Below, piece by piece: positions 1 through 64,000 of a stretch of 64,000 nt of DNA. The stretch comes from a virus. Within the stretch, counting starts at the first letter, position 1; every line of letters begins with the position of its first letter. A program made the translations under genes and the position numbers. The stretch lies in the IMG/VR virus record IMGVR_UViG_3300032516_000007, positions 51,042 to 115,041 of that record; one strand, written 5' to 3'. A model generated the notes under the pieces. The model saw only the letters and a program-made list of their open reading frames with translations, was not told the origin of the DNA and did no database searches.

Positions 1-2
1 AC

Positions 3-359
3 TTTCAGGGTCATGAATTATCTTTTCATAAGCACTGGGAAGCAGCTCGTCAGTTGATCAAGCAGGGTGCTGATCCAAAATCTGAGCATTTTGATAAGGT
101 TGGTAGGCACTACTATGGTAAGTACGTGGGCCTGAGACTTCGGGGGACCCGCAGGCTAGCAAGTCATGGTGAGAGGTATCCGGGCCGCCTGCCACTCCCA
201 GGGTCTGATGGCTCTGGGGGTCAGAGGTTGCTGGGTAGGCTATCCTCCATGGCTGATCATCTGTACCACACACCATCAGCAGTGAGGAGACTGAGAAACC
301 GAATTGCAAACTCTTCTGGTACTCCCAATTTCAGAAGAGAACGTGGTGCTTGGGAGTAG
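3..359 (+). CDS. C-terminal part of an unidentified protein, cut by the window edge
   Basis: The frame is open from the first bases and ends in TAG at 357-359, so the gene begins upstream of the window. A TTG at 54 is an internal codon and not a convincing start. The visible 118 residues contain HYYGKYVGL near the middle. That resembles the C-terminal ends of the proteins at 3530-6346 (RKYLGLK) and 6355-7647 (SKYVGLNR). Here a basic, Gly/Arg-rich tail of about 75 residues follows the motif. No enzymatic motif can be seen. Its place at the head of the MuF/enzyme locus fits a minor or internal head protein, but that is inference from context only. Confidence 0.6.
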   Translation, partial: FQGHELSFHKHWEAARQLIKQGADPKSEHFDKVGRHYYGKYVGLRLRGTRRLASHGERYPGRLPLPGSDGSGGQRLLGRLSSMADHLYHTPSAVRRLRNRIANSSGTPNFRRERGAWE

Positions 360-381
360 ATAGAGAAGGAGTCTGATCAAC

Positions 382-852
382 ATGGCAAACAATCCATACG
401 CTGGTGCAGTTCCCCTCAATCTTCGTCCTGAGGAGACAAGTGAGGTGGTGGCCAAGTCCACCAGTTATCGTCCTGGGGAGGTCCATCCGATGACCTATCG
501 CCATCCTGCCCAGAATCCATCTTTGGGTCGAGAGGATGGGAACACTCCTCTTCGTCGCTACCCAAATGGTCTGCTGGATGTGGGCTATGTGGCGAGCTTC
601 ATCATTGAAGTGATCCACAAAGCTGAGTTGGGTGGCAATCTGACCAACTTCGAGAAGGCACTGCTGACCCTCATCCTGCCTGGTCATTTCCAGTTGATCG
701 ATGCTCAGATTGCTGCATCCTTCGCTCACCTGACTGATGAGGAGAAGCTTCTTCTGTCAGTCAAGGTCATGCGGCACTTCAATGAGGAGCTGAATTACAA
801 CGCTGGAGCGGGAGGCGGTAGTGTGCCCTTCCGTCATGTCACAAAAAGTTAG
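382..852 (+). CDS. Hypothetical head-side protein, 156 aa
   Basis: ATG follows AAGGAG (367-372) at normal spacing. The protein has a Pro/Arg-rich N-terminal half and a helical C-terminal half (about residues 65-140) with amphipathic segments such as LTNFEKALLTLILPGH. It ends in a Gly-rich stretch. I recognise no family. It overlaps the next gene, whose GTG start lies at 821 in another frame, as in translationally coupled phage operons. Position upstream of the MuF gene suggests a head-associated role. This is inference. Confidence 0.7.
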   Translation: MANNPYAGAVPLNLRPEETSEVVAKSTSYRPGEVHPMTYRHPAQNPSLGREDGNTPLRRYPNGLLDVGYVASFIIEVIHKAELGGNLTNFEKALLTLILPGHFQLIDAQIAASFAHLTDEEKLLLSVKVMRHFNEELNYNAGAGGGSVPFRHVTKS

Positions 853-1066
853 GCTTCAGATCCCTGACGATGTTCCTCTTGAGGAAGTCGTCAAGGCTCT
901 AGAGTCTGCCGCACGGGGGCTTCGCCAGGAACAGGAGGCGAAGCCCCTGTCAGGTATTGAAGATCGGAATCCAGCATCCAAGCACATGATGGAGTTCATC
1001 GATAGTTCCTACTTGACCATGGTGGATAGCTTGGCAAAGGAGATTGGGAAGGTTCTAGAATCATGA
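821..1066 (+). CDS. Hypothetical small protein, 81 aa
   Basis: I chose the GTG at 821 because GGAGG at 811-815 is correctly spaced for it. The ATG at 836 would be about 20 bases from that site. The product is a charged, helical protein (PLEEVVKALESAARGLRQEQ) with a C-terminal helix that ends in KVLES. The last codons contain the TTCTAGAA palindrome at 1053-1060. The TGA overlaps the next ATG as ATGA. No family is recognised. Confidence 0.65.
   Translation: MCPSVMSQKVRLQIPDDVPLEEVVKALESAARGLRQEQEAKPLSGIEDRNPASKHMMEFIDSSYLTMVDSLAKEIGKVLES
1053..1060. promoter_or_regulatory. TTCTAGAA palindrome at a gene junction
   Basis: One of 17 copies of this 8-base palindrome in the window. It lies in the last codons of one gene and 2 bases before the ATG of the next, in the context GGTTCTAGAATC. 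No -10-like hexamer follows at the spacing seen at 30937, 34185 and 40710. Its function is unknown. Confidence 0.4.
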
Positions 1067-1236
1067 TCAGGAAGTTGCCATTGCGTCCCATCATGAAGTC
1101 CAAGCTCACCTCTGATGGTGAGCGGGTACTTCAGATTCTCCAGAGGGAATATCAGATGGAGCGTGAGGCGGCGGTTCGTTTGATGAGAGATGGCGGGGCC
1201 ATGTTGGCCCTGGCTATTGTGACTCGGAGTCGATGA
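1063..1236 (+). CDS. Small basic protein, 57 aa
   Basis: The frame runs ATG (1063) to TGA (1234-1236). It overlaps the upstream stop as ATGA, and the ATG of the next gene (1233) overlaps its own stop, so it is tightly packed between two coding genes. The product starts MIRKLPLRPIMKSK and has a helical stretch EREAAVRLMRDGGAMLALAI. The gene is short, and the case rests on the double overlap and absence of any other frame across this gap. No function is recognised. Confidence 0.6.
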   Translation: MIRKLPLRPIMKSKLTSDGERVLQILQREYQMEREAAVRLMRDGGAMLALAIVTRSR

Positions 1237-1958
1237 TGTTTCTTTTCGTAGCTATTCACAAAAGTATCTATCCTGAGAGTTTGTTCATCAGGAAGGGAGA
1301 AGAGGAGGGAACTCTTAACCTGCGTGTTTCCAAACCTCAGAAGGTAGCCACACCCCCAAAGGTTAAGCAGCCTCGTGCTCCGACTGTGGGTGTTCCCTCT
1401 CAGGAAGTTCAGAAGCCATCAGCATCCCATCTGGAGAAGGTGTCAACGCCTCACCATCAGGCTGCCCAAGCTGAAGCTCTCATGAGGATGTCAACTCATG
1501 AGTACCAACGAACGGGACGTATGCAACATGCTTTGAAGGCACAGCGTTCCCAGGCGACTCTAGATCATTTTGCTTCCCAAGGTGTTGTACCAACACCCCA
1601 GCATCATGCTGATTGGGTTGATCACTATGGGGAGCATTCAGATAAATATGCAGGATCAAAAGTTCCTGTTATGTCCCGGTCCCGGTGGCACAAGATTTCT
1701 GGTGGGATTGAGTTTTCAGGACATGAACACGAACAGAAGCCAGCTTGGACAGAAGCTCAGCTACAGGCGGCTACTGCTCCTAAGCCTGAACCCCTACCCG
1801 CTTCTGATATTGGATTTGAGAGACCTGAGAAGGTATCTCGTCCGGAGGTTCAGGAAACCATTGGGTACATGAAGAAGATTCACAGTTTCAAGAAGAGTCT
1901 CATCAATGCTTTGCTGTTAAAGGCATTGAACCTGAGAAGGAGCATTTTGAGTTATTGA
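1233..1958 (+). CDS. Hypothetical Pro/Lys/His-rich protein, 241 aa
   Basis: The ATG overlaps the upstream TGA. CGGAG about 7 bases upstream may serve as ribosome site. After a short hydrophobic N-terminus (MMFLFVAIHKS) the protein is largely disordered in appearance, rich in Pro, Lys, Gln and His, with a short helical region around residues 80-105. It shares with its neighbours a style of low-complexity linker seen in virion-internal proteins. No domain is recognised. Confidence 0.6.
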   Translation: MMFLFVAIHKSIYPESLFIRKGEEEGTLNLRVSKPQKVATPPKVKQPRAPTVGVPSQEVQKPSASHLEKVSTPHHQAAQAEALMRMSTHEYQRTGRMQHALKAQRSQATLDHFASQGVVPTPQHHADWVDHYGEHSDKYAGSKVPVMSRSRWHKISGGIEFSGHEHEQKPAWTEAQLQAATAPKPEPLPASDIGFERPEKVSRPEVQETIGYMKKIHSFKKSLINALLLKALNLRRSILSY

Positions 1959-1971
1959 ACAGGAGTGGAAC

Positions 1972-2607
1972 ATGAGACCCGACATGATTAGCCCCCGACG
2001 GCTTCGTCCTGCTAGTGACGGTTCACACAGTGAGCCCTTGTTTCGGATGACCAGGGAAGATCCCCATCGAGTGCTCAAAGGGATTGTGATTCCCCAGACA
2101 GTGCGTGGTCAGGTCAATGGAGTGATGCCTGGGGCGTCGGCTCCCCCGAAACCTCAGCCCTCTCTGTGGGTGATGAGGAAAGCGGATCCATCTCAACAGG
2201 AGATGATCCCTGGGGGTCTGGCTTCTGGGAAGGCTGATACAGCTTTCGATCCTGAAGCTCTCAAGGTGGGGATGAAGGTTGAGCTGGAGCATTCAGGCAA
2301 CGCCAAGCTGGCTCGGGAGATTGCCAAAGATCATCTGACCGAGGACCCTGATTACTACAAGAAGCTGGCCAAGATGGAAGCCAAGAAGGCTATGGGTGGG
2401 TTGGTGACGAAGTCCAAGGAAATGGAGGGCAAGAAGAGAAGTTGGATGCCCCCCACCGAGTACAGTCCCGAAGCCTATGGGAAGCCTCCTCATCCAGAGG
2501 GTCATGGGTTCATCAGTGGTGAGCCAATCGAGAAGATCAAGGAAAGGTTGGCAAAGTTGCAACCTCACCGTCCGAAGGGTACAGGGCAATTCAACCTCGA
2601 CGATTAG
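1972..2607 (+). CDS. DUF5661-like domain protein, 211 aa
   Basis: AGGAGT precedes the ATG. Residues about 92-130 read FDPEALKVGMKVELEHSGN, then LAREIAKDHLTEDPDYYKKL. This is the pattern I know from the DUF5661 family (V-E-x-EH, then EIAxDHL-x-E-xPDYY), a small helical domain of unknown function found in phages and bacteria. The rest is basic and proline-rich and probably disordered. The gene stands directly upstream of the MuF minor head gene. The family call is made by eye and the role in the virion is unknown. Confidence 0.7.
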   Translation: MRPDMISPRRLRPASDGSHSEPLFRMTREDPHRVLKGIVIPQTVRGQVNGVMPGASAPPKPQPSLWVMRKADPSQQEMIPGGLASGKADTAFDPEALKVGMKVELEHSGNAKLAREIAKDHLTEDPDYYKKLAKMEAKKAMGGLVTKSKEMEGKKRSWMPPTEYSPEAYGKPPHPEGHGFISGEPIEKIKERLAKLQPHRPKGTGQFNLDD

Positions 2608-2615
2608 GATGTTGG

Positions 2616-2623
2616 TTCTAGAA
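2616..2623. promoter_or_regulatory. TTCTAGAA palindrome in the intergenic gap before the MuF gene
   Basis: The copy fills half of the 17-base gap and ends one base before the ATG at 2625. Because it occupies the place where a ribosome site would sit, the MuF gene has only a weak AGGA about 12 bases upstream. It may act at RNA or DNA level. No function is shown. Confidence 0.4.
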
Positions 2624-2624
2624 C

Positions 2625-3533
2625 ATGCCGATTCTGACGAGGCAGCAAGTTGAGAAGCTTGCTGAGATCATTGACCAGCACACCACCTGGTTCGTCTGGC
2701 GAGCTTTCGGTTCCCAGTACGTCAAGAAAGAAGATCTAGACAAGCTGAAGGCTAGTGGACTCCTGCCTATGGATGTGCAGGTGTCCACGATCAAGAATGC
2801 CTACGTTTTGGGTCGGCTGGAATCTCTGCTCAAGGAAAACGATTTCAGGAAGTTGACCTGGGTTCAGCTCCAAGAGGCAGCCAAGGGTCGCTTTACCTCT
2901 GTTGACAAGTTCCAGATCGAAGCGGCTGAGATGAGTGCCTTTACGAAGTTTCGTGGATTGGCTGACGACATCAAGAGTCGTCTCTACGATCGTTTGGCTC
3001 AGGCGACGAACAGCACTGTGACTGAAGCTCATGTGCGAGGGACGATCAAGGACATTGTTAAGGTTGGGGTTGAACTCAGCCAATCCTTCCAGAAGGTGGC
3101 CAGAGAGTTGGTGGAGGAGCTGAAGGAACCAACTCGAAATTGGACTCGTGTGGCTGCCACGGAGCTTCACACAGCGTGGCAACGGGGTGTGGTCAACACG
3201 ATCATTCAGAAGGTAGATCTGTACGAGGATTCTGAGGGCATTGATAGCAACGTCTTTGTTGATCATGACGATGATGCCTGTGAGGACTGCAAGAGGATCT
3301 ACAACGATCCCAAGACTGGTCATCCCAAGATCATGAAGTTGAGAGACCTTCTCGAGAACGAGGGATCCAACTATCAACGGCCATGGCGTCAGAATGCTAA
3401 GCCGGTTGTCCCTCCTCTGCATCCCCACTGCTATGGGCGTGTGATCTATGTTCCCCCAGGTTGGGGGTTCAAGGATGATGGTACGTTCACTCTGATCGAT
3501 CCCAAGGAAGCTTACCCGGAGCTGAACGAATGA
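2625..3533 (+). CDS. MuF-type minor head (head morphogenesis) protein, 302 aa
   Basis: The helical N-terminal two thirds is followed by a C-terminal module typical of phage Mu gpF / SPP1 gp7 minor head proteins. An RVAATELHTAWQRG helix is followed by FVDHDDDACEDCKRIYND with paired cysteines and a closing PPLHPHCYGRVIY segment. Such proteins sit inside the head at the portal and are ejected with DNA. In other phages the MuF module is often fused to effector domains. Here the effectors (ART, GNAT, topoisomerase, helicase) are separate genes immediately downstream, and the next ATG overlaps the stop. The family call is confident; exact position in the capsid is inferred. Confidence 0.85.
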   Translation: MPILTRQQVEKLAEIIDQHTTWFVWRAFGSQYVKKEDLDKLKASGLLPMDVQVSTIKNAYVLGRLESLLKENDFRKLTWVQLQEAAKGRFTSVDKFQIEAAEMSAFTKFRGLADDIKSRLYDRLAQATNSTVTEAHVRGTIKDIVKVGVELSQSFQKVARELVEELKEPTRNWTRVAATELHTAWQRGVVNTIIQKVDLYEDSEGIDSNVFVDHDDDACEDCKRIYNDPKTGHPKIMKLRDLLENEGSNYQRPWRQNAKPVVPPLHPHCYGRVIYVPPGWGFKDDGTFTLIDPKEAYPELNE

Positions 3534-6346
3534 ATCACTTCATCAGCAAGACTATTAGGTACTATCATCCTTACTTACCAACTCACACCCTTCGTAAGGC
3601 TGAAGAGCCCGGTGAGTTCCGTGGTGGGGACCCCGAGGAGATGCGTCTGAAGAAGGAAGAAAAGCAAACTGAGCTAGGTGAATCTGGGGATGCTGGAGAA
3701 GATCAGGGTGGGGAAGAGCCAGATCCTGCCGATGTGGAGGAGGCTCAGCAGGCAGATCAGGATAAGTCAGAAGGGAAATCTGTCAGTATTGGGAAAGCGA
3801 TTACCACAGCCATGGGTGCGGTTGAGGCTTCTCCATGGCCACCCAACACAACGGATTATCCTTCCAAGGATCGGAATGGTAATCCAGTTCATGACAATGT
3901 GGACTTTCACTTTCGTGGGGTCAAACAGCCCTGGATTGAAGTGGGTCCCCCTCGTCAGGGTCCCAATCAGAAGAAGCCCTGGTCAGAGGTTCTGGGTCTT
4001 CCCCCATTGATGGCTCCTTCTGGACCTCCCTATTGGCGTCAGAAGCTTCTACAGGAACGAAGGGATGAGCTTGGGATGAGTCCCAGACCCAGGCTCATCG
4101 AACCTACTGATATGTACGCTATGCAGTCTGTGGCAAAGGCTTTCGATGATCTTCTAGAGAAGGCAAAGGCGACGCTTGGCGGGGAGTCTGCTGAACACCA
4201 CCCATATATTCCTGGATATAAGGATAAGATCAAAACACCTGTTTCTTTGAATGTTGATAGCTTAGATCATGTTCCTGAGCATATAAATAAACATGTCTCT
4301 AAGATTGTTGGTCCTCATTGGAAAGATCATATTCATAGATATGTCAAAGAAGTTAACAGTGGGGAGGGTTTAAGTTTTACTCCTTCTCCTGTTCTTCGAG
4401 CTATGGAAGATTGGATGGGAGGTGGTGGTAAGTTTCCACATAAACGAGGGGCAGGGCAGGCTATTGTGTCCAATGATGTAAAAGCTTTGAATCATCTGAC
4501 ACAACGTGCAGGTCATGCTGGGTGGCATCGGTCTGGTGTAGTTGCTGGAGTTTTATCCAGGATGCCTTTGAATCATGAAGCTATCAAACATCAAACTGGT
4601 GGTAGTATTCCAACGCATCTTTATCGTGGTAGTATGTATGTTCCCCATGCGGCAAAGGTTGGTGATGTTTTTCATCTTTCTCCATCTTCATTTAGTTCCG
4701 GTAAACTTGTGGAGCCATTCAAAGACTATCCAGGGCTTATGAAGATGAGGTTACCGTCCAGAGGATTTAGTTTGGGTAATCACAGTTTGTGGCCAGAACG
4801 GGAGGTACTTGTTTCTGGTCATTATAGAATCCATAATATATCTTATCCTCGTGGTCGTACTATGTTTCATGTTGAAGAGATTCCTCATGGTGAAGTTAAT
4901 AAAGCTATTGAGAATCAATCTCAGCATGAAATGAACCAATTTATAGCTTCTCATCCTTCTGAGATGGTGTCTGCTAAAGGAGCAGAGGATATTGAGCATG
5001 TGGGGAGGGGACTTGGAAAGAGAATGGCTCCCTGTCCCTACGGAGGGGGAATCGAATGCCTTCGGCATGGTGGAGATGGTGCTGATGCTCATTACCCATC
5101 ATTCCACCATAAACATGAAGATCAATCCCTGAGTCACGAAGATGTTCTCCATCAGGAAGCTGGAAAAGATCCTGGGGAACGAACACATAGCCTTAACCAG
5201 ATGCAGAAGAAGGCTCTTGTTGGGCATGTGATGTCCAGGTACGAAAGTGAAGGTACAGATCTAGATAACCCTGATACAAGATCGAAGTACATGAAGACAC
5301 TTCGGCATATTCACGGTTATTTGGGTAAAGACGCAGAGTCAAACGCATGGAGAAAGAAAGCCATTTCGGAGTGGAAGTCCAAGATTAGTCAGTATCATGG
5401 TTCAGAGGATCAAAAGCCAGAGGGTCACCTGGCCATGGAAGCTGCTGAGAAGCAGATCGATGTGACTTGTGATTTTTCAAGGGAAGTCGGTTGGGGTTCT
5501 ACAGATAGTAAAGAGTCAGATCTTCCAGAGAAGATGTTGGAGCAAGCATTTGGTAGGCAAATGAGGATTAGTGACTTTGAGAGGGCGTATACTGTCGATG
5601 ATGATAATCTAAAACTTCCAACTCCTGATGGTGGATATGGGGCAAATATTCATCACATCAACATTGTCGAAAAGGAACAGGGCCAGTACGAGATCAATGT
5701 GATGGGGTCTATTGATTATAGTTATGGTGAGGGTAGTGAGCGGGCAGCTACATTCGTTCGAGTGATTCACTGTTCTGTTGGTGGTAAGAAGAAGCAAGAT
5801 CGTTTCATTATGGTTCACCATGACAAGATATTTGTGCTAGATGCTGATCATAGTAAGGTTGGTGGGCATCAGAACTCTGGATTGAGTACGGATTTTCTCA
5901 AGCATAGTGTTATTGAATACCAGAAATGGGGGGTTAATCAGATCACAACAAGTCCGCACTGGGTGGGTAAGTACACTTGGGCTCGAATGGGATTCCAGTG
6001 GAATGAGGAGGCTGCTGCCACTGTGGGTCGCCATATGACCAAATTTTTGATCAGTCATTATGGGATGGAGAAGAAGGCTGCTGCAAAATTGGCGGCTAAA
6101 TTTGCTGATATGCCATCCAGATTTGCTGTCAAGACGCTTTCTAATCCTCAATTGACTGAAGATGGTCAGGCATTGTTTAGATCTTTCGAGAAGAGCGAGT
6201 ACAGATGCAAGCCAGAGGAGGTTGGGAAGGCATTCCTTCTTAGTGATGGTGGTAACCAAGTTTGGATGAATGGGGGCATGGTGGACATGTCTCGGAAAAC
6301 CAGTCCTAGTTACCGTCAATTGAGGAAGTATCTGGGTTTGAAGTAG
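3530..6346 (+). CDS. ADP-ribosyltransferase-like + GNAT-like virion protein, 938 aa
   Basis: GGAG precedes an ATG that overlaps the MuF stop. Residues 1-220 are acidic and disordered. Residues about 345-450 carry the marks of R-S-E class mono-ADP-ribosyltransferases: LYRGS with R366, SPSSFSSG with S387/S389, and WPEREVLVSG with E423 and E425 (the ExE pair). Residues about 690-870 resemble a GNAT acetyltransferase: the acetyl-CoA loop is degenerate (HQNSGLS near 780), and VGKYTWARMGFQW (812-824) is well kept. The protein ends RKYLGLK. Base composition shifts to AT-rich near 4200, exactly where the disordered N-terminus ends, which suggests the enzyme part was acquired separately. Phage ART proteins such as T4 Alt are packaged and modify host targets; the target here is unknown. 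Confidence 0.7.
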   Translation: MNHFISKTIRYYHPYLPTHTLRKAEEPGEFRGGDPEEMRLKKEEKQTELGESGDAGEDQGGEEPDPADVEEAQQADQDKSEGKSVSIGKAITTAMGAVEASPWPPNTTDYPSKDRNGNPVHDNVDFHFRGVKQPWIEVGPPRQGPNQKKPWSEVLGLPPLMAPSGPPYWRQKLLQERRDELGMSPRPRLIEPTDMYAMQSVAKAFDDLLEKAKATLGGESAEHHPYIPGYKDKIKTPVSLNVDSLDHVPEHINKHVSKIVGPHWKDHIHRYVKEVNSGEGLSFTPSPVLRAMEDWMGGGGKFPHKRGAGQAIVSNDVKALNHLTQRAGHAGWHRSGVVAGVLSRMPLNHEAIKHQTGGSIPTHLYRGSMYVPHAAKVGDVFHLSPSSFSSGKLVEPFKDYPGLMKMRLPSRGFSLGNHSLWPEREVLVSGHYRIHNISYPRGRTMFHVEEIPHGEVNKAIENQSQHEMNQFIASHPSEMVSAKGAEDIEHVGRGLGKRMAPCPYGGGIECLRHGGDGADAHYPSFHHKHEDQSLSHEDVLHQEAGKDPGERTHSLNQMQKKALVGHVMSRYESEGTDLDNPDTRSKYMKTLRHIHGYLGKDAESNAWRKKAISEWKSKISQYHGSEDQKPEGHLAMEAAEKQIDVTCDFSREVGWGSTDSKESDLPEKMLEQAFGRQMRISDFERAYTVDDDNLKLPTPDGGYGANIHHINIVEKEQGQYEINVMGSIDYSYGEGSERAATFVRVIHCSVGGKKKQDRFIMVHHDKIFVLDADHSKVGGHQNSGLSTDFLKHSVIEYQKWGVNQITTSPHWVGKYTWARMGFQWNEEAAATVGRHMTKFLISHYGMEKKAAAKLAAKFADMPSRFAVKTLSNPQLTEDGQALFRSFEKSEYRCKPEEVGKAFLLSDGGNQVWMNGGMVDMSRKTSPSYRQLRKYLGLK

Positions 6347-6354
6347 GGTGATCT

Positions 6355-7647
6355 ATGCTTAATTTGTTCGATGATCTAATGAAGGCGGCCCGTCGGGTAT
6401 CTCCATTCCCCGTTCCTCAAGGAATGACCCATGGAGATGTGCTTCGTCATCAAGCAATACATGTTCACCGTGCCGGGGGTCTTCCATCCTCCAGGGAGCA
6501 TCGATTAGCTCTACAGGCGAAACCATCACCTCTTACATCGGAGCATGTGGCAGAAACAGTATCAAAGAATAAACTTCTTCATCCTAAACATGTAACAGCA
6601 TTGATTGATCATGCTCATGATCATTTTAGTAGATTGTTGAGGACGCCTGGAAGGATGAATGAAGAATCTTACCATAAGGTAATGGAAACTCTTGGTGATG
6701 CTGTTAATGTTGCTCATGAGACTAAGCACCCAAAAAGAAATTCATTAAGGAACTTGCAGGCCAAAGCAATTAGGAATCATGTTGGTTCTTATTCTTATCC
6801 AGTAGTAAATACTAGATTCAAAAATATGGAAGGTGTTGTTTCGCATGTTACTCCAAATGGTTGGGCAGAAGCTAGAGAGAATACTCCAGCACACAAGTCA
6901 ACTCTTGGTCATTACACTTTGCATAATGTATTCAAAGATAAAGTAAATGATGCTGATCATTATTTACATGATTCTTTTAAGATGGATCATCCAGACTATA
7001 CGTCTAAGGTTAACGATTCTGCTTTGGAATTTGAATCAGATATTAGTTCAAAAGAACATCAAAGACGGAGTATTCAAAGTACACATTCTTGGCCACATAG
7101 GGTAACTGTATCGGGGGATATCGTTCACCATAGTGGAGGTTTGATTGGTCAATTTAGTAGAACTTTTGGAAGAGATGTCAATGGTGATCTTCGTGTAAAT
7201 CATGATGGTCTGAGCTTAGATAAAGAACATCAGGGATATGGTATTTCTAAGGCTCTTATGAAATCATCATTGGAGCACTATAGACAGATGGGAGTTAAGA
7301 CTGTTCACGTTGGGCCAGCCGATGTTGGAAGATACACGTGGGCCAAGATGGGATTCCATTGGGGTGAAGATGGGACAAGGCATGTCAAAAGGACGTTACC
7401 AAAGTTCTTAGTGGAGCATGGAGAGGATCCCAAGTCTGCTCAAGAGATTACTGATAGGCATGCTGACAAGCCATGGGAGATAGCTTCTCTTCATATCGGC
7501 GGGAGGCATGTTGGGAAGAAGTATTTGTTAAGAGGAGATGTTTCTGGGCAGAGTGGACCATGGGGGTACACTGGAGGTTCTTTGGAGTTGCATCCCGATA
7601 ACCCTGGATACCAACATATCAGCAAATACGTTGGATTGAATAGGTGA
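6355..7647 (+). CDS. GNAT-type acetyltransferase protein, 430 aa
   Basis: Residues about 255-355 form a GNAT domain. The acetyl-CoA binding loop HQGYGIS (292-298) fits the Q-x-x-G-x-G/A rule and is followed by a helix (KALMKSSLEHYRQMGV), then VGRYTWAKMGFHW (324-336). The last segment matches that of the upstream 938-residue protein, so the two are paralogues there, but the acetyl-CoA loop is intact only here. The N-terminal 250 residues are helical and His-rich with no known domain. The protein ends ISKYVGLNR, like its neighbour. The gene is AT-rich compared with the flanking genes. The substrate is unknown; delivery with the DNA is inferred from context. Confidence 0.75.
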   Translation: MLNLFDDLMKAARRVSPFPVPQGMTHGDVLRHQAIHVHRAGGLPSSREHRLALQAKPSPLTSEHVAETVSKNKLLHPKHVTALIDHAHDHFSRLLRTPGRMNEESYHKVMETLGDAVNVAHETKHPKRNSLRNLQAKAIRNHVGSYSYPVVNTRFKNMEGVVSHVTPNGWAEARENTPAHKSTLGHYTLHNVFKDKVNDADHYLHDSFKMDHPDYTSKVNDSALEFESDISSKEHQRRSIQSTHSWPHRVTVSGDIVHHSGGLIGQFSRTFGRDVNGDLRVNHDGLSLDKEHQGYGISKALMKSSLEHYRQMGVKTVHVGPADVGRYTWAKMGFHWGEDGTRHVKRTLPKFLVEHGEDPKSAQEITDRHADKPWEIASLHIGGRHVGKKYLLRGDVSGQSGPWGYTGGSLELHPDNPGYQHISKYVGLNR

Positions 7648-7652
7648 ATTGA

Positions 7653-8408
7653 ATGAAACGTCCAATGAAAGAATCGGCTTACGATTTAACTGATCTTGTT
7701 GATCAGGATAAATCTGGTGATATTCACTATTCTACTGATGGTACTAGAACCATGAATCATGAAGGGATGATTGATTGGGATCAAAGTACCGAAGCGATGG
7801 ACCTTGGTGACAGTCATCCAGAGGACAAAGTTGTTTTCGATTACGATGGCAATGTGATTCATGATCCTGAAATGGAGGGTCAGGTAGATGGTGGAGACGA
7901 GGAGCCGGAAGCTTCACCAGAAGAGGAGCTTCCTGGTGATTCTAGAACCACGGGAGAACCCACCAAGGAGCCTGCCATGGGAACTGAATCTCCAAATCCC
8001 CAGCCTACTCAACCGTTAATGGGGATAGCCGCTCAGGGGGGCCAAGAGGAGCCTCAGGAAGCTCAGGGGGAGCCCCAAGGGGGCCAGGAGACAACTCAGG
8101 GGGCTCAGGAAGAAGAGCAGACCCAGGAGGGTCAGGAGCCATCCCAGGAGGGTTCTGAGGAGCAGGGAGACCTTCTCTCAGTGGATGACCCTGCCCAGGC
8201 CCAGCAGCTCCTCCAGAACGCCGATAAGATGGACCGGCCTCACATGCTTCAGGTGGCTAAACTCATCTGGGGGGATGACTACGAGTTTGAGGACTGGATG
8301 ACGGACGATTACGTGCGAGCAGACCTGAAGGGGTCACTCGAGGATGTTCTCGAGAGCCATGAAGAGGGAGTTGCTCCTGTCGAAGGGGAAGACGAGGAAG
8401 AGGAGTAG
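7653..8408 (+). CDS. Very acidic low-complexity protein, 251 aa
   Basis: The product is dominated by Glu, Gln, Gly and Asp. Residues about 125-175 are a run of short repeats of the kind QEGQEPSQEG, and the C-terminus ends GEDEEEE. A more ordered segment (about 185-230: KMDRPHMLQVAKLIWGDD) lies near the end. Acidic phage proteins of this kind can be scaffolds, DNA mimics or charge-balancing internal proteins. I cannot choose among these. It lies between the GNAT gene and the sigma/topoisomerase fusion. Its 3' end overlaps upstream codons of the next open frame, but the next true start is 8416. Confidence 0.65.
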   Translation: MKRPMKESAYDLTDLVDQDKSGDIHYSTDGTRTMNHEGMIDWDQSTEAMDLGDSHPEDKVVFDYDGNVIHDPEMEGQVDGGDEEPEASPEEELPGDSRTTGEPTKEPAMGTESPNPQPTQPLMGIAAQGGQEEPQEAQGEPQGGQETTQGAQEEEQTQEGQEPSQEGSEEQGDLLSVDDPAQAQQLLQNADKMDRPHMLQVAKLIWGDDYEFEDWMTDDYVRADLKGSLEDVLESHEEGVAPVEGEDEEEE

Positions 8409-8415
8409 ACCGAAG

Positions 8416-11400
8416 ATGATGCTTCCTCTGTGGATCGATCTTGTCAAGGCACGCAAAGGTGAGCGTGTTGGGGGAAAGTATATCCACAGATGGTGGAACT
8501 CTGGTCAGAACAAGTGGAACTACAAGTATTCTGATAAGCCTCACCCCCAGCATGGAATTCCCTATGTGGCTACTTCCAGCCACACGATTGAGGTTCACCC
8601 ATCAGTGAAATCTGAAGCCTCACCAGAAGAGGCGTTCCACCAGTCGGCCAGGGCAGAGCTGAAGCATGGGGAGGAGCAGAAGGCCACATTCAAAAACCCC
8701 AGTGGGGAGGTTCTGTTCACGGTCCACGTCAAGCCTGGGCTCGACAATCCTATCCATGTTGCCCCTCCTGGAACCCAATCAGCTCGGGGGGCTCAGAGGA
8801 TGGGCAGTTTGCGCCGATTCGAGAATTGGTTTCGTCGGCGTATGACCACACAGACAGTTTATGATGCTCATGGTGATCCTTGGTTTGATGTGCGGCTTCG
8901 TGGTCAGAGTGGTGAGTATCATCGTGAGGGTAAGATTCTGAATCCCAGCGATCGTTTGTCAGTTCGCTACTACCCTGACAGTCCCTACAATCCCTATCCG
9001 AAAGAAGAGACAGCCTGGGTTCCAGGCCCATTTCGTCAGGGCAGCATGAATGAGTGGGTCAGAGGGGAACATCGAAAACAAAGAGTATCTGGGCAGCGTG
9101 TGAAACCTGCCAAAGTTTTTTCAAAGGATGCAAAGCGGCCAGCCACCACGATGCTGGAGCAGGGGACCATCACTTGGAAGCAGGTTTTTCAACCTAAGAA
9201 GGGAAGGGGTGGAAAGTGGTGGAAACGAGTTGCGACGAATCTTAGGAGTAAAGATCAATTCTATTCTCGCATTATTCAGGAGCACTTTGGGTTGATTGTG
9301 AATCAGGCTATTCGTCAGTTGAAGATCTACTACATCACTGACAAAGATGGTCATCCAGATCGAAGAGCAGTGGCTCAGCTACTTGGATACTATGGGGGAC
9401 CTGGACGCAAGATGAAGGTTCAGGTTGATTCGGATTCTCCTACTCATCGGGCTGTTGAGAGAGCAGTCAATTCTTATGATCCTGAGAAGGGATGGAGATT
9501 CAATACCTACTTGGGTCACTGTGTGTGGTGGGAGCAATTCAAAGAGACCAAGAGGATTCTGGATCAGATAACTGCCCATAGAAAGCTGATCTCTAGAACT
9601 TCAGACAATGCTGGAAACATTCTGGATGAGATTAGTCTGACCCAGGCTGCTCCCGGTCATGAAGCGATCATTGGGGCTGGGGTTCATTACCAGACAGCCG
9701 AGGAGCACGTATCCCAAGATCAGGAAGTAGTTCAGAATTGGTTGAATCGGCAAGAGGATAAGTTGTCACGCTACGTTGTGGCTGAAGATGATCCTGATCG
9801 TCAGATGATAGCGTTCAATGCACTTCAGCATCTTGATGCAGTCAAGAACATCCAGCAGGCCATGGCTTTTGTGGTTCACTATCAGTCCTCGGGTGGTGAT
9901 GGGTTCGCAGAGCCATTAGAGTCTCCTGAGGATCGCTCAGTGGAGATTGCAACGCCTAGGCTGACCAAGCAGGAGAAGCTTAACTGGGTGAATCTTGTCA
10001 CTGAGCACCCAACTCTCACGAATCGAGAGAGGCATGCCCTCCTGGTGCTGGCTCCTACTGGTGATCTAACTGACATGGTTCCGTTCGATGAAGTTGCATC
10101 GAAACTAAACAAAGATCATCCAAAGGAGTTCCCGAGGGAGCCTAGGGTGAATGAGGTGGTGGACCTTTTCTTGGATGCCTACACGAAACTGGTTGGCTCA
10201 CCGGAGTTTGAAGCCATGCAGAGGAAGCTGTTCGCTGTTGCCAAGGCTATTGGTATCCTGAGCAAGGGGATCAAACGGGGAGGGAAGGCTCAGGACTATG
10301 AGTACCTTCGCAGAGAGGGCCTGCCTGGTGGCTACAAGTATTTCTACAAGGAGCCTGGAACCGAAAACATCATTCGGGGCACAAATGCTCCAGTGGATCA
10401 TCCTCACCACGATGCGTCCCTTGGGGTGTCTCAAAAGCATCCTCGTGAGCCTGACCCCGTGAAAGACCCTCAGTATTTTGATCCTCGTAATGGCAGAAAA
10501 CTCCACCGAGCTGCCCCTGAACATGCTGAGTGGAACAAGAACTACGGTCTGGAGCGTCCCCTTTCTGCGTGGGTAGCAAAGTGGCCCAAGGCAGATCCGA
10601 ACAATCCTGATCCCGAATACGCCTACTACCATTCAGATCAGGAAGGTAGAGGGGATCTGAAGTTCCACGTTAGCAATCGTCATTTCGCTGTGCAGTTGCC
10701 CAAGGTGAGGAAACTCTATAGTACCTTGATGAAGAGTAAGGAATTCTCAAGTCGAGTTCTGGGATTGATGATCTCTCTTCTGGATCAGGTGTATATGCGT
10801 CCTGGTAAGAAACAGCATGAGGAGAAGACTGGACATGTTGGGCTGGTTACATTGAAAGTATCCAACGTTGTGATGAAGGGTAATGTAGCTACTTTCTCTT
10901 ATGTGGGTAAGAGGGGAGTGAACATTGTTCACAGTATCACTCTAGATCATCCAACTGCAAAGATCATGAAGGATCTGATCAAAGCTCCCGGTAAATCACC
11001 CAAGGACTATTTGTTCTCTGTTCCGGTCCAAGTTGGTAGGAGAGTCAAATTCCGGGATGTTGGTTACAACAAGTTGTCCAGGACCCTTGATGAGGCGGTT
11101 GGTGTCACTCCCAAGCAATTCAGGATCTATCATGGGACAGAGGCGTTCTCGAGGACGTTTGAGCAGCTCCTCGAGGGGGTCAAGGGAAGAGTAACCCCCA
11201 AGGTTCTAGAAGCACTCACTGAGCAGTCGGCCCTCGAGGTGGCAAGGATGCTGGATCATTATGTTGGCAAGGGGGCAGAACAGAAACTTCACAGTCAGAC
11301 GGCTTTGAAGAGCTATATTGATCCTGTAGTGGTGAGGTCTCTTTATCTCAATGCCCTTACTCCAGATGTGAGCAAGGCATTCAAGCTTCAGGGAACTACA

Positions 11401-11832
11401 GAATTCCAGGGTCTCCCCATCAGCATTGAAAACAAGAAAGGATCAATTCGTAGGTGGTATGATCCCCACGAGAAGAGGAATGGGGTTACTCCCATGCACT
11501 TTGATTATGGGTACATTCGTAGGACAGAGGGCATGGATGGAGATCATGTGGATGTCTATATTGGCCCCCACCCTGAGTCCACAATAGCGTTTGTGGTGCA
11601 TCAGATGAAGGGTCCAGATTTCTTCGAGTTTGATGAAGATAAGGTGATGTTGGGATTCTCCTCTGCTGATGAGGCCCGATTGGCATACCTCAAACAGTAC
11701 GACAAGCCTGGGTTCTTTGGTGGGATCACTGCTATTCCGATGGATCAATTCAAGGAGAAGCTGGCTCAAACCAAAGATCATCCGATGATGCTGAAATCGT
11801 TTGTGTGGTTTGGGAATGAGGTGCTTCAGTGA
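8416..11832 (+). CDS. Fusion protein: sigma-like + topoisomerase IB + InPase domains, 1138 aa
   Basis: I place the start at ATG 8416, with AGGAG at 8401-8405; the longer frame reads back into the previous gene. Three domains are visible. First, about residues 280-600 resembles a sigma factor: region 2 as AVNSYDPEKGWRFNTYL followed by a Trp/Arg-rich helix, then a region-4-like helix pair around LTNRERHALLVL. Second, about 700-970 is topoisomerase IB-like: MRPGKKQHEEKTGHVGL (R795), SYVGKRGV (K832), KQFRIYHGTEAF (R903), LDHY (H948) and LKSYIDP (Y967, candidate nucleophile). Third, about 995-1120 is an InPase-type domain (GLPISIENKKGS, PMHFDYGYI, GMDGDHVDVYIGP). InPase domains are known from phage polyvalent proteins. 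All catalytic assignments are by eye. Probably injected (inference). Confidence 0.75.
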   Translation: MMLPLWIDLVKARKGERVGGKYIHRWWNSGQNKWNYKYSDKPHPQHGIPYVATSSHTIEVHPSVKSEASPEEAFHQSARAELKHGEEQKATFKNPSGEVLFTVHVKPGLDNPIHVAPPGTQSARGAQRMGSLRRFENWFRRRMTTQTVYDAHGDPWFDVRLRGQSGEYHREGKILNPSDRLSVRYYPDSPYNPYPKEETAWVPGPFRQGSMNEWVRGEHRKQRVSGQRVKPAKVFSKDAKRPATTMLEQGTITWKQVFQPKKGRGGKWWKRVATNLRSKDQFYSRIIQEHFGLIVNQAIRQLKIYYITDKDGHPDRRAVAQLLGYYGGPGRKMKVQVDSDSPTHRAVERAVNSYDPEKGWRFNTYLGHCVWWEQFKETKRILDQITAHRKLISRTSDNAGNILDEISLTQAAPGHEAIIGAGVHYQTAEEHVSQDQEVVQNWLNRQEDKLSRYVVAEDDPDRQMIAFNALQHLDAVKNIQQAMAFVVHYQSSGGDGFAEPLESPEDRSVEIATPRLTKQEKLNWVNLVTEHPTLTNRERHALLVLAPTGDLTDMVPFDEVASKLNKDHPKEFPREPRVNEVVDLFLDAYTKLVGSPEFEAMQRKLFAVAKAIGILSKGIKRGGKAQDYEYLRREGLPGGYKYFYKEPGTENIIRGTNAPVDHPHHDASLGVSQKHPREPDPVKDPQYFDPRNGRKLHRAAPEHAEWNKNYGLERPLSAWVAKWPKADPNNPDPEYAYYHSDQEGRGDLKFHVSNRHFAVQLPKVRKLYSTLMKSKEFSSRVLGLMISLLDQVYMRPGKKQHEEKTGHVGLVTLKVSNVVMKGNVATFSYVGKRGVNIVHSITLDHPTAKIMKDLIKAPGKSPKDYLFSVPVQVGRRVKFRDVGYNKLSRTLDEAVGVTPKQFRIYHGTEAFSRTFEQLLEGVKGRVTPKVLEALTEQSALEVARMLDHYVGKGAEQKLHSQTALKSYIDPVVVRSLYLNALTPDVSKAFKLQGTTEFQGLPISIENKKGSIRRWYDPHEKRNGVTPMHFDYGYIRRTEGMDGDHVDVYIGPHPESTIAFVVHQMKGPDFFEFDEDKVMLGFSSADEARLAYLKQYDKPGFFGGITAIPMDQFKEKLAQTKDHPMMLKSFVWFGNEVLQ

Positions 11833-12824
11833 TCACCACAACTTCAGTTGGAGAGAAGTTTCAGAAGCCAATCCGAAGATTTGGCAGGTACGTTGCTCTG
11901 ACTCCAAGTCATCTACATCGGAAGTTGAAGAATGGCCACTACTCAATCATCTCTGCTGGTGCGAATAGATCTGATCCCAAAGAGAAAGATTTGCCCTGGG
12001 ATCATCCCATGTTCAAGGAGCGACACGAGAAGCTGAGGCAAGATTTGATCCATCATGGGCTTGATCACACAGAAGGGATGGGTCACTACGAGGGGAAAGA
12101 GCATTCGTTTGTTGTGTACCATGGTCCAGGTGGGAGGACTCCACCGGATGTTTCTGGAACCAAATCCTTTATGGTGCATCACGAACATCCCAGTGAGCAT
12201 GCAACAGTCAGGGACCTTGGGAAAAAGTACAATCAGCAGAGTGTGATTCATTCCTTGGGTGGTAAGCATGAACTTCATTTTGTGACAGGTGATCATGCAG
12301 GGACTCACCACAAGGGAGTGGGCCACGAGATCAAGCCCCATGCCGAAGACTACTATACTGAGATCAAACACAAGGAACCTCGCTCAACTAAGTTCTCTCT
12401 GAACTTAAATTGGGGTACCCATCATCCAGAGCATGAGGCAGTGCTGAAGGCTATGGTTCCAGAATCAGGAGAGGAAGGGGATGGGGAAGAAGAAGGGAGT
12501 TCTCACATCCACCACGTGACTGCTGATCCTCCCGATCAGTTCCCTCATGAGATAGAGTTTAACCGATGGTTGCACTCTCATCCAATCCATGAGAGTGATC
12601 ATGAGTGGAATTCAGTCAAGACAATGGGGGGCTTCAAAGATCTCCACATCCCAAGTCCCGAAGGGGAAGATGATGAGCAATCGTCTGCCGAGTCTGATCG
12701 TGCTGGATTCCAAGGTGGTGAACCTGATCAAGGGTCTGATGGGGAGCCCGAGTCCGCAGAGCCTGAGGACTACTCCTACCTCGACTCTTACCAGCATGGA
12801 GATCGAAAGCCTGCTGAAAAGTGA
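11829..12824 (+). CDS. His-rich DUF3293-like protein, 331 aa
   Basis: The GTG start overlaps the TGA of the fusion gene and is preceded by GAGG. After a basic N-terminus containing FGRYVALTPSHLHRKL, residues about 37-150 read HYSIISAGANRSDPKEKD, a helix (ERHEKLRQDLIHHGL), then EGKEHSFVVYH. This is the layout of small phage and bacterial domains in the DUF3293-like group (strand ending in a small-residue turn, helix, strand with SFxV). The C-terminal third is acidic and disordered. The fold call is moderate and the function unknown. It is sandwiched between two large enzyme genes, so a shared role with them is inferred. Confidence 0.55.
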   Translation: MITTTSVGEKFQKPIRRFGRYVALTPSHLHRKLKNGHYSIISAGANRSDPKEKDLPWDHPMFKERHEKLRQDLIHHGLDHTEGMGHYEGKEHSFVVYHGPGGRTPPDVSGTKSFMVHHEHPSEHATVRDLGKKYNQQSVIHSLGGKHELHFVTGDHAGTHHKGVGHEIKPHAEDYYTEIKHKEPRSTKFSLNLNWGTHHPEHEAVLKAMVPESGEEGDGEEEGSSHIHHVTADPPDQFPHEIEFNRWLHSHPIHESDHEWNSVKTMGGFKDLHIPSPEGEDDEQSSAESDRAGFQGGEPDQGSDGEPESAEPEDYSYLDSYQHGDRKPAEK

Positions 12825-15800
12825 CCAGCTTGGTTTTGACTACCCCATCCCTGTAGGGGATGAGCTGATCAAGGGAAGTCGGCATTCCAAGACTCAACAG
12901 CATGCTTGGCAGAAACTTGTTCAAGCTGTGGCCAATATAAAAGGTGCTCCCAATATCGTAAGACTGAAGGCGGGTGAGGGAGGGTCTATCGACCTGGATG
13001 AGCTTGGTGCAGGTGAGGGGGCCTGGGTCACTCCTCATAGCGGTCCTGCTGCTGGTAGACACATTCTGGTAGTGAAGAGACCAAATGGTGATCTTGTTCT
13101 GCTGGGTGGTCTCAACAAGCCCAACACCAGGATCGATGACAAGACGGACAAAGAGTATCTGGTTGACGATCAAGGTCGTGATATCCGTGAGGCGTCTCCC
13201 GAGGACTACCTCTCAAATCTGGCTAAGAGACACTTTCCATTCAAAGCCAAAGAAAAGCCTACTTATGAGACTAAGAAAGAGAAGGAGCGTAAAGCAGAAG
13301 CTCAGGTTTTCGCTGAGCGAAAGGCGAAAGTTCGAGTTGAGTATAAGGGGGCTCGAAAAGTAGCTCGTAAGCTAGTCAAGGAGCATCACAAGAATCTTCG
13401 TGAAACTCTTGGTCTGGCTGAGGGAACAACTCTCAGCCAAAAGTCGGAAAACAAGATCAAAGATTCATTTGAAAAGGCTGCTGGGGACACCCTCAAAAGT
13501 CTTGGGGTTGAGATCGACAAGGATACCAAGAAGTACATTTCCGAATTTGCAAACCGTGCGACGGGTAGTTTCCGTCGAGAGCGAAGAAAGAAGATTGATA
13601 GAGTCGAGGAGACTATTCTTGACGCTGCCAAGAAGGGTGGGCAGGGCAAGGACATTGCAGGTCATTTGCAAAAGATTCGTCAGATTGCCAAACAGATCAA
13701 GATCAGTGCAGCTCCGGTTCAGGATATGCTCGAGGAGGGTCTTGACGCATTTCGGACTGGGGACATGGAGAAGGCCAATGAGATTCTCAAAAAGGCTGCT
13801 GATGCTGCGGTAGCTGCTTCCTTTGACCATGCAGAACAGGAGGCCATGAAAGAGGTTGAGGTCCCGTCTGAGGATGCCACATTGGGCAATCAGGGTAACG
13901 TACCCAGTGGTGGTACCGCTCCAGAAATGATCGATATGATCGACAAAGATCCTAATGCCACCACAGCTCCTTCTGGAATGGATTTCACAAAGGCTCTTTC
14001 TAGACTCAAGGGATCACATGAGCGGGAGAAGGAACGGAAGCGACAAGAGAAGGAGAAGAAGGTAACTCAGGTTCCTCAGTACGCTCAGGTGGATGCTGAG
14101 CCCGACTTCGAGACGGAGGCCGATCAGAAGGCTTTCTACGATCAGGTGGGTGAGGCTCAGAAGACTTTTGCGGCGGCTCGTGTTGCTCAAGATCGCGCCA
14201 GGGAGATGATCAACAAGATCTCTGAGGAGGCAGCCGCAGCCGGTGTTGAGGATCGTCCCAGGACGGCTGTGTCTCCAGAGGAGTTTGCTGTTTCGCTTCA
14301 GGATATCGAGACAGCAATGGCTTCAACTGGAGTGACCCCGAAAGAGATCAAGAAGGAGATGGCGCTTCTGGAAACGGCTCAGAACTACACTACTCCCAAT
14401 CAGCCTGGGATGTACACGGTCATCAATGAGTTTTGGAATGATCATTCTGGCAATCTTCTTGATCCCTACATGAGGATGGGTTCTGAGTATGCTTTGGCTG
14501 GTTTGCTGTCAACTCATCTACCCAAGGAGGTTTTGGAGACTCCAGAAGTGAGTGGACTTCTTGGTAAGATTGCTACCAAGGTTAAGCTGAATGAGAGGAC
14601 AAATCAGTTTGAGATTCCTGGTGGCAAATCATTGGTTCGGGTCAACTATGGAGGGCTTGTCCAGAGAACCTCTGCATCTGTTGCTCCGGTGATTGTGGCA
14701 CGTCGGCTGGCTCAACTGGCTAGCCGTGGGGAAATGGAGAAGGAGAAGATTGCGGAGATTGAAAGACGGCAGAAAGAAGAGAAGCTTTCTGTTCGTGAGC
14801 GAATGGAGTTAGGCAAGGAAGTGAAGCGGCTTCGGAATAGTCCATTTGCCAAGCATTTTGGCAATGAGGAATTTAGGAATCTGATCAACTCCGTTGAGAA
14901 GAATAACGCTGGGTGGTGGGAGGTAGACCCCTCTGGCCAGCAGATTCATCATCCATCGTCTCTCCTCTCCACAGAAGAAAAGGCAATGGAGGCTGATCGG
15001 AAGATTGCTACGCAGATTGAGTTGATTGAGGCACAAACAAAAACTGGTGAAATGCTGTCTTCAGAGGACAAATTGGGCATGGAGGGGGAGATCAATCCTC
15101 GTAGTAAACTTGGTAGAATGGTTCAGAAGGCAGAGGTTCTTGAGTCTCTGCGTCAGCGGCGTCAGGAGAACCTGGGTTTGGCTTTGGGATCTCTAGAAAC
15201 ATCAGCTACTCTCGCTGTAGCTCTGCATGAAGCCCATTTGAAAACCAGTGCTGCCAGGGCTGGCCTTACCAGGGTTCCGGAAGAGACCAGGACAGCTCAT
15301 CAGCTCAATACCGAAATCAACGATCTGAAATCTCAGATTATTGATCCTAAGCTTTCCTATAATGAGCAAAAGGCTTTGGGTAGGAGGGTGAGGGATCTAG
15401 AGAGCAGACTTGGGACTATTGTCAGCTCACCAACTATCCCTACCCATGATGATGTGAGGATCGATATTCCTGGACCTGTGAGTCATCCTGATCCAGATCA
15501 GCAATTACTTCTGAGGCAGACTCAGACGATTGCTGCACGAGATTATGCTCGGAATCAGTTGGGCCTCGATGAGTCTGAGATTCATGAAGCTGAGGGATCT
15601 GCTGTTGCAATACCAAGAGGTAAGCTAGCAGCTATTGGTATTGATAAAAATGGGGCTCATGTGAGGTTGCGGATCGGTGGTCCTCTTACCCCTGAAGATG
15701 TAGAGCGTGAAGCATCTGAAGCATCTGGGGGGAAGAAAAAGAAGAGGAAGGCACGGGGTATCATGGATAAGCTTCCTCGTATGGAAGCCCATCAGGTTTC

Positions 15801-18288
15801 TCAGGATCTATATTCTGAGATCAAAAAGAATAGAGAATTGCCCACTGAAAAAGATCATCCAAAGCTCATGAGGTCTGTTCGTAGATCAGACCCAGATATG
15901 CCACTTAGAATGAGGTTGTCTCAGTTCAATTCGTTCAACTTCATGCGAAAACCAAAGATGTTTGATGAGAATGGAAAACCCATCAGAGGATCAAAGGGTG
16001 GGTTGAATACGATGGTTACGGGTGGTGGCAAGACATTGGCTGCGTTTCTCAACATCGCTGACAATGTTCAGCGTGGAGAACACATGAATTATGTGCTCTC
16101 TGTTCCCAACGACAAAGTTCAGGACTGGGTGAGAGAAGCTTGGGACAAGACTGAGTTCCACACAGTTGGCAAGCTTGAAGAGAGGGTGAATAAGGACACT
16201 GGTAAGAAGGAGAAGATCCCTCCGAAGCGAGATGCTTTGACCAGGGAGTTAGAGACTGCTCTCAAAGAACAAGGTGGTGGCAAGAATCCAACCCCAATCG
16301 TGATTGCTGTTCCTGATGGTATCTCGATGGCTCATGGCTATGGTATTAAGGGGTGGGGTAAGGAACAACAGCATGAGTTTTTCAAGAAGATTAGAGATCT
16401 TATTCGGGACAACGGTGGGATTGAAAAGAGAAACATCATCTTTGTGACGAACCATAACACGGATGGCAACATCCATGCAGAACTGACCAAAACACAGGTG
16501 AAACTTCGTACGGGTTGGGGTCATCAGTACGCTCAAGGGGGCTTTATGGCAGGTGGTCCAAGAGACCAAGCGAAAGAAGGAGATCGTATAGATCATCTTT
16601 CTCAGTTGGGAGTTCGTGGTCGGATTGTGGATGAGCCCCAGGTTTTGCTCTCAACGGGAGAGACAAGTAACCGAGGAGCAGAGGGTAAGCGGATTCTCTC
16701 TAGTAGCCATCCAATGGAATACCGACAATTACTGACAGCAACTCCCGCTCGTCGTCAGCTTGTGGAGGCTTATGATGCAGTGAAGTGGGTTGCCAGCACT
16801 CCTCAGATGGATGAAAAGGGAAACTACCTAAGACATATCAAGAAGGATGGAAGTTCAGGTGCCCATTTATATCACAAGATTGATGGGCTACCCACTAGAG
16901 GGGATTTCATGTCCCAGATGGGCGGTCTTGGGCGTGGTACTTTTACGCATGAGCATCTTCTGGAGGAGGAAGCTCGAAACATGATCGCCAATTGGAATAT
17001 TGGCGATGAACAACGTGAGCGGCACTTTGCACAACATGTGTTTGATCATTCGGCCCCAAGATCTGAGACTCAGAAGCAACGACAAATAGAGATTGAACAT
17101 AATGCTCGTAATATTGTGCGGAGAGAGCTGGAGAAAGAAGCCATTGATCAAAAGAAGCCAGTCGATAAGCTTGGCAAGATAGAAGAAGCCAATGCTAAAG
17201 CACGAGCCCTTCAATACATAGAGGCAGAGCACCGACAGAACATTCATGGACCGGGAGTGGTTCGCGGTGAGGGTGGAGAGGTCGTGAGGAGGACTACGAA
17301 GGAGGCTGGTGTTACTCAGTTGCCTAGAGTCAATGTTGCCGATTGGAAGCACAATTCTAAGATCAATTCTATGATTCACCAATTGAAGCAATCTGTGGAG
17401 GAAGCTCAGAAGAAAGGTAAAACACATCAGACAGTGATTGTGGTGGATGGTCCCGATCAAGCTGCGGCTGCCAGGGAAGCTTTGAGGACCGTCTACCCAC
17501 CTCTCGATATTATTGATCCTAAAACTGGGAGGAAAGATCCTTTGCACAAGAAGGCACAGATTGGTTGGTTGGGAGCAATGTTGTCAGGACAGGGATCGAA
17601 GCGGCCTTCTCCCACTGAGATCGATATCGCAAAGAAGAAGTTCGAGGAGGGTGATCTGCAAGCTCTGATCATTGATAAGAAAACAATTCAGGGTCACGAT
17701 CTTCAGATGGCAGACTCCCTTCACATGCTCACACACCTTGATGATGCAGGTACGTTGAAGCAGGCTCATGGGCGTGTGGATCGTTCTCCCAGAAAAGTAA
17801 GAGACGAATCAGAGATCAACAAAGATCTCCTTCACATCATCCGTTCTGACCCCCGTGGCAAGCCTTCGGCTTTGGTGAGGAGATCTATCAGGGATGCCTT
17901 CAATGATGCCCACAAGAAACATCCTGACATATTCCCAGAAGGGCAGGATGTGGGAACTCTTCCGAATGGGGAGATCAAAAAGCTCCTTAATGCTTATCGC
18001 CAGTACGATCACAATGAGTGGCAAGATCTAATGTTGCATTCGGGAGTGTTCACCGAGACTCCCATGGATCTGCACAACTACACCACTTCAGATTCTCCTC
18101 ACGATCAAAAGTTGGAGGAGGATATTGCTCGTGGGTTGGGAACCCAGAGGGTGACATCTCCAGAGTTGATGAAGCCCCCAACCACCCAGCAGGCTGTCAA
18201 GCATGAACCATCTGGGGAGGTGAGCAAAGGTTTGCTCCCCATGTACATTCCATGGAATGAGCCTCTCTCTTTGTTTGTGAGGGACTAA
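12799..18288 (+). CDS. Giant SNF2-like SF2 helicase protein, about 1829 aa
   Basis: The frame is open back to 12589, but residues encoded before 12799 look like shadow of the upstream gene, so I take ATG 12799 (MEIESLLKSDQLGF). No clear ribosome site is seen, so the start is uncertain. Residues about 1-150 form a globular N-terminus; about 150-1000 is a long Lys/Glu/Ala-rich helical region. The helicase core follows: Walker A VTGGGKT (near 1078), DExx box as VDEPQ (1277-1281), motif III as LTATPAR (near 1313), motif V region IQGHDLQMAD and motif VI QAHGRVDRSP (near 1657). SNF2-like helicases occur in phage polyvalent proteins and may remodel or protect incoming DNA. It ends in TAATG with the next gene. 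Confidence 0.8.
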   Translation, partial: EIESLLKSDQLGFDYPIPVGDELIKGSRHSKTQQHAWQKLVQAVANIKGAPNIVRLKAGEGGSIDLDELGAGEGAWVTPHSGPAAGRHILVVKRPNGDLVLLGGLNKPNTRIDDKTDKEYLVDDQGRDIREASPEDYLSNLAKRHFPFKAKEKPTYETKKEKERKAEAQVFAERKAKVRVEYKGARKVARKLVKEHHKNLRETLGLAEGTTLSQKSENKIKDSFEKAAGDTLKSLGVEIDKDTKKYISEFANRATGSFRRERRKKIDRVEETILDAAKKGGQGKDIAGHLQKIRQIAKQIKISAAPVQDMLEEGLDAFRTGDMEKANEILKKAADAAVAASFDHAEQEAMKEVEVPSEDATLGNQGNVPSGGTAPEMIDMIDKDPNATTAPSGMDFTKALSRLKGSHEREKERKRQEKEKKVTQVPQYAQVDAEPDFETEADQKAFYDQVGEAQKTFAAARVAQDRAREMINKISEEAAAAGVEDRPRTAVSPEEFAVSLQDIETAMASTGVTPKEIKKEMALLETAQNYTTPNQPGMYTVINEFWNDHSGNLLDPYMRMGSEYALAGLLSTHLPKEVLETPEVSGLLGKIATKVKLNERTNQFEIPGGKSLVRVNYGGLVQRTSASVAPVIVARRLAQLASRGEMEKEKIAEIERRQKEEKLSVRERMELGKEVKRLRNSPFAKHFGNEEFRNLINSVEKNNAGWWEVDPSGQQIHHPSSLLSTEEKAMEADRKIATQIELIEAQTKTGEMLSSEDKLGMEGEINPRSKLGRMVQKAEVLESLRQRRQENLGLALGSLETSATLAVALHEAHLKTSAARAGLTRVPEETRTAHQLNTEINDLKSQIIDPKLSYNEQKALGRRVRDLESRLGTIVSSPTIPTHDDVRIDIPGPVSHPDPDQQLLLRQTQTIAARDYARNQLGLDESEIHEAEGSAVAIPRGKLAAIGIDKNGAHVRLRIGGPLTPEDVEREASEASGGKKKKRKARGIMDKLPRMEAHQVSQDLYSEIKKNRELPTEKDHPKLMRSVRRSDPDMPLRMRLSQFNSFNFMRKPKMFDENGKPIRGSKGGLNTMVTGGGKTLAAFLNIADNVQRGEHMNYVLSVPNDKVQDWVREAWDKTEFHTVGKLEERVNKDTGKKEKIPPKRDALTRELETALKEQGGGKNPTPIVIAVPDGISMAHGYGIKGWGKEQQHEFFKKIRDLIRDNGGIEKRNIIFVTNHNTDGNIHAELTKTQVKLRTGWGHQYAQGGFMAGGPRDQAKEGDRIDHLSQLGVRGRIVDEPQVLLSTGETSNRGAEGKRILSSSHPMEYRQLLTATPARRQLVEAYDAVKWVASTPQMDEKGNYLRHIKKDGSSGAHLYHKIDGLPTRGDFMSQMGGLGRGTFTHEHLLEEEARNMIANWNIGDEQRERHFAQHVFDHSAPRSETQKQRQIEIEHNARNIVRRELEKEAIDQKKPVDKLGKIEEANAKARALQYIEAEHRQNIHGPGVVRGEGGEVVRRTTKEAGVTQLPRVNVADWKHNSKINSMIHQLKQSVEEAQKKGKTHQTVIVVDGPDQAAAAREALRTVYPPLDIIDPKTGRKDPLHKKAQIGWLGAMLSGQGSKRPSPTEIDIAKKKFEEGDLQALIIDKKTIQGHDLQMADSLHMLTHLDDAGTLKQAHGRVDRSPRKVRDESEINKDLLHIIRSDPRGKPSALVRRSIRDAFNDAHKKHPDIFPEGQDVGTLPNGEIKKLLNAYRQYDHNEWQDLMLHSGVFTETPMDLHNYTTSDSPHDQKLEEDIARGLGTQRVTSPELMKPPTTQQAVKHEPSGEVSKGLLPMYIPWNEPLSLFVRD

Positions 18289-18530
18289 TGGCACACGAAA
18301 AAGTCAAAGAGGCTCTCGCGGAGAACACAGCGCAGATGAAGGTGCTGGCTGATCGGTATGTGGCGATTTGGGCTAGGGCAGGACGAGAGATCGAGGCTGA
18401 AAAAGAAAAGCCAGTTCCATCTCAGTGGAAGATCGAAGCTATGAAGAGGATGCAGGAAAGGGTTGAGGAGAAGATTGCACAGTTCAAGGGAGCAGATCGA
18501 CTTGCCGATGACCAGCCAAAGGAGTTTTAG
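18288..18530 (+). CDS. Small helical protein, 80 aa
   Basis: The ATG overlaps the stop of the helicase gene (TAATG). The protein is almost entirely charged helix (MKVLADRYVAIWARAGREIE, then MKRMQERVEEKIAQF), probably a coiled coil. No family is recognised. It is translationally coupled with both neighbours. A role as chaperone or partner of the giant protein is possible but unsupported. Confidence 0.65.
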   Translation: MAHEKVKEALAENTAQMKVLADRYVAIWARAGREIEAEKEKPVPSQWKIEAMKRMQERVEEKIAQFKGADRLADDQPKEF

Positions 18531-18775
18531 TGGATCATCTCCTGTCGTGCCGGTGTGGTGAAGTGCTGGTCAAATCCATGAGTGATGGCACCACAAAGGT
18601 AAGGTCCAAGATTATCATTTTTCGAGGTGGGGAAGCCTTTGCTGTCTGCAAAGGGTGTGGGGCTGAGAGGTTAGTTCCTCTTCAATTAGTCCCCGATGCC
18701 TTGGAGAAGGGATCTCGCCGACCCAAGCTTTTTGTGAGTGAAAACAAGAAGCTGGACCCCACAGACCTTCCGTAG
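18530..18775 (+). CDS. Zinc-ribbon-like small protein, 81 aa
   Basis: The GTG at 18530 uses the last base of the upstream TAG. Cysteines are arranged as CRC near residue 7 and CKGC near 39, with a beta-rich stretch (KVRSKIIIFRGG) between, so a zinc ribbon or knuckle is likely. Phage Mu Com is a similar-sized zinc protein that controls translation, but the sequence here does not match it closely. Last gene before an operon boundary with a promoter-like element and a terminator. Confidence 0.6.
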   Translation: MDHLLSCRCGEVLVKSMSDGTTKVRSKIIIFRGGEAFAVCKGCGAERLVPLQLVPDALEKGSRRPKLFVSENKKLDPTDLP

Positions 18776-18808
18776 TCGATCCACCGCTACCCCCCTGATC
18801 GAACATGC

Positions 18809-18837
18809 TTGACACTTGATTCTAGAACCAGTAGTTT
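18809..18837 (+). promoter_or_regulatory. Promoter-like element with TTCTAGAA in the spacer
   Basis: TTGACA (18809-18814) is followed after 17 bases by TAGTTT (18832-18837). The palindrome TTCTAGAA (18820-18827) occupies the spacer, where a regulator would overlap RNA polymerase. The -35 hexamer is perfect; the -10 is weak. The element lies upstream of the terminator at 18868-18903, so transcripts starting here must pass it to reach the capsid genes. Confidence 0.5.
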
Positions 18838-18867
18838 CATCCTGACGATCAACCTGAAGGAACTCCA

Positions 18868-18903
18868 CAAAGGGAGATGGGCATGAGCCCCTCTCCCTTT
18901 TTG
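18868..18903 (+). terminator. Rho-independent terminator before the capsid operon
   Basis: AAAGGGAGATGGGC, loop ATGA, then GCCCCTCTCCCTTT forms a long GC-rich stem with one bulge, and the T-run continues to 18902. It ends 12 bases before the protease ATG, so it separates the enzyme locus from the capsid genes unless read through. Confidence 0.8.
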
Positions 18904-18914
18904 CGTTTGGGACT

Positions 18915-19796
18915 ATGATCTTAGATCTCCTCAAAAGCAACGAGTTTGAGTTCTGGCTTCCCCTGGACATTTGCAAGTCCAATGGGAAGGCTGATCCAAC
19001 GAAGCGTTGGGTCCAGGGACTTGCCTCTACAGAAGATCGAGATCTTCAGGATGAGGAAGTCTTTCAGCGTGGGATCGACTTCAGTTACTTCCTAGAGCAT
19101 GGCTACTACAACAATGATCATAAGCTTGGGTTCGAGAACAAAGTTGGCCAGCCTGTAGAAGCTAAGATCACTCCTGAGGGTTTTTGGACCAAGGGGTTCT
19201 TGTTCCAGAACCACAAAGTAGCTGATGCGATTTGGGAGCTGGCTCACGCACTGATCACCTCAGGTGCGATTCGTCGTCTTGGCTTCTCTATTCAGGGGAA
19301 GGTTCTGAGACGAGCAGGAAAGCGCATTCTGAAGTGTTGGGTTCAAGATGTTGCGATCACCGCTGCTCCGATCAATACCCACACCTGGTTGGACGTTGTG
19401 AAGTCCCTCTCAGCCGTTCCGGCTGAGATGTGGTGTGAGAGTGAGAGCGGGCTACTGATGCCTGAGGATGTGGCTACTTCGATCCCCTGTGTCAAGTCTT
19501 GTGGGGGTGGTTGCTGCAAGAGCGAAAATAAAGCTCTCCGTCAGGAAGATCTTAACCTCTTCAAGAAGAGAGATGAGGAAGAGGAAGAAGCCAAGGCTCT
19601 GTCCATTGGGTATGGACATCCCATGGCTCCAGAGAGCTTGGACAGCGAAGTCAAGCGGCAGACGTTTGGCAAGTCGATCCCGGAAATTCTCAACTTCCGT
19701 GACTGCGTGTACCTTCTTCAGGACACACGGGGTCTTTCAAAATCTGAAGCAACAACGTTGACTGAGGCGATCTTCGCAATGAACGAAGTGAACTGA
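18915..19796 (+). CDS. Prohead maturation serine protease, 293 aa
   Basis: The N-terminal 165 residues have the layout of HK97-type prohead proteases: RWVQGLASTEDRDLQDEEV, YYNNDHKLGF with a candidate catalytic H69, GAIRRLGFSIQGK with candidate nucleophile S125, and the closing VAITAAPINTHTW strand. It would process the scaffold and capsid protein during head assembly. The C-terminal 125 residues contain a cysteine cluster (CGGGCC) and acidic helices and may be a scaffold-like extension removed on maturation. Scaffold and major capsid genes follow directly. No clear ribosome site precedes the ATG, which stands only 12 bases after the terminator; translation of a read-through transcript is likely. 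Confidence 0.85.
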   Translation: MILDLLKSNEFEFWLPLDICKSNGKADPTKRWVQGLASTEDRDLQDEEVFQRGIDFSYFLEHGYYNNDHKLGFENKVGQPVEAKITPEGFWTKGFLFQNHKVADAIWELAHALITSGAIRRLGFSIQGKVLRRAGKRILKCWVQDVAITAAPINTHTWLDVVKSLSAVPAEMWCESESGLLMPEDVATSIPCVKSCGGGCCKSENKALRQEDLNLFKKRDEEEEEAKALSIGYGHPMAPESLDSEVKRQTFGKSIPEILNFRDCVYLLQDTRGLSKSEATTLTEAIFAMNEVN

Positions 19797-19833
19797 TGGT
19801 CATCAACCGAAACTCAACCGGAGGGAACTGAAG

Positions 19834-20778
19834 ATGTCGAAGATGACGAAGCATGACTTCTTCAAGTCTCTGGAAAGGTTGGAGGCACTTGCCGGTGGCA
19901 GCGGTGACGAAATGCGGAAGTCGCAGATTGTCACTGGTGGCAACAGTGAGGTCTCCTCCTGGCCAGGTGGCGAGAAGGAAAAGATCGGGGACAACTGGGA
20001 CGACAGCATCGGTGAGGACGGAACCGACTACAAGGCCCAGAAGGTTCGGAAGAGCATCATCGAGAAGGTTGCGAAGGGTATTGCTCTGTCCCCCTCCGAG
20101 GTGGAGATCCTCAAGGGTGACATGGACCGAGCTGAGCCCTTCGGTGGCAAAGAGTCTCCTGAGGAAGAGGAGGCCGAAGAGGAAGCCAAGGAGAAGACCA
20201 AGGGCAAGCGTCGTCCTCCCCCCAAGGAAGAGGAGGACGAGGACGAGGGAGCCAAGGGCAAGCTTTTTGGCAAGTCATTCACCGACGTTCTCTCTGAGAA
20301 CGATACGGTCCAGAAGGGTGTCGAGGTGTCGGACTTCCTCACTGAGTTTGCCAAGTCCTTTGGGCATGGTCTCGATCACCTGGAGTCCCGGATCACGGAG
20401 CGAGTGGTTGGGACCGTCATGGGTGCCCTTCAGCAGTTTGCTGGGGAGCAGGGGAACTTCAACAAGTCCCTCGCCGAGGCGGTGGTGAACATCGGTCATG
20501 GTCTCGCTGGCTACATTCAGCAGGATGCAGCTCGGAGCGAGGAGCCTGCGGGTCCCCCGAAGTCTCAGCTTCGGACGGTTCCTGGTCAGGTGAATGTGCT
20601 TCAGAAGAGCCAGGGTGGTGGTCCGTTCGAGGGCATGAGCAAGGCTCAGGTTCTTGATCGGATGACTGATCTGGTGGAGAAGGGCGGTCTCAATCCCCTG
20701 GAGGTGGTGAAGTACGAGTCCACGGGAGAGATGTCGCCTCACATCGAACAGAAGCTCATGAAGAGCATGGGGCAGTAG
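19834..20778 (+). CDS. Capsid scaffold-like protein, 314 aa
   Basis: GGAGG precedes the ATG. The product is highly charged: a Glu/Lys-rich central stretch (about 105-150, with ESPEEEEAEEEAKEKTKGKR) flanked by helical segments, and a helical C-terminus (SPHIEQKLMKSMG). Position between protease and major capsid protein, high charge and helical character fit a scaffolding protein. The sequence itself does not match a family I recognise. The C-terminal helices would be the capsid-binding part by analogy with other scaffolds. Confidence 0.65.
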   Translation: MSKMTKHDFFKSLERLEALAGGSGDEMRKSQIVTGGNSEVSSWPGGEKEKIGDNWDDSIGEDGTDYKAQKVRKSIIEKVAKGIALSPSEVEILKGDMDRAEPFGGKESPEEEEAEEEAKEKTKGKRRPPPKEEEDEDEGAKGKLFGKSFTDVLSENDTVQKGVEVSDFLTEFAKSFGHGLDHLESRITERVVGTVMGALQQFAGEQGNFNKSLAEAVVNIGHGLAGYIQQDAARSEEPAGPPKSQLRTVPGQVNVLQKSQGGGPFEGMSKAQVLDRMTDLVEKGGLNPLEVVKYESTGEMSPHIEQKLMKSMGQ

Positions 20779-20808
20779 CCCCTCAACCCCAGACACAGGA
20801 GAAAGATC

Positions 20809-22257
20809 ATGTTTGGACAGATCAGCCTGCGTCACTACGAGGGGCTCAACGGTTTCGGGACTGCTCCCGCCCAGGACGTGTCAGAGTTGCACAAGGCGTT
20901 GGAGGCTGGCTATCAGGTGACTGGCCAGACCGGCGGCTCTGCACTCAGGGTGGAAAGTCTTGAGGCCAGCCTCAAGGTGGTGACGTGGACAAACCATCAC
21001 ATCAAGTTCTGGAAGAAGATTCCGAAATCGCCAGCATTTTCGACGGTTGAGGAATACAATGAGCTAGTTTCCTACGGAGGAACGAATTTCGCCTTTACGC
21101 AAGAAGGCGAACTTCCTCCTTCGACGGATACGAACTACGCTCGTCGTACCCAGCTCGTGAAATTCCTTGGGACCACTCGTGAAGTGAGCCACCCGGCCAC
21201 GATGATTCATCCCGCCCACGGGGATGTGATCGCACTCGAAAACTCGAACGGCATTCTCTGGCTGCTCGAGAGGGTTGAAACGGCTCTCTTCACCGCTGAT
21301 TCCGCGCTCGCTTTCGATGGTGAGGCTGAGCAGTGGGATGGTCTCGATGCTCTGATCGATGGCACCTCCTACGTCGATCTGGAGGGACAGCCTCTCCAGG
21401 AAGCGGACGTGGAAGAGGCCAGCAACATCCTTGTCGAGCACTTTGGTTACCCGACGGATCTGTTCTTGGGAACCCGTGAGCTGAGTGATCTTGTCAAGAC
21501 GATGTATCCTCGCGAGCGCGTGGCTCTGCCCGCTCCCGTGAATGGGGTCATCGGACAGGCAATCAACTCCATGGCAACCCAGGCTGGTACCATCGAGTTC
21601 AACCCCAACGTCTTCGTCAAGCGTCTTCCTCGTCCGCCCGCGTCGGCAACGCACGCCAATGCTCCTGCGACTCCGCAGGTCGTGGCGGGTCTTTCCAGTG
21701 CTGGTGGTACGGCTCTTGATGGTGACTTCAATAAGGGAGCCCCAGCGGGGACCAACTACCTCTGCTACGTTTGCACAGCGTGCAATCGTTTCGGAGAGTC
21801 GTCTCCTTCTCCGGTCATGGGCGCAGCGGTGACGATGATTCAGGCAAACAAGGACGCCAACGAGCACATCGATCTCACGCTGACCAACGCTGCAACCATC
21901 GGAGCTTTCCCTCCCGAGTTCTTCCGTGTGTACCGTACCGTCTCCAGGACTGCGGCTGCGGTTCCTGCTGATCTGGCACTGTACAGCATGATCATGCAGG
22001 TGCCTGCTGCTCTCCAGGGTGGTGGTCAGGTTACCACTCCTGATGACGTGAACTTCCTGCTGCCCTTCACCAGCCTTGCTTACATGGGAGAGCTGACTCC
22101 GCAGGTGATCACGTTCCGGCAGCTTGCTCCGATGATGCGTCTAGATCTCGCGGTGCTTGCTCCTGCCTACAGGTGGATGATCATGCTTTACGGAACGCCC
22201 ATCCTGTTCGCTCGGAAGAAGTGGCTGCGTATGATCAACATCGGTCGTCTCACGTAG
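20809..22257 (+). CDS. Major capsid protein (HK97-fold candidate), 482 aa
   Basis: AGGAG precedes the ATG. The gene follows protease and scaffold, has the right size, and is followed by a strong terminator, as for a highly expressed capsid gene. The sequence shows the expected elements: an N-terminal arm, an extended loop region (SYGGTNFAFTQEGELPPS), a helical spine (LLERVETALFTADSAL), and a C-terminal segment rich in Leu/Met and Arg (FARKKWLRMINIGRLT). Residues about 285-395 look like an inserted Ig-like beta domain (GTNYLCYVCTACNRFGESSP), common as a surface decoration in large phage capsid proteins. Codon use is GC-richer than in the 4-8 kb genes. Confidence 0.8.
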   Translation: MFGQISLRHYEGLNGFGTAPAQDVSELHKALEAGYQVTGQTGGSALRVESLEASLKVVTWTNHHIKFWKKIPKSPAFSTVEEYNELVSYGGTNFAFTQEGELPPSTDTNYARRTQLVKFLGTTREVSHPATMIHPAHGDVIALENSNGILWLLERVETALFTADSALAFDGEAEQWDGLDALIDGTSYVDLEGQPLQEADVEEASNILVEHFGYPTDLFLGTRELSDLVKTMYPRERVALPAPVNGVIGQAINSMATQAGTIEFNPNVFVKRLPRPPASATHANAPATPQVVAGLSSAGGTALDGDFNKGAPAGTNYLCYVCTACNRFGESSPSPVMGAAVTMIQANKDANEHIDLTLTNAATIGAFPPEFFRVYRTVSRTAAAVPADLALYSMIMQVPAALQGGGQVTTPDDVNFLLPFTSLAYMGELTPQVITFRQLAPMMRLDLAVLAPAYRWMIMLYGTPILFARKKWLRMINIGRLT

Positions 22258-22294
22258 AGGCGCATTTCCGGTGAAGGTCAGAATCTGACCTTGT

Positions 22295-22340
22295 GAGAGT
22301 CTGGGGAGTGTTTTTGGATGCTCCCCAGACTCTCCTTTTT
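22295..22340 (+). terminator. Strong terminator after the major capsid gene
   Basis: GAGAGTCTGGGGAG and CTCCCCAGACTCTC form a perfect 14-base-pair stem around a 12-base loop, followed by CTTTTT. The loop itself contains TTTTT. It closes the protease-scaffold-capsid operon. Confidence 0.9.
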
Positions 22341-22383
22341 GAGACCATGAACCTGGTATTCAGGTAGAGAGACAAGATCCATA

Positions 22384-22968
22384 ATGGATTGCATTGTTTG
22401 TGGGAAACCAGTTCAGATTGTCGGAGCAGATACATGTAGCACCCGTTGCATGCTTCGACCTAGGGGAAATGCAGGTGAGAAGAAAGGACTGGCACCCAGT
22501 TCTGTTTTTTCGATCATGGGGAAGCTGACTCAGGCGTCTCTTAGGCAGCCCCCACTAGAATCGGAGGTTCCAATGCTGAAGGTAGCTCACCCTTGGATCA
22601 AGAATCGTAACGTCATTGAGGGGGAGACGGTCTTCTCGTTCAATGGGGATGGAATCGCTGTGGTGAAGGATCTTGGGAATGCTCGCGTGGATCTTCAGCG
22701 GTTGATGAAGAAACCAACGAGTAAGTTCTCCATTCTTGAGGACCCGAGGGAAGTTCCCAAGGTTGAAGTTCCTGTTCTCAAGGTTGAGGCTCCCAAAGTT
22801 CCCGTTTCCAAGATCGAAGTTCCCTCTACCGAGATCGAAGCTCCTGCTTCCGAGGTGTTCACTTCGACGGTTCTAGAATTAACAGAGCCAGAGGAGGAAA
22901 CCACATCGGAGGTTGAGGACAAGGCAACCAAACGAACCCCCACCAAGAAGAAGAGTGGCGGCAAGTAA
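22384..22968 (+). CDS. Zn-knuckle protein with V-E-x-P repeats, 194 aa
   Basis: The N-terminus has MDCIVCGKP followed by CSTRC, a likely zinc knuckle. Residues about 70-115 look like a small globular beta domain. Residues about 120-160 are a short imperfect repeat of the type KVEVPVLKVEAPK, and the C-terminus is Lys/Thr-rich. The gene carries a TTCTAGAA copy at 22871. It sits just after the capsid terminator. Function is unknown; a head-surface or head-internal role is inferred from position. Confidence 0.6.
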   Translation: MDCIVCGKPVQIVGADTCSTRCMLRPRGNAGEKKGLAPSSVFSIMGKLTQASLRQPPLESEVPMLKVAHPWIKNRNVIEGETVFSFNGDGIAVVKDLGNARVDLQRLMKKPTSKFSILEDPREVPKVEVPVLKVEAPKVPVSKIEVPSTEIEAPASEVFTSTVLELTEPEEETTSEVEDKATKRTPTKKKSGGK

Positions 22969-22980
22969 AGGAGAACAGTC

Positions 22981-23250
22981 ATGGCGACCATCAAGACTCG
23001 ACCCGTCATCGGCGACAACGGATCTCAAGAGCTGGCTCAGCTTCGTGAGAGCTATAACGCTCTGGTGCAGGTGGTTGGTGATCTGATCACCTCCCTCAAG
23101 GGCTCAACTGACGTGCCCTCCATCGTTGTCATCGTCACGGCTGCGGAGCTGGTGATTCAGAACACCGTGGAGAAGATTGGCACCCAGCCAAATCTGGGCC
23201 TGAATCCTCTCAGACCCGATCTGCTTCCTAGCACGCTCAGGATTCCGTAG
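22981..23250 (+). CDS. Small hypothetical protein, 89 aa
   Basis: AAGGAG precedes the ATG. The product has a helical segment (QELAQLRESYNALVQVVGDL) and a hydrophobic stretch (PSIVVIVTAAELVI) that looks like a buried helix rather than a membrane span. No family is recognised. A head-decoration or capsid-adjacent protein is possible from context. Confidence 0.6.
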   Translation: MATIKTRPVIGDNGSQELAQLRESYNALVQVVGDLITSLKGSTDVPSIVVIVTAAELVIQNTVEKIGTQPNLGLNPLRPDLLPSTLRIP

Positions 23251-23330
23251 AGGAGAGATCAAGTTCGATTGTTTTGCTTCAAGATCCCAACGCTGTCATG
23301 TAGCGTTCGGCCATGTGAAAACTTCAATGT

Positions 23331-23354
23331 GCCCCTCCTACCTATGGGGGCTTT
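23331..23354 (+). terminator. Weak hairpin, possible attenuator
   Basis: GCCCC and GGGGC pair around a short loop and are followed by TTTG, in the 119-base gap between two small genes. A second hairpin (AACGCT...AGCGTT) lies at 23289-23307. The stem is short and the T-run poor, so this is a weak call. Confidence 0.3.
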
Positions 23355-23369
23355 GATGAGGAGAATCAA

Positions 23370-23696
23370 ATGTTCAAGCCAGGCATTCCCGTGCATCCTT
23401 CCAGTGGGATTGGAACAGCTCCGAATGCAGCCACGACCCCTCAGGGGATCGAGATATCATTCGACAAGGGTTCCAATCGAAACCGGCAGAGCACTTCCCA
23501 GGTGATCATTTCCAATCTTGAGGCGGCGGTAGGGGGCAATGCTCTCGAGGTGAGCTTTGCCAACGGTCAGGACGGGAAGTGGTTCAGCATTCCTCCGGGG
23601 CAGACGGTACCCATCAATGTGATGACGCATCGCTGCAATGTGAGAGGGAAAACTGGAGCGACAACTGCCTACTCCATCATGGGGATCATATCCTGA
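23370..23696 (+). CDS. Small beta-rich structural protein, 108 aa
   Basis: GAGGAG lies just before the ATG, which I prefer over an overlapping frame starting at 23269 that has no ribosome site. The product is beta-rich with features of small virion proteins: STSQVIISNLEAAVGGNALE, then NGQDGKWFSIPPGQTVPINV. It reads like a beta-sandwich that coats a particle. The next gene has similar size and style. A decoration protein is plausible but not shown. Confidence 0.6.
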   Translation: MFKPGIPVHPSSGIGTAPNAATTPQGIEISFDKGSNRNRQSTSQVIISNLEAAVGGNALEVSFANGQDGKWFSIPPGQTVPINVMTHRCNVRGKTGATTAYSIMGIIS

Positions 23697-23714
23697 TGAT
23701 GAGGGAGGGCAGAT

Positions 23715-24020
23715 ATGATCCTCCAACCTGTCGGAAGAGGAACGTCGATCAATGTTCTGCTGGGGAAGTTCCGGTGGAACAAGGAGCTGATTGGACCAAA
23801 GAACGGAGTCAATGTCATATTCACAACGCCTGAAGTTTTCATTCAGAGCGGAGAGACTGTGATCAGGGTGTACCGCAACGGACAAAGGTCGTACCTGGGA
23901 GTGTCTAATGACTACACCGTATCAGAGAGCGGTGGTCCTGGTACAGGGTTTGACACCATTACGCTGGCTGTAGCCCCATTGGGTTACGAGATCATAACCA
24001 CCGATTACTTGATCAATTAA
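23715..24020 (+). CDS. Small beta-rich structural protein, 101 aa
   Basis: GAGGGAGG precedes the ATG. Residues about 40-75 read FIQSGETVIRVYRNGQ and then a DYTVSESGG turn, a pattern common in phage fibre and head-fibre modules (a beta-hairpin with 'Y-x-NGQ'). It is probably a virion protein. Placement between small beta proteins and the 671-residue repeat protein supports this. No family name is assigned. Confidence 0.6.
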   Translation: MILQPVGRGTSINVLLGKFRWNKELIGPKNGVNVIFTTPEVFIQSGETVIRVYRNGQRSYLGVSNDYTVSESGGPGTGFDTITLAVAPLGYEIITTDYLIN

Positions 24021-24036
24021 CCCGAAGGAGAGAGAA

Positions 24037-26052
24037 ATGGGACGCACCTTCATCCGTCAAGCAGTACAGATCGCACCGTCGGACTACGCCGCAACACCCA
24101 GTGGGTACAACGATAGTGTCGCCCCAACGCTGGCCAACTACGAGAGCACCCGTCCAGCCAATCTGGAGGATGACCTCAACTCGCTCCGGTCGCAGCTCAA
24201 CAACCTGTTGAACCGAAATGGGGCAAGCTTCCCCAGCGGCCCCAAGTGGTACGAAGATCTCGTGCAGCCCACCGCACTCGAAAACGGCACCATCCGTGGT
24301 GTGGATGCCACCAACGCTGCTTTGCATGCAGTCGAGAAGAAGCGCGTTCTGCGTGATGTCTGGAAGCTCCTGGACATCTACCCTGGACTCGATCTGTCGA
24401 TCTTGCTCGTCAACGATCTCAGGACCAAGTACGAGGCCCACCGAGTTCTGGTCGGTGGTGGTCCTGTTCACGGCTCTGCTGACGCAACCAACACCATCGC
24501 GGCACCTGCGGCGACCAACCTCGCCACCGCGATCACGCTGGCGAACGACATCAAGGCCAAGTACAACGCGCACCGCGTGGACGTGTCTGGGGCTCCTGCG
24601 ATCCACGGTCTGGCCGACACCACCAACGTCGTCTCCTCGGCAAATGCGACCAACCTGGCCACGCTGATCACCCTCATCAACGAGATCAGGGTTGACTACG
24701 AGGCGCACCGGCAGCTCATCGCTGGTGGTGTCCACACCGTTGCGGACGGAACGAACATCGTGACGGCACTGACCGTCGGTTCGACCACACAGGTCCACAT
24801 CTTCACAGCAGCTCAGCTTCCTCTTCAGACCCTCGCGGCCATTGGAGCAGTCACGACGCTGGGTACGGTTGCTGCGCAGGCCACTGCCTTCGGCACTGCT
24901 GGGCTGGATGAGGTCGTCAGCACTTCGGACGTGAACCCGAAGAACATGATGCAGCTCGTCGATGCCGCGAACCACCTCGACCCGATCCTGGTCGGTGGCA
25001 AGCAGTTGTTCGCGCTGTTCCAGACGGAGAGTGCCACCGACGGATCCACCATGACGGGAACTACGCCCAACAGGGCGCAGCTCTCGTTCGTCGTGCGCAA
25101 CAACACAGGCGATGATCTGGAGCTGGTGTCGGTGCCCATCGGGCAGGGCATCAACTTCGCAACGCGCGAGCGCATGCGCCTTGAGGGACTCGACGAGCAG
25201 GACTTCTTGAAGGGAGCCACCGTTGAGTTCCCGGCCTCGACCACCGTCACTCGCCAGATCGGGTATGACAACCAGGGTGTCACTCCGGTTGAGATGGCGA
25301 CCAACAGCTACCTCGATCTCGGAACCGGGCTTGAGTGGACCCTCCGCGATGTCCTCAACGCCGCGCTGCTTCGTGTCATTGAGGGTTCGCCGTCTGCCAA
25401 CACCATTCAGCTCACCAGTGAGGTCGATGTTTTCGACATCAACGCTGTGCTGAATGACTTCCTCAACGGTGCCAGCTTCGACACTGGTGCTGCGGGCACC
25501 ACGATCAACGTCGGTGTCACTCCCAACCAGATCGACGCGGGTGGTCCTCTCACTGTGGCCTCGGGTGGCTCTGGTGATCTGAAGCTCGACGCGGCGAACG
25601 AGGTTCTGTTCGACGACGTGAACCGGACTGGTGCTGGCTGGACGGCTACCTCGGTCAAGCTCTCCGACACCACGCAGGAGTGGATCGACTATCGCACCGA
25701 GTTTGGCGAGGTCTCGATCTTCAACGCGCTCTACCAGGCGAAGACGACAGCGAAGCGTGTCAAGGGTCAGGCCAAGCTCGTTGCCAACCGCGCTGCGGGC
25801 CTCGATGTTGACAAGACCACGACGAGCATTCTCGATGTCGATCTGCCGAACTTCGCTGCTGTCGGCACCTTCGTCGATGACGTCGATGTCTACCTCAACG
25901 GCGAGCTGCTGCGCAACGAAGCCTCGTACCCTGGAACCGAGGACGTGGCTCCTGGATCGACTCCTGCGCAGGGCATGCTCAAGTTCGAGTTCGCACTCAG
26001 GGGCACTGGAAGCAAGCCCGATCAGTTGTCGATGATCGTGTGGGGTAGCTAG
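24037..26052 (+). CDS. Large structural protein with YNAH-type repeats, 671 aa
   Basis: AAGGAGAG precedes the ATG. After a helical N-terminus, residues about 125-250 hold three or more copies of a roughly 40-50-residue repeat whose core is a helix ending in KYNAHRV, then VHGSADATN-like, then a Thr/Ala-rich helix. The same repeat occurs in the protein at 39589-40659. The C-terminal half is beta-rich with motifs such as VYLNGELLRN typical of fibre or decoration proteins. The gene is GC-rich and codon-biased, and a terminator follows, consistent with high expression. I take it to be a head-surface or fibre protein; the exact role is unknown. Confidence 0.6.
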   Translation: MGRTFIRQAVQIAPSDYAATPSGYNDSVAPTLANYESTRPANLEDDLNSLRSQLNNLLNRNGASFPSGPKWYEDLVQPTALENGTIRGVDATNAALHAVEKKRVLRDVWKLLDIYPGLDLSILLVNDLRTKYEAHRVLVGGGPVHGSADATNTIAAPAATNLATAITLANDIKAKYNAHRVDVSGAPAIHGLADTTNVVSSANATNLATLITLINEIRVDYEAHRQLIAGGVHTVADGTNIVTALTVGSTTQVHIFTAAQLPLQTLAAIGAVTTLGTVAAQATAFGTAGLDEVVSTSDVNPKNMMQLVDAANHLDPILVGGKQLFALFQTESATDGSTMTGTTPNRAQLSFVVRNNTGDDLELVSVPIGQGINFATRERMRLEGLDEQDFLKGATVEFPASTTVTRQIGYDNQGVTPVEMATNSYLDLGTGLEWTLRDVLNAALLRVIEGSPSANTIQLTSEVDVFDINAVLNDFLNGASFDTGAAGTTINVGVTPNQIDAGGPLTVASGGSGDLKLDAANEVLFDDVNRTGAGWTATSVKLSDTTQEWIDYRTEFGEVSIFNALYQAKTTAKRVKGQAKLVANRAAGLDVDKTTTSILDVDLPNFAAVGTFVDDVDVYLNGELLRNEASYPGTEDVAPGSTPAQGMLKFEFALRGTGSKPDQLSMIVWGS

Positions 26053-26059
26053 TTCATCT

Positions 26060-26105
26060 GGGGGGTCGTTTTCAGTCTGAAAGCTGGGGACGGCCCCCCT
26101 CCCTT
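26060..26105 (+). terminator. Terminator-like hairpin
   Basis: GGGGGGTCGT and ACGGCCCCCC pair (one G-T pair) and enclose a small TTTCAG-TC-TGAAA hairpin. The tail CTCCCTT is only partly T-rich. It lies between the 671-residue protein and the next gene. Confidence 0.6.
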
Positions 26106-26120
26106 AAACAGGAATGAGCG

Positions 26121-26699
26121 ATGAGTTTCCTCGACAAGTCACAGCTCACGATCACTGTAGCCACCGAACTTGGTGCTGATCTTGAGGATCGTCTCGATGG
26201 CGAACGCAAAGCCATGAACGAGCTGACTGGGGCACAGCAGGCGTTGAAGCAGGCGGCTAAGAAGGTGCCTGTTGATCTCGTAGCAGCCCTTGAGGCGTCC
26301 TTGGAGAAGGGTGAAGAGATCAAGGATGGGATGGAGAGCATCGAGGTCGCGCAGCTCATCCGAAAGTACCTGACGCGGGTCGGGGACTATCTTACACACC
26401 TGGGAGAGGTGGAGCAGCAGAAAGCGATCATCCAGGGAGGGCGCGTAGCTGGACTTGCAGACGCCATGAAGGTAGTCCAGAAGCGGCGTGAGGATGAGGT
26501 CACGAAGCTTCAGCGCATGATCGAAGCAGCCAAGCAAATCCAGAACGACGAGGTAGTGGCCGATGTCCGAACGACGGGAGAAGCTGCCCGCTCCGAACAT
26601 GGCACAGTTGCTGAGCGAAGAGCGGCTGAACACGTTGCGGCCCCTACTTTGTCTCAGGTCGAGAAGCCCAAGAAAAAAGGGCGAAAGAGCCGTGCCTGA
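26121..26699 (+). CDS. Helical coiled-coil protein, 192 aa
   Basis: AGGAATGAG precedes the ATG. Nearly the entire protein is charged helix (EDRLDGERKAMNELTGAQQA, then LQRMIEAAKQIQNDEV), and it ends in a basic tail (KPKKKGRKSRA). Such proteins often act as internal scaffolds, DNA-contacting virion proteins or fibre chaperones; nothing decides among them. Its stop overlaps the next ATG. Confidence 0.6.
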   Translation: MSFLDKSQLTITVATELGADLEDRLDGERKAMNELTGAQQALKQAAKKVPVDLVAALEASLEKGEEIKDGMESIEVAQLIRKYLTRVGDYLTHLGEVEQQKAIIQGGRVAGLADAMKVVQKRREDEVTKLQRMIEAAKQIQNDEVVADVRTTGEAARSEHGTVAERRAAEHVAAPTLSQVEKPKKKGRKSRA

Positions 26700-27163
26700 T
26701 GACCGACCACGACGGCAGCGGTATCAGAGGAGAGACCGTCGATGAGATCCTCTGGTTAGACCAGACGGAAGACCCATCCGAGTTGGGTATGACTCGGATG
26801 GTGAGCGGCTCCTTCAAGTTCGTTGACGGGCTCGGCGTCTTCAATCCTCGTACTGGTGGTTCTGGAATCACAGAGGGTCAGCACGAGATTCTCGATACCC
26901 TCACCCACTGGATCGACGAGACTAACTGGCAAGAGTTGATCCGCAGTGGTGGAAAAGTCACCAACGCTATCCACTGGGAGACAAGCGCCAAACTGAAGAA
27001 GATTCGTGAGGTGCTTGTCACCAGGGCCGGAGGCAAGGTTTCCCAGATCGATATCATCCAGTACAACAGTGCTGGTACGGAGAGCCAGCGACAGGTTGGT
27101 GTGATCACCAGGGCCGGTGGGAAGGTCGAGTCCATTCAGTGGACAAAGACGGGGAGTCCCTAA
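26699..27163 (+). CDS. Conserved phage-type protein with GGKV repeats, 154 aa
   Basis: The ATG overlaps the upstream TGA. Residues about 60-95 read GQHEILDTLTHWIDETNWQE, then KVTNAIHWET, a segment I associate with uncharacterised structural proteins of several large phages. The second half contains two similar beta units, VTRAGGKVSQIDIIQYN and ITRAGGKVESIQWTK, suggesting a small beta solenoid or fibre shaft. It leads into the two paralogous fibre-like genes downstream. Probable virion fibre or its base; inference. Confidence 0.6.
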   Translation: MTDHDGSGIRGETVDEILWLDQTEDPSELGMTRMVSGSFKFVDGLGVFNPRTGGSGITEGQHEILDTLTHWIDETNWQELIRSGGKVTNAIHWETSAKLKKIREVLVTRAGGKVSQIDIIQYNSAGTESQRQVGVITRAGGKVESIQWTKTGSP

Positions 27164-28453
27164 ATGGCGTTCTATGTCGTCGAAGTAGACAACGACGGGT
27201 TCAAGGTCTACGACAGCGCAGGCAACGCCATCGATCCAGCCAAGGATGCCTCAGTAACAGCTCTCGGCACAATCCTCACTGCCATCAAGGACACTGACGG
27301 CATCAAGAAGATCGTAGACGCGCTGCCTGCTGGTACCAACACCATCGGGAAGGTGGATCAAGGCACCGCTGGAGCTACAGCGTGGAAGACTGATGGTTCA
27401 GGGGTCACTCAGCCCATCTCTGCCTCCTCTCTTCCGCTCCCGGCTGGCGCTGCCACTGAAACGACCCTCGCTCTGATCAAGTCCACGGATGGGATTAAGA
27501 AGATCGTCGATCCCCTTCCGGCAGGGACCAATACGCTTGGCAAAGTAGACCAAGGTGCCGCTGGAGCTTCTGCGTGGCTGGTTGTAGGGAGTGGTGGAGG
27601 TGGGAGTACACAGGTCGAGGGTCGTGCTGCCGACGGAGCCACGCCAGTAGGCAACCCTGTCCTAGTTGGAGGTCAAGACGGCACGAACGTCCAGTCGCTC
27701 CTGACGGACACACTTGGTCGTCTCGTCATGGCTCCGCAAGGAGCGTCTACTATCTATCGTGGGTTCTCTGATGGGAAGGTGGTCCTGCATCCACCGGAGA
27801 CCGCTTTGGCACCAGTCCGATTTACGACTTACACAGAGCAGACCTCGAATGCTCAGCGATCTATCACCAGCTCCAACGTAGCGGATGCCGCTGCTGGGAC
27901 TGGGGCTCGAACAGTCAAGATCACTTACTACTCGGTGAGCGGCGGAGCGATCACTGGTCCGTTCTATGAGACTGTAACTCTCGACGGAACGTCCTACGTC
28001 GACACTGTTTCGACGACCATTGCGTTCATCGAGAAGCTCGAAGTCCTGACCGTTGGTTCTGGCTTGACCAACGCAGGCACGTTGACATTGAAGGCAAACA
28101 CAGCAGGTGGTGGCGCGACCATCGTGACCATCGGAATCGGTGATGGGCAGACTTTCTTGGGCCTGCACTATGTTGCTTCCGGTCGCACGATGAAGTTGAC
28201 CTCTGTCGCTGCCGGGATCAAGGGCGTTGATGCTGCGGGATTCATGGTGAGGACGAAAGATCCCTCGAGTGCTAATGCGTTCGAAATGCAAACCTCCGAT
28301 CTGATCAGAATCGGCGCAAACCAAAGTACAGTGCCAAGAGCTTACGGCACTCCAATCGAGATCGCAGGACCGGCGAGAGTGCAGCTTTATGTACTCCCCG
28401 ACTCCACCAGCTCGCGCACGTACTATGCGAGCATGGACTACTTTGAGGAATAG
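27164..28453 (+). CDS. Fibre/decoration-like protein with internal repeats, 429 aa
   Basis: The ATG follows the upstream TAA directly. Residues about 44-75 and 108-140 repeat the unit DGIKKIVDALPAGTNTIGK and GTAGATAW. The C-terminal half (about 215-429) is a beta-rich domain that aligns by eye with the next gene: SGTGAR-like segment, VTLDGTSYVDTV, TAGGGATIVTIGIGDGQT, LHYVASGRTMKLT. This looks like a head-fibre or tail-surface protein with a repetitive shaft and a C-terminal knob. Composition is GC-rich. Ligand unknown. Confidence 0.6.
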   Translation: MAFYVVEVDNDGFKVYDSAGNAIDPAKDASVTALGTILTAIKDTDGIKKIVDALPAGTNTIGKVDQGTAGATAWKTDGSGVTQPISASSLPLPAGAATETTLALIKSTDGIKKIVDPLPAGTNTLGKVDQGAAGASAWLVVGSGGGGSTQVEGRAADGATPVGNPVLVGGQDGTNVQSLLTDTLGRLVMAPQGASTIYRGFSDGKVVLHPPETALAPVRFTTYTEQTSNAQRSITSSNVADAAAGTGARTVKITYYSVSGGAITGPFYETVTLDGTSYVDTVSTTIAFIEKLEVLTVGSGLTNAGTLTLKANTAGGGATIVTIGIGDGQTFLGLHYVASGRTMKLTSVAAGIKGVDAAGFMVRTKDPSSANAFEMQTSDLIRIGANQSTVPRAYGTPIEIAGPARVQLYVLPDSTSSRTYYASMDYFEE

Positions 28454-28456
28454 CCG

Positions 28457-29161
28457 ATGAGTCAGCTAGAACAAGACGCCCCCTTCCGGCTGCACCTATT
28501 CGGCAACCTCACTGCCGTCGCCACGGCTGAGGTGCTGGTCAGCAATCGAGGCTACGTGGAACCAGCGGCACAGGCGCAACGCTCGCTGGTTTCCACCTCG
28601 GTGCAGGACAAACCCAGTGGATCTGGAGCAGCGGCGGTCAGGGTAGATTTCCTCAACTCTGACTACGAGTTGAAATCAGAGGACGTGACCCTCAACGGTA
28701 CTGTCGCTGTGAACATGATCGCAACGGACCTTCGCTTCGTGCAGGACATGCGAGTCATCCAGGGATCCTTCGCTGTTGGTGCGGTCAAGCTCATGACCGC
28801 TACGGCTGGTGGAGGGACGGAGATCACGGGTATCGGAGCTGGGACCACTGAGGCGTTCCTCTGTCATCACTACGTGCCTGCTGGCAAGAAAGCGTGGATC
28901 AAGGGTTGGGGCGCTGTGATCGACGACGAGTGCTCCCTCAAGCTGAACGGTCGAACGTGGTACGGTGCCAACCTCGTGGACGACGTGCGTGACCTCTATA
29001 AGCTCTTCATGAGCAACCCTACGCCTCCTCGCACGATGGAGTTCAACCGAGTGATGCCAGATATGCCACTCGGGGAGAAGACCTATGTACGTGTGACGGT
29101 CACGCCCAATCAGAGCACGAGCACAGTGATCCGCACCTATGTCGATTTGTGGGAGGAGTAG
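28457..29161 (+). CDS. Paralogue of the upstream fibre knob, 234 aa
   Basis: Residues about 55-170 match the C-terminal half of the preceding protein in order and spacing: KPSGSGAAAVRVDF, VTLNGTVAVNMI, TAGGGTEITGIGAGT and CHHYVPAGKKAWIK. It lacks the repetitive N-terminal shaft, so it is a stand-alone copy of the knob domain. Tandem knob paralogues in a phage usually mean a receptor or surface-binding fibre and its partner, or a capsid decoration; no substrate is implied here. Confidence 0.6.
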   Translation: MSQLEQDAPFRLHLFGNLTAVATAEVLVSNRGYVEPAAQAQRSLVSTSVQDKPSGSGAAAVRVDFLNSDYELKSEDVTLNGTVAVNMIATDLRFVQDMRVIQGSFAVGAVKLMTATAGGGTEITGIGAGTTEAFLCHHYVPAGKKAWIKGWGAVIDDECSLKLNGRTWYGANLVDDVRDLYKLFMSNPTPPRTMEFNRVMPDMPLGEKTYVRVTVTPNQSTSTVIRTYVDLWEE

Positions 29162-29353
29162 ATGGCCGCTCACACAGCAGAAGAGACGTTGGACAAGGCT
29201 CAGACTGAGTACCTGGCCAAGGCGCACGAAGTGCAACCGACCCACCCAGGAGAAGACCTGGAGTGGTGGGTCGCCGATGAGAACCACGACGTGTTTGCTG
29301 TCGGAACGTGGGACAGCGACACGACGATGACGTTTCGTGACTACAAGCCGTAG
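29162..29353 (+). CDS. Small acidic protein, 63 aa
   Basis: GAGGAG immediately upstream. The product is a short acidic protein with a helical start (AEETLDKAQTEYLAKAHEV) and a Trp/Asp-rich end (DLEWWVADENHDVFAVGTW). No family is recognised. It lies in the fibre cluster and shares its GC-rich codon use. Confidence 0.55.
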   Translation: MAAHTAEETLDKAQTEYLAKAHEVQPTHPGEDLEWWVADENHDVFAVGTWDSDTTMTFRDYKP

Positions 29354-29374
29354 AGCGTTGGTGGAGGTGGGGGC

Positions 29375-29560
29375 TTGGAGAGGGATTGCACGGTCTGTCC
29401 GGATAGGATCGAGTGTGTGGTCTGCAAGAGGAAGCTCTGCCATATACATGAGCCAGAACCGAAGCTGGTGAAGATGATTGAAGGGCACTACATCACACGC
29501 GAAGGCACGATCTGCATGGAGTGCGAAGCGAACCAAATGAGACCTAGGAGAAGTCAATGA
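29375..29560 (+). CDS. Cys-rich zinc-binding small protein, 61 aa
   Basis: TTG start at 29375 with GGAGG at 29363-29367. Cysteine and histidine pairs are spaced CTVCPDR, CVVCKRKLCHIH and CMEC, enough for two zinc knuckles. No ATG fits. The C-terminus overlaps the ATG of the secreted-protein gene. Function is unknown; treble-clef or RING-like knuckles in phage small proteins can bind nucleic acid or protein. Confidence 0.55.
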   Translation: MERDCTVCPDRIECVVCKRKLCHIHEPEPKLVKMIEGHYITREGTICMECEANQMRPRRSQ

Positions 29561-30690
29561 AGTCGCTGTTGATCTCAATCGCCCTGCTGTTAGCAGCCTG
29601 GACCGTCCAGGCCCAGACCTGCCCTACCCCTGCCCAGCTCGTGACCGACCTGACTGCCGCTTCACAGGGAACCATCATCAATCTGAGCGGGGTGCTCTCG
29701 CTCACCTGTCCAGAAGTGTCCATGAGTCACGTCTGGGATGGTGGCAAGCTACTCTTCAGCGATGCACCGGAGACTGTGAGTCTGCGCGGTAAGCTTTACG
29801 AGGACACAACGCTCGGCTTCACCTCCGGCACTGTCTACAACCGAGTGCATGCGCATCACGTCAACGGGCGCGCTGCCAAGATGAAGTTCGCGATCTTGCT
29901 CAAGAACAACGGCACGAGTAGTGGTTCGCTCATCGTGCAGCAGAAGGGTGTTGCAGGACCCACCGCCGACTTCCTCTATGCGGGCAAGCTGGCCTTCTTG
30001 CGATGGCTCCAGTCAGTCAACAGCGCACCAGTGAGTGTGCCTGCGGGTAGCATCGTGCGCCTGGCTATGGACTTTGAGACACAGACGAGTACCGGCAATC
30101 TGATGACGATCCTCGTGGACTATAGCTTCACGCAGAACCATACCCTAACTGTGTGTGCTCTGGACACAGGCGACAACCCTGTGACTGCATGCCCTGGTCT
30201 GGCTGTGCTCCCCAGAGATACTCATCAACGTGGGACGTTCCCAAACAACGCGAAGGTCTACGACACGGCAGTTGGAACTGTCATCGACACCGCCCAAGGC
30301 ATCATGCAGCTTCCCCTAGCCGGAAACACGACCAACGATCCTGATGCCGTCGGCGTGGACAAGACCGATGGCAGCCCTCAGCAGTTGAAGGGGAACTACG
30401 GGGTGCTCTACAAGATGCATCTGAACACGTCGGCATCGGACTCAAAGAAGCTCGGCTTCCTCTTCAATCCGCGCGGAGGCGTGTGGGGTGGTGCAGAGTA
30501 CGCATTGGTTGGGATCACTCCAGGTGGCAAGTTCCTGAACCCGACGGGCACAGGAGGATTCTCTGACAACACCAAGGGCGCAGTCAGTGCAAAGTACAAT
30601 CCTGGCACAGGTGGCCTCAGCGTCTGGATGCAGTGGATGCCAACGTCGGCATCGAACTACCCGTTGCGCTACATTGCAGTGCCACACTGA
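29557..30690 (+). CDS. Protein with N-terminal signal peptide, 377 aa
   Basis: The N-terminus is a classic signal peptide: MKSLLISIALLLAAWTVQAQ with a likely cut after AQA. The mature part is beta-rich, with cysteines (CPTPAQ, CPEVS, CALDTG, CPGLA) that could form disulfides, and a C-terminal jelly-roll-like region (GGKFLNPTGTGGFSDNTKGA). A secreted or periplasmic protein is unusual inside a structural cluster. It could be exported before lysis to act on the cell surface, or the signal peptide may be cargo from a host gene. Composition matches its GC-rich neighbours. Function unknown. Confidence 0.6.
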   Translation: MKSLLISIALLLAAWTVQAQTCPTPAQLVTDLTAASQGTIINLSGVLSLTCPEVSMSHVWDGGKLLFSDAPETVSLRGKLYEDTTLGFTSGTVYNRVHAHHVNGRAAKMKFAILLKNNGTSSGSLIVQQKGVAGPTADFLYAGKLAFLRWLQSVNSAPVSVPAGSIVRLAMDFETQTSTGNLMTILVDYSFTQNHTLTVCALDTGDNPVTACPGLAVLPRDTHQRGTFPNNAKVYDTAVGTVIDTAQGIMQLPLAGNTTNDPDAVGVDKTDGSPQQLKGNYGVLYKMHLNTSASDSKKLGFLFNPRGGVWGGAEYALVGITPGGKFLNPTGTGGFSDNTKGAVSAKYNPGTGGLSVWMQWMPTSASNYPLRYIAVPH

Positions 30691-30926
30691 TGACCGAAAC
30701 ACCCAAGAAGAGGAAGCTCAATCCGACTCGGGAATTGCTGTTGGAGGTATTGGCAGGTCAGCGTAGGCAGGACGAGAGGTTGGCCAACCTTGAGATGCAG
30801 CAGACGCTGGCCAATCAGGCGTGGCAGCGTCAGGGCAAGGTGGTTGAGGAGATCAACCAGCGGTGCTTGGGCAAGTTGGGTTTGAAATGCCCGTTGGTTG
30901 AGGCCGAAGATCAGAATGGTGATTAG
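30690..30926 (+). CDS. Small coiled-coil protein, 78 aa
   Basis: I start at ATG 30690, which overlaps the TGA of the preceding gene (TGATG); the frame extends back to 30633 but into that gene. The product is a basic N-terminus (MTETPKKRKLNPTRELLLEV) followed by a helix rich in Gln and Arg. No family is recognised. A virion-linker or assembly factor is possible. Confidence 0.6.
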   Translation: MTETPKKRKLNPTRELLLEVLAGQRRQDERLANLEMQQTLANQAWQRQGKVVEEINQRCLGKLGLKCPLVEAEDQNGD

Positions 30927-30936
30927 GAGAGGGTGG

Positions 30937-30956
30937 TTCTAGAATCATGGTATACT
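30937..30956 (+). promoter_or_regulatory. TTCTAGAA plus TATACT promoter-like element
   Basis: TTCTAGAA (30937-30944) is followed after 6 bases by TATACT (30951-30956). The same layout occurs at 34185 and 40710. No good -35 hexamer lies 17 bases upstream. Transcription would start about 30963, just before the membrane-protein gene at 30975. Confidence 0.5.
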
Positions 30957-30974
30957 GGGAGATGAGGTTCGTGG

Positions 30975-31271
30975 ATGGAAGCTGCCCTGGCAAAACTTCT
31001 GGAAATGCTTGCCAAACATGGCCCAGGGTTCCTGGTGGCGGCGATCTTCATTGCCCTGTACGTTCTGGAACGAAGGGACTCTAGGAAGGAACTGGAAACT
31101 ATTTGGGAAGGACATCGCAAGGGGATTGAGTCGGAGAGGGTAATCTCAAAGGACTTGACAATTAAACTGTTTGAATTGAGCAGTGAGTCTATTAAATCAG
31201 ATACGGAACACACGGAGGCGATCAAATCCATGACTAAGGTTTTGGATAGTATTGATCGGAGACTAGGATGA
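30975..31271 (+). CDS. Single-span membrane protein with coiled coil, 98 aa
   Basis: GAGG lies upstream. Residues about 16-32 (PGFLVAAIFIALYVLER) form one membrane segment, followed by about 60 residues of charged helix. Size and layout fit a holin, a spanin-like or a membrane-anchored accessory protein. It follows a promoter-like element and overlaps the next ATG. Without a neighbouring endolysin the lysis role stays a guess. Confidence 0.55.
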   Translation: MEAALAKLLEMLAKHGPGFLVAAIFIALYVLERRDSRKELETIWEGHRKGIESERVISKDLTIKLFELSSESIKSDTEHTEAIKSMTKVLDSIDRRLG

Positions 31272-31681
31272 ATCCAAAGGATGATCCTACTTCTGTTGGG
31301 TTGATCTTAATCAAAATGGGAGTAATCACCAAGGAGGATTTGGTTGCTGCTATTGATGAGCAGGACAATTCTAGTATTGAGTACCTTTTAGGTAAGTTAT
31401 TGGTTGCTAATGGGGTGTGCTCCAAGGAGCAAGTTGAGATTGCTTTGGCAGCTCAACAAGGAATGAGAAGCAATGAAGATCATAAGAAGGCTGTGGCTAT
31501 AGCTTCCATTGCCACAGCTCGGAAAAAGATGATGCGTCAGGCAGGTCAGCACATGATCGAAAGAACTGATGCTTTGGCTATTAAAACAGGAAGTGATATT
31601 TATCCTGTGGTAGTTATGAAAATGAATCTAGTAGGTGGCGGGAAGAAGGGATCAGATTCAGGTAATGGAGCGGGTGCGTGA
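31268..31681 (+). CDS. MshEN/GspE-N-like domain protein, 137 aa
   Basis: Overlaps the upstream stop as ATGA. Residues about 8-75 contain two copies of a motif known from the N-terminal domain of type II secretion and pilus ATPases (MshEN, T2SSE_N): VGLILIKMGVITKEDLVAAI and LGKLLVANGVCSKEQVEIAL. In those families the domain can bind cyclic di-GMP or partner proteins. Residues 80-137 are basic and flexible. It is not an ATPase here; no Walker motif is present. A phage gene carrying this host-type domain beside a membrane protein is unusual. The role is unknown. Confidence 0.6.
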   Translation: MNPKDDPTSVGLILIKMGVITKEDLVAAIDEQDNSSIEYLLGKLLVANGVCSKEQVEIALAAQQGMRSNEDHKKAVAIASIATARKKMMRQAGQHMIERTDALAIKTGSDIYPVVVMKMNLVGGGKKGSDSGNGAGA

Positions 31682-32106
31682 CGTTCTCTATTCGCATCCA
31701 GTCTGGAAAGAAGGAGCCTATTGCTGTTCTGATTCTAAATCAGAGCGGGCAGGAGTTAACTGGAAAGACTGATATCAAGATTAAGATTCGTCGTATTAGT
31801 GATGGGTTCTACCTCGACTGGTCAGATAACACATTCAAGTCGGCTGTCTCAGTGGTGATATTGCTTCAGGTGTTGCAGGAGATCTCAGCATTATACAGCC
31901 CAGGGGAATACCAACTTAACAAACCAGGTCACATAAACGGATTTGATACTTTAACGATCACCAATCCCAACAGTGATGATACTTACTACGTTACGGGTAT
32001 CCAGGATGGTGGGGTTGATGCAAGCAACGTTCCGATGGTAGGTGAGCTGAAGGTTGGCGACTACGTTGATGACATCGTGGAAGATCGACTGCCAGTGGTT
32101 TGGTAG
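31678..32106 (+). CDS. Beta-rich hypothetical protein, 142 aa
   Basis: The GTG at 31678 overlaps the upstream TGA. The product is beta-rich (IRIQSGKKEPIAVLILNQSG, and GKTDIKIKIRRISDGFYLDW) with a hydrophobic central segment and resembles small Ig-like virion modules. It continues into the gene at 32122, which carries a similar N-terminal fold (GAPRTGITFNQVDVSYKK). No function is recognised; a neck or connector accessory is possible. Confidence 0.6.
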   Translation: MTFSIRIQSGKKEPIAVLILNQSGQELTGKTDIKIKIRRISDGFYLDWSDNTFKSAVSVVILLQVLQEISALYSPGEYQLNKPGHINGFDTLTITNPNSDDTYYVTGIQDGGVDASNVPMVGELKVGDYVDDIVEDRLPVVW

Positions 32107-32121
32107 CTGAAGGAGTGAGCC

Positions 32122-32757
32122 ATGGCGTGCATTGAAGTCCTCCAAGGAACCCCAACGTGGCTTCCCTTCATTGCCACGAACATCAACACGGGTGCTCCTC
32201 GAACTGGGATCACTTTCAACCAGGTGGATGTCTCCTACAAGAAGAGCAGCCAGGCGACCTTCAATCTCAAGACACTCCTGGTCACCGACTTCCGTGAAAA
32301 CGGTGCTGGGGTCTACGAGATTCTGTTCTCCAACACGGAACTGAATGTTCTGGGATCATTCCTCTATGTGGTGATCGGGAATGGAGCCCTCCCAAGCCCC
32401 AACATCCGTCAGTTTGTGGGGCAGGCTTTCGTTGAGACAGCTTCTTCCTACACCCCAGGCACGATCAGTCTTGACACCAACATCATCACAGGCAACCTGA
32501 TTGATCTTCATGGAGACCCTCTCCCTGGGGTGGCTGTGAGTGCCCGTGTGCTCTCGGCTCCAACGATCTTGGGCGTTACCCCCAACATTGGTGGAGTGGG
32601 AGTGGATATCTACAGTGCCAAGACAGATGAGGCTGGATTCTTTGCCTTGGAATTGCTTCAGAAGGCTGTGGTGGATGTGTCGATCCCAAGGGTGAACTAC
32701 CGTCGAACTTTGACCGTGCCTGTGAACTCAACGGACAAGCTGTTCGATATTCCATAG
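32122..32757 (+). CDS. Virion protein with carboxypeptidase-regulatory-like domain, 211 aa
   Basis: AAGGAG precedes the ATG. Residues about 1-105 are beta-rich. Residues about 120-205 read ITGNLIDLHGDPLPGVAVSA, then TDEAGFFALELL and a closing strand, the layout of carboxypeptidase-regulatory / transthyretin-like beta domains often found on phage surface and connector proteins. It lies just before the 466-residue connector candidate, so a collar or neck decoration is plausible. Confidence 0.6.
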   Translation: MACIEVLQGTPTWLPFIATNINTGAPRTGITFNQVDVSYKKSSQATFNLKTLLVTDFRENGAGVYEILFSNTELNVLGSFLYVVIGNGALPSPNIRQFVGQAFVETASSYTPGTISLDTNIITGNLIDLHGDPLPGVAVSARVLSAPTILGVTPNIGGVGVDIYSAKTDEAGFFALELLQKAVVDVSIPRVNYRRTLTVPVNSTDKLFDIP

Positions 32758-32766
32758 AGGAAGACC

Positions 32767-34167
32767 ATGGCAGCTCCAACCTCCATTGTTGTGACTACTG
32801 ATCTCGACGAGTACAGCAAGTTCGAGATTGATCGGAACACCATTCAGGTGTTCTGGACCGCTACAGGTCCATCCAGCATGGCTGGGGAAGTATTGACCTT
32901 GAAGCTGGTCAAGGCGAGAAGGCTTCGGGATGCAGTCGCCTACACCAAGTCCATCACCATTGTTGGTTCTGGAACTACAGATACCGGATCAGTCTCCATC
33001 CACCTTCCAGATGTGACTAGTACAGATAGCATCAACCTGATTCGCAGAGGTAGTTACTTTATTGAGGTGGTTTCTGTCAGTGCTCCGTTGGTCAAGGGAG
33101 TGACGGCTGATTTCTCTATCAGCATTGTCACCTCTCAGGAACTTCGGAAGAGCTACCTGTGGGGTTTGGATTTGAAGGCCAACGATATTCGAATGGTGGT
33201 GTTTCAGCCCAAGCAGATCACTGGAATTGAAGTGGTCTCCATGAGTGCCAACCATCCGGCCATATTTGCTCCGCTGACCTATGTGTACAACGGGACAAGT
33301 GGAAGCCGTCAAATCTCATGGGGGGCAGGCCCCCTTATTACGATCACTGCCCCTGGCCGATACATGCTTCGTTTTGATTGCACAGGTACTCACTATATGG
33401 TCATTCAGGTGAGGACTCTAAGTTTGCTTCCTATAGTAAATGCCACTGATGATCTTCTGGTTGAAAAAGACCAGATGACGGATGCCATGCTTCAACGTTG
33501 GATCAGCCAAGCTTGTGACTGGTGGGAGAACGACAAGATCTCAGTGTTTCTGGAACCAACCAAGATCGTCACGGACACTGATCCTTCTCTCAACAGTGAC
33601 CCTGATTGGGATTTCATTGTTCCTACCATCACGTTCTACCCCACTGTTTCGGCAAAGTGGATCGATATCCTATTCCCACATCCTAGTTTGTTGAGAGTTG
33701 ATCAGCTCTTCGGTCAGGTTGGTAGTACTAGGATCGTGGATATTGATCTTAATTGGTTGCAGGTGAGCGAGAAGAATGGTTTTTGCCAGCTTGTTCCCTT
33801 CAACACCATACTAGGCTTCAAGTTCATTGGCCTGGTCTGGGTGGAGTCTATTCGAGGGGTTATCGAGCTGCCTGGGTTCTGGCACTTCAACGCTGTGGCT
33901 GGCCTCAGGAACGTTGACGCAGTGGTCCTGGAGATCCTGGCCAAGAAGGCTGCCATCGATGCTCTGACGGTCGCTGGGCACGCCTATAGAGGGGGTTTCT
34001 CGTCCCAGAGTGTGAGCAAGGATGGTGTCAGTGAGTCGGTGAGCTACACAGCTTCGGCCATCTATGGCATCTACAGCGCAACTATCGAGGATTACAACAA
34101 GTTCATCAATCGAGAGATCAAGAACCTTCGAGGAAGGTACCGAGGGCTGAACATGTTGACGGTTTGA
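32767..34167 (+). CDS. Head-tail connector (neck) protein candidate, 466 aa
   Basis: AGAGGAAG precedes the ATG. The N-terminal 220 residues are beta-rich. Residues about 230-466 are helical-mixed with features of a portal-adjacent ring protein: MLQRWISQACDWWENDKISV, then IELPGFWHFNAVAGLRNVDA, a helix, and SVSKDGVSESVSYTASAIYG near the end, a pattern seen in phage neck proteins. The following genes look like further neck and completion proteins, which supports the call. The family is not certain. Confidence 0.6.
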   Translation: MAAPTSIVVTTDLDEYSKFEIDRNTIQVFWTATGPSSMAGEVLTLKLVKARRLRDAVAYTKSITIVGSGTTDTGSVSIHLPDVTSTDSINLIRRGSYFIEVVSVSAPLVKGVTADFSISIVTSQELRKSYLWGLDLKANDIRMVVFQPKQITGIEVVSMSANHPAIFAPLTYVYNGTSGSRQISWGAGPLITITAPGRYMLRFDCTGTHYMVIQVRTLSLLPIVNATDDLLVEKDQMTDAMLQRWISQACDWWENDKISVFLEPTKIVTDTDPSLNSDPDWDFIVPTITFYPTVSAKWIDILFPHPSLLRVDQLFGQVGSTRIVDIDLNWLQVSEKNGFCQLVPFNTILGFKFIGLVWVESIRGVIELPGFWHFNAVAGLRNVDAVVLEILAKKAAIDALTVAGHAYRGGFSSQSVSKDGVSESVSYTASAIYGIYSATIEDYNKFINREIKNLRGRYRGLNMLTV

Positions 34168-34184
34168 TCAAGGGCTAGCCGTGG

Positions 34185-34204
34185 TTCTAGAACTGACATA
34201 TAAT
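34185..34204 (+). promoter_or_regulatory. TTCTAGAA plus TATAAT promoter-like element
   Basis: TTCTAGAA (34185-34192) is followed after 6 bases by a perfect TATAAT (34199-34204). The -35 region (TAGCCG at 17 bases) is poor, so an activator may be needed. It lies in the 57-base gap before the neck gene at 34225. Confidence 0.6.
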
Positions 34205-34224
34205 ACGGGGCTTAGAAGCCAGCC

Positions 34225-35061
34225 ATGACCAAGACCAGGGACGAAGGAACTCAGCTTTTCAGTGCTCCCCGTGGGAGGAACGTGGGGCTGGGTATTGACT
34301 TCTCTCCCGGATTTGGGGCTCACGAAGGATTGATCAACAATCGTGGAGAGGATGTGATCCACGATGTTGGTATGCGCTGCCCATGTAGTGCTGAGGATGT
34401 CCACGCTGGTCAGATTGAACAGAACCAGGTCCCTCGTCGGCGAAGTATGATTGGCTGTTCTCTATGTCGAGGTGAGGGTTACATTTTTCGTCGTCCTCAG
34501 AAGATCTGCGCCCTGATCACCGGCATTTCAGAATCTAAGACCAGGATCGAGGGAGGATGGGCTCAGCCTGGCGATTGCATGATGTCCCCTCATGCTGGTT
34601 ACATGATAGCTTCTCACGACATGATCACTTTCCTTTGGCCTCAGCCAGTAGGGGATGGGCAAGTGATCGTGAGGGGTGCAGGAACCGCTAGCGACAACAG
34701 CCAGAGGGAAACATTCCTTCAAACTAATGAAGATCGACTTTGGTACAGCGCAACTGAGGGGATCTGGTGTGAGGGAGATGACGGTGTGCGTTACTATCCA
34801 GAGGGAGATTTCCTTTTGGATGGAAGCAAGATCATAAAGTGGGTGGGGAATCAACCACAGGTGGGTCAGTCATATGTTCTCAAATATGCTGCCTACCTGG
34901 AGTGGATTGTTTTTGATCCTCCGGCTACACGAAGAGATCGTAATCGTGATCTTGGTTCTAGAGTCGCTCTGCGAAAGAGGCATGTGGCGTTGGTCAACAA
35001 TGACCCAAGGCCCAGAGTGGGGGACAACATTCCCTTCTGTGCCAGAATTCAGAACTGCTGA
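34225..35061 (+). CDS. Cys-rich neck/structural protein, 278 aa
   Basis: AAGCCAGCCATG has no strong ribosome site, but the frame is clear. Residues about 50-95 hold CPCSAEDVHAGQ and CSLCRGEGYIFRRPQ, a likely zinc-binding pair, a form I associate with neck proteins of large myoviruses. The rest is beta-rich with Trp/Gly clusters (WSATEGIWCEGDDG-like). It lies directly after the promoter-like element and overlaps the next start. It probably belongs to the head-tail joint. Inference. Confidence 0.55.
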   Translation: MTKTRDEGTQLFSAPRGRNVGLGIDFSPGFGAHEGLINNRGEDVIHDVGMRCPCSAEDVHAGQIEQNQVPRRRSMIGCSLCRGEGYIFRRPQKICALITGISESKTRIEGGWAQPGDCMMSPHAGYMIASHDMITFLWPQPVGDGQVIVRGAGTASDNSQRETFLQTNEDRLWYSATEGIWCEGDDGVRYYPEGDFLLDGSKIIKWVGNQPQVGQSYVLKYAAYLEWIVFDPPATRRDRNRDLGSRVALRKRHVALVNNDPRPRVGDNIPFCARIQNC

Positions 35062-35645
35062 TGGTTCGAATTGACGTGACAGTTAACATGGCTGCGGTGA
35101 CCAACCTGGAGGAGAAGATCTCCAAGGCAATGGAACGTGGTCTGCGTGATCTCACCGTTGGAGCCCACCGTGTGTGGATGAGAGCTGCGGGTGGTCATCT
35201 TCACAAGACGAAGCGAAACTACATGATGGCTTTGAGTCATCACAAGGTGGATGCTCACTCCACAGAGATTGTTCTTCATCATCCGGACAATAAAGTCAAT
35301 TGGTTGGTAACTGCTCTTGAGGTTGGGTATGGAGCAATTGATGTGAAGAAAGCTTTGCTGGCTTCTTCAGCAGCAAAGAGTTGGTCTCAGTACAGTAGCA
35401 AACCTGGTCAGAAAAAGATCGGGGCTCCTTTTCTGGATGTTCCCTTCAAGAAGGGTCAGTCCAATAATCCTACTCATTTCAGAAGAGTGAATCCCGCATC
35501 AACAGGGTGGCAGCATCCTGGATTCCTTCCTGTAGGAAAAGGAGGAAAGGGAACTCCATATCGGGAAGAGGCCAAGAAATATCTTCATGAGGAGGGTCCC
35601 AGGGTTTTGAAAGCGATCTTTGATGCAATTGGGAAAAGTAAATGA
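35061..35645 (+). CDS. Neck/tail-completion protein candidate, 194 aa
   Basis: The ATG overlaps the upstream TGA. An N-terminal helix (LEEKISKAMERGLRDLTVGA) is followed by a mixed basic region and a C-terminal helix (EAKKYLHEEGPRVLKAIFDA). The shape is that of HK97 gp10-type neck proteins, with a long N-terminal helix, a beta region and a C-terminal helix. It sits between neck and tail-terminator candidates. Family call is moderate. Confidence 0.5.
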   Translation: MVRIDVTVNMAAVTNLEEKISKAMERGLRDLTVGAHRVWMRAAGGHLHKTKRNYMMALSHHKVDAHSTEIVLHHPDNKVNWLVTALEVGYGAIDVKKALLASSAAKSWSQYSSKPGQKKIGAPFLDVPFKKGQSNNPTHFRRVNPASTGWQHPGFLPVGKGGKGTPYREEAKKYLHEEGPRVLKAIFDAIGKSK

Positions 35646-36700
35646 GTATCGTTCCCGAATACATCATTCAGCAGGTACTTGTGAAAGGTTTCCGCGCCAT
35701 TCGCGATGATGGTCGTATTGTGGATATGCTCTTTCGTAATCTTCGTCAAGATGATCTTGACAAGTTGCGTACCTTTTTTCAAGAGTCCACTATCGATATC
35801 AACTTGAACTATCCTGATCAAGATCTTCATCTTCCAGCAATAGTGATCCTGCTGAAATCCGAAGCTGAGAGCCAAGCCTTTGTTGGCAATTTGATGGAAG
35901 GCCCCCAGATGGTGCGTTCACTGGGGCATCCTTTCCCTAAGGATGAATTGCGAGGGGATGCCACGGTTCTGGGAGCTGGTTCTGTGTCAACCACGGGTGG
36001 GGGCTACAGGACCTATCTTTCTCCCACCAAAGCCACAAAGGGAGAAGATGCAGCGGTTCACATCGCTGAGGGTTTGATCAAAGTGGTAGATCCTTTCGAG
36101 GAGGATGTGTTTGTTGTCATCCTTGAGGGAACAGGAGCTGGGCAGACTCGTCAGATCATCATGATTGATCCTGTGGGAAGTGGGTTTGATTCTAAGATCA
36201 CTGTCACTCCTTCTTGGGCTACGAATCCGGATAACACCTCTGTGATTGAAGTTCGAACAGCTCCAGATCAGTCTGGAGTAACAGGAGAACCATCCAAGCT
36301 GTTCACGTCTCAGGATATCATTGAGCGGAGGGGTGTTATCTATCAGACTACCTACGATCTTTTGATTGTGGGCTCAAACCCAGAAACAACAGTCTTTCTT
36401 TACAGTGTAGTGAAGGCTCTTATCTTCCTTAACGAACATTTCTTGATCAAACAAGGATTCATGAATCTGGCCATGTCAGGAACGGACTTCTCTCCACGCA
36501 CGGAGTTCTACCCTGATTTGGCATATCAACGGGCTTTGTCTTTAACGTTTAGCTACTCTTTCGATATTTACCAGAAGGCGTCGGAGGCATCCCTCATTGA
36601 TAAGATCACAGTGGGGTTGGCAGTTCATGATCCTGATGTTGATGACTCGGAAGATCCAGGTCGCACAGTGATCGAAACCACTTTGGACCTGACACCATAG
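35642..36700 (+). CDS. Tail terminator/completion protein candidate with inserted beta module, 352 aa
   Basis: The ATG overlaps the upstream TGA. The N-terminal ~115 and C-terminal ~120 residues look like one fold typical of tail terminator proteins (IIERRGVIYQTTYDLLIVGS, then a C-terminal beta region). Between them (about 115-210) is an inserted beta module: EGTGAGQTRQIIMIDPVG, then VTPSWATNPDNTSVIEV. The same module occurs in the tail sheath at about 38000. Position before the sheath gene fits a terminator, but the fold is inferred. Confidence 0.55.
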   Translation: MSIVPEYIIQQVLVKGFRAIRDDGRIVDMLFRNLRQDDLDKLRTFFQESTIDINLNYPDQDLHLPAIVILLKSEAESQAFVGNLMEGPQMVRSLGHPFPKDELRGDATVLGAGSVSTTGGGYRTYLSPTKATKGEDAAVHIAEGLIKVVDPFEEDVFVVILEGTGAGQTRQIIMIDPVGSGFDSKITVTPSWATNPDNTSVIEVRTAPDQSGVTGEPSKLFTSQDIIERRGVIYQTTYDLLIVGSNPETTVFLYSVVKALIFLNEHFLIKQGFMNLAMSGTDFSPRTEFYPDLAYQRALSLTFSYSFDIYQKASEASLIDKITVGLAVHDPDVDDSEDPGRTVIETTLDLTP

Positions 36701-36710
36701 GAGAACTGCA

Positions 36711-36947
36711 ATGGCAAAGACACCAAGTAAAGATTTGACCAATGCTGGTCCTCCCGTGGCCAGCGTCGAGGAGAAGGTTGAGGCAGTGGCTGAGCCTGTT
36801 CTGGAGACAGAGCAGCCAGTGTCATTCAGTCGGTGGTTCGCAGCTAAGGGTTTTCGGGCTCACTGGAAGGATGGAATGGCAGCGTTCACCAACACCACCA
36901 TCAAACGAACCATGTCCGATTGGGACAGGACGTTCAAAAGCTACTAA
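36711..36947 (+). CDS. Small protein before the sheath gene, 78 aa
   Basis: AGGAG precedes the ATG. The first half is Glu/Pro/Val-rich and disordered. The second half (PVSFSRWFAAKGFRAHWKDG) looks helical and amphipathic. Ends immediately before the sheath ribosome site. No family is recognised. Confidence 0.6.
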   Translation: MAKTPSKDLTNAGPPVASVEEKVEAVAEPVLETEQPVSFSRWFAAKGFRAHWKDGMAAFTNTTIKRTMSDWDRTFKSY

Positions 36948-36959
36948 GGAGAGGACACC

Positions 36960-39530
36960 ATGGCAAGGTCCGTCACATTCAATGGAATGACCCAGTTTCG
37001 GCCAGGTGGACTCACCAAGGTCGATGCGAGTGCTCTTGCTCAGATCAGTTTGGCGACCAATGGCATCATCGGTCTGATCGGTGAGGCTGATGGTGGGGAA
37101 CCGGGGGTGGTGGTCACCCTTGATGATCCTGCTTTGGCTAAGTCGGCTTTCCGCAGTGGCCCCTTGGCAGATGCCATTCGGGTGGTGTTCGATCCCTCAA
37201 ATGATCCTCGAGTTCCCGGAGGGGCTTTTCGATGCCTCTGTGTGAAGGCCAATCAGGGAACTCAGGCATCCCTGGTTCAGTACAACAAGATCGGAGCAGA
37301 TACGGCTGCGGCTGGTTCTACAACCACGCTCATCAACCTGACCACAGGTGCATTGGTTGCCAGTGAGATGATCGGAAACATCCTTCGGATTGGTGCGGAG
37401 GATAGACCCATCACTGCCAACGCAGTGGCTACGATCACGGTGTCTCCTGCGTTCTCAGCAGCTCCTCTGACAGGAACTGCATTGACCATCTTGGCTCCTG
37501 TGGCGACGGTCAAGTCTAGAGACTACGGACTGCACACGAATCAGATTCAACATGAGTACGAGCCTGGCGCGTCTTCGGGTCAGGCGTGGACTACCATGTT
37601 TGACAAGGTGGCTCAGATTGGGGAGGACATCGGTGGGAAGTCCTATCTCCAACTGGAGTACATTGGTCAGTCTGCTCGCGTGGTGACTGCTTCTGGAACT
37701 GCCTCAGGTGGTTCTGGAACCACCATTGTGGATGCCACAGCCACTTTCACAGGGATGATCAATTTCTTTGTGGAGATCACTTTGGCTGGTGTGATCAACC
37801 TTAGGAAGATCTCACTTACCACTCCAGCTACGACTCTGACTGTTTTGGCAATGAGTGGTACTCCTGTGGCAGAAGCGTACAGCGTCAGGAAGGGCCAAGT
37901 CCGAAACGGAACTGCCACGGCTGGTGGTGCTTCTACGATCACTTTGGAAGTTGCTCTCAACCTGGCTCTCAATGACATGGCTGGGCTGATTGTGGTCATC
38001 ACTGGTGGTACTGGTTCTGGTCAACGACGGTCCATCACTTCCAATACGGCTGGTGTGAGTTCAGTTCTCACGGTAGATCAGCCTTGGACTACCACTCCTG
38101 ATCTCACCTCCACCTATGAGATTCGCTATGCAACAGCGGCTAAGGCGACTCTTGCAGGATCACTAGGGAAGGCAACATCTCTCAAGACCTACGTGGCAGT
38201 TAACGGTGCCGTGTCAGGTCTTGACAAGACCTTCACGTTTGCCACCAACCAGACATTGGAAGAGCTAGTCGCAGCTATCAACGCCAACGTGGACTACAAG
38301 GCAACTGTCCCTGGTGGGATCAATGGCAATACCTTCTTGGTGAAGGATTTTGACTTTGATCTTGGGGATGTGGATGTGGACATTCGCAGCGACAAGGATG
38401 CAGTGGCCACTCCTCCTACTCCCACTGCCAATGTCCCTGTTCCATGGGCCAACAATTTCCGTGCTGATCTGTGGGTGATGATCCGGGACATCAACGAGAG
38501 GAATCAGAATGTCATTGCCACTCGTGCCTCTGGAATCAGCAAGGGAGCTGGCCAGGGTCGTCCCGAGTTCACTGGTGGCAGCATCGGAAACCCAGGGGAC
38601 ACCTTCAAGTACCTCACAGGTGGAACGAGGGGGACCAGTGCCAACTCCAATTGGCAGGATGCCTTTGATCTGTTGCTCAAGCAACGATGCAACTTCGTGA
38701 TTCCCCTCATCGTCCGTGATCTTGTTGAGGAGGACCTTGGATCAACGGCTACCTGGTCCTCAGTGTCTGCCCAGCTTTCAGCACACGTCAAGGCTGCCAA
38801 CGGGATCGAGAAGACAGAGCGTGGTGGTGTCATTGGGTATCGTGGCACCAAGACCAATCTGATCTTGAAAGCCAATGCCCTCAACAACACGGACATCCAG
38901 ATCGTCTCTCAGAAGCCCATGTGTCTGGATGTGGGGGGCACCCTGAAGGTGATGGATGAGTGGGCCATGGCAGCTCTGGCCGTGGGCATGCGAGCTGGAA
39001 TGCCTGAGGTGGGTGAGCCTCTGACCCACAAGTACCCCAAGACCACAGAGATTGCCCAGGACAGCAGTTGGGACCCCTCGGAGAGGACGGATGCCAACCA
39101 GTTCATCCAGGCTGGTATCCTCTTCGCGGAGACGATCAAGGGCAAGGGCATTCGCTGGGTGCGGGACATCACCACGCATGTTCAGGATGACAACCTTGCC
39201 TACATGGAGGGAAGCGTTCGTGATGTGGTTCGCTTCGTGTCCTATGGTCTTCGCACTCTACTGGAAGATCGATTCACGGGCGTCAAGGCCACCCCCACCA
39301 ATGCCACAGGCATCAAGGACACAGCTTCGGAATACCTGGAGCTGGCTCGGTCCCAAAACCTCATCGTGGACAGCACTGACGAGAGAGGTGCTGTCATCAA
39401 GGCATTCCACAATCTGCGGGTGAAGATCAGCGGAGACGTTGCAACCATCCGAGTAGAGATCTTCCCTGTGGTTGGGATCAATTTCCAACTCAATGAAATA
39501 TTCTTGCAGCTACCAACACAGGCTGCATAA
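36960..39530 (+). CDS. Tail sheath protein, 856 aa
   Basis: AAGGAG precedes the ATG. The N-terminus starts like a sheath subunit. The C-terminal 250 residues match the contractile sheath family: RTDANQFIQAGILFAETIKG, IRWVRDITTHVQDDNLAYME, DVVRFVSYGLRTLLEDRF, and the final strand NFQLNEIFLQLP. The length is well above T4 gp18 (659). Extra beta domains are inserted in the middle (about 120-400), one of them (about 320-400) containing GTGSGQRRSIT and VDQPWTTTPDLTSTYEI, the same module as in the terminator candidate. A contracting sheath fixes the phage as a myovirus. High confidence on the family. Confidence 0.9.
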   Translation: MARSVTFNGMTQFRPGGLTKVDASALAQISLATNGIIGLIGEADGGEPGVVVTLDDPALAKSAFRSGPLADAIRVVFDPSNDPRVPGGAFRCLCVKANQGTQASLVQYNKIGADTAAAGSTTTLINLTTGALVASEMIGNILRIGAEDRPITANAVATITVSPAFSAAPLTGTALTILAPVATVKSRDYGLHTNQIQHEYEPGASSGQAWTTMFDKVAQIGEDIGGKSYLQLEYIGQSARVVTASGTASGGSGTTIVDATATFTGMINFFVEITLAGVINLRKISLTTPATTLTVLAMSGTPVAEAYSVRKGQVRNGTATAGGASTITLEVALNLALNDMAGLIVVITGGTGSGQRRSITSNTAGVSSVLTVDQPWTTTPDLTSTYEIRYATAAKATLAGSLGKATSLKTYVAVNGAVSGLDKTFTFATNQTLEELVAAINANVDYKATVPGGINGNTFLVKDFDFDLGDVDVDIRSDKDAVATPPTPTANVPVPWANNFRADLWVMIRDINERNQNVIATRASGISKGAGQGRPEFTGGSIGNPGDTFKYLTGGTRGTSANSNWQDAFDLLLKQRCNFVIPLIVRDLVEEDLGSTATWSSVSAQLSAHVKAANGIEKTERGGVIGYRGTKTNLILKANALNNTDIQIVSQKPMCLDVGGTLKVMDEWAMAALAVGMRAGMPEVGEPLTHKYPKTTEIAQDSSWDPSERTDANQFIQAGILFAETIKGKGIRWVRDITTHVQDDNLAYMEGSVRDVVRFVSYGLRTLLEDRFTGVKATPTNATGIKDTASEYLELARSQNLIVDSTDERGAVIKAFHNLRVKISGDVATIRVEIFPVVGINFQLNEIFLQLPTQAA

Positions 39531-39588
39531 GAAATTAGCTACCGACGCAGGCAGCGTAGTTAGCTAGAAACCAAAAGGAGAAGAAGTC

Positions 39589-40659
39589 ATGGCAATCGCG
39601 ATTCCGGCTCTGATCGATACTCAACTGACTGCGTTTCGAACCTCGATGCAACCAAAGCAGGATTCTGTCACGAAGACTGAATCCTTCGTGGTGGCCCCAG
39701 GAGTGCTTGGCAACCGAGCTGCTGATCTTCTGGACATCCTCGCGAATCTGGTTGATGTCACGGGTCTGGTGACGACTGGCACCCATGTGGCTGCTGATGC
39801 AGCCAATGGTGTGTCATCGCCAACCGCAACCAACCAGGCCACCGCAGACACGATGGCTGATGAGATGAAGGGTGACTACAATGCCCACCGTGTTGTGACC
39901 CCTGCGGTCCATGGGGCAGCGGACGCCACCAATGTGGTGACAGCTCTGGGCAGTGATGGGAGCGAGGCCAGGCTGGTTCTGCTGGCCAACGACATTCGAG
40001 TCCAGGTGCTTGCTCACATGGCTCGTGTGACCACTGCTACGCATGGTGTGGCTGATCCAAATGTGGTCACGGTGGCAGCCTGTACCAACACTGCGACGGC
40101 AGTCACTCTCATGAATCACCTGAAGCTGATCTACAATGCTCACATCGCGAACATCAACGGTGTGAGTGCCACTGGCGTTGCTGATCTTGGTGCCTACACG
40201 GGGGTGAATGCTCTCGTGGGAGCCAAGGTGACGTTCACGGGGAACATCACGACAGCTTTGACTGGGAAGTACGCCTTTGTGATCTCCAACACGACGGGCG
40301 TTCTTTACTTCGCTCCTGGATCACTTCCCGCCTCGCCCAGAACTGGTGACACCTATTCGGTGGAGTTCGCAGCCATCGATAAGGATCTGGCGGCACTGAG
40401 GGGTGGCAAGGGTCTTGGGGACAGCGCATCGAATCCCTACGGTCCTGGTCCCTCGCTCATCAACGCTCTGATGGTCATGATCGCCCAGCTTGGGGGAGCG
40501 GTTCCCTCCTACCTGACTGCCGTGGCAGCTCAGCCGTTCGGGATTGGGAGTCCCCATGCAGCCAACCCGTCGGGTCGTGGGTCAGCAGCCATGATCCTCA
40601 TGGCTGAGGCCATGCTGGCGGCTAGAGACACGGTGGCTGCCTACACCAAGCCTGCGTAG
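39589..40659 (+). CDS. YNAH-repeat structural protein between sheath and tube, 356 aa
   Basis: AAAGGAG precedes the ATG. Residues about 60-210 hold three repeats like those in the 671-residue protein: DEMKGDYNAHRV then AVHGAADATNVV; NDIRVQVLAHMARV then THGVADPNVV; and LKLIYNAHIANING. The C-terminal part is Ala/Gly-rich and helical. Sharing this repeat with a capsid-region protein suggests a common lattice-binding element. The place between sheath and tube suggests a tail protein, possibly a second tube or a sheath-associated layer. Function unknown. Confidence 0.6.
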   Translation: MAIAIPALIDTQLTAFRTSMQPKQDSVTKTESFVVAPGVLGNRAADLLDILANLVDVTGLVTTGTHVAADAANGVSSPTATNQATADTMADEMKGDYNAHRVVTPAVHGAADATNVVTALGSDGSEARLVLLANDIRVQVLAHMARVTTATHGVADPNVVTVAACTNTATAVTLMNHLKLIYNAHIANINGVSATGVADLGAYTGVNALVGAKVTFTGNITTALTGKYAFVISNTTGVLYFAPGSLPASPRTGDTYSVEFAAIDKDLAALRGGKGLGDSASNPYGPGPSLINALMVMIAQLGGAVPSYLTAVAAQPFGIGSPHAANPSGRGSAAMILMAEAMLAARDTVAAYTKPA

Positions 40660-40699
40660 TTCCTGATAAACTTCAAGCTGATACTCTTTGTTCGCCAGC

Positions 40700-40729
40700 T
40701 TGACAGTGGTTCTAGAACTAACGTAGACT
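40700..40729 (+). promoter_or_regulatory. Promoter-like element with TTCTAGAA, upstream of a terminator
   Basis: TTGACA (40700-40705), 18 bases, then TAGACT (40724-40729). TTCTAGAA (40710-40717) lies in the spacer 6 bases before the -10. The strong terminator at 40763 follows, so a transcript from here would be about 65 bases unless antiterminated. Confidence 0.55.
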
Positions 40730-40762
40730 CGATCTACCTGTTGTCCACCAGGCCACAGGCTT

Positions 40763-40803
40763 GGCCCCCCAGCGGTCCTCGACTTCTGGGGGGCCATCTT
40801 TCC
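40763..40803 (+). terminator. Strong terminator before the tail tube gene
   Basis: GGCCCCCCAG pairs with CTGGGGGGCC around a 13-base loop, followed by ATCTTT. A 10-base-pair GC stem with a short T-run. It lies 102 bases upstream of the tube ATG. Confidence 0.8.
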
Positions 40804-40904
40804 AGAAACGTGCTCTGGTTCTGACCAGACCTCACGGTCAACCTTCGGCACGTTCGAAGTTCACAGATCGAAATCAACAACAACTTTGAATAGGAGCTAC
40901 GTTC

Positions 40905-41035
40905 ATGCCGATCATCGCACCAGATCAATCCAACGTGAAGGGTCCCGGTCAGGTCTTCACAGGTCCACGAGCCCTCTTCAAGATCGGAAAAGATCCCGTG
41001 GGCTACGCTGGCAATGTCTCTGGTGAGGAAACCAT
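40905..41035 (+). CDS. Tail tube protein, exon 1
   Basis: AGGAG (40893-40897) precedes the ATG. The 43 complete codons (MPIIAPDQSNVKGPGQVFTG, then KIGKDPVGYAGNVSGEET) match the N-terminus expected for a contractile-tail tube protein. If translated straight on, the frame stops at 41040-41042. Joined to exon 2 at 42039, the reading frame is kept (codon AT|C) and the protein becomes 155 residues. The exon ends CCAU, which can pair with GUGG in the intron (U-G at the splice), as group I introns require. This is a split gene, not a pseudogene. Confidence 0.75.
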
Positions 41036-42038
41036 CAAGTAAGGTGGCCCAGGAGAGAGATCTCTTGAGGAGAACCGCGTGAATTGCTGGAACCCTACAG
41101 TGTGTGGCAACACCATGGGAATCAGCAGCCAAGCTCCTGGGGAAACCTGGGAGAAGGTTCAACGACTACCCGATGGGGAAGTCTTAGTAGAGGGCTCTAT
41201 GAGTCCATCGAAGCTGTACGAAAAGTTGACGCGACATGAGCTTCGCTCAGCAGTGATCGGAATGACCTTGGGTGATTTCAATCTTCAACTCCATGGTGTG
41301 AATGTGAGAGCACAAACCTCACATTCGCCCAACGTGCGTGATTATGTGGAGCTGAAAGGAACCATCCTGAGGCAGATTCCGGGTCTTGGATACTCTTTCA
41401 AGGATGTGGTTCAGGTGAATCGCAAGCTTGGCAAGAGTTATCCTCAGATCAAGATCTGGACCACCACTCATCCATTTCTAACCAAGATCAGAGAGAGGAT
41501 GTACAGACCTGAGAAGCAGCTCAATAAAGGGCTTCTGGAAAGTCTTACTCCTCTTGGTCTGGCCTTGTGGTTCATGGATGATGGTCACTTGTCCCTTCAT
41601 CATAATGTGAAGAGATACAGTACCGACACAGATCGATCACCTTCCGAGAGAAGCATCAGTTCGAGACCATTGATCATGAATACTCATTCATTCTCAGAGG
41701 AAGAGAATGAAGTGATCTGTTCATGGTTGATGTCTAGATGGGGTATCGAAAGCCAAGTGAAGTGGTCTAAAGGATTCTTCGTGTATATGAACACGGAGAA
41801 TGCACGCAGGTTCGTGGACATTGTTCGTCCTTACGTTCTTGCTGTGCCTTCGATGCACTACAAGATCAACTTTAAGTACAAGAATGCTTCCCCAGAACTC
41901 CTTCGGTTCAATATTGAATACTGGACCATGGAGGAAGGGCACGAGCGCGCGGCATCCTGTGTGCGACAGGATGGTGATATAGTCTGAGCCTCTGGGAAAC
42001 CAGAGGAAGTGGAGTCTAAACAACTCCACGGTAACAAG
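41036..42038 (+). ncRNA. Group I self-splicing intron in the tail tube gene
   Basis: All four conserved core elements of group I introns are visible in order: P (AATTGCTGGAA, 41082-41092), Q (AATCAGCAGCC, 41120-41130), R (GTTCAACGACTA, 41157-41168) and S (GATATAGTC, 41976-41984). R and S pair as GACUA/UAGUC (P7). P3 can form between CCGCG (41075-41079) and CGCGG (41948-41952), and P8 between CATCCTGT and ACAGGATG. Downstream hairpins include CCTCTGG-GAAA-CCAGAGG (41989-42006). The intron would end in G at 42038. The endonuclease gene lies between R and the P3 3' strand. Exact ends are inferred from frame and base pairing. Confidence 0.85.
41199..41987 (+). CDS. LAGLIDADG homing endonuclease inside the intron, 262 aa
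   Basis: I start at ATG 41199, after AGAGGG; the frame is open back to 41079 but that part overlaps the ribozyme core. Two LAGLIDADG helices are present: SAVIGMTLGDFNLQ and PLGLALWFMDDGHLSL, each ending in the acidic residue that binds metal. Between and after them are typical beta-rich DNA-contacting regions (VYMNTENARRFVDIV). One chain with two motifs acts as a monomer. It would cut intron-less copies of the tube gene and so spread the intron. The stop codon overlaps the S element (GATATAGTC then TGA), so the end of the coding sequence and the ribozyme core share bases. Confidence 0.88.
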   Translation: MSPSKLYEKLTRHELRSAVIGMTLGDFNLQLHGVNVRAQTSHSPNVRDYVELKGTILRQIPGLGYSFKDVVQVNRKLGKSYPQIKIWTTTHPFLTKIRERMYRPEKQLNKGLLESLTPLGLALWFMDDGHLSLHHNVKRYSTDTDRSPSERSISSRPLIMNTHSFSEEENEVICSWLMSRWGIESQVKWSKGFFVYMNTENARRFVDIVRPYVLAVPSMHYKINFKYKNASPELLRFNIEYWTMEEGHERAASCVRQDGDIV

Positions 42039-42375
42039 CTGCGATTACGAGCCAGTTGACTGCCTTGATCTTCTGGAAGTGAAGGAGCATGTGCCAGTGG
42101 CATATCGCTGCTCCCTCAATGCCACGGTGTTTCGGATCATTGGGCAGTCGCTCAAGAAGGTGGGAATCTTCCCCACGATCCAAAGCATCATCACCGCTGA
42201 GTCACTGACAGCTTCCATCGAAGATGCCAAGCCCGTTGAGGGTGGACGTAGGACCATGGCGTTCTTCCAGGGCGTGCGGGCCAGTGGCCATTCTTGGGAT
42301 GTCACATCTCGAGGACTGACTGCTGACAACGTGACCTTTGTCGCGATCAGAGTCGAGGATGAGTCAGAACGGTAA
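42039..42375 (+). CDS. Tail tube protein, exon 2
   Basis: Continues exon 1 in frame as ICDYEPVDCLDLLEV, giving a 155-residue tube protein. The sequence pattern fits tail tube proteins: a strand pair at the exon junction, then VPVAYRCSLNATVFRIIGQS, KVGIFPTIQSIITAESLTAS and a final SHSWDVTSRGLTADNVTFVA strand. A GTG at 42079 allows translation of a shorter piece, but it lacks a ribosome site and would lose the first strands. It forms the inner tube inside the sheath, built around the tape measure. The order sheath, tube, chaperone, tape measure supports the call. Confidence 0.75.
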
Positions 42376-42430
42376 CCCAGTGAAATCATTGGGTTAAGTA
42401 GAGGTCTGGTGGAAAACAGGAGAAGATCAG

Positions 42431-42922
42431 ATGGATCAAGGAATGATGACCGCAGTACCCATGCCTCGGATTTTGGATTTCTTCATCAAGCACACGACCC
42501 ATGATGGGAGAGTGCTCGAGGGAACCTTCACCACCAAGAAGCTCAGCATCAAAGGCATGGCTGGGATTCAGGTTCGCAAGGTTCAGCTCAACGGAGGCTA
42601 CTACTTCGATGAGAAGAAGCCTGGGATGGGGATTGATGAGGAGACGGACTGGACCAACTACATGATTGCTCATCTTGAGCAATCATTGATCAGAAAGCCC
42701 ACGTGGTGGAACCTGGATGAGCTTGATGACCTTGATCTCATCCTATCTGTGTTCAAGAAGGTCGCTACGTTCGAGAACTCATTTGCCTCCCCTCTCCGAG
42801 GAGCCGCTGTCATTGTTCAAGGCAGCCCGGTTGATAGCGGCGGCTCGAGTGAAGGATCCGGGGCTGCTGGACGTGTTGCGGCGGTGGGTGGAGGACAAGT
42901 TCAAGCTTCCCTGGACCCATGA
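42431..42922 (+). CDS. Tail assembly chaperone, short form
   Basis: AGGAG precedes the ATG. This gene stands where the gpG/gpGT chaperones stand, between tube and tape measure. The first ~118 residues are well-ordered protein (LDFFIKHTTHDGRVLEGTF, helices to LSVFKKVATFENSF). The last ~45 residues (GGSSEGSGAAGRV-like) look like an out-of-frame shadow, because the reading in another frame becomes protein-like there. The short product may be released at 42922, and the long product made by frameshift into the frame ending at 43220. Function: chaperone that coats the tape measure during tail assembly. Confidence 0.65.
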   Translation: MDQGMMTAVPMPRILDFFIKHTTHDGRVLEGTFTTKKLSIKGMAGIQVRKVQLNGGYYFDEKKPGMGIDEETDWTNYMIAHLEQSLIRKPTWWNLDELDDLDLILSVFKKVATFENSFASPLRGAAVIVQGSPVDSGGSSEGSGAAGRVAAVGGGQVQASLDP

Positions 42923-43220
42923 GGCTATCCAAAGTCAGACGCTTCTAGAACTACTGACTTCGTACTGGGAGGATTACTACGAGGAACACAGGCTCGAAGC
43001 CAGTCGAGATGAGAAGGGTGAGGTCACTTTTGGTACTGGTGATCCTTACATCGATAAGTGGGAACAAGAGATAGCTATGGGTCTCGAACCTGATCTTCTG
43101 GAGGACTTGCCATCCTGGCATCGCGATAAAGCAAACCCCAAAGAAGAGAAATCAGAAGATCAGAGTGATGTCTCCAAGGATGGCTTCAAGGACGACTACA
43201 GCCGGTTGGCCTCTGGTTGA
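42792..43220 (+). CDS. Tail assembly chaperone, frameshift extension
   Basis: From about 42792 this frame is protein-like: LSEEPLSLFKAARLIAAARV, then LRRWVEDKFKLPWTHEAI and an acidic C-terminus. It lacks a convincing start codon of its own. Moving from the upstream frame into this one needs a +1 or -2 shift. The run TCCCCT (42788-42793) would let a proline tRNA slip from CCT back to CCC (-2), as happens in Mu-like phages, which use -2 rather than the -1 of lambda. It carries one TTCTAGAA copy at 42943. The slip site is inferred. Confidence 0.55.
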   Translation, partial: LSEEPLSLFKAARLIAAARVKDPGLLDVLRRWVEDKFKLPWTHEAIQSQTLLELLTSYWEDYYEEHRLEASRDEKGEVTFGTGDPYIDKWEQEIAMGLEPDLLEDLPSWHRDKANPKEEKSEDQSDVSKDGFKDDYSRLASG

Positions 43221-43235
43221 CGGAGCGTAGCCCTA

Positions 43236-45473
43236 ATGCCCAGTGCAGATGACAAAGTAGTCCTCAGTCTTCAAATAGAAGTTGCTGACGCAGCAAAAGA
43301 GATCAAAAAAGTCAAAGCTCAATTGGAGGAAGTTCGCCGAATTGAGGGGCGAACTAAAACCAATGAGACGAGAGATCTTCGCACCAGGCAAAGGACTGCT
43401 GAAACTGATCATAAGACTAAACTGAGGAATCTGAAGGATCTTGAGGCTCTTCGTAAGAAGGGATTAGGAAGTGTTGCAGGAATTACTAAAGAACATGGGA
43501 AGCAAAATGTCCTATTGAAGTCTTTGGATTCAATTCAGACACGAATCCAAACTAAATACCAAAAGTGGTTGAAGCAAAACCAACAGTGGGGACCTGCTGG
43601 TGTTGTGGCGAAGCCTGCTCTTCGTGCAGGACGTGCAGCTTTTAATGTTGGATCTACAGTTGTTTCAGGGCTTCTGGGGATGCTTATTGGGGGTATCCAG
43701 CAGGGCTATCAGACTCATCTTCAGGTGGGTCAGGCCATGGCTCCTCTTGCAGGGATGGGGGCTCGGCCTGGGCAGATAGGAATCGGAAAAGGAATAGGGA
43801 TGGGATATGGCCCATCTCAAACCTATCGGCATGCCGCTGGTGTGGGACGGGCAACTGGAGACCCTGGAGCGGTTACGCTGGCCCAGCAGTTTGCCATGGG
43901 TGGGGGTGGAATGGATGTTGGAGAAGCTACTGGGATCATGGGTAGCCTTCGCCAAGCTGGGGTGGGTTTTTCGGGGAAGGAAAATCAAGAGTCTGCTGCC
44001 AAGCTCCTGGGCCAGATGGTTGAGGGTGGGATCATTACTGGTCTGGAGAAAGCTCGTCTCCCTGAATATCTAAAGGGGGTCGCATCCATGGCTCAGACCA
44101 TGGGTGGGCGACAGACGGGCAAAGTGGATGTGGGTTCCATTGCCAACACGTTGTCCTACCTGGGTCGGATTCCGGGTATGCAAGGTCAACGTGGTGTGAA
44201 TCTCATGCAAACCCTAGATCAGTCGATTCGATCTCCCGGAGGAGGCGAGGCTGGTCAACAGGTAATGCTGCAAGCTTTTGGTTTTGGAAAGCCAGGTGGG
44301 GAGACTTCCTATTACGATGCTATGAAGCGTCAGCAGCGAGGGGCTCAAGGGGCTGGTGGTGCCCAAAATATCATGGATGTGTTCAAGGAACTCTACTCTC
44401 AGTATGGGGTGGTCGGAGGAGGAGGATCAACTCAGCAGCAACAAGAAGCAAACCTCGCGATCAATACTGCAATGCCAGGTTTGAACCTCGATATGATCGA
44501 GGGAATTGGGGACATGATCAATAACGGTGAGAATCAGGAGGAAATCCTCAAGAAGATCGCAGAGGCGACCAAGGCATTCAAACCCATTGAAGATCGAGTG
44601 GTAGATGCTATCAATGAAGGTTTCTCTAGTGTAGCAAAGCGAATAGCTGGTCAAGAGGCCAAAAGTGCAGGAATAGGAGCTAAAGCAGCCAAGTTAGTTG
44701 AGGATGTACAGGATTTACAGTATAAGATTTTGCAAGAGCTTGTCAAGATTATGAAGGAAAACCTACCTGAGATCAAACTAGTTTTGGGTGTAATATCAGA
44801 TACAATTACTAGTTGGCTCGGTGGGAGGGGGGAAAAAAATAAAGTTAGTGCTAAAAGTCCAGCTTCAATTGCTGCTGCTGCTCATCTTGCTCTTCCGATC
44901 GAGGGTGAAACACAGCAGGAAACGTTGATGAGGCAAAGAGGGAATGTTGGAAAGCTTAAGGCATTCCGTAAACAGGTATCCGGTGCTCTTCCGGGATCAA
45001 TTTCAGGTGAGATGCTCAAAGAGGCATTAAGCACCGTATTTGGCGGTGAGAAGGCTATTGAGAAGTTTGGTGATGTTGCTCGCATGTCATCTGAGAGAAA
45101 GAAGAATTTACTACTTGGAGCTATTGATAAGATGATCACTGAGGAGGAGGGAATTCCATCACTTAAGAAACTGGCTCCCTACATCATCAAAGGTAAACAC
45201 GATCCTAATGCTCCAATGCAAGCAGCCCCAGGGGTAGGAGATATTCCCACATGGCAAAAGGACATAACAAAGGGTGAAAAGACTAAGGGTTCGGACATTG
45301 CTGCGGCGGCAACAAGAGCTGGATCGTTTTTTGGAGCATCTGTTGCAGTTCCTGTTACTGGTCCTGCTACTTCTAAAAAGGTTACAGTTCCGGTTGAGTT
45401 CACTATACAATCCGCGAATCCATCCATAAATCCAGCTCAACCAGGTGGTGGTGCTAGCCCACTAAAGCCATAA
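43236..45473 (+). CDS. Tail tape measure protein, 745 aa
   Basis: The ATG has GGAG about 10 bases upstream. The N-terminus is a long charged coiled coil (VADAAKEIKKVKAQLEEVRR). A hydrophobic Gly-rich segment follows at about 140-170 (VVSGLLGMLIGGIQQGY), and the middle is Gly/Gln-rich helix (GMGGRQTGK-like). The C-terminal third is helical then Pro/Thr-rich. These are the marks of tape measure proteins. Using the known ratio of about 0.15 nm per residue, the tail would be about 110 nm long. Expression level and position (after the chaperone, before the hub) agree. Confidence 0.85.
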   Translation: MPSADDKVVLSLQIEVADAAKEIKKVKAQLEEVRRIEGRTKTNETRDLRTRQRTAETDHKTKLRNLKDLEALRKKGLGSVAGITKEHGKQNVLLKSLDSIQTRIQTKYQKWLKQNQQWGPAGVVAKPALRAGRAAFNVGSTVVSGLLGMLIGGIQQGYQTHLQVGQAMAPLAGMGARPGQIGIGKGIGMGYGPSQTYRHAAGVGRATGDPGAVTLAQQFAMGGGGMDVGEATGIMGSLRQAGVGFSGKENQESAAKLLGQMVEGGIITGLEKARLPEYLKGVASMAQTMGGRQTGKVDVGSIANTLSYLGRIPGMQGQRGVNLMQTLDQSIRSPGGGEAGQQVMLQAFGFGKPGGETSYYDAMKRQQRGAQGAGGAQNIMDVFKELYSQYGVVGGGGSTQQQQEANLAINTAMPGLNLDMIEGIGDMINNGENQEEILKKIAEATKAFKPIEDRVVDAINEGFSSVAKRIAGQEAKSAGIGAKAAKLVEDVQDLQYKILQELVKIMKENLPEIKLVLGVISDTITSWLGGRGEKNKVSAKSPASIAAAAHLALPIEGETQQETLMRQRGNVGKLKAFRKQVSGALPGSISGEMLKEALSTVFGGEKAIEKFGDVARMSSERKKNLLLGAIDKMITEEEGIPSLKKLAPYIIKGKHDPNAPMQAAPGVGDIPTWQKDITKGEKTKGSDIAAAATRAGSFFGASVAVPVTGPATSKKVTVPVEFTIQSANPSINPAQPGGGASPLKP

Positions 45474-45488
45474 ATAGGAAGATAATCA

Positions 45489-47819
45489 TTGGCTGATATT
45501 CAGACCACTTTTGCTGATCCATTTGGTAGTGAGATTATTGATGGGATTCCCCGTCAACAAACCAGATGCAAGATCATTGTGTTTTCCCACATTGATGACA
45601 ATGAGTTTCAGGGGAGGATCAACCTTAGTAAAGATGTAACCCAGTGTGACACCAGCAAGACCATCAAGGGTGGGGGGCACGCTTCCTTTACCATGGTGCC
45701 TCGTCTCAACTACATGAACTACATCTTCCCCAATGACTATGTGTATATCTATTTTGATCCAGGGGATGGGAGAGGGTTCATCAAGAACTTCTTTGGTTTC
45801 GTAGATCGAATCAGTAGAACCATCAGAGTTGATCCTGGCACTGGTAGCACAACAACTCAGTTTCAGGTTTCCTGTTCTGACTTCACGAAAGCATTTGACA
45901 AGACCAACCTGTATTTCAACCCTTTCATTGGTAACAGGGAAGACATCATTGGCGAGTTCGCCGGGACAGCAAATCTAGGAGGATTTGCGCTCAGGACAAG
46001 AGGGCTTGCGATGTATGGCTCTCCTGCCGATCTAGTGATGTCGCTTCTAGAACTGACATGTGGGTTTGGTGGGCAGTTCCTGCTCCCTCGAAGTCTACAA
46101 AAGGTGCTTCAGGGTGGTTTTATTAAGACAGCCAGGAGAGAGAGAGTGAAGTGGGCGCGGAACAGGCTCTCTGAGTCCGTGCGGAATGCTCTGGTTCCTG
46201 GATGGGAATTAGGGAAAACATCTGAAGACTTTCAGAAGAAGATCGAAGCCGAAGCCGCAAAGATGGTTGAAGATTCCTATCCGGATTCCTTTCCGGGTCC
46301 CTATAGTCCTACTAAGGTTGATAAACGGAAGCTTCAAGATGAGTTCGTGCAGCAACTTCTTGAGCAAAGGGGGGCTCCAAAAGGTACCTTCTCCACACAG
46401 AAGTGGAGATCATTAACCACAATAGAAGCAGGTGCTAACCCACAAAATCCTCCACATCTCCTGGACATGATCGATTTTAGATTCGTGGAGTGGGAAGGTA
46501 TTGATGGGCACTGCACATCTATCTCAATCACCTGGGAAGAGGGGTCGTTGTGGTCACTTGCAAATGGGCACTCCAACGAATTCCTTAACGAGCTATTTTG
46601 TGATCTACGACCTGTAGGGTCCGGTACCGATTACTCCAGAGAACCGGATGAGATTGATGGGAATGATGGTGCAGTGAGTTACGCCCCATGTCTGGTGATG
46701 AGGGAGTACCCCTTCAGCACCATTGAGGGCATTGCCCCGCCCGAATCTGTCAAGGTTCTGAATAAATCTTTGGGTCTGATCTACTTCGGAGCGATCTTCT
46801 CCAAGGAGCCCAACAAACCAGGTCGGAAGGTAGTCCAGATTCCGGCCATGAATCTTGGTCTTTTGGTGGAGGGCAAAGGGAAGGCTCTTGCGACGAAGTA
46901 TCTAGATGTCTCAGTGATCTCTATCACTGACATCATTCAGGAGAACATCGGTAGGAGTGATGCAACCCATTTCAATCTGCTGGAGATTTACAGTGATGTG
47001 ACCAGCGGGACTATCTACCACTCTCGGTATTTGACTCAAGAGATCCAACCTATCACTACTGCCGTTGGCGTGGCCCGCCATGGGCTTCGAGTCAGAAAGC
47101 ATTCGTCCAAGTATGGACGATTTGGGATGTTCGCTACTCGAGGAGGTGTGGATCAAGGTGTCAATAGGAGGGTGCTGGCTCGGTGGGCGTTGATGGTTGA
47201 TCATTGGTATCAGCATGAGATTGAATACCTCACTGGGACCATCACCACAAGGGCATTTCCAGAGATCAGAGTTGGTACCAGGTTGGATATTCTCGAGCGA
47301 CGTGAATCCTACTATGTGGAGGGAGTGAACCAGAGCTGGTCGTATCCACAGTCCATCACCACAACACTGACCCTCAGTCGTGGACAGAGGAACGATCCTT
47401 TCCCTGTGTACGTCTACCCCCAGAGGAAGGGCTTCGAGGGGGTTCGAAATGACAAGGGGAGATTGGCAGACTACTTTGTCCAGATGGATTCCTCAGCTAC
47501 ATCCAGAGCATCCATTCTTCTTTGGGGGGAGACTGTAAAGATCAAACAGGATGCTAACTACGTAGATGATCCTAAGTGTCATAAGAAGACATGGGCAAAG
47601 AATACAGAAGGATATCTTGCAGCAGATTCATTTGCCCCAACAGAGTTCAAAAATAGCTTTTCCTATAAGTTAGATGAACTTGTTGATAAAGTTCTTAAGG
47701 AAGATAAGAGCCTTGCTTTGGATCCCTCCATTCATGGTCTAAAAGGTGGTGGAGGTGGTGGCGCTGGGATACCAGGTGGTGGCGCCGGGATACCAGGTGG
47801 TTTTGGAAAGAAGGACTAA
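45489..47819 (+). CDS. Baseplate hub protein (gp27/gpD-like), 776 aa
   Basis: TTG start with AGGAAG upstream. The N-terminal region contains beta modules (FQGRINLSKDVTQCDTSKTI, then PNDYVYIYFDPGDGRGFI) typical of the hub barrel. The C-terminal part before the tail (VDHWYQHEIEYLTGTITTRA, then GTRLDILERRESYYVEGVNQ) matches the gp27/gpD pattern of tube-like beta domains. Residues after about 760 are a Gly/Pro repeat (GGGGGAGIPGGGAG-like). The hub links tube and spike; the following gene is the spike. A Lys/Arg-rich middle (about 210-290) may be an added module. Confidence 0.7.
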   Translation: MADIQTTFADPFGSEIIDGIPRQQTRCKIIVFSHIDDNEFQGRINLSKDVTQCDTSKTIKGGGHASFTMVPRLNYMNYIFPNDYVYIYFDPGDGRGFIKNFFGFVDRISRTIRVDPGTGSTTTQFQVSCSDFTKAFDKTNLYFNPFIGNREDIIGEFAGTANLGGFALRTRGLAMYGSPADLVMSLLELTCGFGGQFLLPRSLQKVLQGGFIKTARRERVKWARNRLSESVRNALVPGWELGKTSEDFQKKIEAEAAKMVEDSYPDSFPGPYSPTKVDKRKLQDEFVQQLLEQRGAPKGTFSTQKWRSLTTIEAGANPQNPPHLLDMIDFRFVEWEGIDGHCTSISITWEEGSLWSLANGHSNEFLNELFCDLRPVGSGTDYSREPDEIDGNDGAVSYAPCLVMREYPFSTIEGIAPPESVKVLNKSLGLIYFGAIFSKEPNKPGRKVVQIPAMNLGLLVEGKGKALATKYLDVSVISITDIIQENIGRSDATHFNLLEIYSDVTSGTIYHSRYLTQEIQPITTAVGVARHGLRVRKHSSKYGRFGMFATRGGVDQGVNRRVLARWALMVDHWYQHEIEYLTGTITTRAFPEIRVGTRLDILERRESYYVEGVNQSWSYPQSITTTLTLSRGQRNDPFPVYVYPQRKGFEGVRNDKGRLADYFVQMDSSATSRASILLWGETVKIKQDANYVDDPKCHKKTWAKNTEGYLAADSFAPTEFKNSFSYKLDELVDKVLKEDKSLALDPSIHGLKGGGGGGAGIPGGGAGIPGGFGKKD

Positions 47820-47821
47820 TC

Positions 47822-49384
47822 ATGATTCTTCCAGATGATACTGTTTATCCTTCTTCTCAACTATCACATCCTGCCCATAGTTCTATTGGTATGGGTGTGT
47901 TTCCAAAGATTGGGATTATCCTCACGGTTCAACCATCAGACGCACAGGGAAACCAGACAGCAGATACTCATCCTCAATTGAGGGGTTCCCACCAGGAATG
48001 TACTGTCCTCGTCTGTAGTGATTACGGGACTCCTGATACCCCTATTTACAATGTGATCATCCCCCCTCAGCGGCACAGTGGGATGGACAACTTCGAGGAG
48101 GACTTGCCGAGGGGAAGCAGCCAGTTTCTGGACGGCTCTGCCTATAATATGGACTTCAGTGGTGTGGATACCACCAAGCTGGATGGGGAGTGGTGTGTGG
48201 TGAGCTTCATTGGGGGAAACCAACAGCAACCCTTTCTGTCTCACTACTGGCCCCACCCCCTCAACAACATTGATCCCGCAACTAGTGGTAATACCCCCGC
48301 CGAGGGAGGGGCACTTGCTCGTATTGTAGAATCTCCTCCCAAACCGAATCTGGTTCAGTATGATCTCAAGAAGAATCGCTCTCGGCAGATTCATCGGAAG
48401 AATGGTGTCCTCACTATGATCAATAGGGAGGGTAGTGTCTACCTGGACACCACAGAGGCAGGTAGGACCGTCAAATTGGAGGGGATAGGTCCAACTCAAT
48501 GGGTTGCCGTTAACCCCATTAGTGTGACCAAAAGGATTGCTTCTCACGTAGCAAAGGGTGGTCACATCCAAGTAGATGTGAAACCCACTGCCCAGCTAGA
48601 GATCAATTTCAACCTGAGGAAGGGTCCAGAATTTGATCCTAGTGAACTTTTTCTAGGTGTAGAGAAAGGTCCCCGTATTGGAGCTGGCAGCAACTCTAAG
48701 AATCCAGTTCATGATCCTGATCTTCCTCATGACGATCAGCCATTCACTGAAACCAAACCAAGACCTAGAGATACTACTCGATCATTTAGCCGTAGGAAGG
48801 AATTTGAAGTTCTAGAGAAGACCTCTAGCTATAATCTACGTGCTGAGAACACAACCCTTCTCGTCCCCAGTGGAGGTAAGAAGGGGGAAATTATCCTCAT
48901 GGCTGATGATGTTATCAATCTCACAGTTGCTGGAACTAAAGCTACGTCAGTCTCTATGTCTGGTGGTAAGATCATAATCTCCAACAACGATGGTTCTCAG
49001 ATCAATGTTACCAAAGACAAAGTTCAGATGTTTACTGCTAGTGGTGGGTTTATTACTATCACTGGCAACGATGTGATTGTGGGGGCTACTGCCGTTGCCA
49101 TCAGTGGGTCTGTATCTGTGGCCCCAGGTCCCTTAGCACAACCAGTTATCAAAGCTACAAACTATTTAGGAGCTGAGGAGACTTGGCTGAAATTGTTTCA
49201 ATATTTCCTAGCAGCAGAAATAGACGCATGGAAGGCTGTGGCTGCTCTTCTTCCTGGTCCTCCAGTAGTAGATGCAGTAGCAAGTGGTGAGACTGCACTT
49301 GATGCTCTTAAGATTTTCGTGGCGGGACTAAAGTCAGAGCCCATTCCTAGTCCATTCGCAACGAAAAGCTTCACGACGAGCTAG
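47822..49384 (+). CDS. Central baseplate spike (gpV/gp5-like), 520 aa
   Basis: The ATG follows the hub stop closely. Residues about 20-180 look like the OB-fold region of gpV/gp5-type spikes (VFPKIGIILTVQPSDAQG, EWCVVSFIGGNQQQPF). Residues about 330-450 carry beta-prism repeats (NTTLLVPSGGKKGEIILMAD, VSMSGGKIIISNNDGSQINV, ASGGFITITGNDVIVGATAV) typical of the spike needle. A C-terminal helical tail follows. No lysozyme domain is seen, unlike T4 gp5. The spike punctures the outer membrane. Good agreement with the hub upstream. Confidence 0.75.
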   Translation: MILPDDTVYPSSQLSHPAHSSIGMGVFPKIGIILTVQPSDAQGNQTADTHPQLRGSHQECTVLVCSDYGTPDTPIYNVIIPPQRHSGMDNFEEDLPRGSSQFLDGSAYNMDFSGVDTTKLDGEWCVVSFIGGNQQQPFLSHYWPHPLNNIDPATSGNTPAEGGALARIVESPPKPNLVQYDLKKNRSRQIHRKNGVLTMINREGSVYLDTTEAGRTVKLEGIGPTQWVAVNPISVTKRIASHVAKGGHIQVDVKPTAQLEINFNLRKGPEFDPSELFLGVEKGPRIGAGSNSKNPVHDPDLPHDDQPFTETKPRPRDTTRSFSRRKEFEVLEKTSSYNLRAENTTLLVPSGGKKGEIILMADDVINLTVAGTKATSVSMSGGKIIISNNDGSQINVTKDKVQMFTASGGFITITGNDVIVGATAVAISGSVSVAPGPLAQPVIKATNYLGAEETWLKLFQYFLAAEIDAWKAVAALLPGPPVVDAVASGETALDALKIFVAGLKSEPIPSPFATKSFTTS

Positions 49385-49387
49385 ACC

Positions 49388-49813
49388 ATGGCCACGCTTC
49401 CTTCACTGCCGTCCTGTGTGCCTCCGCTTCCGATCCCTAAGTTTGCGATCGTTATCCCAGTGATTCCTCCTCTGCCATCTATACCTTCGTTGCCTACAAT
49501 TCCGATCCCATATATTCCAACGTTGAATTTGGAGATGCCAGCTCTCAATCTACCACCCATTCCGATCCCCAAGTTTGCGATCGTTATCCCAGTGATTCCT
49601 CCTCTGCCATCTATACCTTCGTTGCCTACAATTCCGATCCCATATATTCCAACGTTGAATTTGGAGATGCCAGCTCTCAATCTACCACCCATTCCGATCC
49701 CCAAGTTTGCGATCGTTATCCCAGTGATTCCACCCATCCCCTCTATTCCATCCTTGCCCACGATTTCAATTCCAGACATTACCTGTCCTGACCAAGTGAA
49801 GGAGAGGTTCTGA
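49388..49813 (+). CDS. Proline-rich tandem-repeat protein, 141 aa
   Basis: The frame encodes repeated units PKFAIVIPVIPPLPSIPSLP, then IPIPYIPTLNLEMPALNLPP, in a 44-residue period matching a 132-base DNA repeat. Pro, Ile and Leu alternate, giving a hydrophobic extended chain with short charged breaks. Two full units and part of a third are nearly identical, so the copy number has changed recently. It lies between spike and wedge genes and overlaps the next ATG (TGATG), so a baseplate role is likely. I know no family for it; a tip or chaperone function is only a possibility. Confidence 0.6.
   Translation: MATLPSLPSCVPPLPIPKFAIVIPVIPPLPSIPSLPTIPIPYIPTLNLEMPALNLPPIPIPKFAIVIPVIPPLPSIPSLPTIPIPYIPTLNLEMPALNLPPIPIPKFAIVIPVIPPIPSIPSLPTISIPDITCPDQVKERF
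49431..49735 (+). repeat. 132-bp tandem repeat, about 2.3 copies
   Basis: Units begin at 49431, 49563 and 49695 with CGATCCC. The first two are nearly identical over the full 132 bases (one base differs in AAGTTTGCG's upstream triplet). The third diverges after about 35 bases. The period is a multiple of 3 and keeps the reading frame. Confidence 0.9.
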
Positions 49814-51699
49814 TGCCTCCTCGTGATCTCATTGCAAGGTCCACAACTTCATTCCCAGACCGTAGGTTCTGGTCGGGGCAGGTGGAGTACACCACCAGAA
49901 TATCGGCCATGTACTCCATCGGGATCATTGATGTCAAAACGTTTGAGTTTTGGATATGCAAGATTAACCCATCCGTGAAGGGCTTATCTCGAGCTGTTTA
50001 TCAGTTCACTACTCCACCTCAGAGCATTGAGACTGTAGAGCAGGCAGCAACGACGATTGTCCCGACACAGGGGGGTGGGAAGTTTGTCGAGAGCCAGGGA
50101 AATCTGTTCAAGGACGTTAGAATCTCAGGCACAGTAGGATTTCGGCCAAACATTCCGTCAAAGGAGTTGTTCCCTGGTTTGGCTAAAGCTGGGGGTCCAT
50201 CGATTGGTACACCTACGTCATTTCTTCCAGACTTCTTGACCAAGGATAATAGGGGTCTTGATCCAAAAGAGGTTACCGGGTTTGATGAGATGATGTTCTT
50301 GAGGAACATTTTTAGGGCTTATTTTGATATCAAAAGTAGTGATGTTGATGCCAATCGTGTAGCACTAGTTTGGCTATATGATAAGGAGAGTGAAGCCTAT
50401 GTAGTGGAGCCAATCTCCTTTACTACTAACAGGGACAAAGGAAACCCATTAGGTTGGACCTACAATATCCAGCTTCGAACTCTATATAAGTTGGATGTTG
50501 TCCGTCCCTATGAAACAGATTCAGTGAACCTTTTCTCAGCTATTGGTAATGCTCTTAATATGCTTGGATCGATTGTCAATGGTATCGTTAGGGCTCTCAA
50601 GACAATTGCTAATTTCATGGATTATCTAAAGAACTTTCCAGCGAATCTTATTCAATCAGTTTTCTCTGGATGGACTGATATCCTTGGTGGGATTGCAGCA
50701 ATCCGTACTGCTGGAGGTGGATTTGATGATTATGTTACAGAGTCTATAGTTCGCACTATGAAATCTCAGACAACGCAACTCCTTTCTGCTCTCGATGACA
50801 AATACAATCAGCAGCAGCAACCGGCATTTGGCCATAGTGTTCCCTACATGATGGAAGGGGAACTCGGATTGGTTCGGCATAGCCTGAGGCAACTTGATCG
50901 GTTTGCCACAGCGATTCTGACCAACGATGGGCTCTGGAAAGAGAACAAGAACATCCAGGTCTCGGATTACAGTCGATCCTATTTGACGGAGACCGGAGAG
51001 GCTTCACCCACAGCGGGATCGCCTCTGAATCCAACCAACATCAACATGCCAGATACGGCTGTTGAGCAAGAAGTGACAGGTGGGGACACTATTCGCACTT
51101 TGGCTCTGAAGTACCTGGGGGATGAGGCACAGTGGAAGAAGCTGGCACTCATGAACAACCTGAAGCCTCCGTACATTTCGGCTGTGGGGGGTGATGGGGT
51201 TCTAAAACCAGGAGGTACCATTCTCATCCCTCGGACCACTGCTTCAACAGTGGCACTGTCTGTTTCTAGAACCGTGAATCCGGATGCTTCCTCTGAAGCG
51301 TTGCGCCCAATGATGAAGAGATATGGACGTGACTTGAGATTGCTAGAAGCTGGGGGTGAGTTGAGGGACTTCACAACAACATCAGGTGGGGACATCGATG
51401 TTGTTGAGGGTATCGACAACGTGATTCAGGCAATCAAGATCAAGTTCTCTACGGAGGTGGGCGAGCTTCCAACCCATCCTAGTTTTGGTGCCAAGTATTC
51501 AGTGGGAACGAAACTTGGGATGGCAACAGTCCAAGAGTTTGCTCTCAACACCAGACGAACATTCTTTCAAGACCCACGAATTGAAGAGATCAACTCTATG
51601 GAGATCTTTGCAGTTGGAGATCAGCTTTTCAACAAGACTCGCCTCAAGTTGATTGGAGCTGATGCAGAGATTCCCTTCACGTTCTCAGTGAGGAGATAG
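49813..51699 (+). CDS. LysM + gp25-like baseplate wedge fusion, 628 aa
   Basis: The ATG overlaps the upstream TGA and has AAGGAG upstream. Residues about 1-400 are mixed alpha-beta with hydrophobic helices (NALNMLGSIVNGIVRALKTI). A LysM domain lies at about 415-478 (VTGGDTIRTLALKYLGDEAQ, then a LKPGGTILIP strand). A GPW/gp25-type wedge domain ends the protein (about 510-628: VEGIDNVIQAIKIKFSTEVG, then LPTHPSFGAKYS and the final FNKTRLKLIGADAEIPF). LysM modules in phage tails bind wall or other tail parts (gp53-like); gp25 is the sheath-initiating wedge. The fusion puts both in one chain. Confidence 0.75.
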   Translation: MPPRDLIARSTTSFPDRRFWSGQVEYTTRISAMYSIGIIDVKTFEFWICKINPSVKGLSRAVYQFTTPPQSIETVEQAATTIVPTQGGGKFVESQGNLFKDVRISGTVGFRPNIPSKELFPGLAKAGGPSIGTPTSFLPDFLTKDNRGLDPKEVTGFDEMMFLRNIFRAYFDIKSSDVDANRVALVWLYDKESEAYVVEPISFTTNRDKGNPLGWTYNIQLRTLYKLDVVRPYETDSVNLFSAIGNALNMLGSIVNGIVRALKTIANFMDYLKNFPANLIQSVFSGWTDILGGIAAIRTAGGGFDDYVTESIVRTMKSQTTQLLSALDDKYNQQQQPAFGHSVPYMMEGELGLVRHSLRQLDRFATAILTNDGLWKENKNIQVSDYSRSYLTETGEASPTAGSPLNPTNINMPDTAVEQEVTGGDTIRTLALKYLGDEAQWKKLALMNNLKPPYISAVGGDGVLKPGGTILIPRTTASTVALSVSRTVNPDASSEALRPMMKRYGRDLRLLEAGGELRDFTTTSGGDIDVVEGIDNVIQAIKIKFSTEVGELPTHPSFGAKYSVGTKLGMATVQEFALNTRRTFFQDPRIEEINSMEIFAVGDQLFNKTRLKLIGADAEIPFTFSVRR

Positions 51700-51701
51700 T
51701 C

Positions 51702-53522
51702 ATGGCCTTTGTACCTCGCTCATATGAGCAGATTCTCAATGACATGATTGCTCATGTGAAAGCTACGACTACCCTCACTGACTTCACGGTAGGCTCCAAC
51801 ATCAGAACGATCTTGGAAGCCGCAGCCCTGGAGGATGACGAGCAGTATTATCAGTTGGTGCAGTTGCTTGATGCCTTCAGGATTGCCACGGGGACTGGAG
51901 CTGATCTGGATGAGAGAGCGGCTGACCTGAACCTGGAAAGGTTGGGCACCAAAGAGGCATATGGATCAGCCTCCTTTCGGGATGGTGGTCTCACTACGAC
52001 CGAGGCAGCCTTCAATGTCCCACTTGGGGCAACGATCCTGAAGGTCTTGGATAGTAGTGATTTTTCGATCACATATCCTTACAACATCCGAGTGGGAGAG
52101 GACACTCCCCAGGTTGAGGATGTCATAGTCTCCAACAACAATACGGCTTTTAACACCCTCACGATCACTCCCCTGATCAATAACCACTTTGTTGGGGAAC
52201 GAGTGTCCCACATCACGGGATCAGACAAGACGATTCCATCCAACATCCAAATCCAAACCAAGGCAACCACCACCACTTCTCCGATCAAGTTCATGACGGT
52301 GGAGCCTGCCTACCTCCCCGCAGGGGACTACGAATCTCATCCCGTGGACATCACGGCTGTTGGAGCAGGGAGTGATGGGAACATCGCTGCTGGTCGGATT
52401 ATCCAATTCACTTCATCTCCCCCCTTTACGGGATGCGAGGTTTCCAATCCAACAGCAACCACAGGGGGACGTGACATAGAGACCGACACAGAATTTCGAA
52501 GTCGTCTACTGAGGAGGTACGATGAACTGTCCCGAGGGGTTCCGTCGGCGATTGAGCAGATGGTGGTTGGGGTGGAGGACACCAAGACTGGAAAGAGAAT
52601 TGTCACAGCAAAGCTGAAGGAGAACTTCATTACTGGAGATCATGTTCTCTATGTGGATGATGGAACCGGGTTTATCCCCACTGCAACGATCTTTGCACAG
52701 ACGACGTTTGCTTCTTTGACGTTGCCAGGTGTTTCGGCCATCCCAGCAGTTGATGTCACATCGTTTCCATCCAGTGGTTACATTCTTCTCAGTGCTGGAA
52801 TTCCATCTGTTGCAGAGCTGGTTTACTACTCATCCAAGACGGACGCAACCAACACGTTGAATCTGGATGTAGCCACATCTTTTGGCCATAGCAGCACCGA
52901 TGAGGTGGTTCTGGTTGACATTCTGGGGGCGGCTGAAGAGGGTCAGAACTACTTCCGGTTGCACAACTATCCGGTCAAACTGAGTAGCTTCGAAATCTAT
53001 GATGATCGAAGTGGCGAGTTTGTGTTGAAGACGAATGGTACAGACTTCTTTCTCAACCTCACCAATGGTGAGATTCAGTTTGTCGGATCAGGATTGCCTG
53101 CTGGGACAATCGTGCTGGCTTCCTACACTTTCTACACAGGATTGATCCAGAGAGCACAAAGGGTTCTCAATGGAGATCCAAATAATCGAACCAACTACCC
53201 AGGTGTGGTGGCTGGTGGAATCATCATCCGTGTGGATACTCCGACGTTGCGTGAGATTCCAGTGATGATTTCGATCTCGGTGGAGGTGGGGTTCGACGAG
53301 TTGGATGTGTCACCTCAGGTTGAACAAGCAATCATAAGTTACATTGATGGGAGGGGCATTGGGGAAAACATCATCCTCGCAGCTATCATTGAAAGGGTGA
53401 TGGGGATCATTGGAGTTTCCAACGCGATAATTCAGGAGCCCCTGTCTGATGTGGTGATTCTAGAAGATGAGCTTCCTGTTTCCTACGATTCCAATGGGAA
53501 CAGCCTGGTCACGGTGCTCTGA
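51702..53522 (+). CDS. Baseplate J / gp6-like wedge protein, 606 aa
   Basis: GAGGAG precedes the ATG. The N-terminus is the typical baseplate J start: an YEQILNDMIAHVKATTTLTD helix, a turn, then LDERAADLNLERLGTKEAYG and the FRDGGLTTTEAAFNVPLGAT segment. The C-terminal third has IRVDTPTLREIPVMISISVE, the conserved J region. An FPSSGYILLS unit in the middle is related to repeats in the next gene. J proteins form the outer wedge ring that holds fibres. Ends TGATG with the next gene. Confidence 0.85.
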   Translation: MAFVPRSYEQILNDMIAHVKATTTLTDFTVGSNIRTILEAAALEDDEQYYQLVQLLDAFRIATGTGADLDERAADLNLERLGTKEAYGSASFRDGGLTTTEAAFNVPLGATILKVLDSSDFSITYPYNIRVGEDTPQVEDVIVSNNNTAFNTLTITPLINNHFVGERVSHITGSDKTIPSNIQIQTKATTTTSPIKFMTVEPAYLPAGDYESHPVDITAVGAGSDGNIAAGRIIQFTSSPPFTGCEVSNPTATTGGRDIETDTEFRSRLLRRYDELSRGVPSAIEQMVVGVEDTKTGKRIVTAKLKENFITGDHVLYVDDGTGFIPTATIFAQTTFASLTLPGVSAIPAVDVTSFPSSGYILLSAGIPSVAELVYYSSKTDATNTLNLDVATSFGHSSTDEVVLVDILGAAEEGQNYFRLHNYPVKLSSFEIYDDRSGEFVLKTNGTDFFLNLTNGEIQFVGSGLPAGTIVLASYTFYTGLIQRAQRVLNGDPNNRTNYPGVVAGGIIIRVDTPTLREIPVMISISVEVGFDELDVSPQVEQAIISYIDGRGIGENIILAAIIERVMGIIGVSNAIIQEPLSDVVILEDELPVSYDSNGNSLVTVL

Positions 53523-56500
53523 TGGCTGACATCAAATCTTCCATTCGAGAGGTTAGAGATCAGTTCTTTCTTGATCGAGCTGTCAGTAAATACCTCTCGA
53601 ATGTGACTTCCAACTTGAGCTTCGAACGTCCTGTACTTTGGTTCAGTGATGACAGTTTGTGGCGAGCTGTCATTCGTCGCATCAGTCTTGACTACCGACA
53701 GATTGCCAACCTATTCTATGATCTTCTAACAGAGATCTTTGGTCCACAGAAGACAGTGGCTACTGTTCTGATCTCTGATGCAGTGATTCTGGATGAGGTA
53801 GTTTCCATTGCTCCTTACCAGCAACAGCATCGTCACGCGATCCCTGTCACTTTCAAAACCCTTCCTCAACGGGGAATCCTGATCATCGATGAGGGGTTGG
53901 CCACAGAAGAAACGGTGCAGTACAGTTTTCGAGATCCACGGACAGGTGTGATCAATCTACTGGCTGAGCTAACCCAGGCACACACAGCGGTTGGAACAAA
54001 TGCTTCTGGGTACGTCCTCTCTGATGTTCCTTCTGCTCTCGGGACAACCACCATTCCGCTTACCCACACGAATGATTTCCCAACTTCAGGATTTCCATAT
54101 CCAATTCTCATCGCTCCAGGAACCTCTCAGGAAGAGGTGACCCTCCTGACGGGTAATGACCCTGTGACCAGCGTTCTGACTGTGGCCAGCTTGGCCAACG
54201 ATCAGTACGGGATGCGAGAAACCCCCACTACATCGAAGCTGGTGTCAATCACGGGAAGCGACGCACATGTGATCAAAATCCAGGACAGCAACCAGTTCCC
54301 AGAGGAGGGCTGGATCAAGGTTCAACAGGATGTGACTGGGGGACTGCCTTCGGAGGTAGTCGAGGTTATTGACAACGATGTCGCAACTGGGACTCTCACT
54401 CTCAGAACAAAGCTGGTCGGCTCGTACACGTTGGGCTCCGTCACAGTCTCGGTTCTAGAACCAAGAACCTCTGTGCAACTTGCCCAGGTGCAGGTGAAGG
54501 GCATTGGGTGGGATGTCTTTCAGACAGAACAGAATGTGCTGAAGCTGTACATTCCCCTTAACCTCTCCCGGAACAGACTTCAGGACGTTTCGTTCCTTCA
54601 TGATCTAGCTTTGCTGCCTCCTCCCACGACGACCCTTGCCTCGTCAGTTTCAATTGGAGATGTAACTCTTGAGGCTGCGGTGGGATCAACCGAGAGGTTT
54701 CCTAAGTCTGGGATCATGATCATCAATTCTGGGGGTGGGAGTGAGGAGAAGGTTAGCTACACAAGGGTAGATGCTCAGTCGTCCACGAAGCTCTATGCGA
54801 CTGACATTGGGGGAACAATCCCAGTCGGGACCACGGAACTATTTGTTGAGGATATCACACCCATTGAGGCATTCGATAAGATCAACAAAGACAAGAAACT
54901 TGTCCTGTCACGAGACCAGGGGAGCCCCAACGAAGAGGTGGTCTACTACGAATCGTTGGACGGTGAGAATAACAAGATCACCCTCACGATTGCGACTCTT
55001 CAGACACATCTTCCAGGGAGTCTAGTTACTCCCATCAGTGGAGATATTTTCTACCTCACCACACCGGCAGTGAATGCCCACAGTATTGGTGAGTCTCTGT
55101 CTCTTCAGCAGATGATTTATGCTGGAACAGGAACTCAGGCTACAGGTAAGATCACTGTCCCCGCTGGGGTAGATATGTCGGACGGTGATTTCTTCACCTT
55201 GCCCAATGGGATCAATAAACCATTTACGTTTGAGTTTGATAACGATGCGACTCTGGGCTACGTTGGGAGAATTCCTGTCACCTTCGTTGGAACAGAAACA
55301 GCCAACCAAATTCGAGATTTGATCATTGCTGCTGTCAACGGAACTTTGATCGACATCACTGCCTCGATTGGGGGTCCAGCTTGGGTAGCCCTTACTCATG
55401 ACTACAAAGGGAAGATCGGGAATCGTCCCATAAAGTGGTCAGTCAACTCCCCAAACTTTACTGCCCTAGGAATGTCAGACGGAACCGATCCTTTGTGGGA
55501 TGGGAAGATCTTTACTCCTGTTGATCATTTGTTCCAGGGTCACTTCCTGTACAGTCCGGGTTCTCAGGCTCCCAATACTGTAAGGACAACTCTCGAATCG
55601 AATGTTGCGGGTCCCCAGCTACTGGAGGTGACCCAGCATGTGACCAGGACCACGCTGGAGGTCGCCACCGCAAACTTCTTTGACGCAACTGGGGAATTCA
55701 GTGTGACAGTTCGAGGGGGCGGTAACTCAGAGACTCTCGATGTTCAAGGGATCACTCTCCGAGGTGCTGGGCCAGTCACAGTGACCAGCAACACTCCTTC
55801 AGGTTCCTATGTGATTCCTCTGACTGGAGCAGGATTGCTTCCAGCTCCTCCTGCGGGTGCTCCCTATGGTTACAGGATCATCATCCATCGAAATGGAGTT
55901 CGCCAAGAGGTTGTGGTGGTGGTCTCCATTGCTGGGGGATCTTGCACCTTGGAGTCTCCTACCACAGTCAATCATCTAACAGGTGATAGTGTCGAGTTGA
56001 TGGCTGATGTGATCAAGTTGAGTCAGCCGCTAACCTACGATCATGATGGTCGTATTCCCTGGAGTAGCCGCCTGAATGTAACTCCCGGTCCTTTGACAAG
56101 CGTGAAGCGGGTCAGCCTTGTTTATGAGGAACGGAAATGGATTGAGGTTGCCTCCCTCACGGGATTCCCACCATTGGGATCAAAGATCATTCTCAATTTT
56201 GGGAATGATAAACTTCCAATAGAGTCTGGATTTCAAACTGATCTTTCTGCTGGAAGTGGGATTTTGATCTTGGATGACACTTCCAAGTTTCCAACTTCAG
56301 GATACCCATACCTGGTGGAGATCGATTCTGATGCCGGATCAATTGCAAGTTTCTGGAAAAAAAGAAACGTGAGAGAGACCATTGATGTTACTCTGAATGA
56401 TCCCTTGACGAATACGATGACCTTGGCGACTCCCTTGAAAGAATCTCATCTGACAGGAAGTTTAGTGAGGTACAAGCCCGGTCCCATGGTAGTTTTCCCC

Positions 56501-56734
56501 TACAACTCTACTCTGACAGGGCCAGCACGTTTGGTCTTTCAAACCAGTCTCAAATTTGAAAGATCTCATGTGAAGGGTGAGTCCGTCATGCTGAGTGAAG
56601 TCACAAGCATCCCCACAGCAAGGGGTACGGACTATGCTTTTTATCTTCCATCTACTTGGGCTGATCGGCTAAAGTACCTCTTTGATCGAGGTCGAGCTGC
56701 TGGGGTCCAGGTAGTTGTGATCAACGAAAAGTGA
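53522..56734 (+). CDS. Large baseplate protein with repeated beta modules, 1070 aa
   Basis: After a helical N-terminus (SLWRAVIRRISLDYRQIANL), the protein is built of several beta units in which a hydrophobic strand follows F-P-x-S-G: NDFPTSGFPYPILIAPG, ERFPKSGIMIINSGGG, KFPTSGYPYLVEIDSD, with related QFPEEGWIKV. Each ends in a 'T-x-T-L-x-T-x-L' strand (TLTLRTKLVGSYTLG-like). Position after J suggests a gp7-like wedge or fibre-holding protein. Contains a TTCTAGAA copy at 54453 in perfect 12-base palindrome context. The family is not certain. Confidence 0.6.
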   Translation: MADIKSSIREVRDQFFLDRAVSKYLSNVTSNLSFERPVLWFSDDSLWRAVIRRISLDYRQIANLFYDLLTEIFGPQKTVATVLISDAVILDEVVSIAPYQQQHRHAIPVTFKTLPQRGILIIDEGLATEETVQYSFRDPRTGVINLLAELTQAHTAVGTNASGYVLSDVPSALGTTTIPLTHTNDFPTSGFPYPILIAPGTSQEEVTLLTGNDPVTSVLTVASLANDQYGMRETPTTSKLVSITGSDAHVIKIQDSNQFPEEGWIKVQQDVTGGLPSEVVEVIDNDVATGTLTLRTKLVGSYTLGSVTVSVLEPRTSVQLAQVQVKGIGWDVFQTEQNVLKLYIPLNLSRNRLQDVSFLHDLALLPPPTTTLASSVSIGDVTLEAAVGSTERFPKSGIMIINSGGGSEEKVSYTRVDAQSSTKLYATDIGGTIPVGTTELFVEDITPIEAFDKINKDKKLVLSRDQGSPNEEVVYYESLDGENNKITLTIATLQTHLPGSLVTPISGDIFYLTTPAVNAHSIGESLSLQQMIYAGTGTQATGKITVPAGVDMSDGDFFTLPNGINKPFTFEFDNDATLGYVGRIPVTFVGTETANQIRDLIIAAVNGTLIDITASIGGPAWVALTHDYKGKIGNRPIKWSVNSPNFTALGMSDGTDPLWDGKIFTPVDHLFQGHFLYSPGSQAPNTVRTTLESNVAGPQLLEVTQHVTRTTLEVATANFFDATGEFSVTVRGGGNSETLDVQGITLRGAGPVTVTSNTPSGSYVIPLTGAGLLPAPPAGAPYGYRIIIHRNGVRQEVVVVVSIAGGSCTLESPTTVNHLTGDSVELMADVIKLSQPLTYDHDGRIPWSSRLNVTPGPLTSVKRVSLVYEERKWIEVASLTGFPPLGSKIILNFGNDKLPIESGFQTDLSAGSGILILDDTSKFPTSGYPYLVEIDSDAGSIASFWKKRNVRETIDVTLNDPLTNTMTLATPLKESHLTGSLVRYKPGPMVVFPYNSTLTGPARLVFQTSLKFERSHVKGESVMLSEVTSIPTARGTDYAFYLPSTWADRLKYLFDRGRAAGVQVVVINEK

Positions 56735-56743
56735 GGAGCAGTC

Positions 56744-59700
56744 ATGCCGAATTCCGTTCAGATCCAAGCGAGTGAGCGTGTTGATGTTGTTGATCTCAAG
56801 GCATTGACTGAGTACCCTCGTGAACTGACCAAGCTCGTCACAGAGCAAGTTGTTCTGGACCGTCAGTCCAGAATTCTGCGTGGGTTCCGTGTGCAGCTCA
56901 CAGATCAGGATTACACACCTGGACGAATTGTGGTCCACAGTGGCTCAGCCCTTGATCGAGATGGGCAGATTCTCATCAATGAAACCCAATCGAATGCTAC
57001 TCGAACCATCACGCTGGAAGGAGCTACCACCACCTTCTACGTGGAGCTGGAATTCGTTGAGAGCGATGCAGAGGTGGATTCTCGGGCCTTCTGGGATTCT
57101 ACGGTAGATCAGGGATTGGATATCCCCTCTGGGGATGAGCTTCCTGACGGGCAGGAGTTCAACAACAATATCGCAACTAGGAAAACTTCGGACTGGAGAA
57201 TTGTTCAGCCGATCTCTACGACTAGTTTCGAAAGGGACCTTGATCCTAGCTCCACCAAAGTTCCTCTTATCAAGCTCATCACTGATGTTTCCAACAAGAT
57301 CACTGCCGGGGCAAACCCAGATTTGACTACGGAGAAAGCTGCCACCACTCTTCTGGAGCAAATCTCTGCCAATAAGATCAGAGTCCAGAACTCTAGCTAC
57401 ATGCCTCTGGTTGGAAATAGCATCAAGGTGAGTGAAGGAGAGGCAGTTGAGGAGACTGTCACCATTGGTAGTGTAGATCGTAAGTCTGGTGTGATTGGAG
57501 TTTCCATTCTATCCAACACCCACACTCCAGGAGCTATTGTTCGGGCAGCTACTTTCACAGATCCAGACTTCATCACAGAAGCTGATTACGGAAGGTATCA
57601 TCGTCCAGAAGTGATTGCTGGATCTGGAAACGTTATTGACTACCGGGATCGAGTTTTTCAGGGTGATGAGATTCATGGTGGCATTCTATCTCATGGTCAT
57701 GGTTCCATAGATCAGAGATCAAGTACCAATCTTCAGTCTCTCCAGGACTACGTAGATTTCCTGGCAGCACAAATCCAAGAGATGAAGTGGGGAGTCACTG
57801 ATCCTTACATTTCTGATGTGTCCACTAGTCGTGTGCCCCCAGGAGTGGGATCTACTCTGCCCACAACCCCAAGGCACTTTGATCGAGCTGGGAGTCTCCT
57901 GGCGGGCAGAGTGGCTACCATAACAGTGGGGGATGGGGTCAGTTCTTTTGGAGATCTGAATGGGATAACAGAAGTTGCCCTTCAGGCGGCTCATGATGCT
58001 CTCCCTGGATCGGGGCGTATTTTCCTGAAGCGAGGTTCCTATAAGCTCACAGCGGATTTGATGTGGACCAATACCGCTGACGTGGTTCTAGAAGGAGAGA
58101 GTGGAACGATAATTGAGTTGGAAGGGGGATCAATTCATATCACTACCACGGGGTCAGTGACCCTCAAGAATTTGACAATCAGAGAGGGAACGTCCACCCC
58201 TTCCAACATTGGTATTCTTGTGGACACATCGAACCCTATTGGGTTCCATATGGACAATGTTCTAATGTATGATGCAGCGTTTAGGTTGAACGCTGTTCTT
58301 CCTTCTACATCTTCCTTTTTCCGAGTTAATTTCTGGGGTATCACTGCGAGTATGGCGGCAATCCCATTGTTTGCTATTACAGGAACCGCGGGAACTATTG
58401 CTGGAACTTTTCGAGAGTGTGATTTCCTACATTTGTCGATGGTATCTCTTTCATGTTCTTTGATTGATTGTGTTAATGGTGCTCCAACTGCGGCCATGCT
58501 TGTGGCCAATTTTGTTGATTGTAGTTTCACCAGTGTTGGGATTAACTTCGAGAGTGTTCATTTGGGAGCTACTTCCAATGTAGTAAGTTTTGATAGGTGC
58601 ATATTTACATCATTCTCAACACTATGTCATGTTAGAGCCACAGGTGGAAGCAACATCAAGTTTATTAACTGTGTTGGCACTGATGCCAATGCTCAGTTTT
58701 TCCAGGGTATAGGTATAAATCATGTAGTGGTTGATGGTTATGTGAATAATAACATAGTATATTGGCCTGCGGTTGAGTTGTCTAATTGCAACTTTGGGAA
58801 GATCGTTAATTGCGATGTGATGATTGGGGCAGTTACATCCCTAACAGGATCAGCTTTCAGGTTGACCTTTACAGCAGTAGATGAATTCTCTGACTTCTTG
58901 ATCAGTGGCAATACCGTCACTGGTGATGTGCTTTTGGGATTTGGTAAGCCTACTGGAGTCATTTTTGACATCAATGGGGCTACACATTGCAGCGAAGTTC
59001 GAATCACTGACAATGTGTTTAATGCCTGTGAGACAGATATCTACTTTGCCAATTCAGGTTCGGCAGCTACGTATCGGGACATGGTGATCAAGGGTAATAA
59101 TTGCTTTGATCATGTTTCAGGTGGACTTTCTGTACACAAAATTGGAGTGTATTTTGGTCCAACCTCTACTCGGGATAACGTCATAATTAGCAATAATGTG
59201 TTTGCTGATATGCGCCCAGGAAGCACCGCTGTGATCACAGCAGGTGTTACTCGAGCGGCTGTGTGGGTGGCAGGGTCCAACAACACCAATTTCAAGATCT
59301 CTGAAAACGAGATCAAGAATCTTGGTGACAGTAGCTTCACCCTTGCTAACACATGTGGTATTTTTGTTCAGCGTGGATATCGATTCACGATCTCTGGAAA
59401 TCAGATTTATTGGGTAATAGGATCGGCTGCATTTGGCATCAGAATTAGTGATCAGTTAAATCAGTCTTCTATTGTTGGTAACACAATAAATGACATTAGT
59501 ACTGAACCAGGTGGTGGTTCTCTCCAGGAAGATTGCTATGGAATTTATGCAAAACATCTCACAGATGTTGGCATAAATGGCAATCAATTTACCAATATTC
59601 GCACAAATAGTGGCACCGGAAAGTGTGCAGCTATAGGGTGTCATGAGGCTACTTCTGCTTGGGTAAATGTCACAATTACAGGAAACAATTTTGTTCCATC

Positions 59701-60319
59701 TAATGCTTTGACATCTTTCTTCTACCATGCTGGACTAATACTAAGAAGATCTTGTGTTACTGGTAACACTTCTTCTGGTCAAAGTTATACCTTTTTCTTT
59801 TGTCAACTAGTTGCGGGAGGTACTTTTGACAACAATGCCATTACTGGAAATTCAGCATATGGTATGGAGCTTAGTGGTATTCTTGTAAACTGTGTTTCGG
59901 CTACTACACACTTAAATCTCGTAATTTCTGGTAATACATTGAACAATGTTAGTGGGGATAACATTGATGTGTCTGAGGTGGACAATGTTTCTGTTACTGG
60001 TAATGTTCTATGGGTTAATGCCGTTGCCTACACGAATATATATATGATTCATTGTTTGTATGCTATTTGCAGCAATAATGTTTGCCATGCAGCAGATCAT
60101 GCCAGTACGAAAAACATCCATATGTCCACTAATTGCAGATACTACAACATTACTGGTAATATATGTGATCTTGGTGGGGGGACTGCTGGAGTGACTATTG
60201 ATACTATTTCTTCTGCCGTAGTAGCCAGTGGGGAAGGAAGAATTCAGTACAATCTAGTTGACGATGCTATCTTCCCTAATGCTAGTGATGACATCATTGG
60301 AAATACACCCGCGTACTAA
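56744..60319 (+). CDS. Tail spike / fibre with parallel beta-helix, 1191 aa
   Basis: AGGAG precedes the ATG. The N-terminal 380 residues carry a virion-anchoring part and a His/Gly motif (GGILSHGHGSIDQRSSTNL). From about residue 410 the chain is a right-handed parallel beta-helix: repeated turns such as VLEGESGTIIELEGGS, MDNVLMYDAAF, ISGNTVTGDV, ITDNVFNACE, VIKGNNCFDH and IISNNVFADM. Such spikes bind or cleave surface polysaccharide. DNA becomes AT-rich about where the helix starts (near 58.2 kb), pointing to separate acquisition of the receptor part. Substrate unknown; catalytic residues not identified. Confidence 0.75.
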   Translation: MPNSVQIQASERVDVVDLKALTEYPRELTKLVTEQVVLDRQSRILRGFRVQLTDQDYTPGRIVVHSGSALDRDGQILINETQSNATRTITLEGATTTFYVELEFVESDAEVDSRAFWDSTVDQGLDIPSGDELPDGQEFNNNIATRKTSDWRIVQPISTTSFERDLDPSSTKVPLIKLITDVSNKITAGANPDLTTEKAATTLLEQISANKIRVQNSSYMPLVGNSIKVSEGEAVEETVTIGSVDRKSGVIGVSILSNTHTPGAIVRAATFTDPDFITEADYGRYHRPEVIAGSGNVIDYRDRVFQGDEIHGGILSHGHGSIDQRSSTNLQSLQDYVDFLAAQIQEMKWGVTDPYISDVSTSRVPPGVGSTLPTTPRHFDRAGSLLAGRVATITVGDGVSSFGDLNGITEVALQAAHDALPGSGRIFLKRGSYKLTADLMWTNTADVVLEGESGTIIELEGGSIHITTTGSVTLKNLTIREGTSTPSNIGILVDTSNPIGFHMDNVLMYDAAFRLNAVLPSTSSFFRVNFWGITASMAAIPLFAITGTAGTIAGTFRECDFLHLSMVSLSCSLIDCVNGAPTAAMLVANFVDCSFTSVGINFESVHLGATSNVVSFDRCIFTSFSTLCHVRATGGSNIKFINCVGTDANAQFFQGIGINHVVVDGYVNNNIVYWPAVELSNCNFGKIVNCDVMIGAVTSLTGSAFRLTFTAVDEFSDFLISGNTVTGDVLLGFGKPTGVIFDINGATHCSEVRITDNVFNACETDIYFANSGSAATYRDMVIKGNNCFDHVSGGLSVHKIGVYFGPTSTRDNVIISNNVFADMRPGSTAVITAGVTRAAVWVAGSNNTNFKISENEIKNLGDSSFTLANTCGIFVQRGYRFTISGNQIYWVIGSAAFGIRISDQLNQSSIVGNTINDISTEPGGGSLQEDCYGIYAKHLTDVGINGNQFTNIRTNSGTGKCAAIGCHEATSAWVNVTITGNNFVPSNALTSFFYHAGLILRRSCVTGNTSSGQSYTFFFCQLVAGGTFDNNAITGNSAYGMELSGILVNCVSATTHLNLVISGNTLNNVSGDNIDVSEVDNVSVTGNVLWVNAVAYTNIYMIHCLYAICSNNVCHAADHASTKNIHMSTNCRYYNITGNICDLGGGTAGVTIDTISSAVVASGEGRIQYNLVDDAIFPNASDDIIGNTPAY

Positions 60320-60328
60320 GGAGATATC

Positions 60329-60499
60329 ATGTTCACCTTTCCACCAAAGGTTCCTGATAGACTAAAGAACAAGATTACTGTGGAGGTAGTGGATGAGAAT
60401 ACCATCAAGGTAAAACTCAAAGATGGAACGGTTCTTCAAACCGTAACCAAAGCAGAGTACGAAGCTGCTTTCAAGTACCCAACTAAAAGCCAAGGATAG
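60329..60499 (+). CDS. Small protein, 56 aa
   Basis: AAGGAG precedes ATG 60329; the stop is TAG 60497-60499. The product (MFTFPPKVPDRLKNKITVEV, then KVKLKDGTVLQTVTKAEYEA) is a small beta-hairpin and helix protein. It fills the gap between the spike and the holin candidate. Possible spike chaperone or accessory; no family is recognised. Confidence 0.6.
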   Translation: MFTFPPKVPDRLKNKITVEVVDENTIKVKLKDGTVLQTVTKAEYEAAFKYPTKSQG

Positions 60500-60511
60500 A
60501 GGAGAAATCCC

Positions 60512-61099
60512 ATGTTGAAGCACATCAAGCGTTCGTTGCTGGTCCTTGCCCTTCTGGCACCATTGACGGTGGCCATCCCTCAGCAGGCTTTCTCTGCTGA
60601 TGGGGCCTCTGCTGCCAAGGTGGCTGAGAAAGCTGCCCCCAAGGTTGCAGTGGCTACTCCAGCCTCACAGCCTGTGGTTGCCCCCACAGGGGCCTCCACG
60701 GCTGTTGTTCCGAAGACTCTTGAACCAACCCAGCTCGAGGCAAAGTGGTGGCAGTTGCTTCTCAAGCATCTCCTTGAGTTGGTCTTTGTCATTCTGGGCA
60801 TCCTGGCCACAGGTTTCGTGACGGTGCTGATGAAGAAGTATGGCTTCGAGAGCCAGACTGCCCAGGTGAATGATGTTCTAGAACGGGCTCGGGGGTACGC
60901 TGAGCAGCTCTCAATCAAGAAGCTCAAGTTGGATGGGAAGCCTGTTGAACCGGCTCAGAAGATGGAACTAGCCATTCAGTTTGCCCAGAAGCTTGCTGAA
61001 GAGTACAAACTTGGAGACAAGGGCAAGGTGTGGTGGGAGGGGAAGATCGAGAGCTGGATGGGGATGGAGAAGAAGAACGGAACGACTCCTCCAGTCTAG
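60512..61099 (+). CDS. Holin-type membrane protein (LL-H-like), 195 aa
   Basis: GAGGAG precedes the ATG. It begins with a signal-like segment (MLKHIKRSLLVLALLAPLTV, cut likely after FSA), then an Ala/Pro-rich linker, a membrane span at about 90-110 (LELVFVILGILATGFVTVLM) and a charged helical tail. The span and tail pattern resembles holins of the LL-H group. A holin would open the membrane at lysis. No endolysin follows in the window, so the call is moderate. A TTCTAGAA copy lies in the tail region at 60876. Confidence 0.55.
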   Translation: MLKHIKRSLLVLALLAPLTVAIPQQAFSADGASAAKVAEKAAPKVAVATPASQPVVAPTGASTAVVPKTLEPTQLEAKWWQLLLKHLLELVFVILGILATGFVTVLMKKYGFESQTAQVNDVLERARGYAEQLSIKKLKLDGKPVEPAQKMELAIQFAQKLAEEYKLGDKGKVWWEGKIESWMGMEKKNGTTPPV

Positions 61100-61105
61100 G
61101 CTGGA

Positions 61106-61113
61106 TTCTAGAA
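61106..61113. promoter_or_regulatory. TTCTAGAA palindrome in the gap before the tail-fibre paralogues
   Basis: Lies in the 32-base gap, 18 bases before ATG 61132, in the context GATTCTAGAATC (a 12-base palindrome). No -10-like hexamer at the usual 6-base distance. Function unknown. Confidence 0.4.
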
Positions 61114-61131
61114 TCAGATCGAAGGTGAACC

Positions 61132-62355
61132 ATGGCACAGGATTGGCGATTCCAGAACGGGCTCTATCTCGAAAGCCCCAACGAGACCCTCGGCAACGCG
61201 GCGGTCTGCCGATGGCTGTACGAGTTCGCGACCCAGATCTGCGGCTGGACAGCCTACGACAACAACGACGCCAAATGGACGGCGGTCAACGGTTCTGGAG
61301 TCAGCGGTGCTTCTGTCGTGGGCTTCGTTGATCGCTTCGAGGTGACGGGCGATGCCTACAACTTCGTCCATGCCACCGATGCAGGCCGCTACCTCACGAT
61401 CACAGGGATGACAGGAGCCAACCGCTTTCGAAATGGCATCTACAGAATCCTGTCCGTGATCTCGAGCAAGGTGGTGGTGCTGGACATCAAGCGGGGTGTG
61501 CATGAGGAGGGCATCCCGCTCGCGCAGTCTGGCCTCACCTGGCGGCTGTGGACGGGCATCGTCGCTGGAGTCACGTTGCCCGATGCGAGCACCTGGGCGG
61601 TCATGCGGGGCGCCTACCGGGTGGCCGCAGGAAACTTCGATATCCTGCTCACGGCAGGTCTAGCCGGATACCTGGATCCGAAGTTCACGCTCTCCCCCTA
61701 TGCGACATGGGACGCGGGCGCCAACGCCTGGGCTGCGGCTCCTCCAGGTCCCACTACGCAATCGGTCACGGCAACCGTGGGCTACACCCAGAAGATCAGT
61801 CGGGTGTGGGCGGTGGGTGATCAGAACGTGATCATGGTGAGCTGGATCCCAACGAACCCAGGCTATGGTCAGTTTGTCCACCATTTCTACCTGGGGGAGA
61901 TCACGCCAAACTATCCGTTGGTGGATCCGAAGCCGAGCATCATCGCCTACGGTGGTTCGAACAACATTGACGCCGTGATCGGAGCTGGCGCCACGGGGCA
62001 GGTTGGCGGATCACTGTGGACGCTTGGCGGTGGACGGATGCTGGCCGCAGATCAACTGACCTCGCTTCCGGTCTACCTCTCGATCCCGACGTGCCTGGCA
62101 ACCGACGGAACAAACCGCCTCGCAGGGCTGCTCAATCGATGGAGCGCACGAACCAAGAAGTTCTATCGACACGAGGTGACGGCCCTGTCGATCGCAGCAA
62201 GCAACAATGAGTGGCGAGGGAGGTTGATCGGCTTGCAGGCGTGCGGAGCCGCGAACGTGCGGGCGATGCCGTTTGGCGCCTCGCTCGAGTACCTGCACAC
62301 GTTCGGAGGCATCGTGTTCCCGTGGAACGGATCCAAGTCCCACGTCCAGATCTGA
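61132..62355 (+). CDS. Tail fibre-associated protein, 407 aa (paralogue 1)
   Basis: GAAGG precedes the ATG. Residues about 70-145 contain a beta module, YLTITGMTGANRFRNGIYRI then LAQSGLTWRLW, that matches a module in the next gene. The rest is Gly/Trp/Ala-rich beta (WDAGANAWAAAPPGPTTQS). The gene is GC-rich, unlike the preceding AT-rich spike. Probably a tail-tip or receptor-binding protein; not assigned to a family. Confidence 0.6.
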   Translation: MAQDWRFQNGLYLESPNETLGNAAVCRWLYEFATQICGWTAYDNNDAKWTAVNGSGVSGASVVGFVDRFEVTGDAYNFVHATDAGRYLTITGMTGANRFRNGIYRILSVISSKVVVLDIKRGVHEEGIPLAQSGLTWRLWTGIVAGVTLPDASTWAVMRGAYRVAAGNFDILLTAGLAGYLDPKFTLSPYATWDAGANAWAAAPPGPTTQSVTATVGYTQKISRVWAVGDQNVIMVSWIPTNPGYGQFVHHFYLGEITPNYPLVDPKPSIIAYGGSNNIDAVIGAGATGQVGGSLWTLGGGRMLAADQLTSLPVYLSIPTCLATDGTNRLAGLLNRWSARTKKFYRHEVTALSIAASNNEWRGRLIGLQACGAANVRAMPFGASLEYLHTFGGIVFPWNGSKSHVQI

Positions 62356-62367
62356 AAGAGGTGGAGC

Positions 62368-63798
62368 ATGGCTAACGTTTGGACTCGCGAGTTGAAGCTG
62401 ATATCGGCCACGACCGGCCAACACGGCGTGACGACCACTGGACTCAAGCTCCTCTATCTGTTTCTCGAAAAGATTCTGGGCTACACGTTCGGCGGTGAGT
62501 TGTCGCAGGCGCCGTCCGGATCAGGGGGCTGGATTGCCTTCACCGGGCCGAGCACCTGCATCCTATCCGGTGTAGCTGGTTTACCGAACGCTCCCGACAA
62601 CCCCTGCGGGAGGATGATCAATATCTCTGGCAACATCATACCCGGCAACAACGGCACATTCCGAATCCTCTCGTCGGCCGGCACCCAGGTCATCTACACA
62701 AATCCGTCGGGTGCCGGTGGTGCCCACGCTGGCGGATGGTCGATTTCCGCAGCCAGCTTTCGGACCACCGAGTTCTCCGGAGCGAACGGCGCGCTCAGCA
62801 ACGCCAACAAGAACTTTGTCGATTCCACGTTCGGAGCGTTCGATGCCGGATACGCCGGGAAGAACATCGTCATCGCCAGCACCACGGGATGGAACGGAGG
62901 GGTGTTCAAGATTCTTAGCTTTGTGGACGCCAACACGGTCACGATCGACACACGAACGGCTGTTGGAGAATTTCCCACAACGCAGACGGGGCTCTCGTGG
63001 TGGGTGCTAGCGGATGAATACGATCGACCGAACATCAGCGGTGACTGGGTTCGCGCGCAAAGTCCCGCCGGATGGGGGATCGAGCTGAAGCTGAATACCG
63101 TAAACTACTACTCCGTGTGGGAGGTGAGCATCAGCCCAAACAACGTTTGGTCAGGGCCTACGGCCAAGGTGATCGGTCCCGTGTGGTTCGGGCACGGAGG
63201 GTTCAACTACTGGGAGACTGTGCCCACGAATTGGAACCTCTACTTCCTCGGCAACACCGAGGGAACGTTCCTCCACATGTGGATTGAGAACGCGAACGGG
63301 GGCAACTGGATCGTTTCGATCGGATCGATCGTGCCGGTTGAGGCTGTCCATTCGGCCGATGAATTGATACTGCTGACCGGCCCGATAATGACCTTTGGTG
63401 CCAACGACAACAGCAAGGCAAGCGTTTGGGCGACCCGAGATACCAATACCTACGGGTGTCTCGGGAACGGGTTCGTGTGGACCGAACCAAAGCGGATCAA
63501 GCGCCAGGTGTGGGCGATGGAAAACGGCTATGCGGGCGTCGGTTCTGGCTTCAGCAAGAAGGGCGGCGAGATCAATCAACGCACGGGCAAGAACGATCTC
63601 ATGATCGGAACGCTCTACATGCTGGATTGGGGCAACACCGCTGAGGAGTATGAGTACCTTGGGTTCGTCAACCACCATCTCTCGGGCCGTTCCAACCTCG
63701 CCCGGCGCTCGGCCATGGACGTGGACTCGAACAAGGACAAGTACCACATTTCGGACGGCATCGTGGTCGAGTGGCCGGGCGTCACGCCGCAATTCTAG
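62368..63798 (+). CDS. Tail fibre-associated protein, 476 aa (paralogue 2)
   Basis: GAGGTGGAG precedes the ATG. Two copies of the module seen in the previous gene occur at about residues 85-130 (INISGNIIPGNNGTFRILSS) and 155-210 (NIVIASTTGWNGGVFKILSF, then TQTGLSWWVLAD). The C-terminal half is Trp/Asn/Gly-rich beta with no named domain. Tandem paralogues of this kind are common for host-range proteins. The GC-rich stretch continues into the last gene. Confidence 0.6.
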   Translation: MANVWTRELKLISATTGQHGVTTTGLKLLYLFLEKILGYTFGGELSQAPSGSGGWIAFTGPSTCILSGVAGLPNAPDNPCGRMINISGNIIPGNNGTFRILSSAGTQVIYTNPSGAGGAHAGGWSISAASFRTTEFSGANGALSNANKNFVDSTFGAFDAGYAGKNIVIASTTGWNGGVFKILSFVDANTVTIDTRTAVGEFPTTQTGLSWWVLADEYDRPNISGDWVRAQSPAGWGIELKLNTVNYYSVWEVSISPNNVWSGPTAKVIGPVWFGHGGFNYWETVPTNWNLYFLGNTEGTFLHMWIENANGGNWIVSIGSIVPVEAVHSADELILLTGPIMTFGANDNSKASVWATRDTNTYGCLGNGFVWTEPKRIKRQVWAMENGYAGVGSGFSKKGGEINQRTGKNDLMIGTLYMLDWGNTAEEYEYLGFVNHHLSGRSNLARRSAMDVDSNKDKYHISDGIVVEWPGVTPQF

Positions 63799-64000
63799 AT
63801 GCTATCGCCAAGCAAATTCCTGACGGTAAGCGCGGCCGATAGACGACTCTATCAGAGATCTCCGGGCGATGCGGCCTGGTCGCTGTTCCTTGTTCAGCCT
63901 CCATATACCCCCGGTAGCGACCAAAGCCCAATATGCTGCGGACTGCCAAACGGTTCGATCATTGTTTGCGATGCGAGTGGTGGCCGGTTCCTGCACTGGG
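63799..64000 (+). CDS. Start of a beta-propeller-like protein, cut by the window end
   Basis: ATG 63799 stands directly after the upstream TAG. The frame is open to the edge (67 codons). The visible part reads RRLYQRSPGDAAWSLFLVQP, then GLPNGSIIVCDASGG, which resembles BNR/sialidase-type propeller blades ('G-x-A-W-S' and 'LPNG-x-I'). Likely another tail or fibre protein. The evidence is one blade. Confidence 0.45.
   Translation, partial: MLSPSKFLTVSAADRRLYQRSPGDAAWSLFLVQPPYTPGSDQSPICCGLPNGSIIVCDASGGRFLHW

Follow-up and report, generated by a model that had tools for sequence, protein, structure and literature searches.

What controls the tail tube gene of this phage, and does a second operon share that control? 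The original prediction described a promoter followed by a terminator-like stem before the tube gene, saw the layout repeated at 18.8 kb and proposed a control step common to both. The window (the whole 64,000-nucleotide stretch analysed here) comprises bases 51042-115041 of the 115,041-base record of an uncultured soil phage. Gene family matches in the window and record, including tail sheath and baseplate proteins, are those of a contractile-tailed phage, and further PHROG/Pfam family matches identified DNA polymerase A, terminase, portal, UvsX and SbcCD genes. The major head protein is about 40% identical to those of SPO1-type phages. Neither an integrase nor a repressor was among the PHROG/Pfam family matches listed, and the phage looks virulent. 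Its tube protein had zero matches in 50,697 cultured phage records, and none of 33 candidate stretches in genome contigs was confirmed as a cultured relative.

The tube gene and its promoter

The tube gene promoter, TTGACA-18-TAGACT, lies on the plus strand at 40700-40729, with the -35 box at 40700-40705, the -10 box at 40724-40729 and an 18-base spacer. A palindrome in this spacer and a 10-bp GC stem beginning 34 bases after the -10 box complete the predicted arrangement, every named part of which was found in place. Taken alone, the promoter match is at chance level and not significant, with 15 promoter-like sites seen within 20 kb by a consensus scan against 15.8 expected by shuffling. The case for the promoter therefore rests on conservation. 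Hexamers of the sigma-70/A type, spaced within the 16-18 bases expected of such promoters, are kept in the relatives: TTGACN-17/18-TANNNT occurs just upstream of the leader described below in all ten aligned sequences (the window and nine relatives), compared with 34 of 20,000 shuffled regions. These ten represent nine distinct lineages, one of them in two strains, because L012 and the window share about 95% identity across 7.4 kb of neighbouring sequence.

The plus-strand tube gene starts at ATG 40905, preceded by a Shine-Dalgarno AGGAG at 40892-40896 (+). Its exon 1 (40905-41037) was recognized by protein match to the tube genes of L013 and L014, which are uninterrupted. In the window, the gene carries a group I intron (+) whose approximate ends are at about 41026 and 42042. 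The RF00028 match (41026-42006; 44.5 bits, E 1.2e-9) covers the full model length and falls slightly under the gathering score of 50. An ORF at 41079-41987 within the intron encodes a LAGLIDADG endonuclease (PF03161, E 7.3e-24). In L153 and L154, what looks like an intron interrupts the gene at that codon too.

The leader RNA before the tube gene

Alignment of the pre-tube regions revealed three hairpins at 40737-40854, all on the plus strand, which form a 5' leader RNA with the GC stem in the middle. The earlier suggestion of a leader RNA is well supported by this promoter-then-hairpin layout, which is kept in divergent phages. The first hairpin, H1 (CCUGUUGUCCACCAGGCCACAGG, 40737-40759), begins 6-12 bases past the -10 box in all ten sequences (7 in the window), and is therefore at the predicted 5' end of the transcript. 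Its sequence is conserved among the relatives, reading CCUGUYGUCCRCCAGGCNACAGG in most of them. The third hairpin, H3 (40807-40854), consists of an outer stem (40807-40813/40848-40854) and an inner stem (40822-40826/40836-40840). In alignment A5 (10 sequences, 12 pairs), its covariation was 0.581, against 0.264 for shuffled and at most 0.104 for slid controls; eight of the 12 pairs had changed on both sides, and 96.6% of paired cells could pair. A pseudoknot within H3 (CCAG/CUGG) was rejected, being without covariation and broken in up to three of the ten.

In all ten sequences, the whole leader folded more stably than its shuffles did on average (z -1.4 to -5.5). At most one shuffle in 200 was as stable in nine of them; the L145 leader was not clearly above its shuffles (15 of 200), and the minimum-energy fold differs in L149 and L153. 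The folded region (40734-40854) leaves the ribosome site uncovered by H3, which argues against simple translational blocking.

The H3 covariance model (R1) behaved as a single-copy model. It gave 11 matches in 71 sources (1.19 Mb), one per source and all upstream of the tube gene, and one match per record in nine of nine records. Because it was trained on 10 sequences from these same loci or contigs, H3 scores high there by construction, and its absence elsewhere is the informative part. Among 62 tube loci, 13 (L145-L157) carry the leader, and the remaining 49 (L158-L206) gave zero matches to the model. Near-identical or duplicate sequences (L010, L011, L014, L015, L023, L024, L150-L152, L156 and L157) were left out of this search; the H1 pattern places the leader in L010, L011, L015, L150-L152, L156 and L157. 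Across the viral collection, the exact H1 pattern occurred in 8 stretches, all on contigs already known as leader carriers. A scan with an exact 14-mer, which alone is not diagnostic, gave one match per contig among the matches listed. No Rfam model (4227 models, E up to 1) matched the leader, the group I intron being the only match.

The middle hairpin, H2 (40762-40796), keeps its helix while its sequence varies. The stem GGCCCCCCAG/CTGGGGGGCC has 10 pairs, or 11 with a flanking T-A pair, and the stem region exceeds its shuffles in stability by a wide margin (z -4.75). The sequence is almost wholly different between phages, with a strong stem retained; even at their 95% identity, the window and L012 differ by a two-sided change, C-G against G-C. 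H2 thus has the stable GC stem of an intrinsic terminator. Its tail is pyrimidine-rich and weak, with 4 T in the 8 bases from 40797, where a U-tract was taken to have at least 5, and H2 went unflagged in the terminator scan. Termination at H2 may be weak or absent because the tail is poor in U. The original label of terminator is therefore doubtful at 40.7 kb, whereas it is good at 18.8 kb, where the hairpin has a T-run.

We consider it about an even chance that the tube gene has a dedicated late promoter, gated through the palindrome, and a three-hairpin leader that acts in cis after initiation. Gating would come from a phage DNA-binding regulator that sits on the TTCTAGAA palindrome. The first 120 or so bases of the transcript, from its predicted start, would then fold into H1 at the 5' end, the GC stem of H2 and the covarying H3. 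H2 would make the polymerase pause or partly terminate, and H1 and H3 would set how much tube mRNA passes and how long it lasts. The expected outcome would be a level of tube protein set independently of the sheath and tape-measure genes, and the head operon at 18.8 kb would follow the same design with another leader hairpin. Sequence evidence covers the promoter, the palindrome, the leader structure and the conservation of each; the transcript start, the regulator, attenuation and any effect on tube expression are what we infer, and we are least sure of which protein binds the DNA and of whether the leader attenuates or stabilizes.

Stabilization would mean that H1 together with H2 and H3 blocks exonuclease or RNase, so that an abundant tube mRNA lasts longer without any termination. 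The 5'-terminal position of H1 would suit such a role, as would an H2 that retains helix but not sequence and ends in a weak U-tract. However, H1 and the internal loops of H3 are conserved in sequence beyond the needs of a pure barrier, and the 18.8-kb counterpart bears a real T-run; we rate this explanation as rather unlikely.

The put leader RNA of phage HK022 has hairpins at the transcript start, upstream of a terminator-like stem. Compared with that arrangement of parts, the tube leader is similar in having transcript-start hairpins before a terminator-like stem. Unlike put, it precedes a structural gene, and its third hairpin lies beyond the stem. Listings from searches of the PMC library showed no paper describing a structured leader for a tail-tube gene.

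Leaders of other kinds were seen in more distant tube loci. In L158 and L166, the predicted fold of the leader, about 180 bases before the tube gene, hides the Shine-Dalgarno sequence within a long CUCCGUC/GACGGAG stem, a hint that other phages may regulate the tube at translation. L159-L165 and L175 have terminator-like hairpins between the upstream gene and the tube gene, with a common loop word, GUYGUCCCCUCC, that is possibly related to H1.

The twin site at the head operon

A twin promoter, TTGACA-17-TAGTTT (18809-18837, +), precedes the head protease gene, with TTGACA at 18809-18814, TAGTTT at 18832-18837, a 17-base spacer and TTCTAGAA at 18820-18827. Its leader hairpin, AAAGGGAG...CUCCCUUU (18869-18900, +), is terminator-like and has the T-run. 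The terminator scan left this hairpin unlisted as well, probably owing to an internal mismatch. The TTGACA box, a ACTCCAMAAAGGGAG-like motif before the hairpin and the hairpin itself are all kept in L025 and L209, and the promoter-then-hairpin order was found in three of three phages. The tube-leader (H3) model had no match at 18.8 kb, where the leader is a different RNA. Between palindrome and -10 box lie 6 bases at the tube promoter and 4 at 18.8 kb.

The repetition that had been predicted is thus real as a layout kept in divergent phages, but its register is unequal, its leaders differ and its palindrome exists in 36 copies, not two. The idea of a two-copy repeat was ruled out by these copies and the two differing leaders. 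The predicted control step shared by the head and tail operons is well supported, most strongly by the order of promoter, short leader, hairpin and structural gene, which is conserved in two operons.

This order also bears on the explanation that H2 merely terminates the upstream transcript, with a promoter lying before it by happenstance. The more distant L159-L165, in which a T-run hairpin stands directly after the upstream gene and before the tube gene, agree with it. The promoter-then-hairpin order, present in all ten tube leaders and all three head leaders, does not, nor does the conservation of H1 and H3 around an H2 whose U-tract is poor, and we regard this explanation as distinctly improbable.

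A dispersed palindrome

The operator-like palindrome in the tube promoter spacer, TGGTTCTAGAACTA, occupies 40707-40720 and has no assigned strand. Its core, TTCTAGAA (40710-40717), is one of 36 exact copies in the 115-kb record, where 1.6 are expected; this is the top excess among all 8-mers. The window alone has 17 copies against 0.77 expected, and a reversed control word occurs 7 times in the record. The core is a perfect palindrome with flanks TGR...YCA, where G is found at -2 in 31 of the 36 copies, T at -3 in 23 and A at the mirror place in 25. A symmetrized matrix, built on the same 36 sites that it then scores, found 47 sites scoring at least 14 bits where random sequence gave 0.4, and 58 at 11 bits where it gave 2.6. 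Judged by these matches, the tube-promoter palindrome is one of about 50 dispersed operator-like sites.

By a simple longest-ORF choice of genes, about 22 of the cores are intragenic, where synonymous shuffles give 1.2, and 14 are not. These totals do not change when site 7940 is assigned to the ORF 7653-8408, where it really lies, and site 30937 to an intergenic region, its probable place. TANNNT was found 6 bases downstream of the palindrome in 5 of 72 flanks, against 0-2 at the other distances tried, and promoters are overlapped in other registers, for example at L005:1933 and 18820. An operator fits these varied registers better than does an activator site whose geometry is fixed.

The spacer word TTCTRGAA was present in four of the ten leader sequences, two of them close strains, and missing from six. 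In L012, L147 and L153 it stands at offset 4 from the -35 box, as in the window. L147 and L153 lack the dispersal, with 0 and 1 copies of TTCTAGAA in fragments of 17.5 and 18.6 kb, and G004-G006 have 0 copies. We infer that the tube-promoter operator may be older and that its amplification may have taken place in the window's lineage. No convincing equivalent of the dispersed palindrome was found in the relatives G004, G005, G006, G007-G012 and G016; CACCGCGGTG and CCTCGAGG in G012 were rejected as candidates, having no conserved flanks and being judged codon-driven by eye. The palindrome and the hairpins look like separate layers, since the leader persists without the palindrome and most palindromes are intragenic.

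The late promoter pR' of phage lambda has a Q-binding element between its -35 and -10 boxes and is followed by the terminator tR'. Although antitermination is possible as a control step, a strict Q-type version, with the palindrome as Q-binding element and H2 as a tR'-like terminator, is very unlikely: the parts do stand in the pR' order, with the site in the spacer and a hairpin shortly downstream, and TTCTAGAA lies 27-52 bases upstream of three of the few T-tailed intergenic hairpins, but 36 copies in unequal register weaken a reading that calls for a single site at a fixed place, most copies are intragenic, the U-tract of H2 is weak, the leader is retained in phages without the palindrome, and neither a Q-like gene nor any other antiterminator gene was seen among the family matches listed.

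Dispersed repressor sites offer a closer comparison. In cluster A mycobacteriophages (L5 and the TipsytheTRex repressor), more than 20 copies of one short stoperator site occur at promoters and elsewhere; each is a 13-mer without symmetry that follows the direction of transcription, and it is a monomer that binds there (PMC9283540). The many dispersed copies of one site found here resemble the stoperators so described; the site here is unlike them in being palindromic and mostly intragenic, with no repressor or integrase seen among the matches listed. The element was placed with neither stoperators nor Q sites, because it is not asymmetric and is not a single site. The SPbeta element SPBRE (PMC10516654) is described as a dispersed 15-bp sequence in the intergenic promoter regions of a prophage, first found by sequence and later shown to be bound at promoters by the master repressor MrpR. 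The palindrome differs from that description in its 22 of 36 intragenic copies and in belonging to a phage that looks virulent.

The tube promoter, the conserved leader and the genome-wide palindrome together point to a dedicated control of tail building. We put forward only tentatively, as a possibility somewhat on the unlikely side, that an undescribed class of leader RNA gates tail-tube synthesis in uncultured SPO1-related phages, and that in the window's lineage the operator of this promoter has spread into a palindromic counterpart of the stoperators with about 50 sites. To our knowledge, how the ratio of tube, sheath and tape-measure proteins is set at the RNA level in contractile-tailed phages has been little explored, and a conserved leader seen nowhere but ahead of the tube gene makes the question open to direct test. 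The dispersed palindrome suggests that stoperator-like networks may exist beyond the phages from which they are known, and that copies of a single promoter operator may have multiplied along one genome.

For a regulator of the palindrome, the matches listed included only weak HTH-type or regulator matches, at L004:14019-14414, L003:1386-1934 and L004:9050-9718. A gene-poor stretch at L004 10870-12160 (record 30.9-32.2 kb), possibly an origin or control region, has repeats of CATACATACA and CCCTACCCTA, and four of the TTCTAGAA sites fall in about 1 kb there. At L003 7344-7412, TTCTAGAA comes right after a stop codon, and a strong hairpin ending in TTTTTT lies within 30 bases.

Follow-up and report, generated by a model that had tools for sequence, protein, structure and literature searches.

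What interrupts a phage tail-tube gene, and how might its product still be made? The question is raised by a locus in a 64,000-nucleotide stretch of viral DNA (the window; positions 51,042 to 115,041 of IMG/VR record IMGVR_UViG_3300032516_000007), in which the tube is interrupted at residue 44 and the exon 1 frame, continued downstream, meets a TAA stop at 41040-41042. We are highly confident that the interrupting sequence is a mobile group I intron, inserted in the gene for the tail tube in an uncultured phage with a contractile tail, and our analysis of the window indicates an element that appears intact and has its own DNA-cutting homing enzyme (Table 1).

Table 1. Features of the interrupted tail-tube gene and its intron, in window coordinates.
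Feature	Position	Strand	Details
Exon 1, tail-tube gene	40905..41035	+	ATG to ...GAAACCAT; homologous to N-terminal 43-44 residues of uninterrupted L002/L039, L006/L040, L007/L044
Group I intron	41036..42041	+	1006 nt; predicted boundaries (preceding U41035, omega-G 42041); RF00028 44.5 bits; borders from uninterrupted homologues and L011
P1	41032..41047	+	Exon CCAU (41032-41035) with guide GUGG (41044-41047); U.G at splice site
P2-like hairpin	41050..41067	+	41050-41056/41061-41067; five two-sided compensatory pairs, window vs L011
P3 5' strand	41075..41081	+	CCGCGUG; seven pairs with 41946-41952
P4-P5-P6 domain	41084..41168	+	Ends in R; RF00028 alignment and consensus fold
P element			GAATTGCTGGAA; present
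Q element			AATCAGCAGCCAAG; present
R element	41157-41168	+	GTTCAACGACTA; P7 5' strand GACUA 41164-41168
Start-codon hairpin, candidate P7.2	41192..41206	+	GGGCUC-UAU-GAGUCC; contains endonuclease AUG and part of its Shine-Dalgarno
LAGLIDADG homing endonuclease ORF	41199..41987	+	262 aa; motifs IGMTLGDFN and ALWFMDDGH; start common to L011
P3 3' strand	41946..41952	+	CGCGCGG; within 3' end of ORF
P8 hairpin	41953..41973	+	CAUCCUGU/ACAGGAUG; L011 CAUCCAU/AUGGAUG, compensatory
S element	41976..41984	+	GATATAGTC; P7 3' strand UAGUC 41980-41984; ORF stop TGA next, at 41985
P9 hairpin	41989..42006	+	CCUCUGG-GAAA-CCAGAGG; two-sided changes at 6/7 pair positions in related introns
P9.1 hairpin	42009..42029	+	GUGGAGU/ACUCCAC; compensatory in L011
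Exon 2, tail-tube gene	42042..42375	+	Homologous to C-terminal 110 residues of uninterrupted tubes

A tail-tube gene in two exons

The first-pass annotation had named the host gene as the tail tube, an assignment borne out by uninterrupted homologues and by a PDB profile match. A scan with the joined protein recovered the uninterrupted relatives L002, L006 and L007 and a profile scan further ones, to a total of 13 distinct sequences, the profile of which matched tail tube 8q01 over positions 5-137 (E 1.1e-5). The sequence of 8q01 is 100% identical to Staphylococcus phage K ORF50 and 88% identical to the Twort protein encoded next after the sheath gene, and Twort orf142 is distantly homologous to the window tube. 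An AlphaFold2 model of the uninterrupted tube L039 reached a pLDDT of only 50 and was not used for fold searching. The single tube returned no tblastn matches among INPHARED phages, and a scan of GTDB genomes found no tube relatives.

Upstream, a tail sheath gene (36960-39530; PHROG 279, 1.7e-46) is followed by a gene at 39589-40659 and then by the tube start at 40905. The intervening gene encodes a 356-aa protein in which H(x)2-3AD(x)N-like motifs recur and for which Pfam and PHROG gave no family match. On the 3' side of the tube are two overlapping ORFs, 42431-42922 and 42690-43220, the second shifted to frame +1 (or -2) relative to the first and both with relatives in at least seven related loci; the first has a weak match (4e-4) to a tail-assembly-chaperone PHROG. 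The pair looks like candidate programmed-frameshift tail chaperones.

An arrangement without any intron, in which two small genes flank a free-standing endonuclease and the second part of the tube starts at GTG 42079, seems to us scarcely credible. An ORF from 42079 to 42375 does exist mechanically, but each homologue is one continuous protein, the homology of exon 2 reaches upstream of 42079 to 42042, and a ribozyme core is present.

The ribozyme core and its splice junctions

A covariance-model match together with compensatory pairing upholds the earlier identification of the insertion as a group I intron. The search with RF00028 that the first-pass annotation had proposed, carried out on 1.5 kb, was positive in its E-value (1.1e-9 for a match at 41026-42006), but the score of 44.5 bits lies below the gathering score of 50, so that a default Rfam scan does not report RF00028 for this intron. 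The low score is probably due to the 0.8-kb ORF within the core; the homologous intron at the identical site in the related locus L011 scores 53 bits, above the gathering score. RF00028 found no second intron elsewhere in the 115-kb virus record.

The P, Q, R and S elements and the P3, P7 and P8 pairings, previously reported without helix coordinates, are all present, as is P9, making up a P3-P9 core with conserved P, Q, R, S and P7. Seven P3 pairs form in 10/10 introns checked, with two-sided changes at four pair positions. For nine of the ten introns, P3, P7, P8 and P9 are paired in 100% of cells, a percentage biased by the hand assembly of alignment blocks to fit the structure; more telling are the changes that affect both partners of a pair, seen at 11 pairs (28 cells) and equalled in 0 of 500 shuffles, and the slide control, in which no more than two such pairs arose. 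The sole L010 difference in P9.1, A42013G, leaves a G.U pair. Raw cmscan/Rfam output placed the P3 3' strand and P8 inside the ORF; this placement was rejected because CGCGCGG/CAUCCUGU, after the main part of the ORF, pairs perfectly and covaries.

The ORF lies between the P7 5' strand (R) and the P3 3' strand, and its last codons encode the P3 3' strand, P8 and the P7 3' strand. Introns whose ORF overlaps the core are already known (PMC3984707), and the whole LAGLIDADG intron group found here is built in this way; the L011 intron has the same layout too. The intron is IA-type and probably IA2, a subgroup recognised by P7.1 and P7.2 joined by G-U-A (PMC3428280). In the window UUAGUAGA lies between candidate hairpins at 41164-41183 and in the 41190-41208 region, although the first of these uses P7 nucleotides in that fold.

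The 5' splice site had been correctly placed after CCAU, at 41035. A U41035.G41044 pair marks this site and G42041 the probable 3' end, supported by a compensatory change in L011, where P1 joins exon GCAU to guide GUGC in place of CCAU/GUGG. The L011 guide sequence AAUCG-GUGC pairs not only with exon 1 GCAU but also with exon 2 CGAUU, in a perfect 5-bp P10; the window P10 is weak, with one adjoining pair or a bulged UUAC/GUAA.

By RNA features alone the 3' end of the intron is ambiguous between 42038 and 42041. Joining 41035 to 42039, as in the first-pass annotation, yields GEETI-C-DYEPVD (predicted joined sequence CTGCGATTAC), whereas the 42041 site yields GEETI-DYEPVD within 154 aa (predicted joined sequence ...GAAACCAT to CGATTAC..., i.e. 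...ACCATCGATTAC; junction-spanning tube peptide SGEETIDYEPVD). All 13 distinct uninterrupted tubes read E(T/S)(I/V)-(D/Q)YEP with no residue between, and the joined L011 tube (...GAGCAT|CGATTAC...) has the same junction solution as 42041|42042. These homologues point to 42041|42042 as the most likely 3' splice site; the earlier 42038|42039 is probably three bases early, and the tube probably has 154 rather than 155 residues, because the site shifted by +3 nt inserts no Cys.

We regard it as quite unlikely that the same intron is instead spliced at 42038|42039, in which case an additional Cys would follow Ile44 in a tube of 155 residues. Its end, AACAAG, would then resemble the L011 end AACAAAAG, and exon 2 CU could, as read from the sequence, form a 2-bp P10 with AG (41042-41043). 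Against this, the added residue is missing from 13/13 distinct uninterrupted relatives and from the joined L011 tube, at a place where the protein is very conserved, and with 42041 as the end the CU preceding omega-G could form P9.0 with AG 41988-41989. L011 does not conserve P9.0, which was for that reason dropped as proof of the 3' site.

The endonuclease and the mobility of the intron

The intron ORF is a LAGLIDADG endonuclease gene, as had been claimed: it matches LAGLIDADG_2 in Pfam (E 7e-24, on the longer GTG ORF) and PHROG 11023 (3.5e-14), and its best PDB sequence match is I-SceI (E 8e-8). The acidic residues of both motifs are present; across the family alignment D128 is invariant and D26 almost so. 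A GTG start at 41079 was set aside in favour of ATG 41199, the likely start, which has a Shine-Dalgarno upstream and is shared with L011. Compared with the window endonuclease, that of L011 is 58% identical (dN 0.32, dS 2.1, saturated) and that of L010 differs by a dN of 0.005 and a dS of 0.030; by these measures the ORF is under purifying selection, the gene being kept. L010, which comes from another sample, and L005 (97.7% identity over 2.9 kb) are one contig; L003, L004, L008 and L009 show 100% identity with the window across this region and hence are not independent.

A degraded, splicing-dead remnant, with the tube supplied by another gene or never made, would be compatible with the sub-threshold Rfam score and with splicing being predicted from sequence. 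We nevertheless consider it very improbable: the core helices are intact and show compensatory change, the unbroken ORF evolves under purifying selection, the sheath neighbourhood revealed no second tube homologue, and L010 retains the intron with 11 substitutions and no frame-breaking change. We infer, in preference, an intron capable of self-splicing; that it would need to splice efficiently, as stated earlier, is a reasonable expectation.

At the same site, the tube gene of L011, itself divergent, carries a divergent intron whose guide sequence has changed to match. In the tube tree the two intron-bearing tubes fall in separate clades, each with uninterrupted closer relatives, and the absence of the intron from these, as read from their sequences, is as expected of a mobile element. 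The tree needs two changes, and no bootstrap tree needs only one. Such patchy presence fits horizontal spread or repeated loss, and leaves recent homing unproven.

The endonuclease AUG lies within a hairpin of the folded intron, so that its translation is probably held down while the ribozyme is folded. The pairing evidence comes from two sequences, the window and L011, whose counterpart at 3985-3999 (GGAUUC-AAU-GAAUCC) shows one two-sided and one one-sided change, and, set against their shuffles, the hairpin regions have only moderately better folds (z about -1.8 and -1.9). Intron ORFs that overlap the core have been described as tightly controlled (PMC3984707), and stem P6b has been described as holding the ribosome-binding site in a different phage intron (PMC3428280). 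A full switch, in which the folded ribozyme buries the start codon in a P7.2-like hairpin and ribosomes reading the ORF unfold the core, is a possibility that we put forward tentatively and with some doubt; tube production and homing would then be mutually exclusive for each RNA.

The proposed life cycle would begin with the transcribed intron folding into a ribozyme which, guided by P1 (exon CCAU with GUGG), would cut after U41035 and then after G42041. Exon joining would, on this anatomy, give the 154-residue tube. If it behaves like others of its family, the endonuclease would cleave tube genes that lack the intron, close to the conserved EETI^DYEP codons, and repair of these genes would copy the intron into them, while the start-codon hairpin may limit translation from the folded intron.

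Comparison with known introns

Eight IMG/VR introns (L018, L019, L024, L027, L030, L033, L034 and L035) have, like that of the window, a LAGLIDADG ORF between R/P7-5' and P3-3' and the same arrangement of P3, P8 and S; endonucleases of this group are about 27-32% identical to the window's. In L035 a tRNA gene (4381-4453) lies about 340 bases upstream of the LAGLIDADG group I intron. Group I matches in L014 (5806-6693, 64.7 bits) and L021 (6761-6970, 102.5 bits) fall outside the LAGLIDADG match that recruited each locus, possibly reflecting several introns within one region.

The omega intron of yeast 21S rRNA likewise encodes a LAGLIDADG enzyme, I-SceI, but only about 120 residues align with the window endonuclease, and host, gene and ORF position are unlike. 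Among phages, the capsid-gene intron of mycobacteriophage LittleE also carries a LAGLIDADG gene (PMC3706429), although the host gene differs and the ORF is I-CreI-related and on the opposite strand; the Nitunavirus DNA polymerase intron (PHROG 11023) is a further phage group I intron with a LAGLIDADG gene, again in another host gene (PMC11878797 Table 2).

PMC11878797 and PMC10136302, which cite Landthaler & Shub 1999, describe Twort orf142 as a gene for the tail tube that holds three group I introns, of which introns 2 and 3 belong to subgroup IA2. On that description the likeness to the window is considerable in kind: in contractile-tailed phages, homologous tail-tube genes placed directly after that of the sheath hold group I introns. 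In the Twort group the breaks fall close to the C-terminus (about residues 104-126 of the 8q01 query), whereas the window break aligns with about residue 36 of 8q01, in a highly conserved stretch, and no LAGLIDADG ORF of the window type was seen in the Twort group. With a large ORF in the catalytic core and an Rfam score below the cut-off, automatic annotation would split and misname such a tube gene. Group I introns in the Twort tail-tube gene were already known; what is new here is the site, the endonuclease and the lineage, a second one, far from the Staphylococcus Twort group, with a group I intron invading its tail-tube gene.
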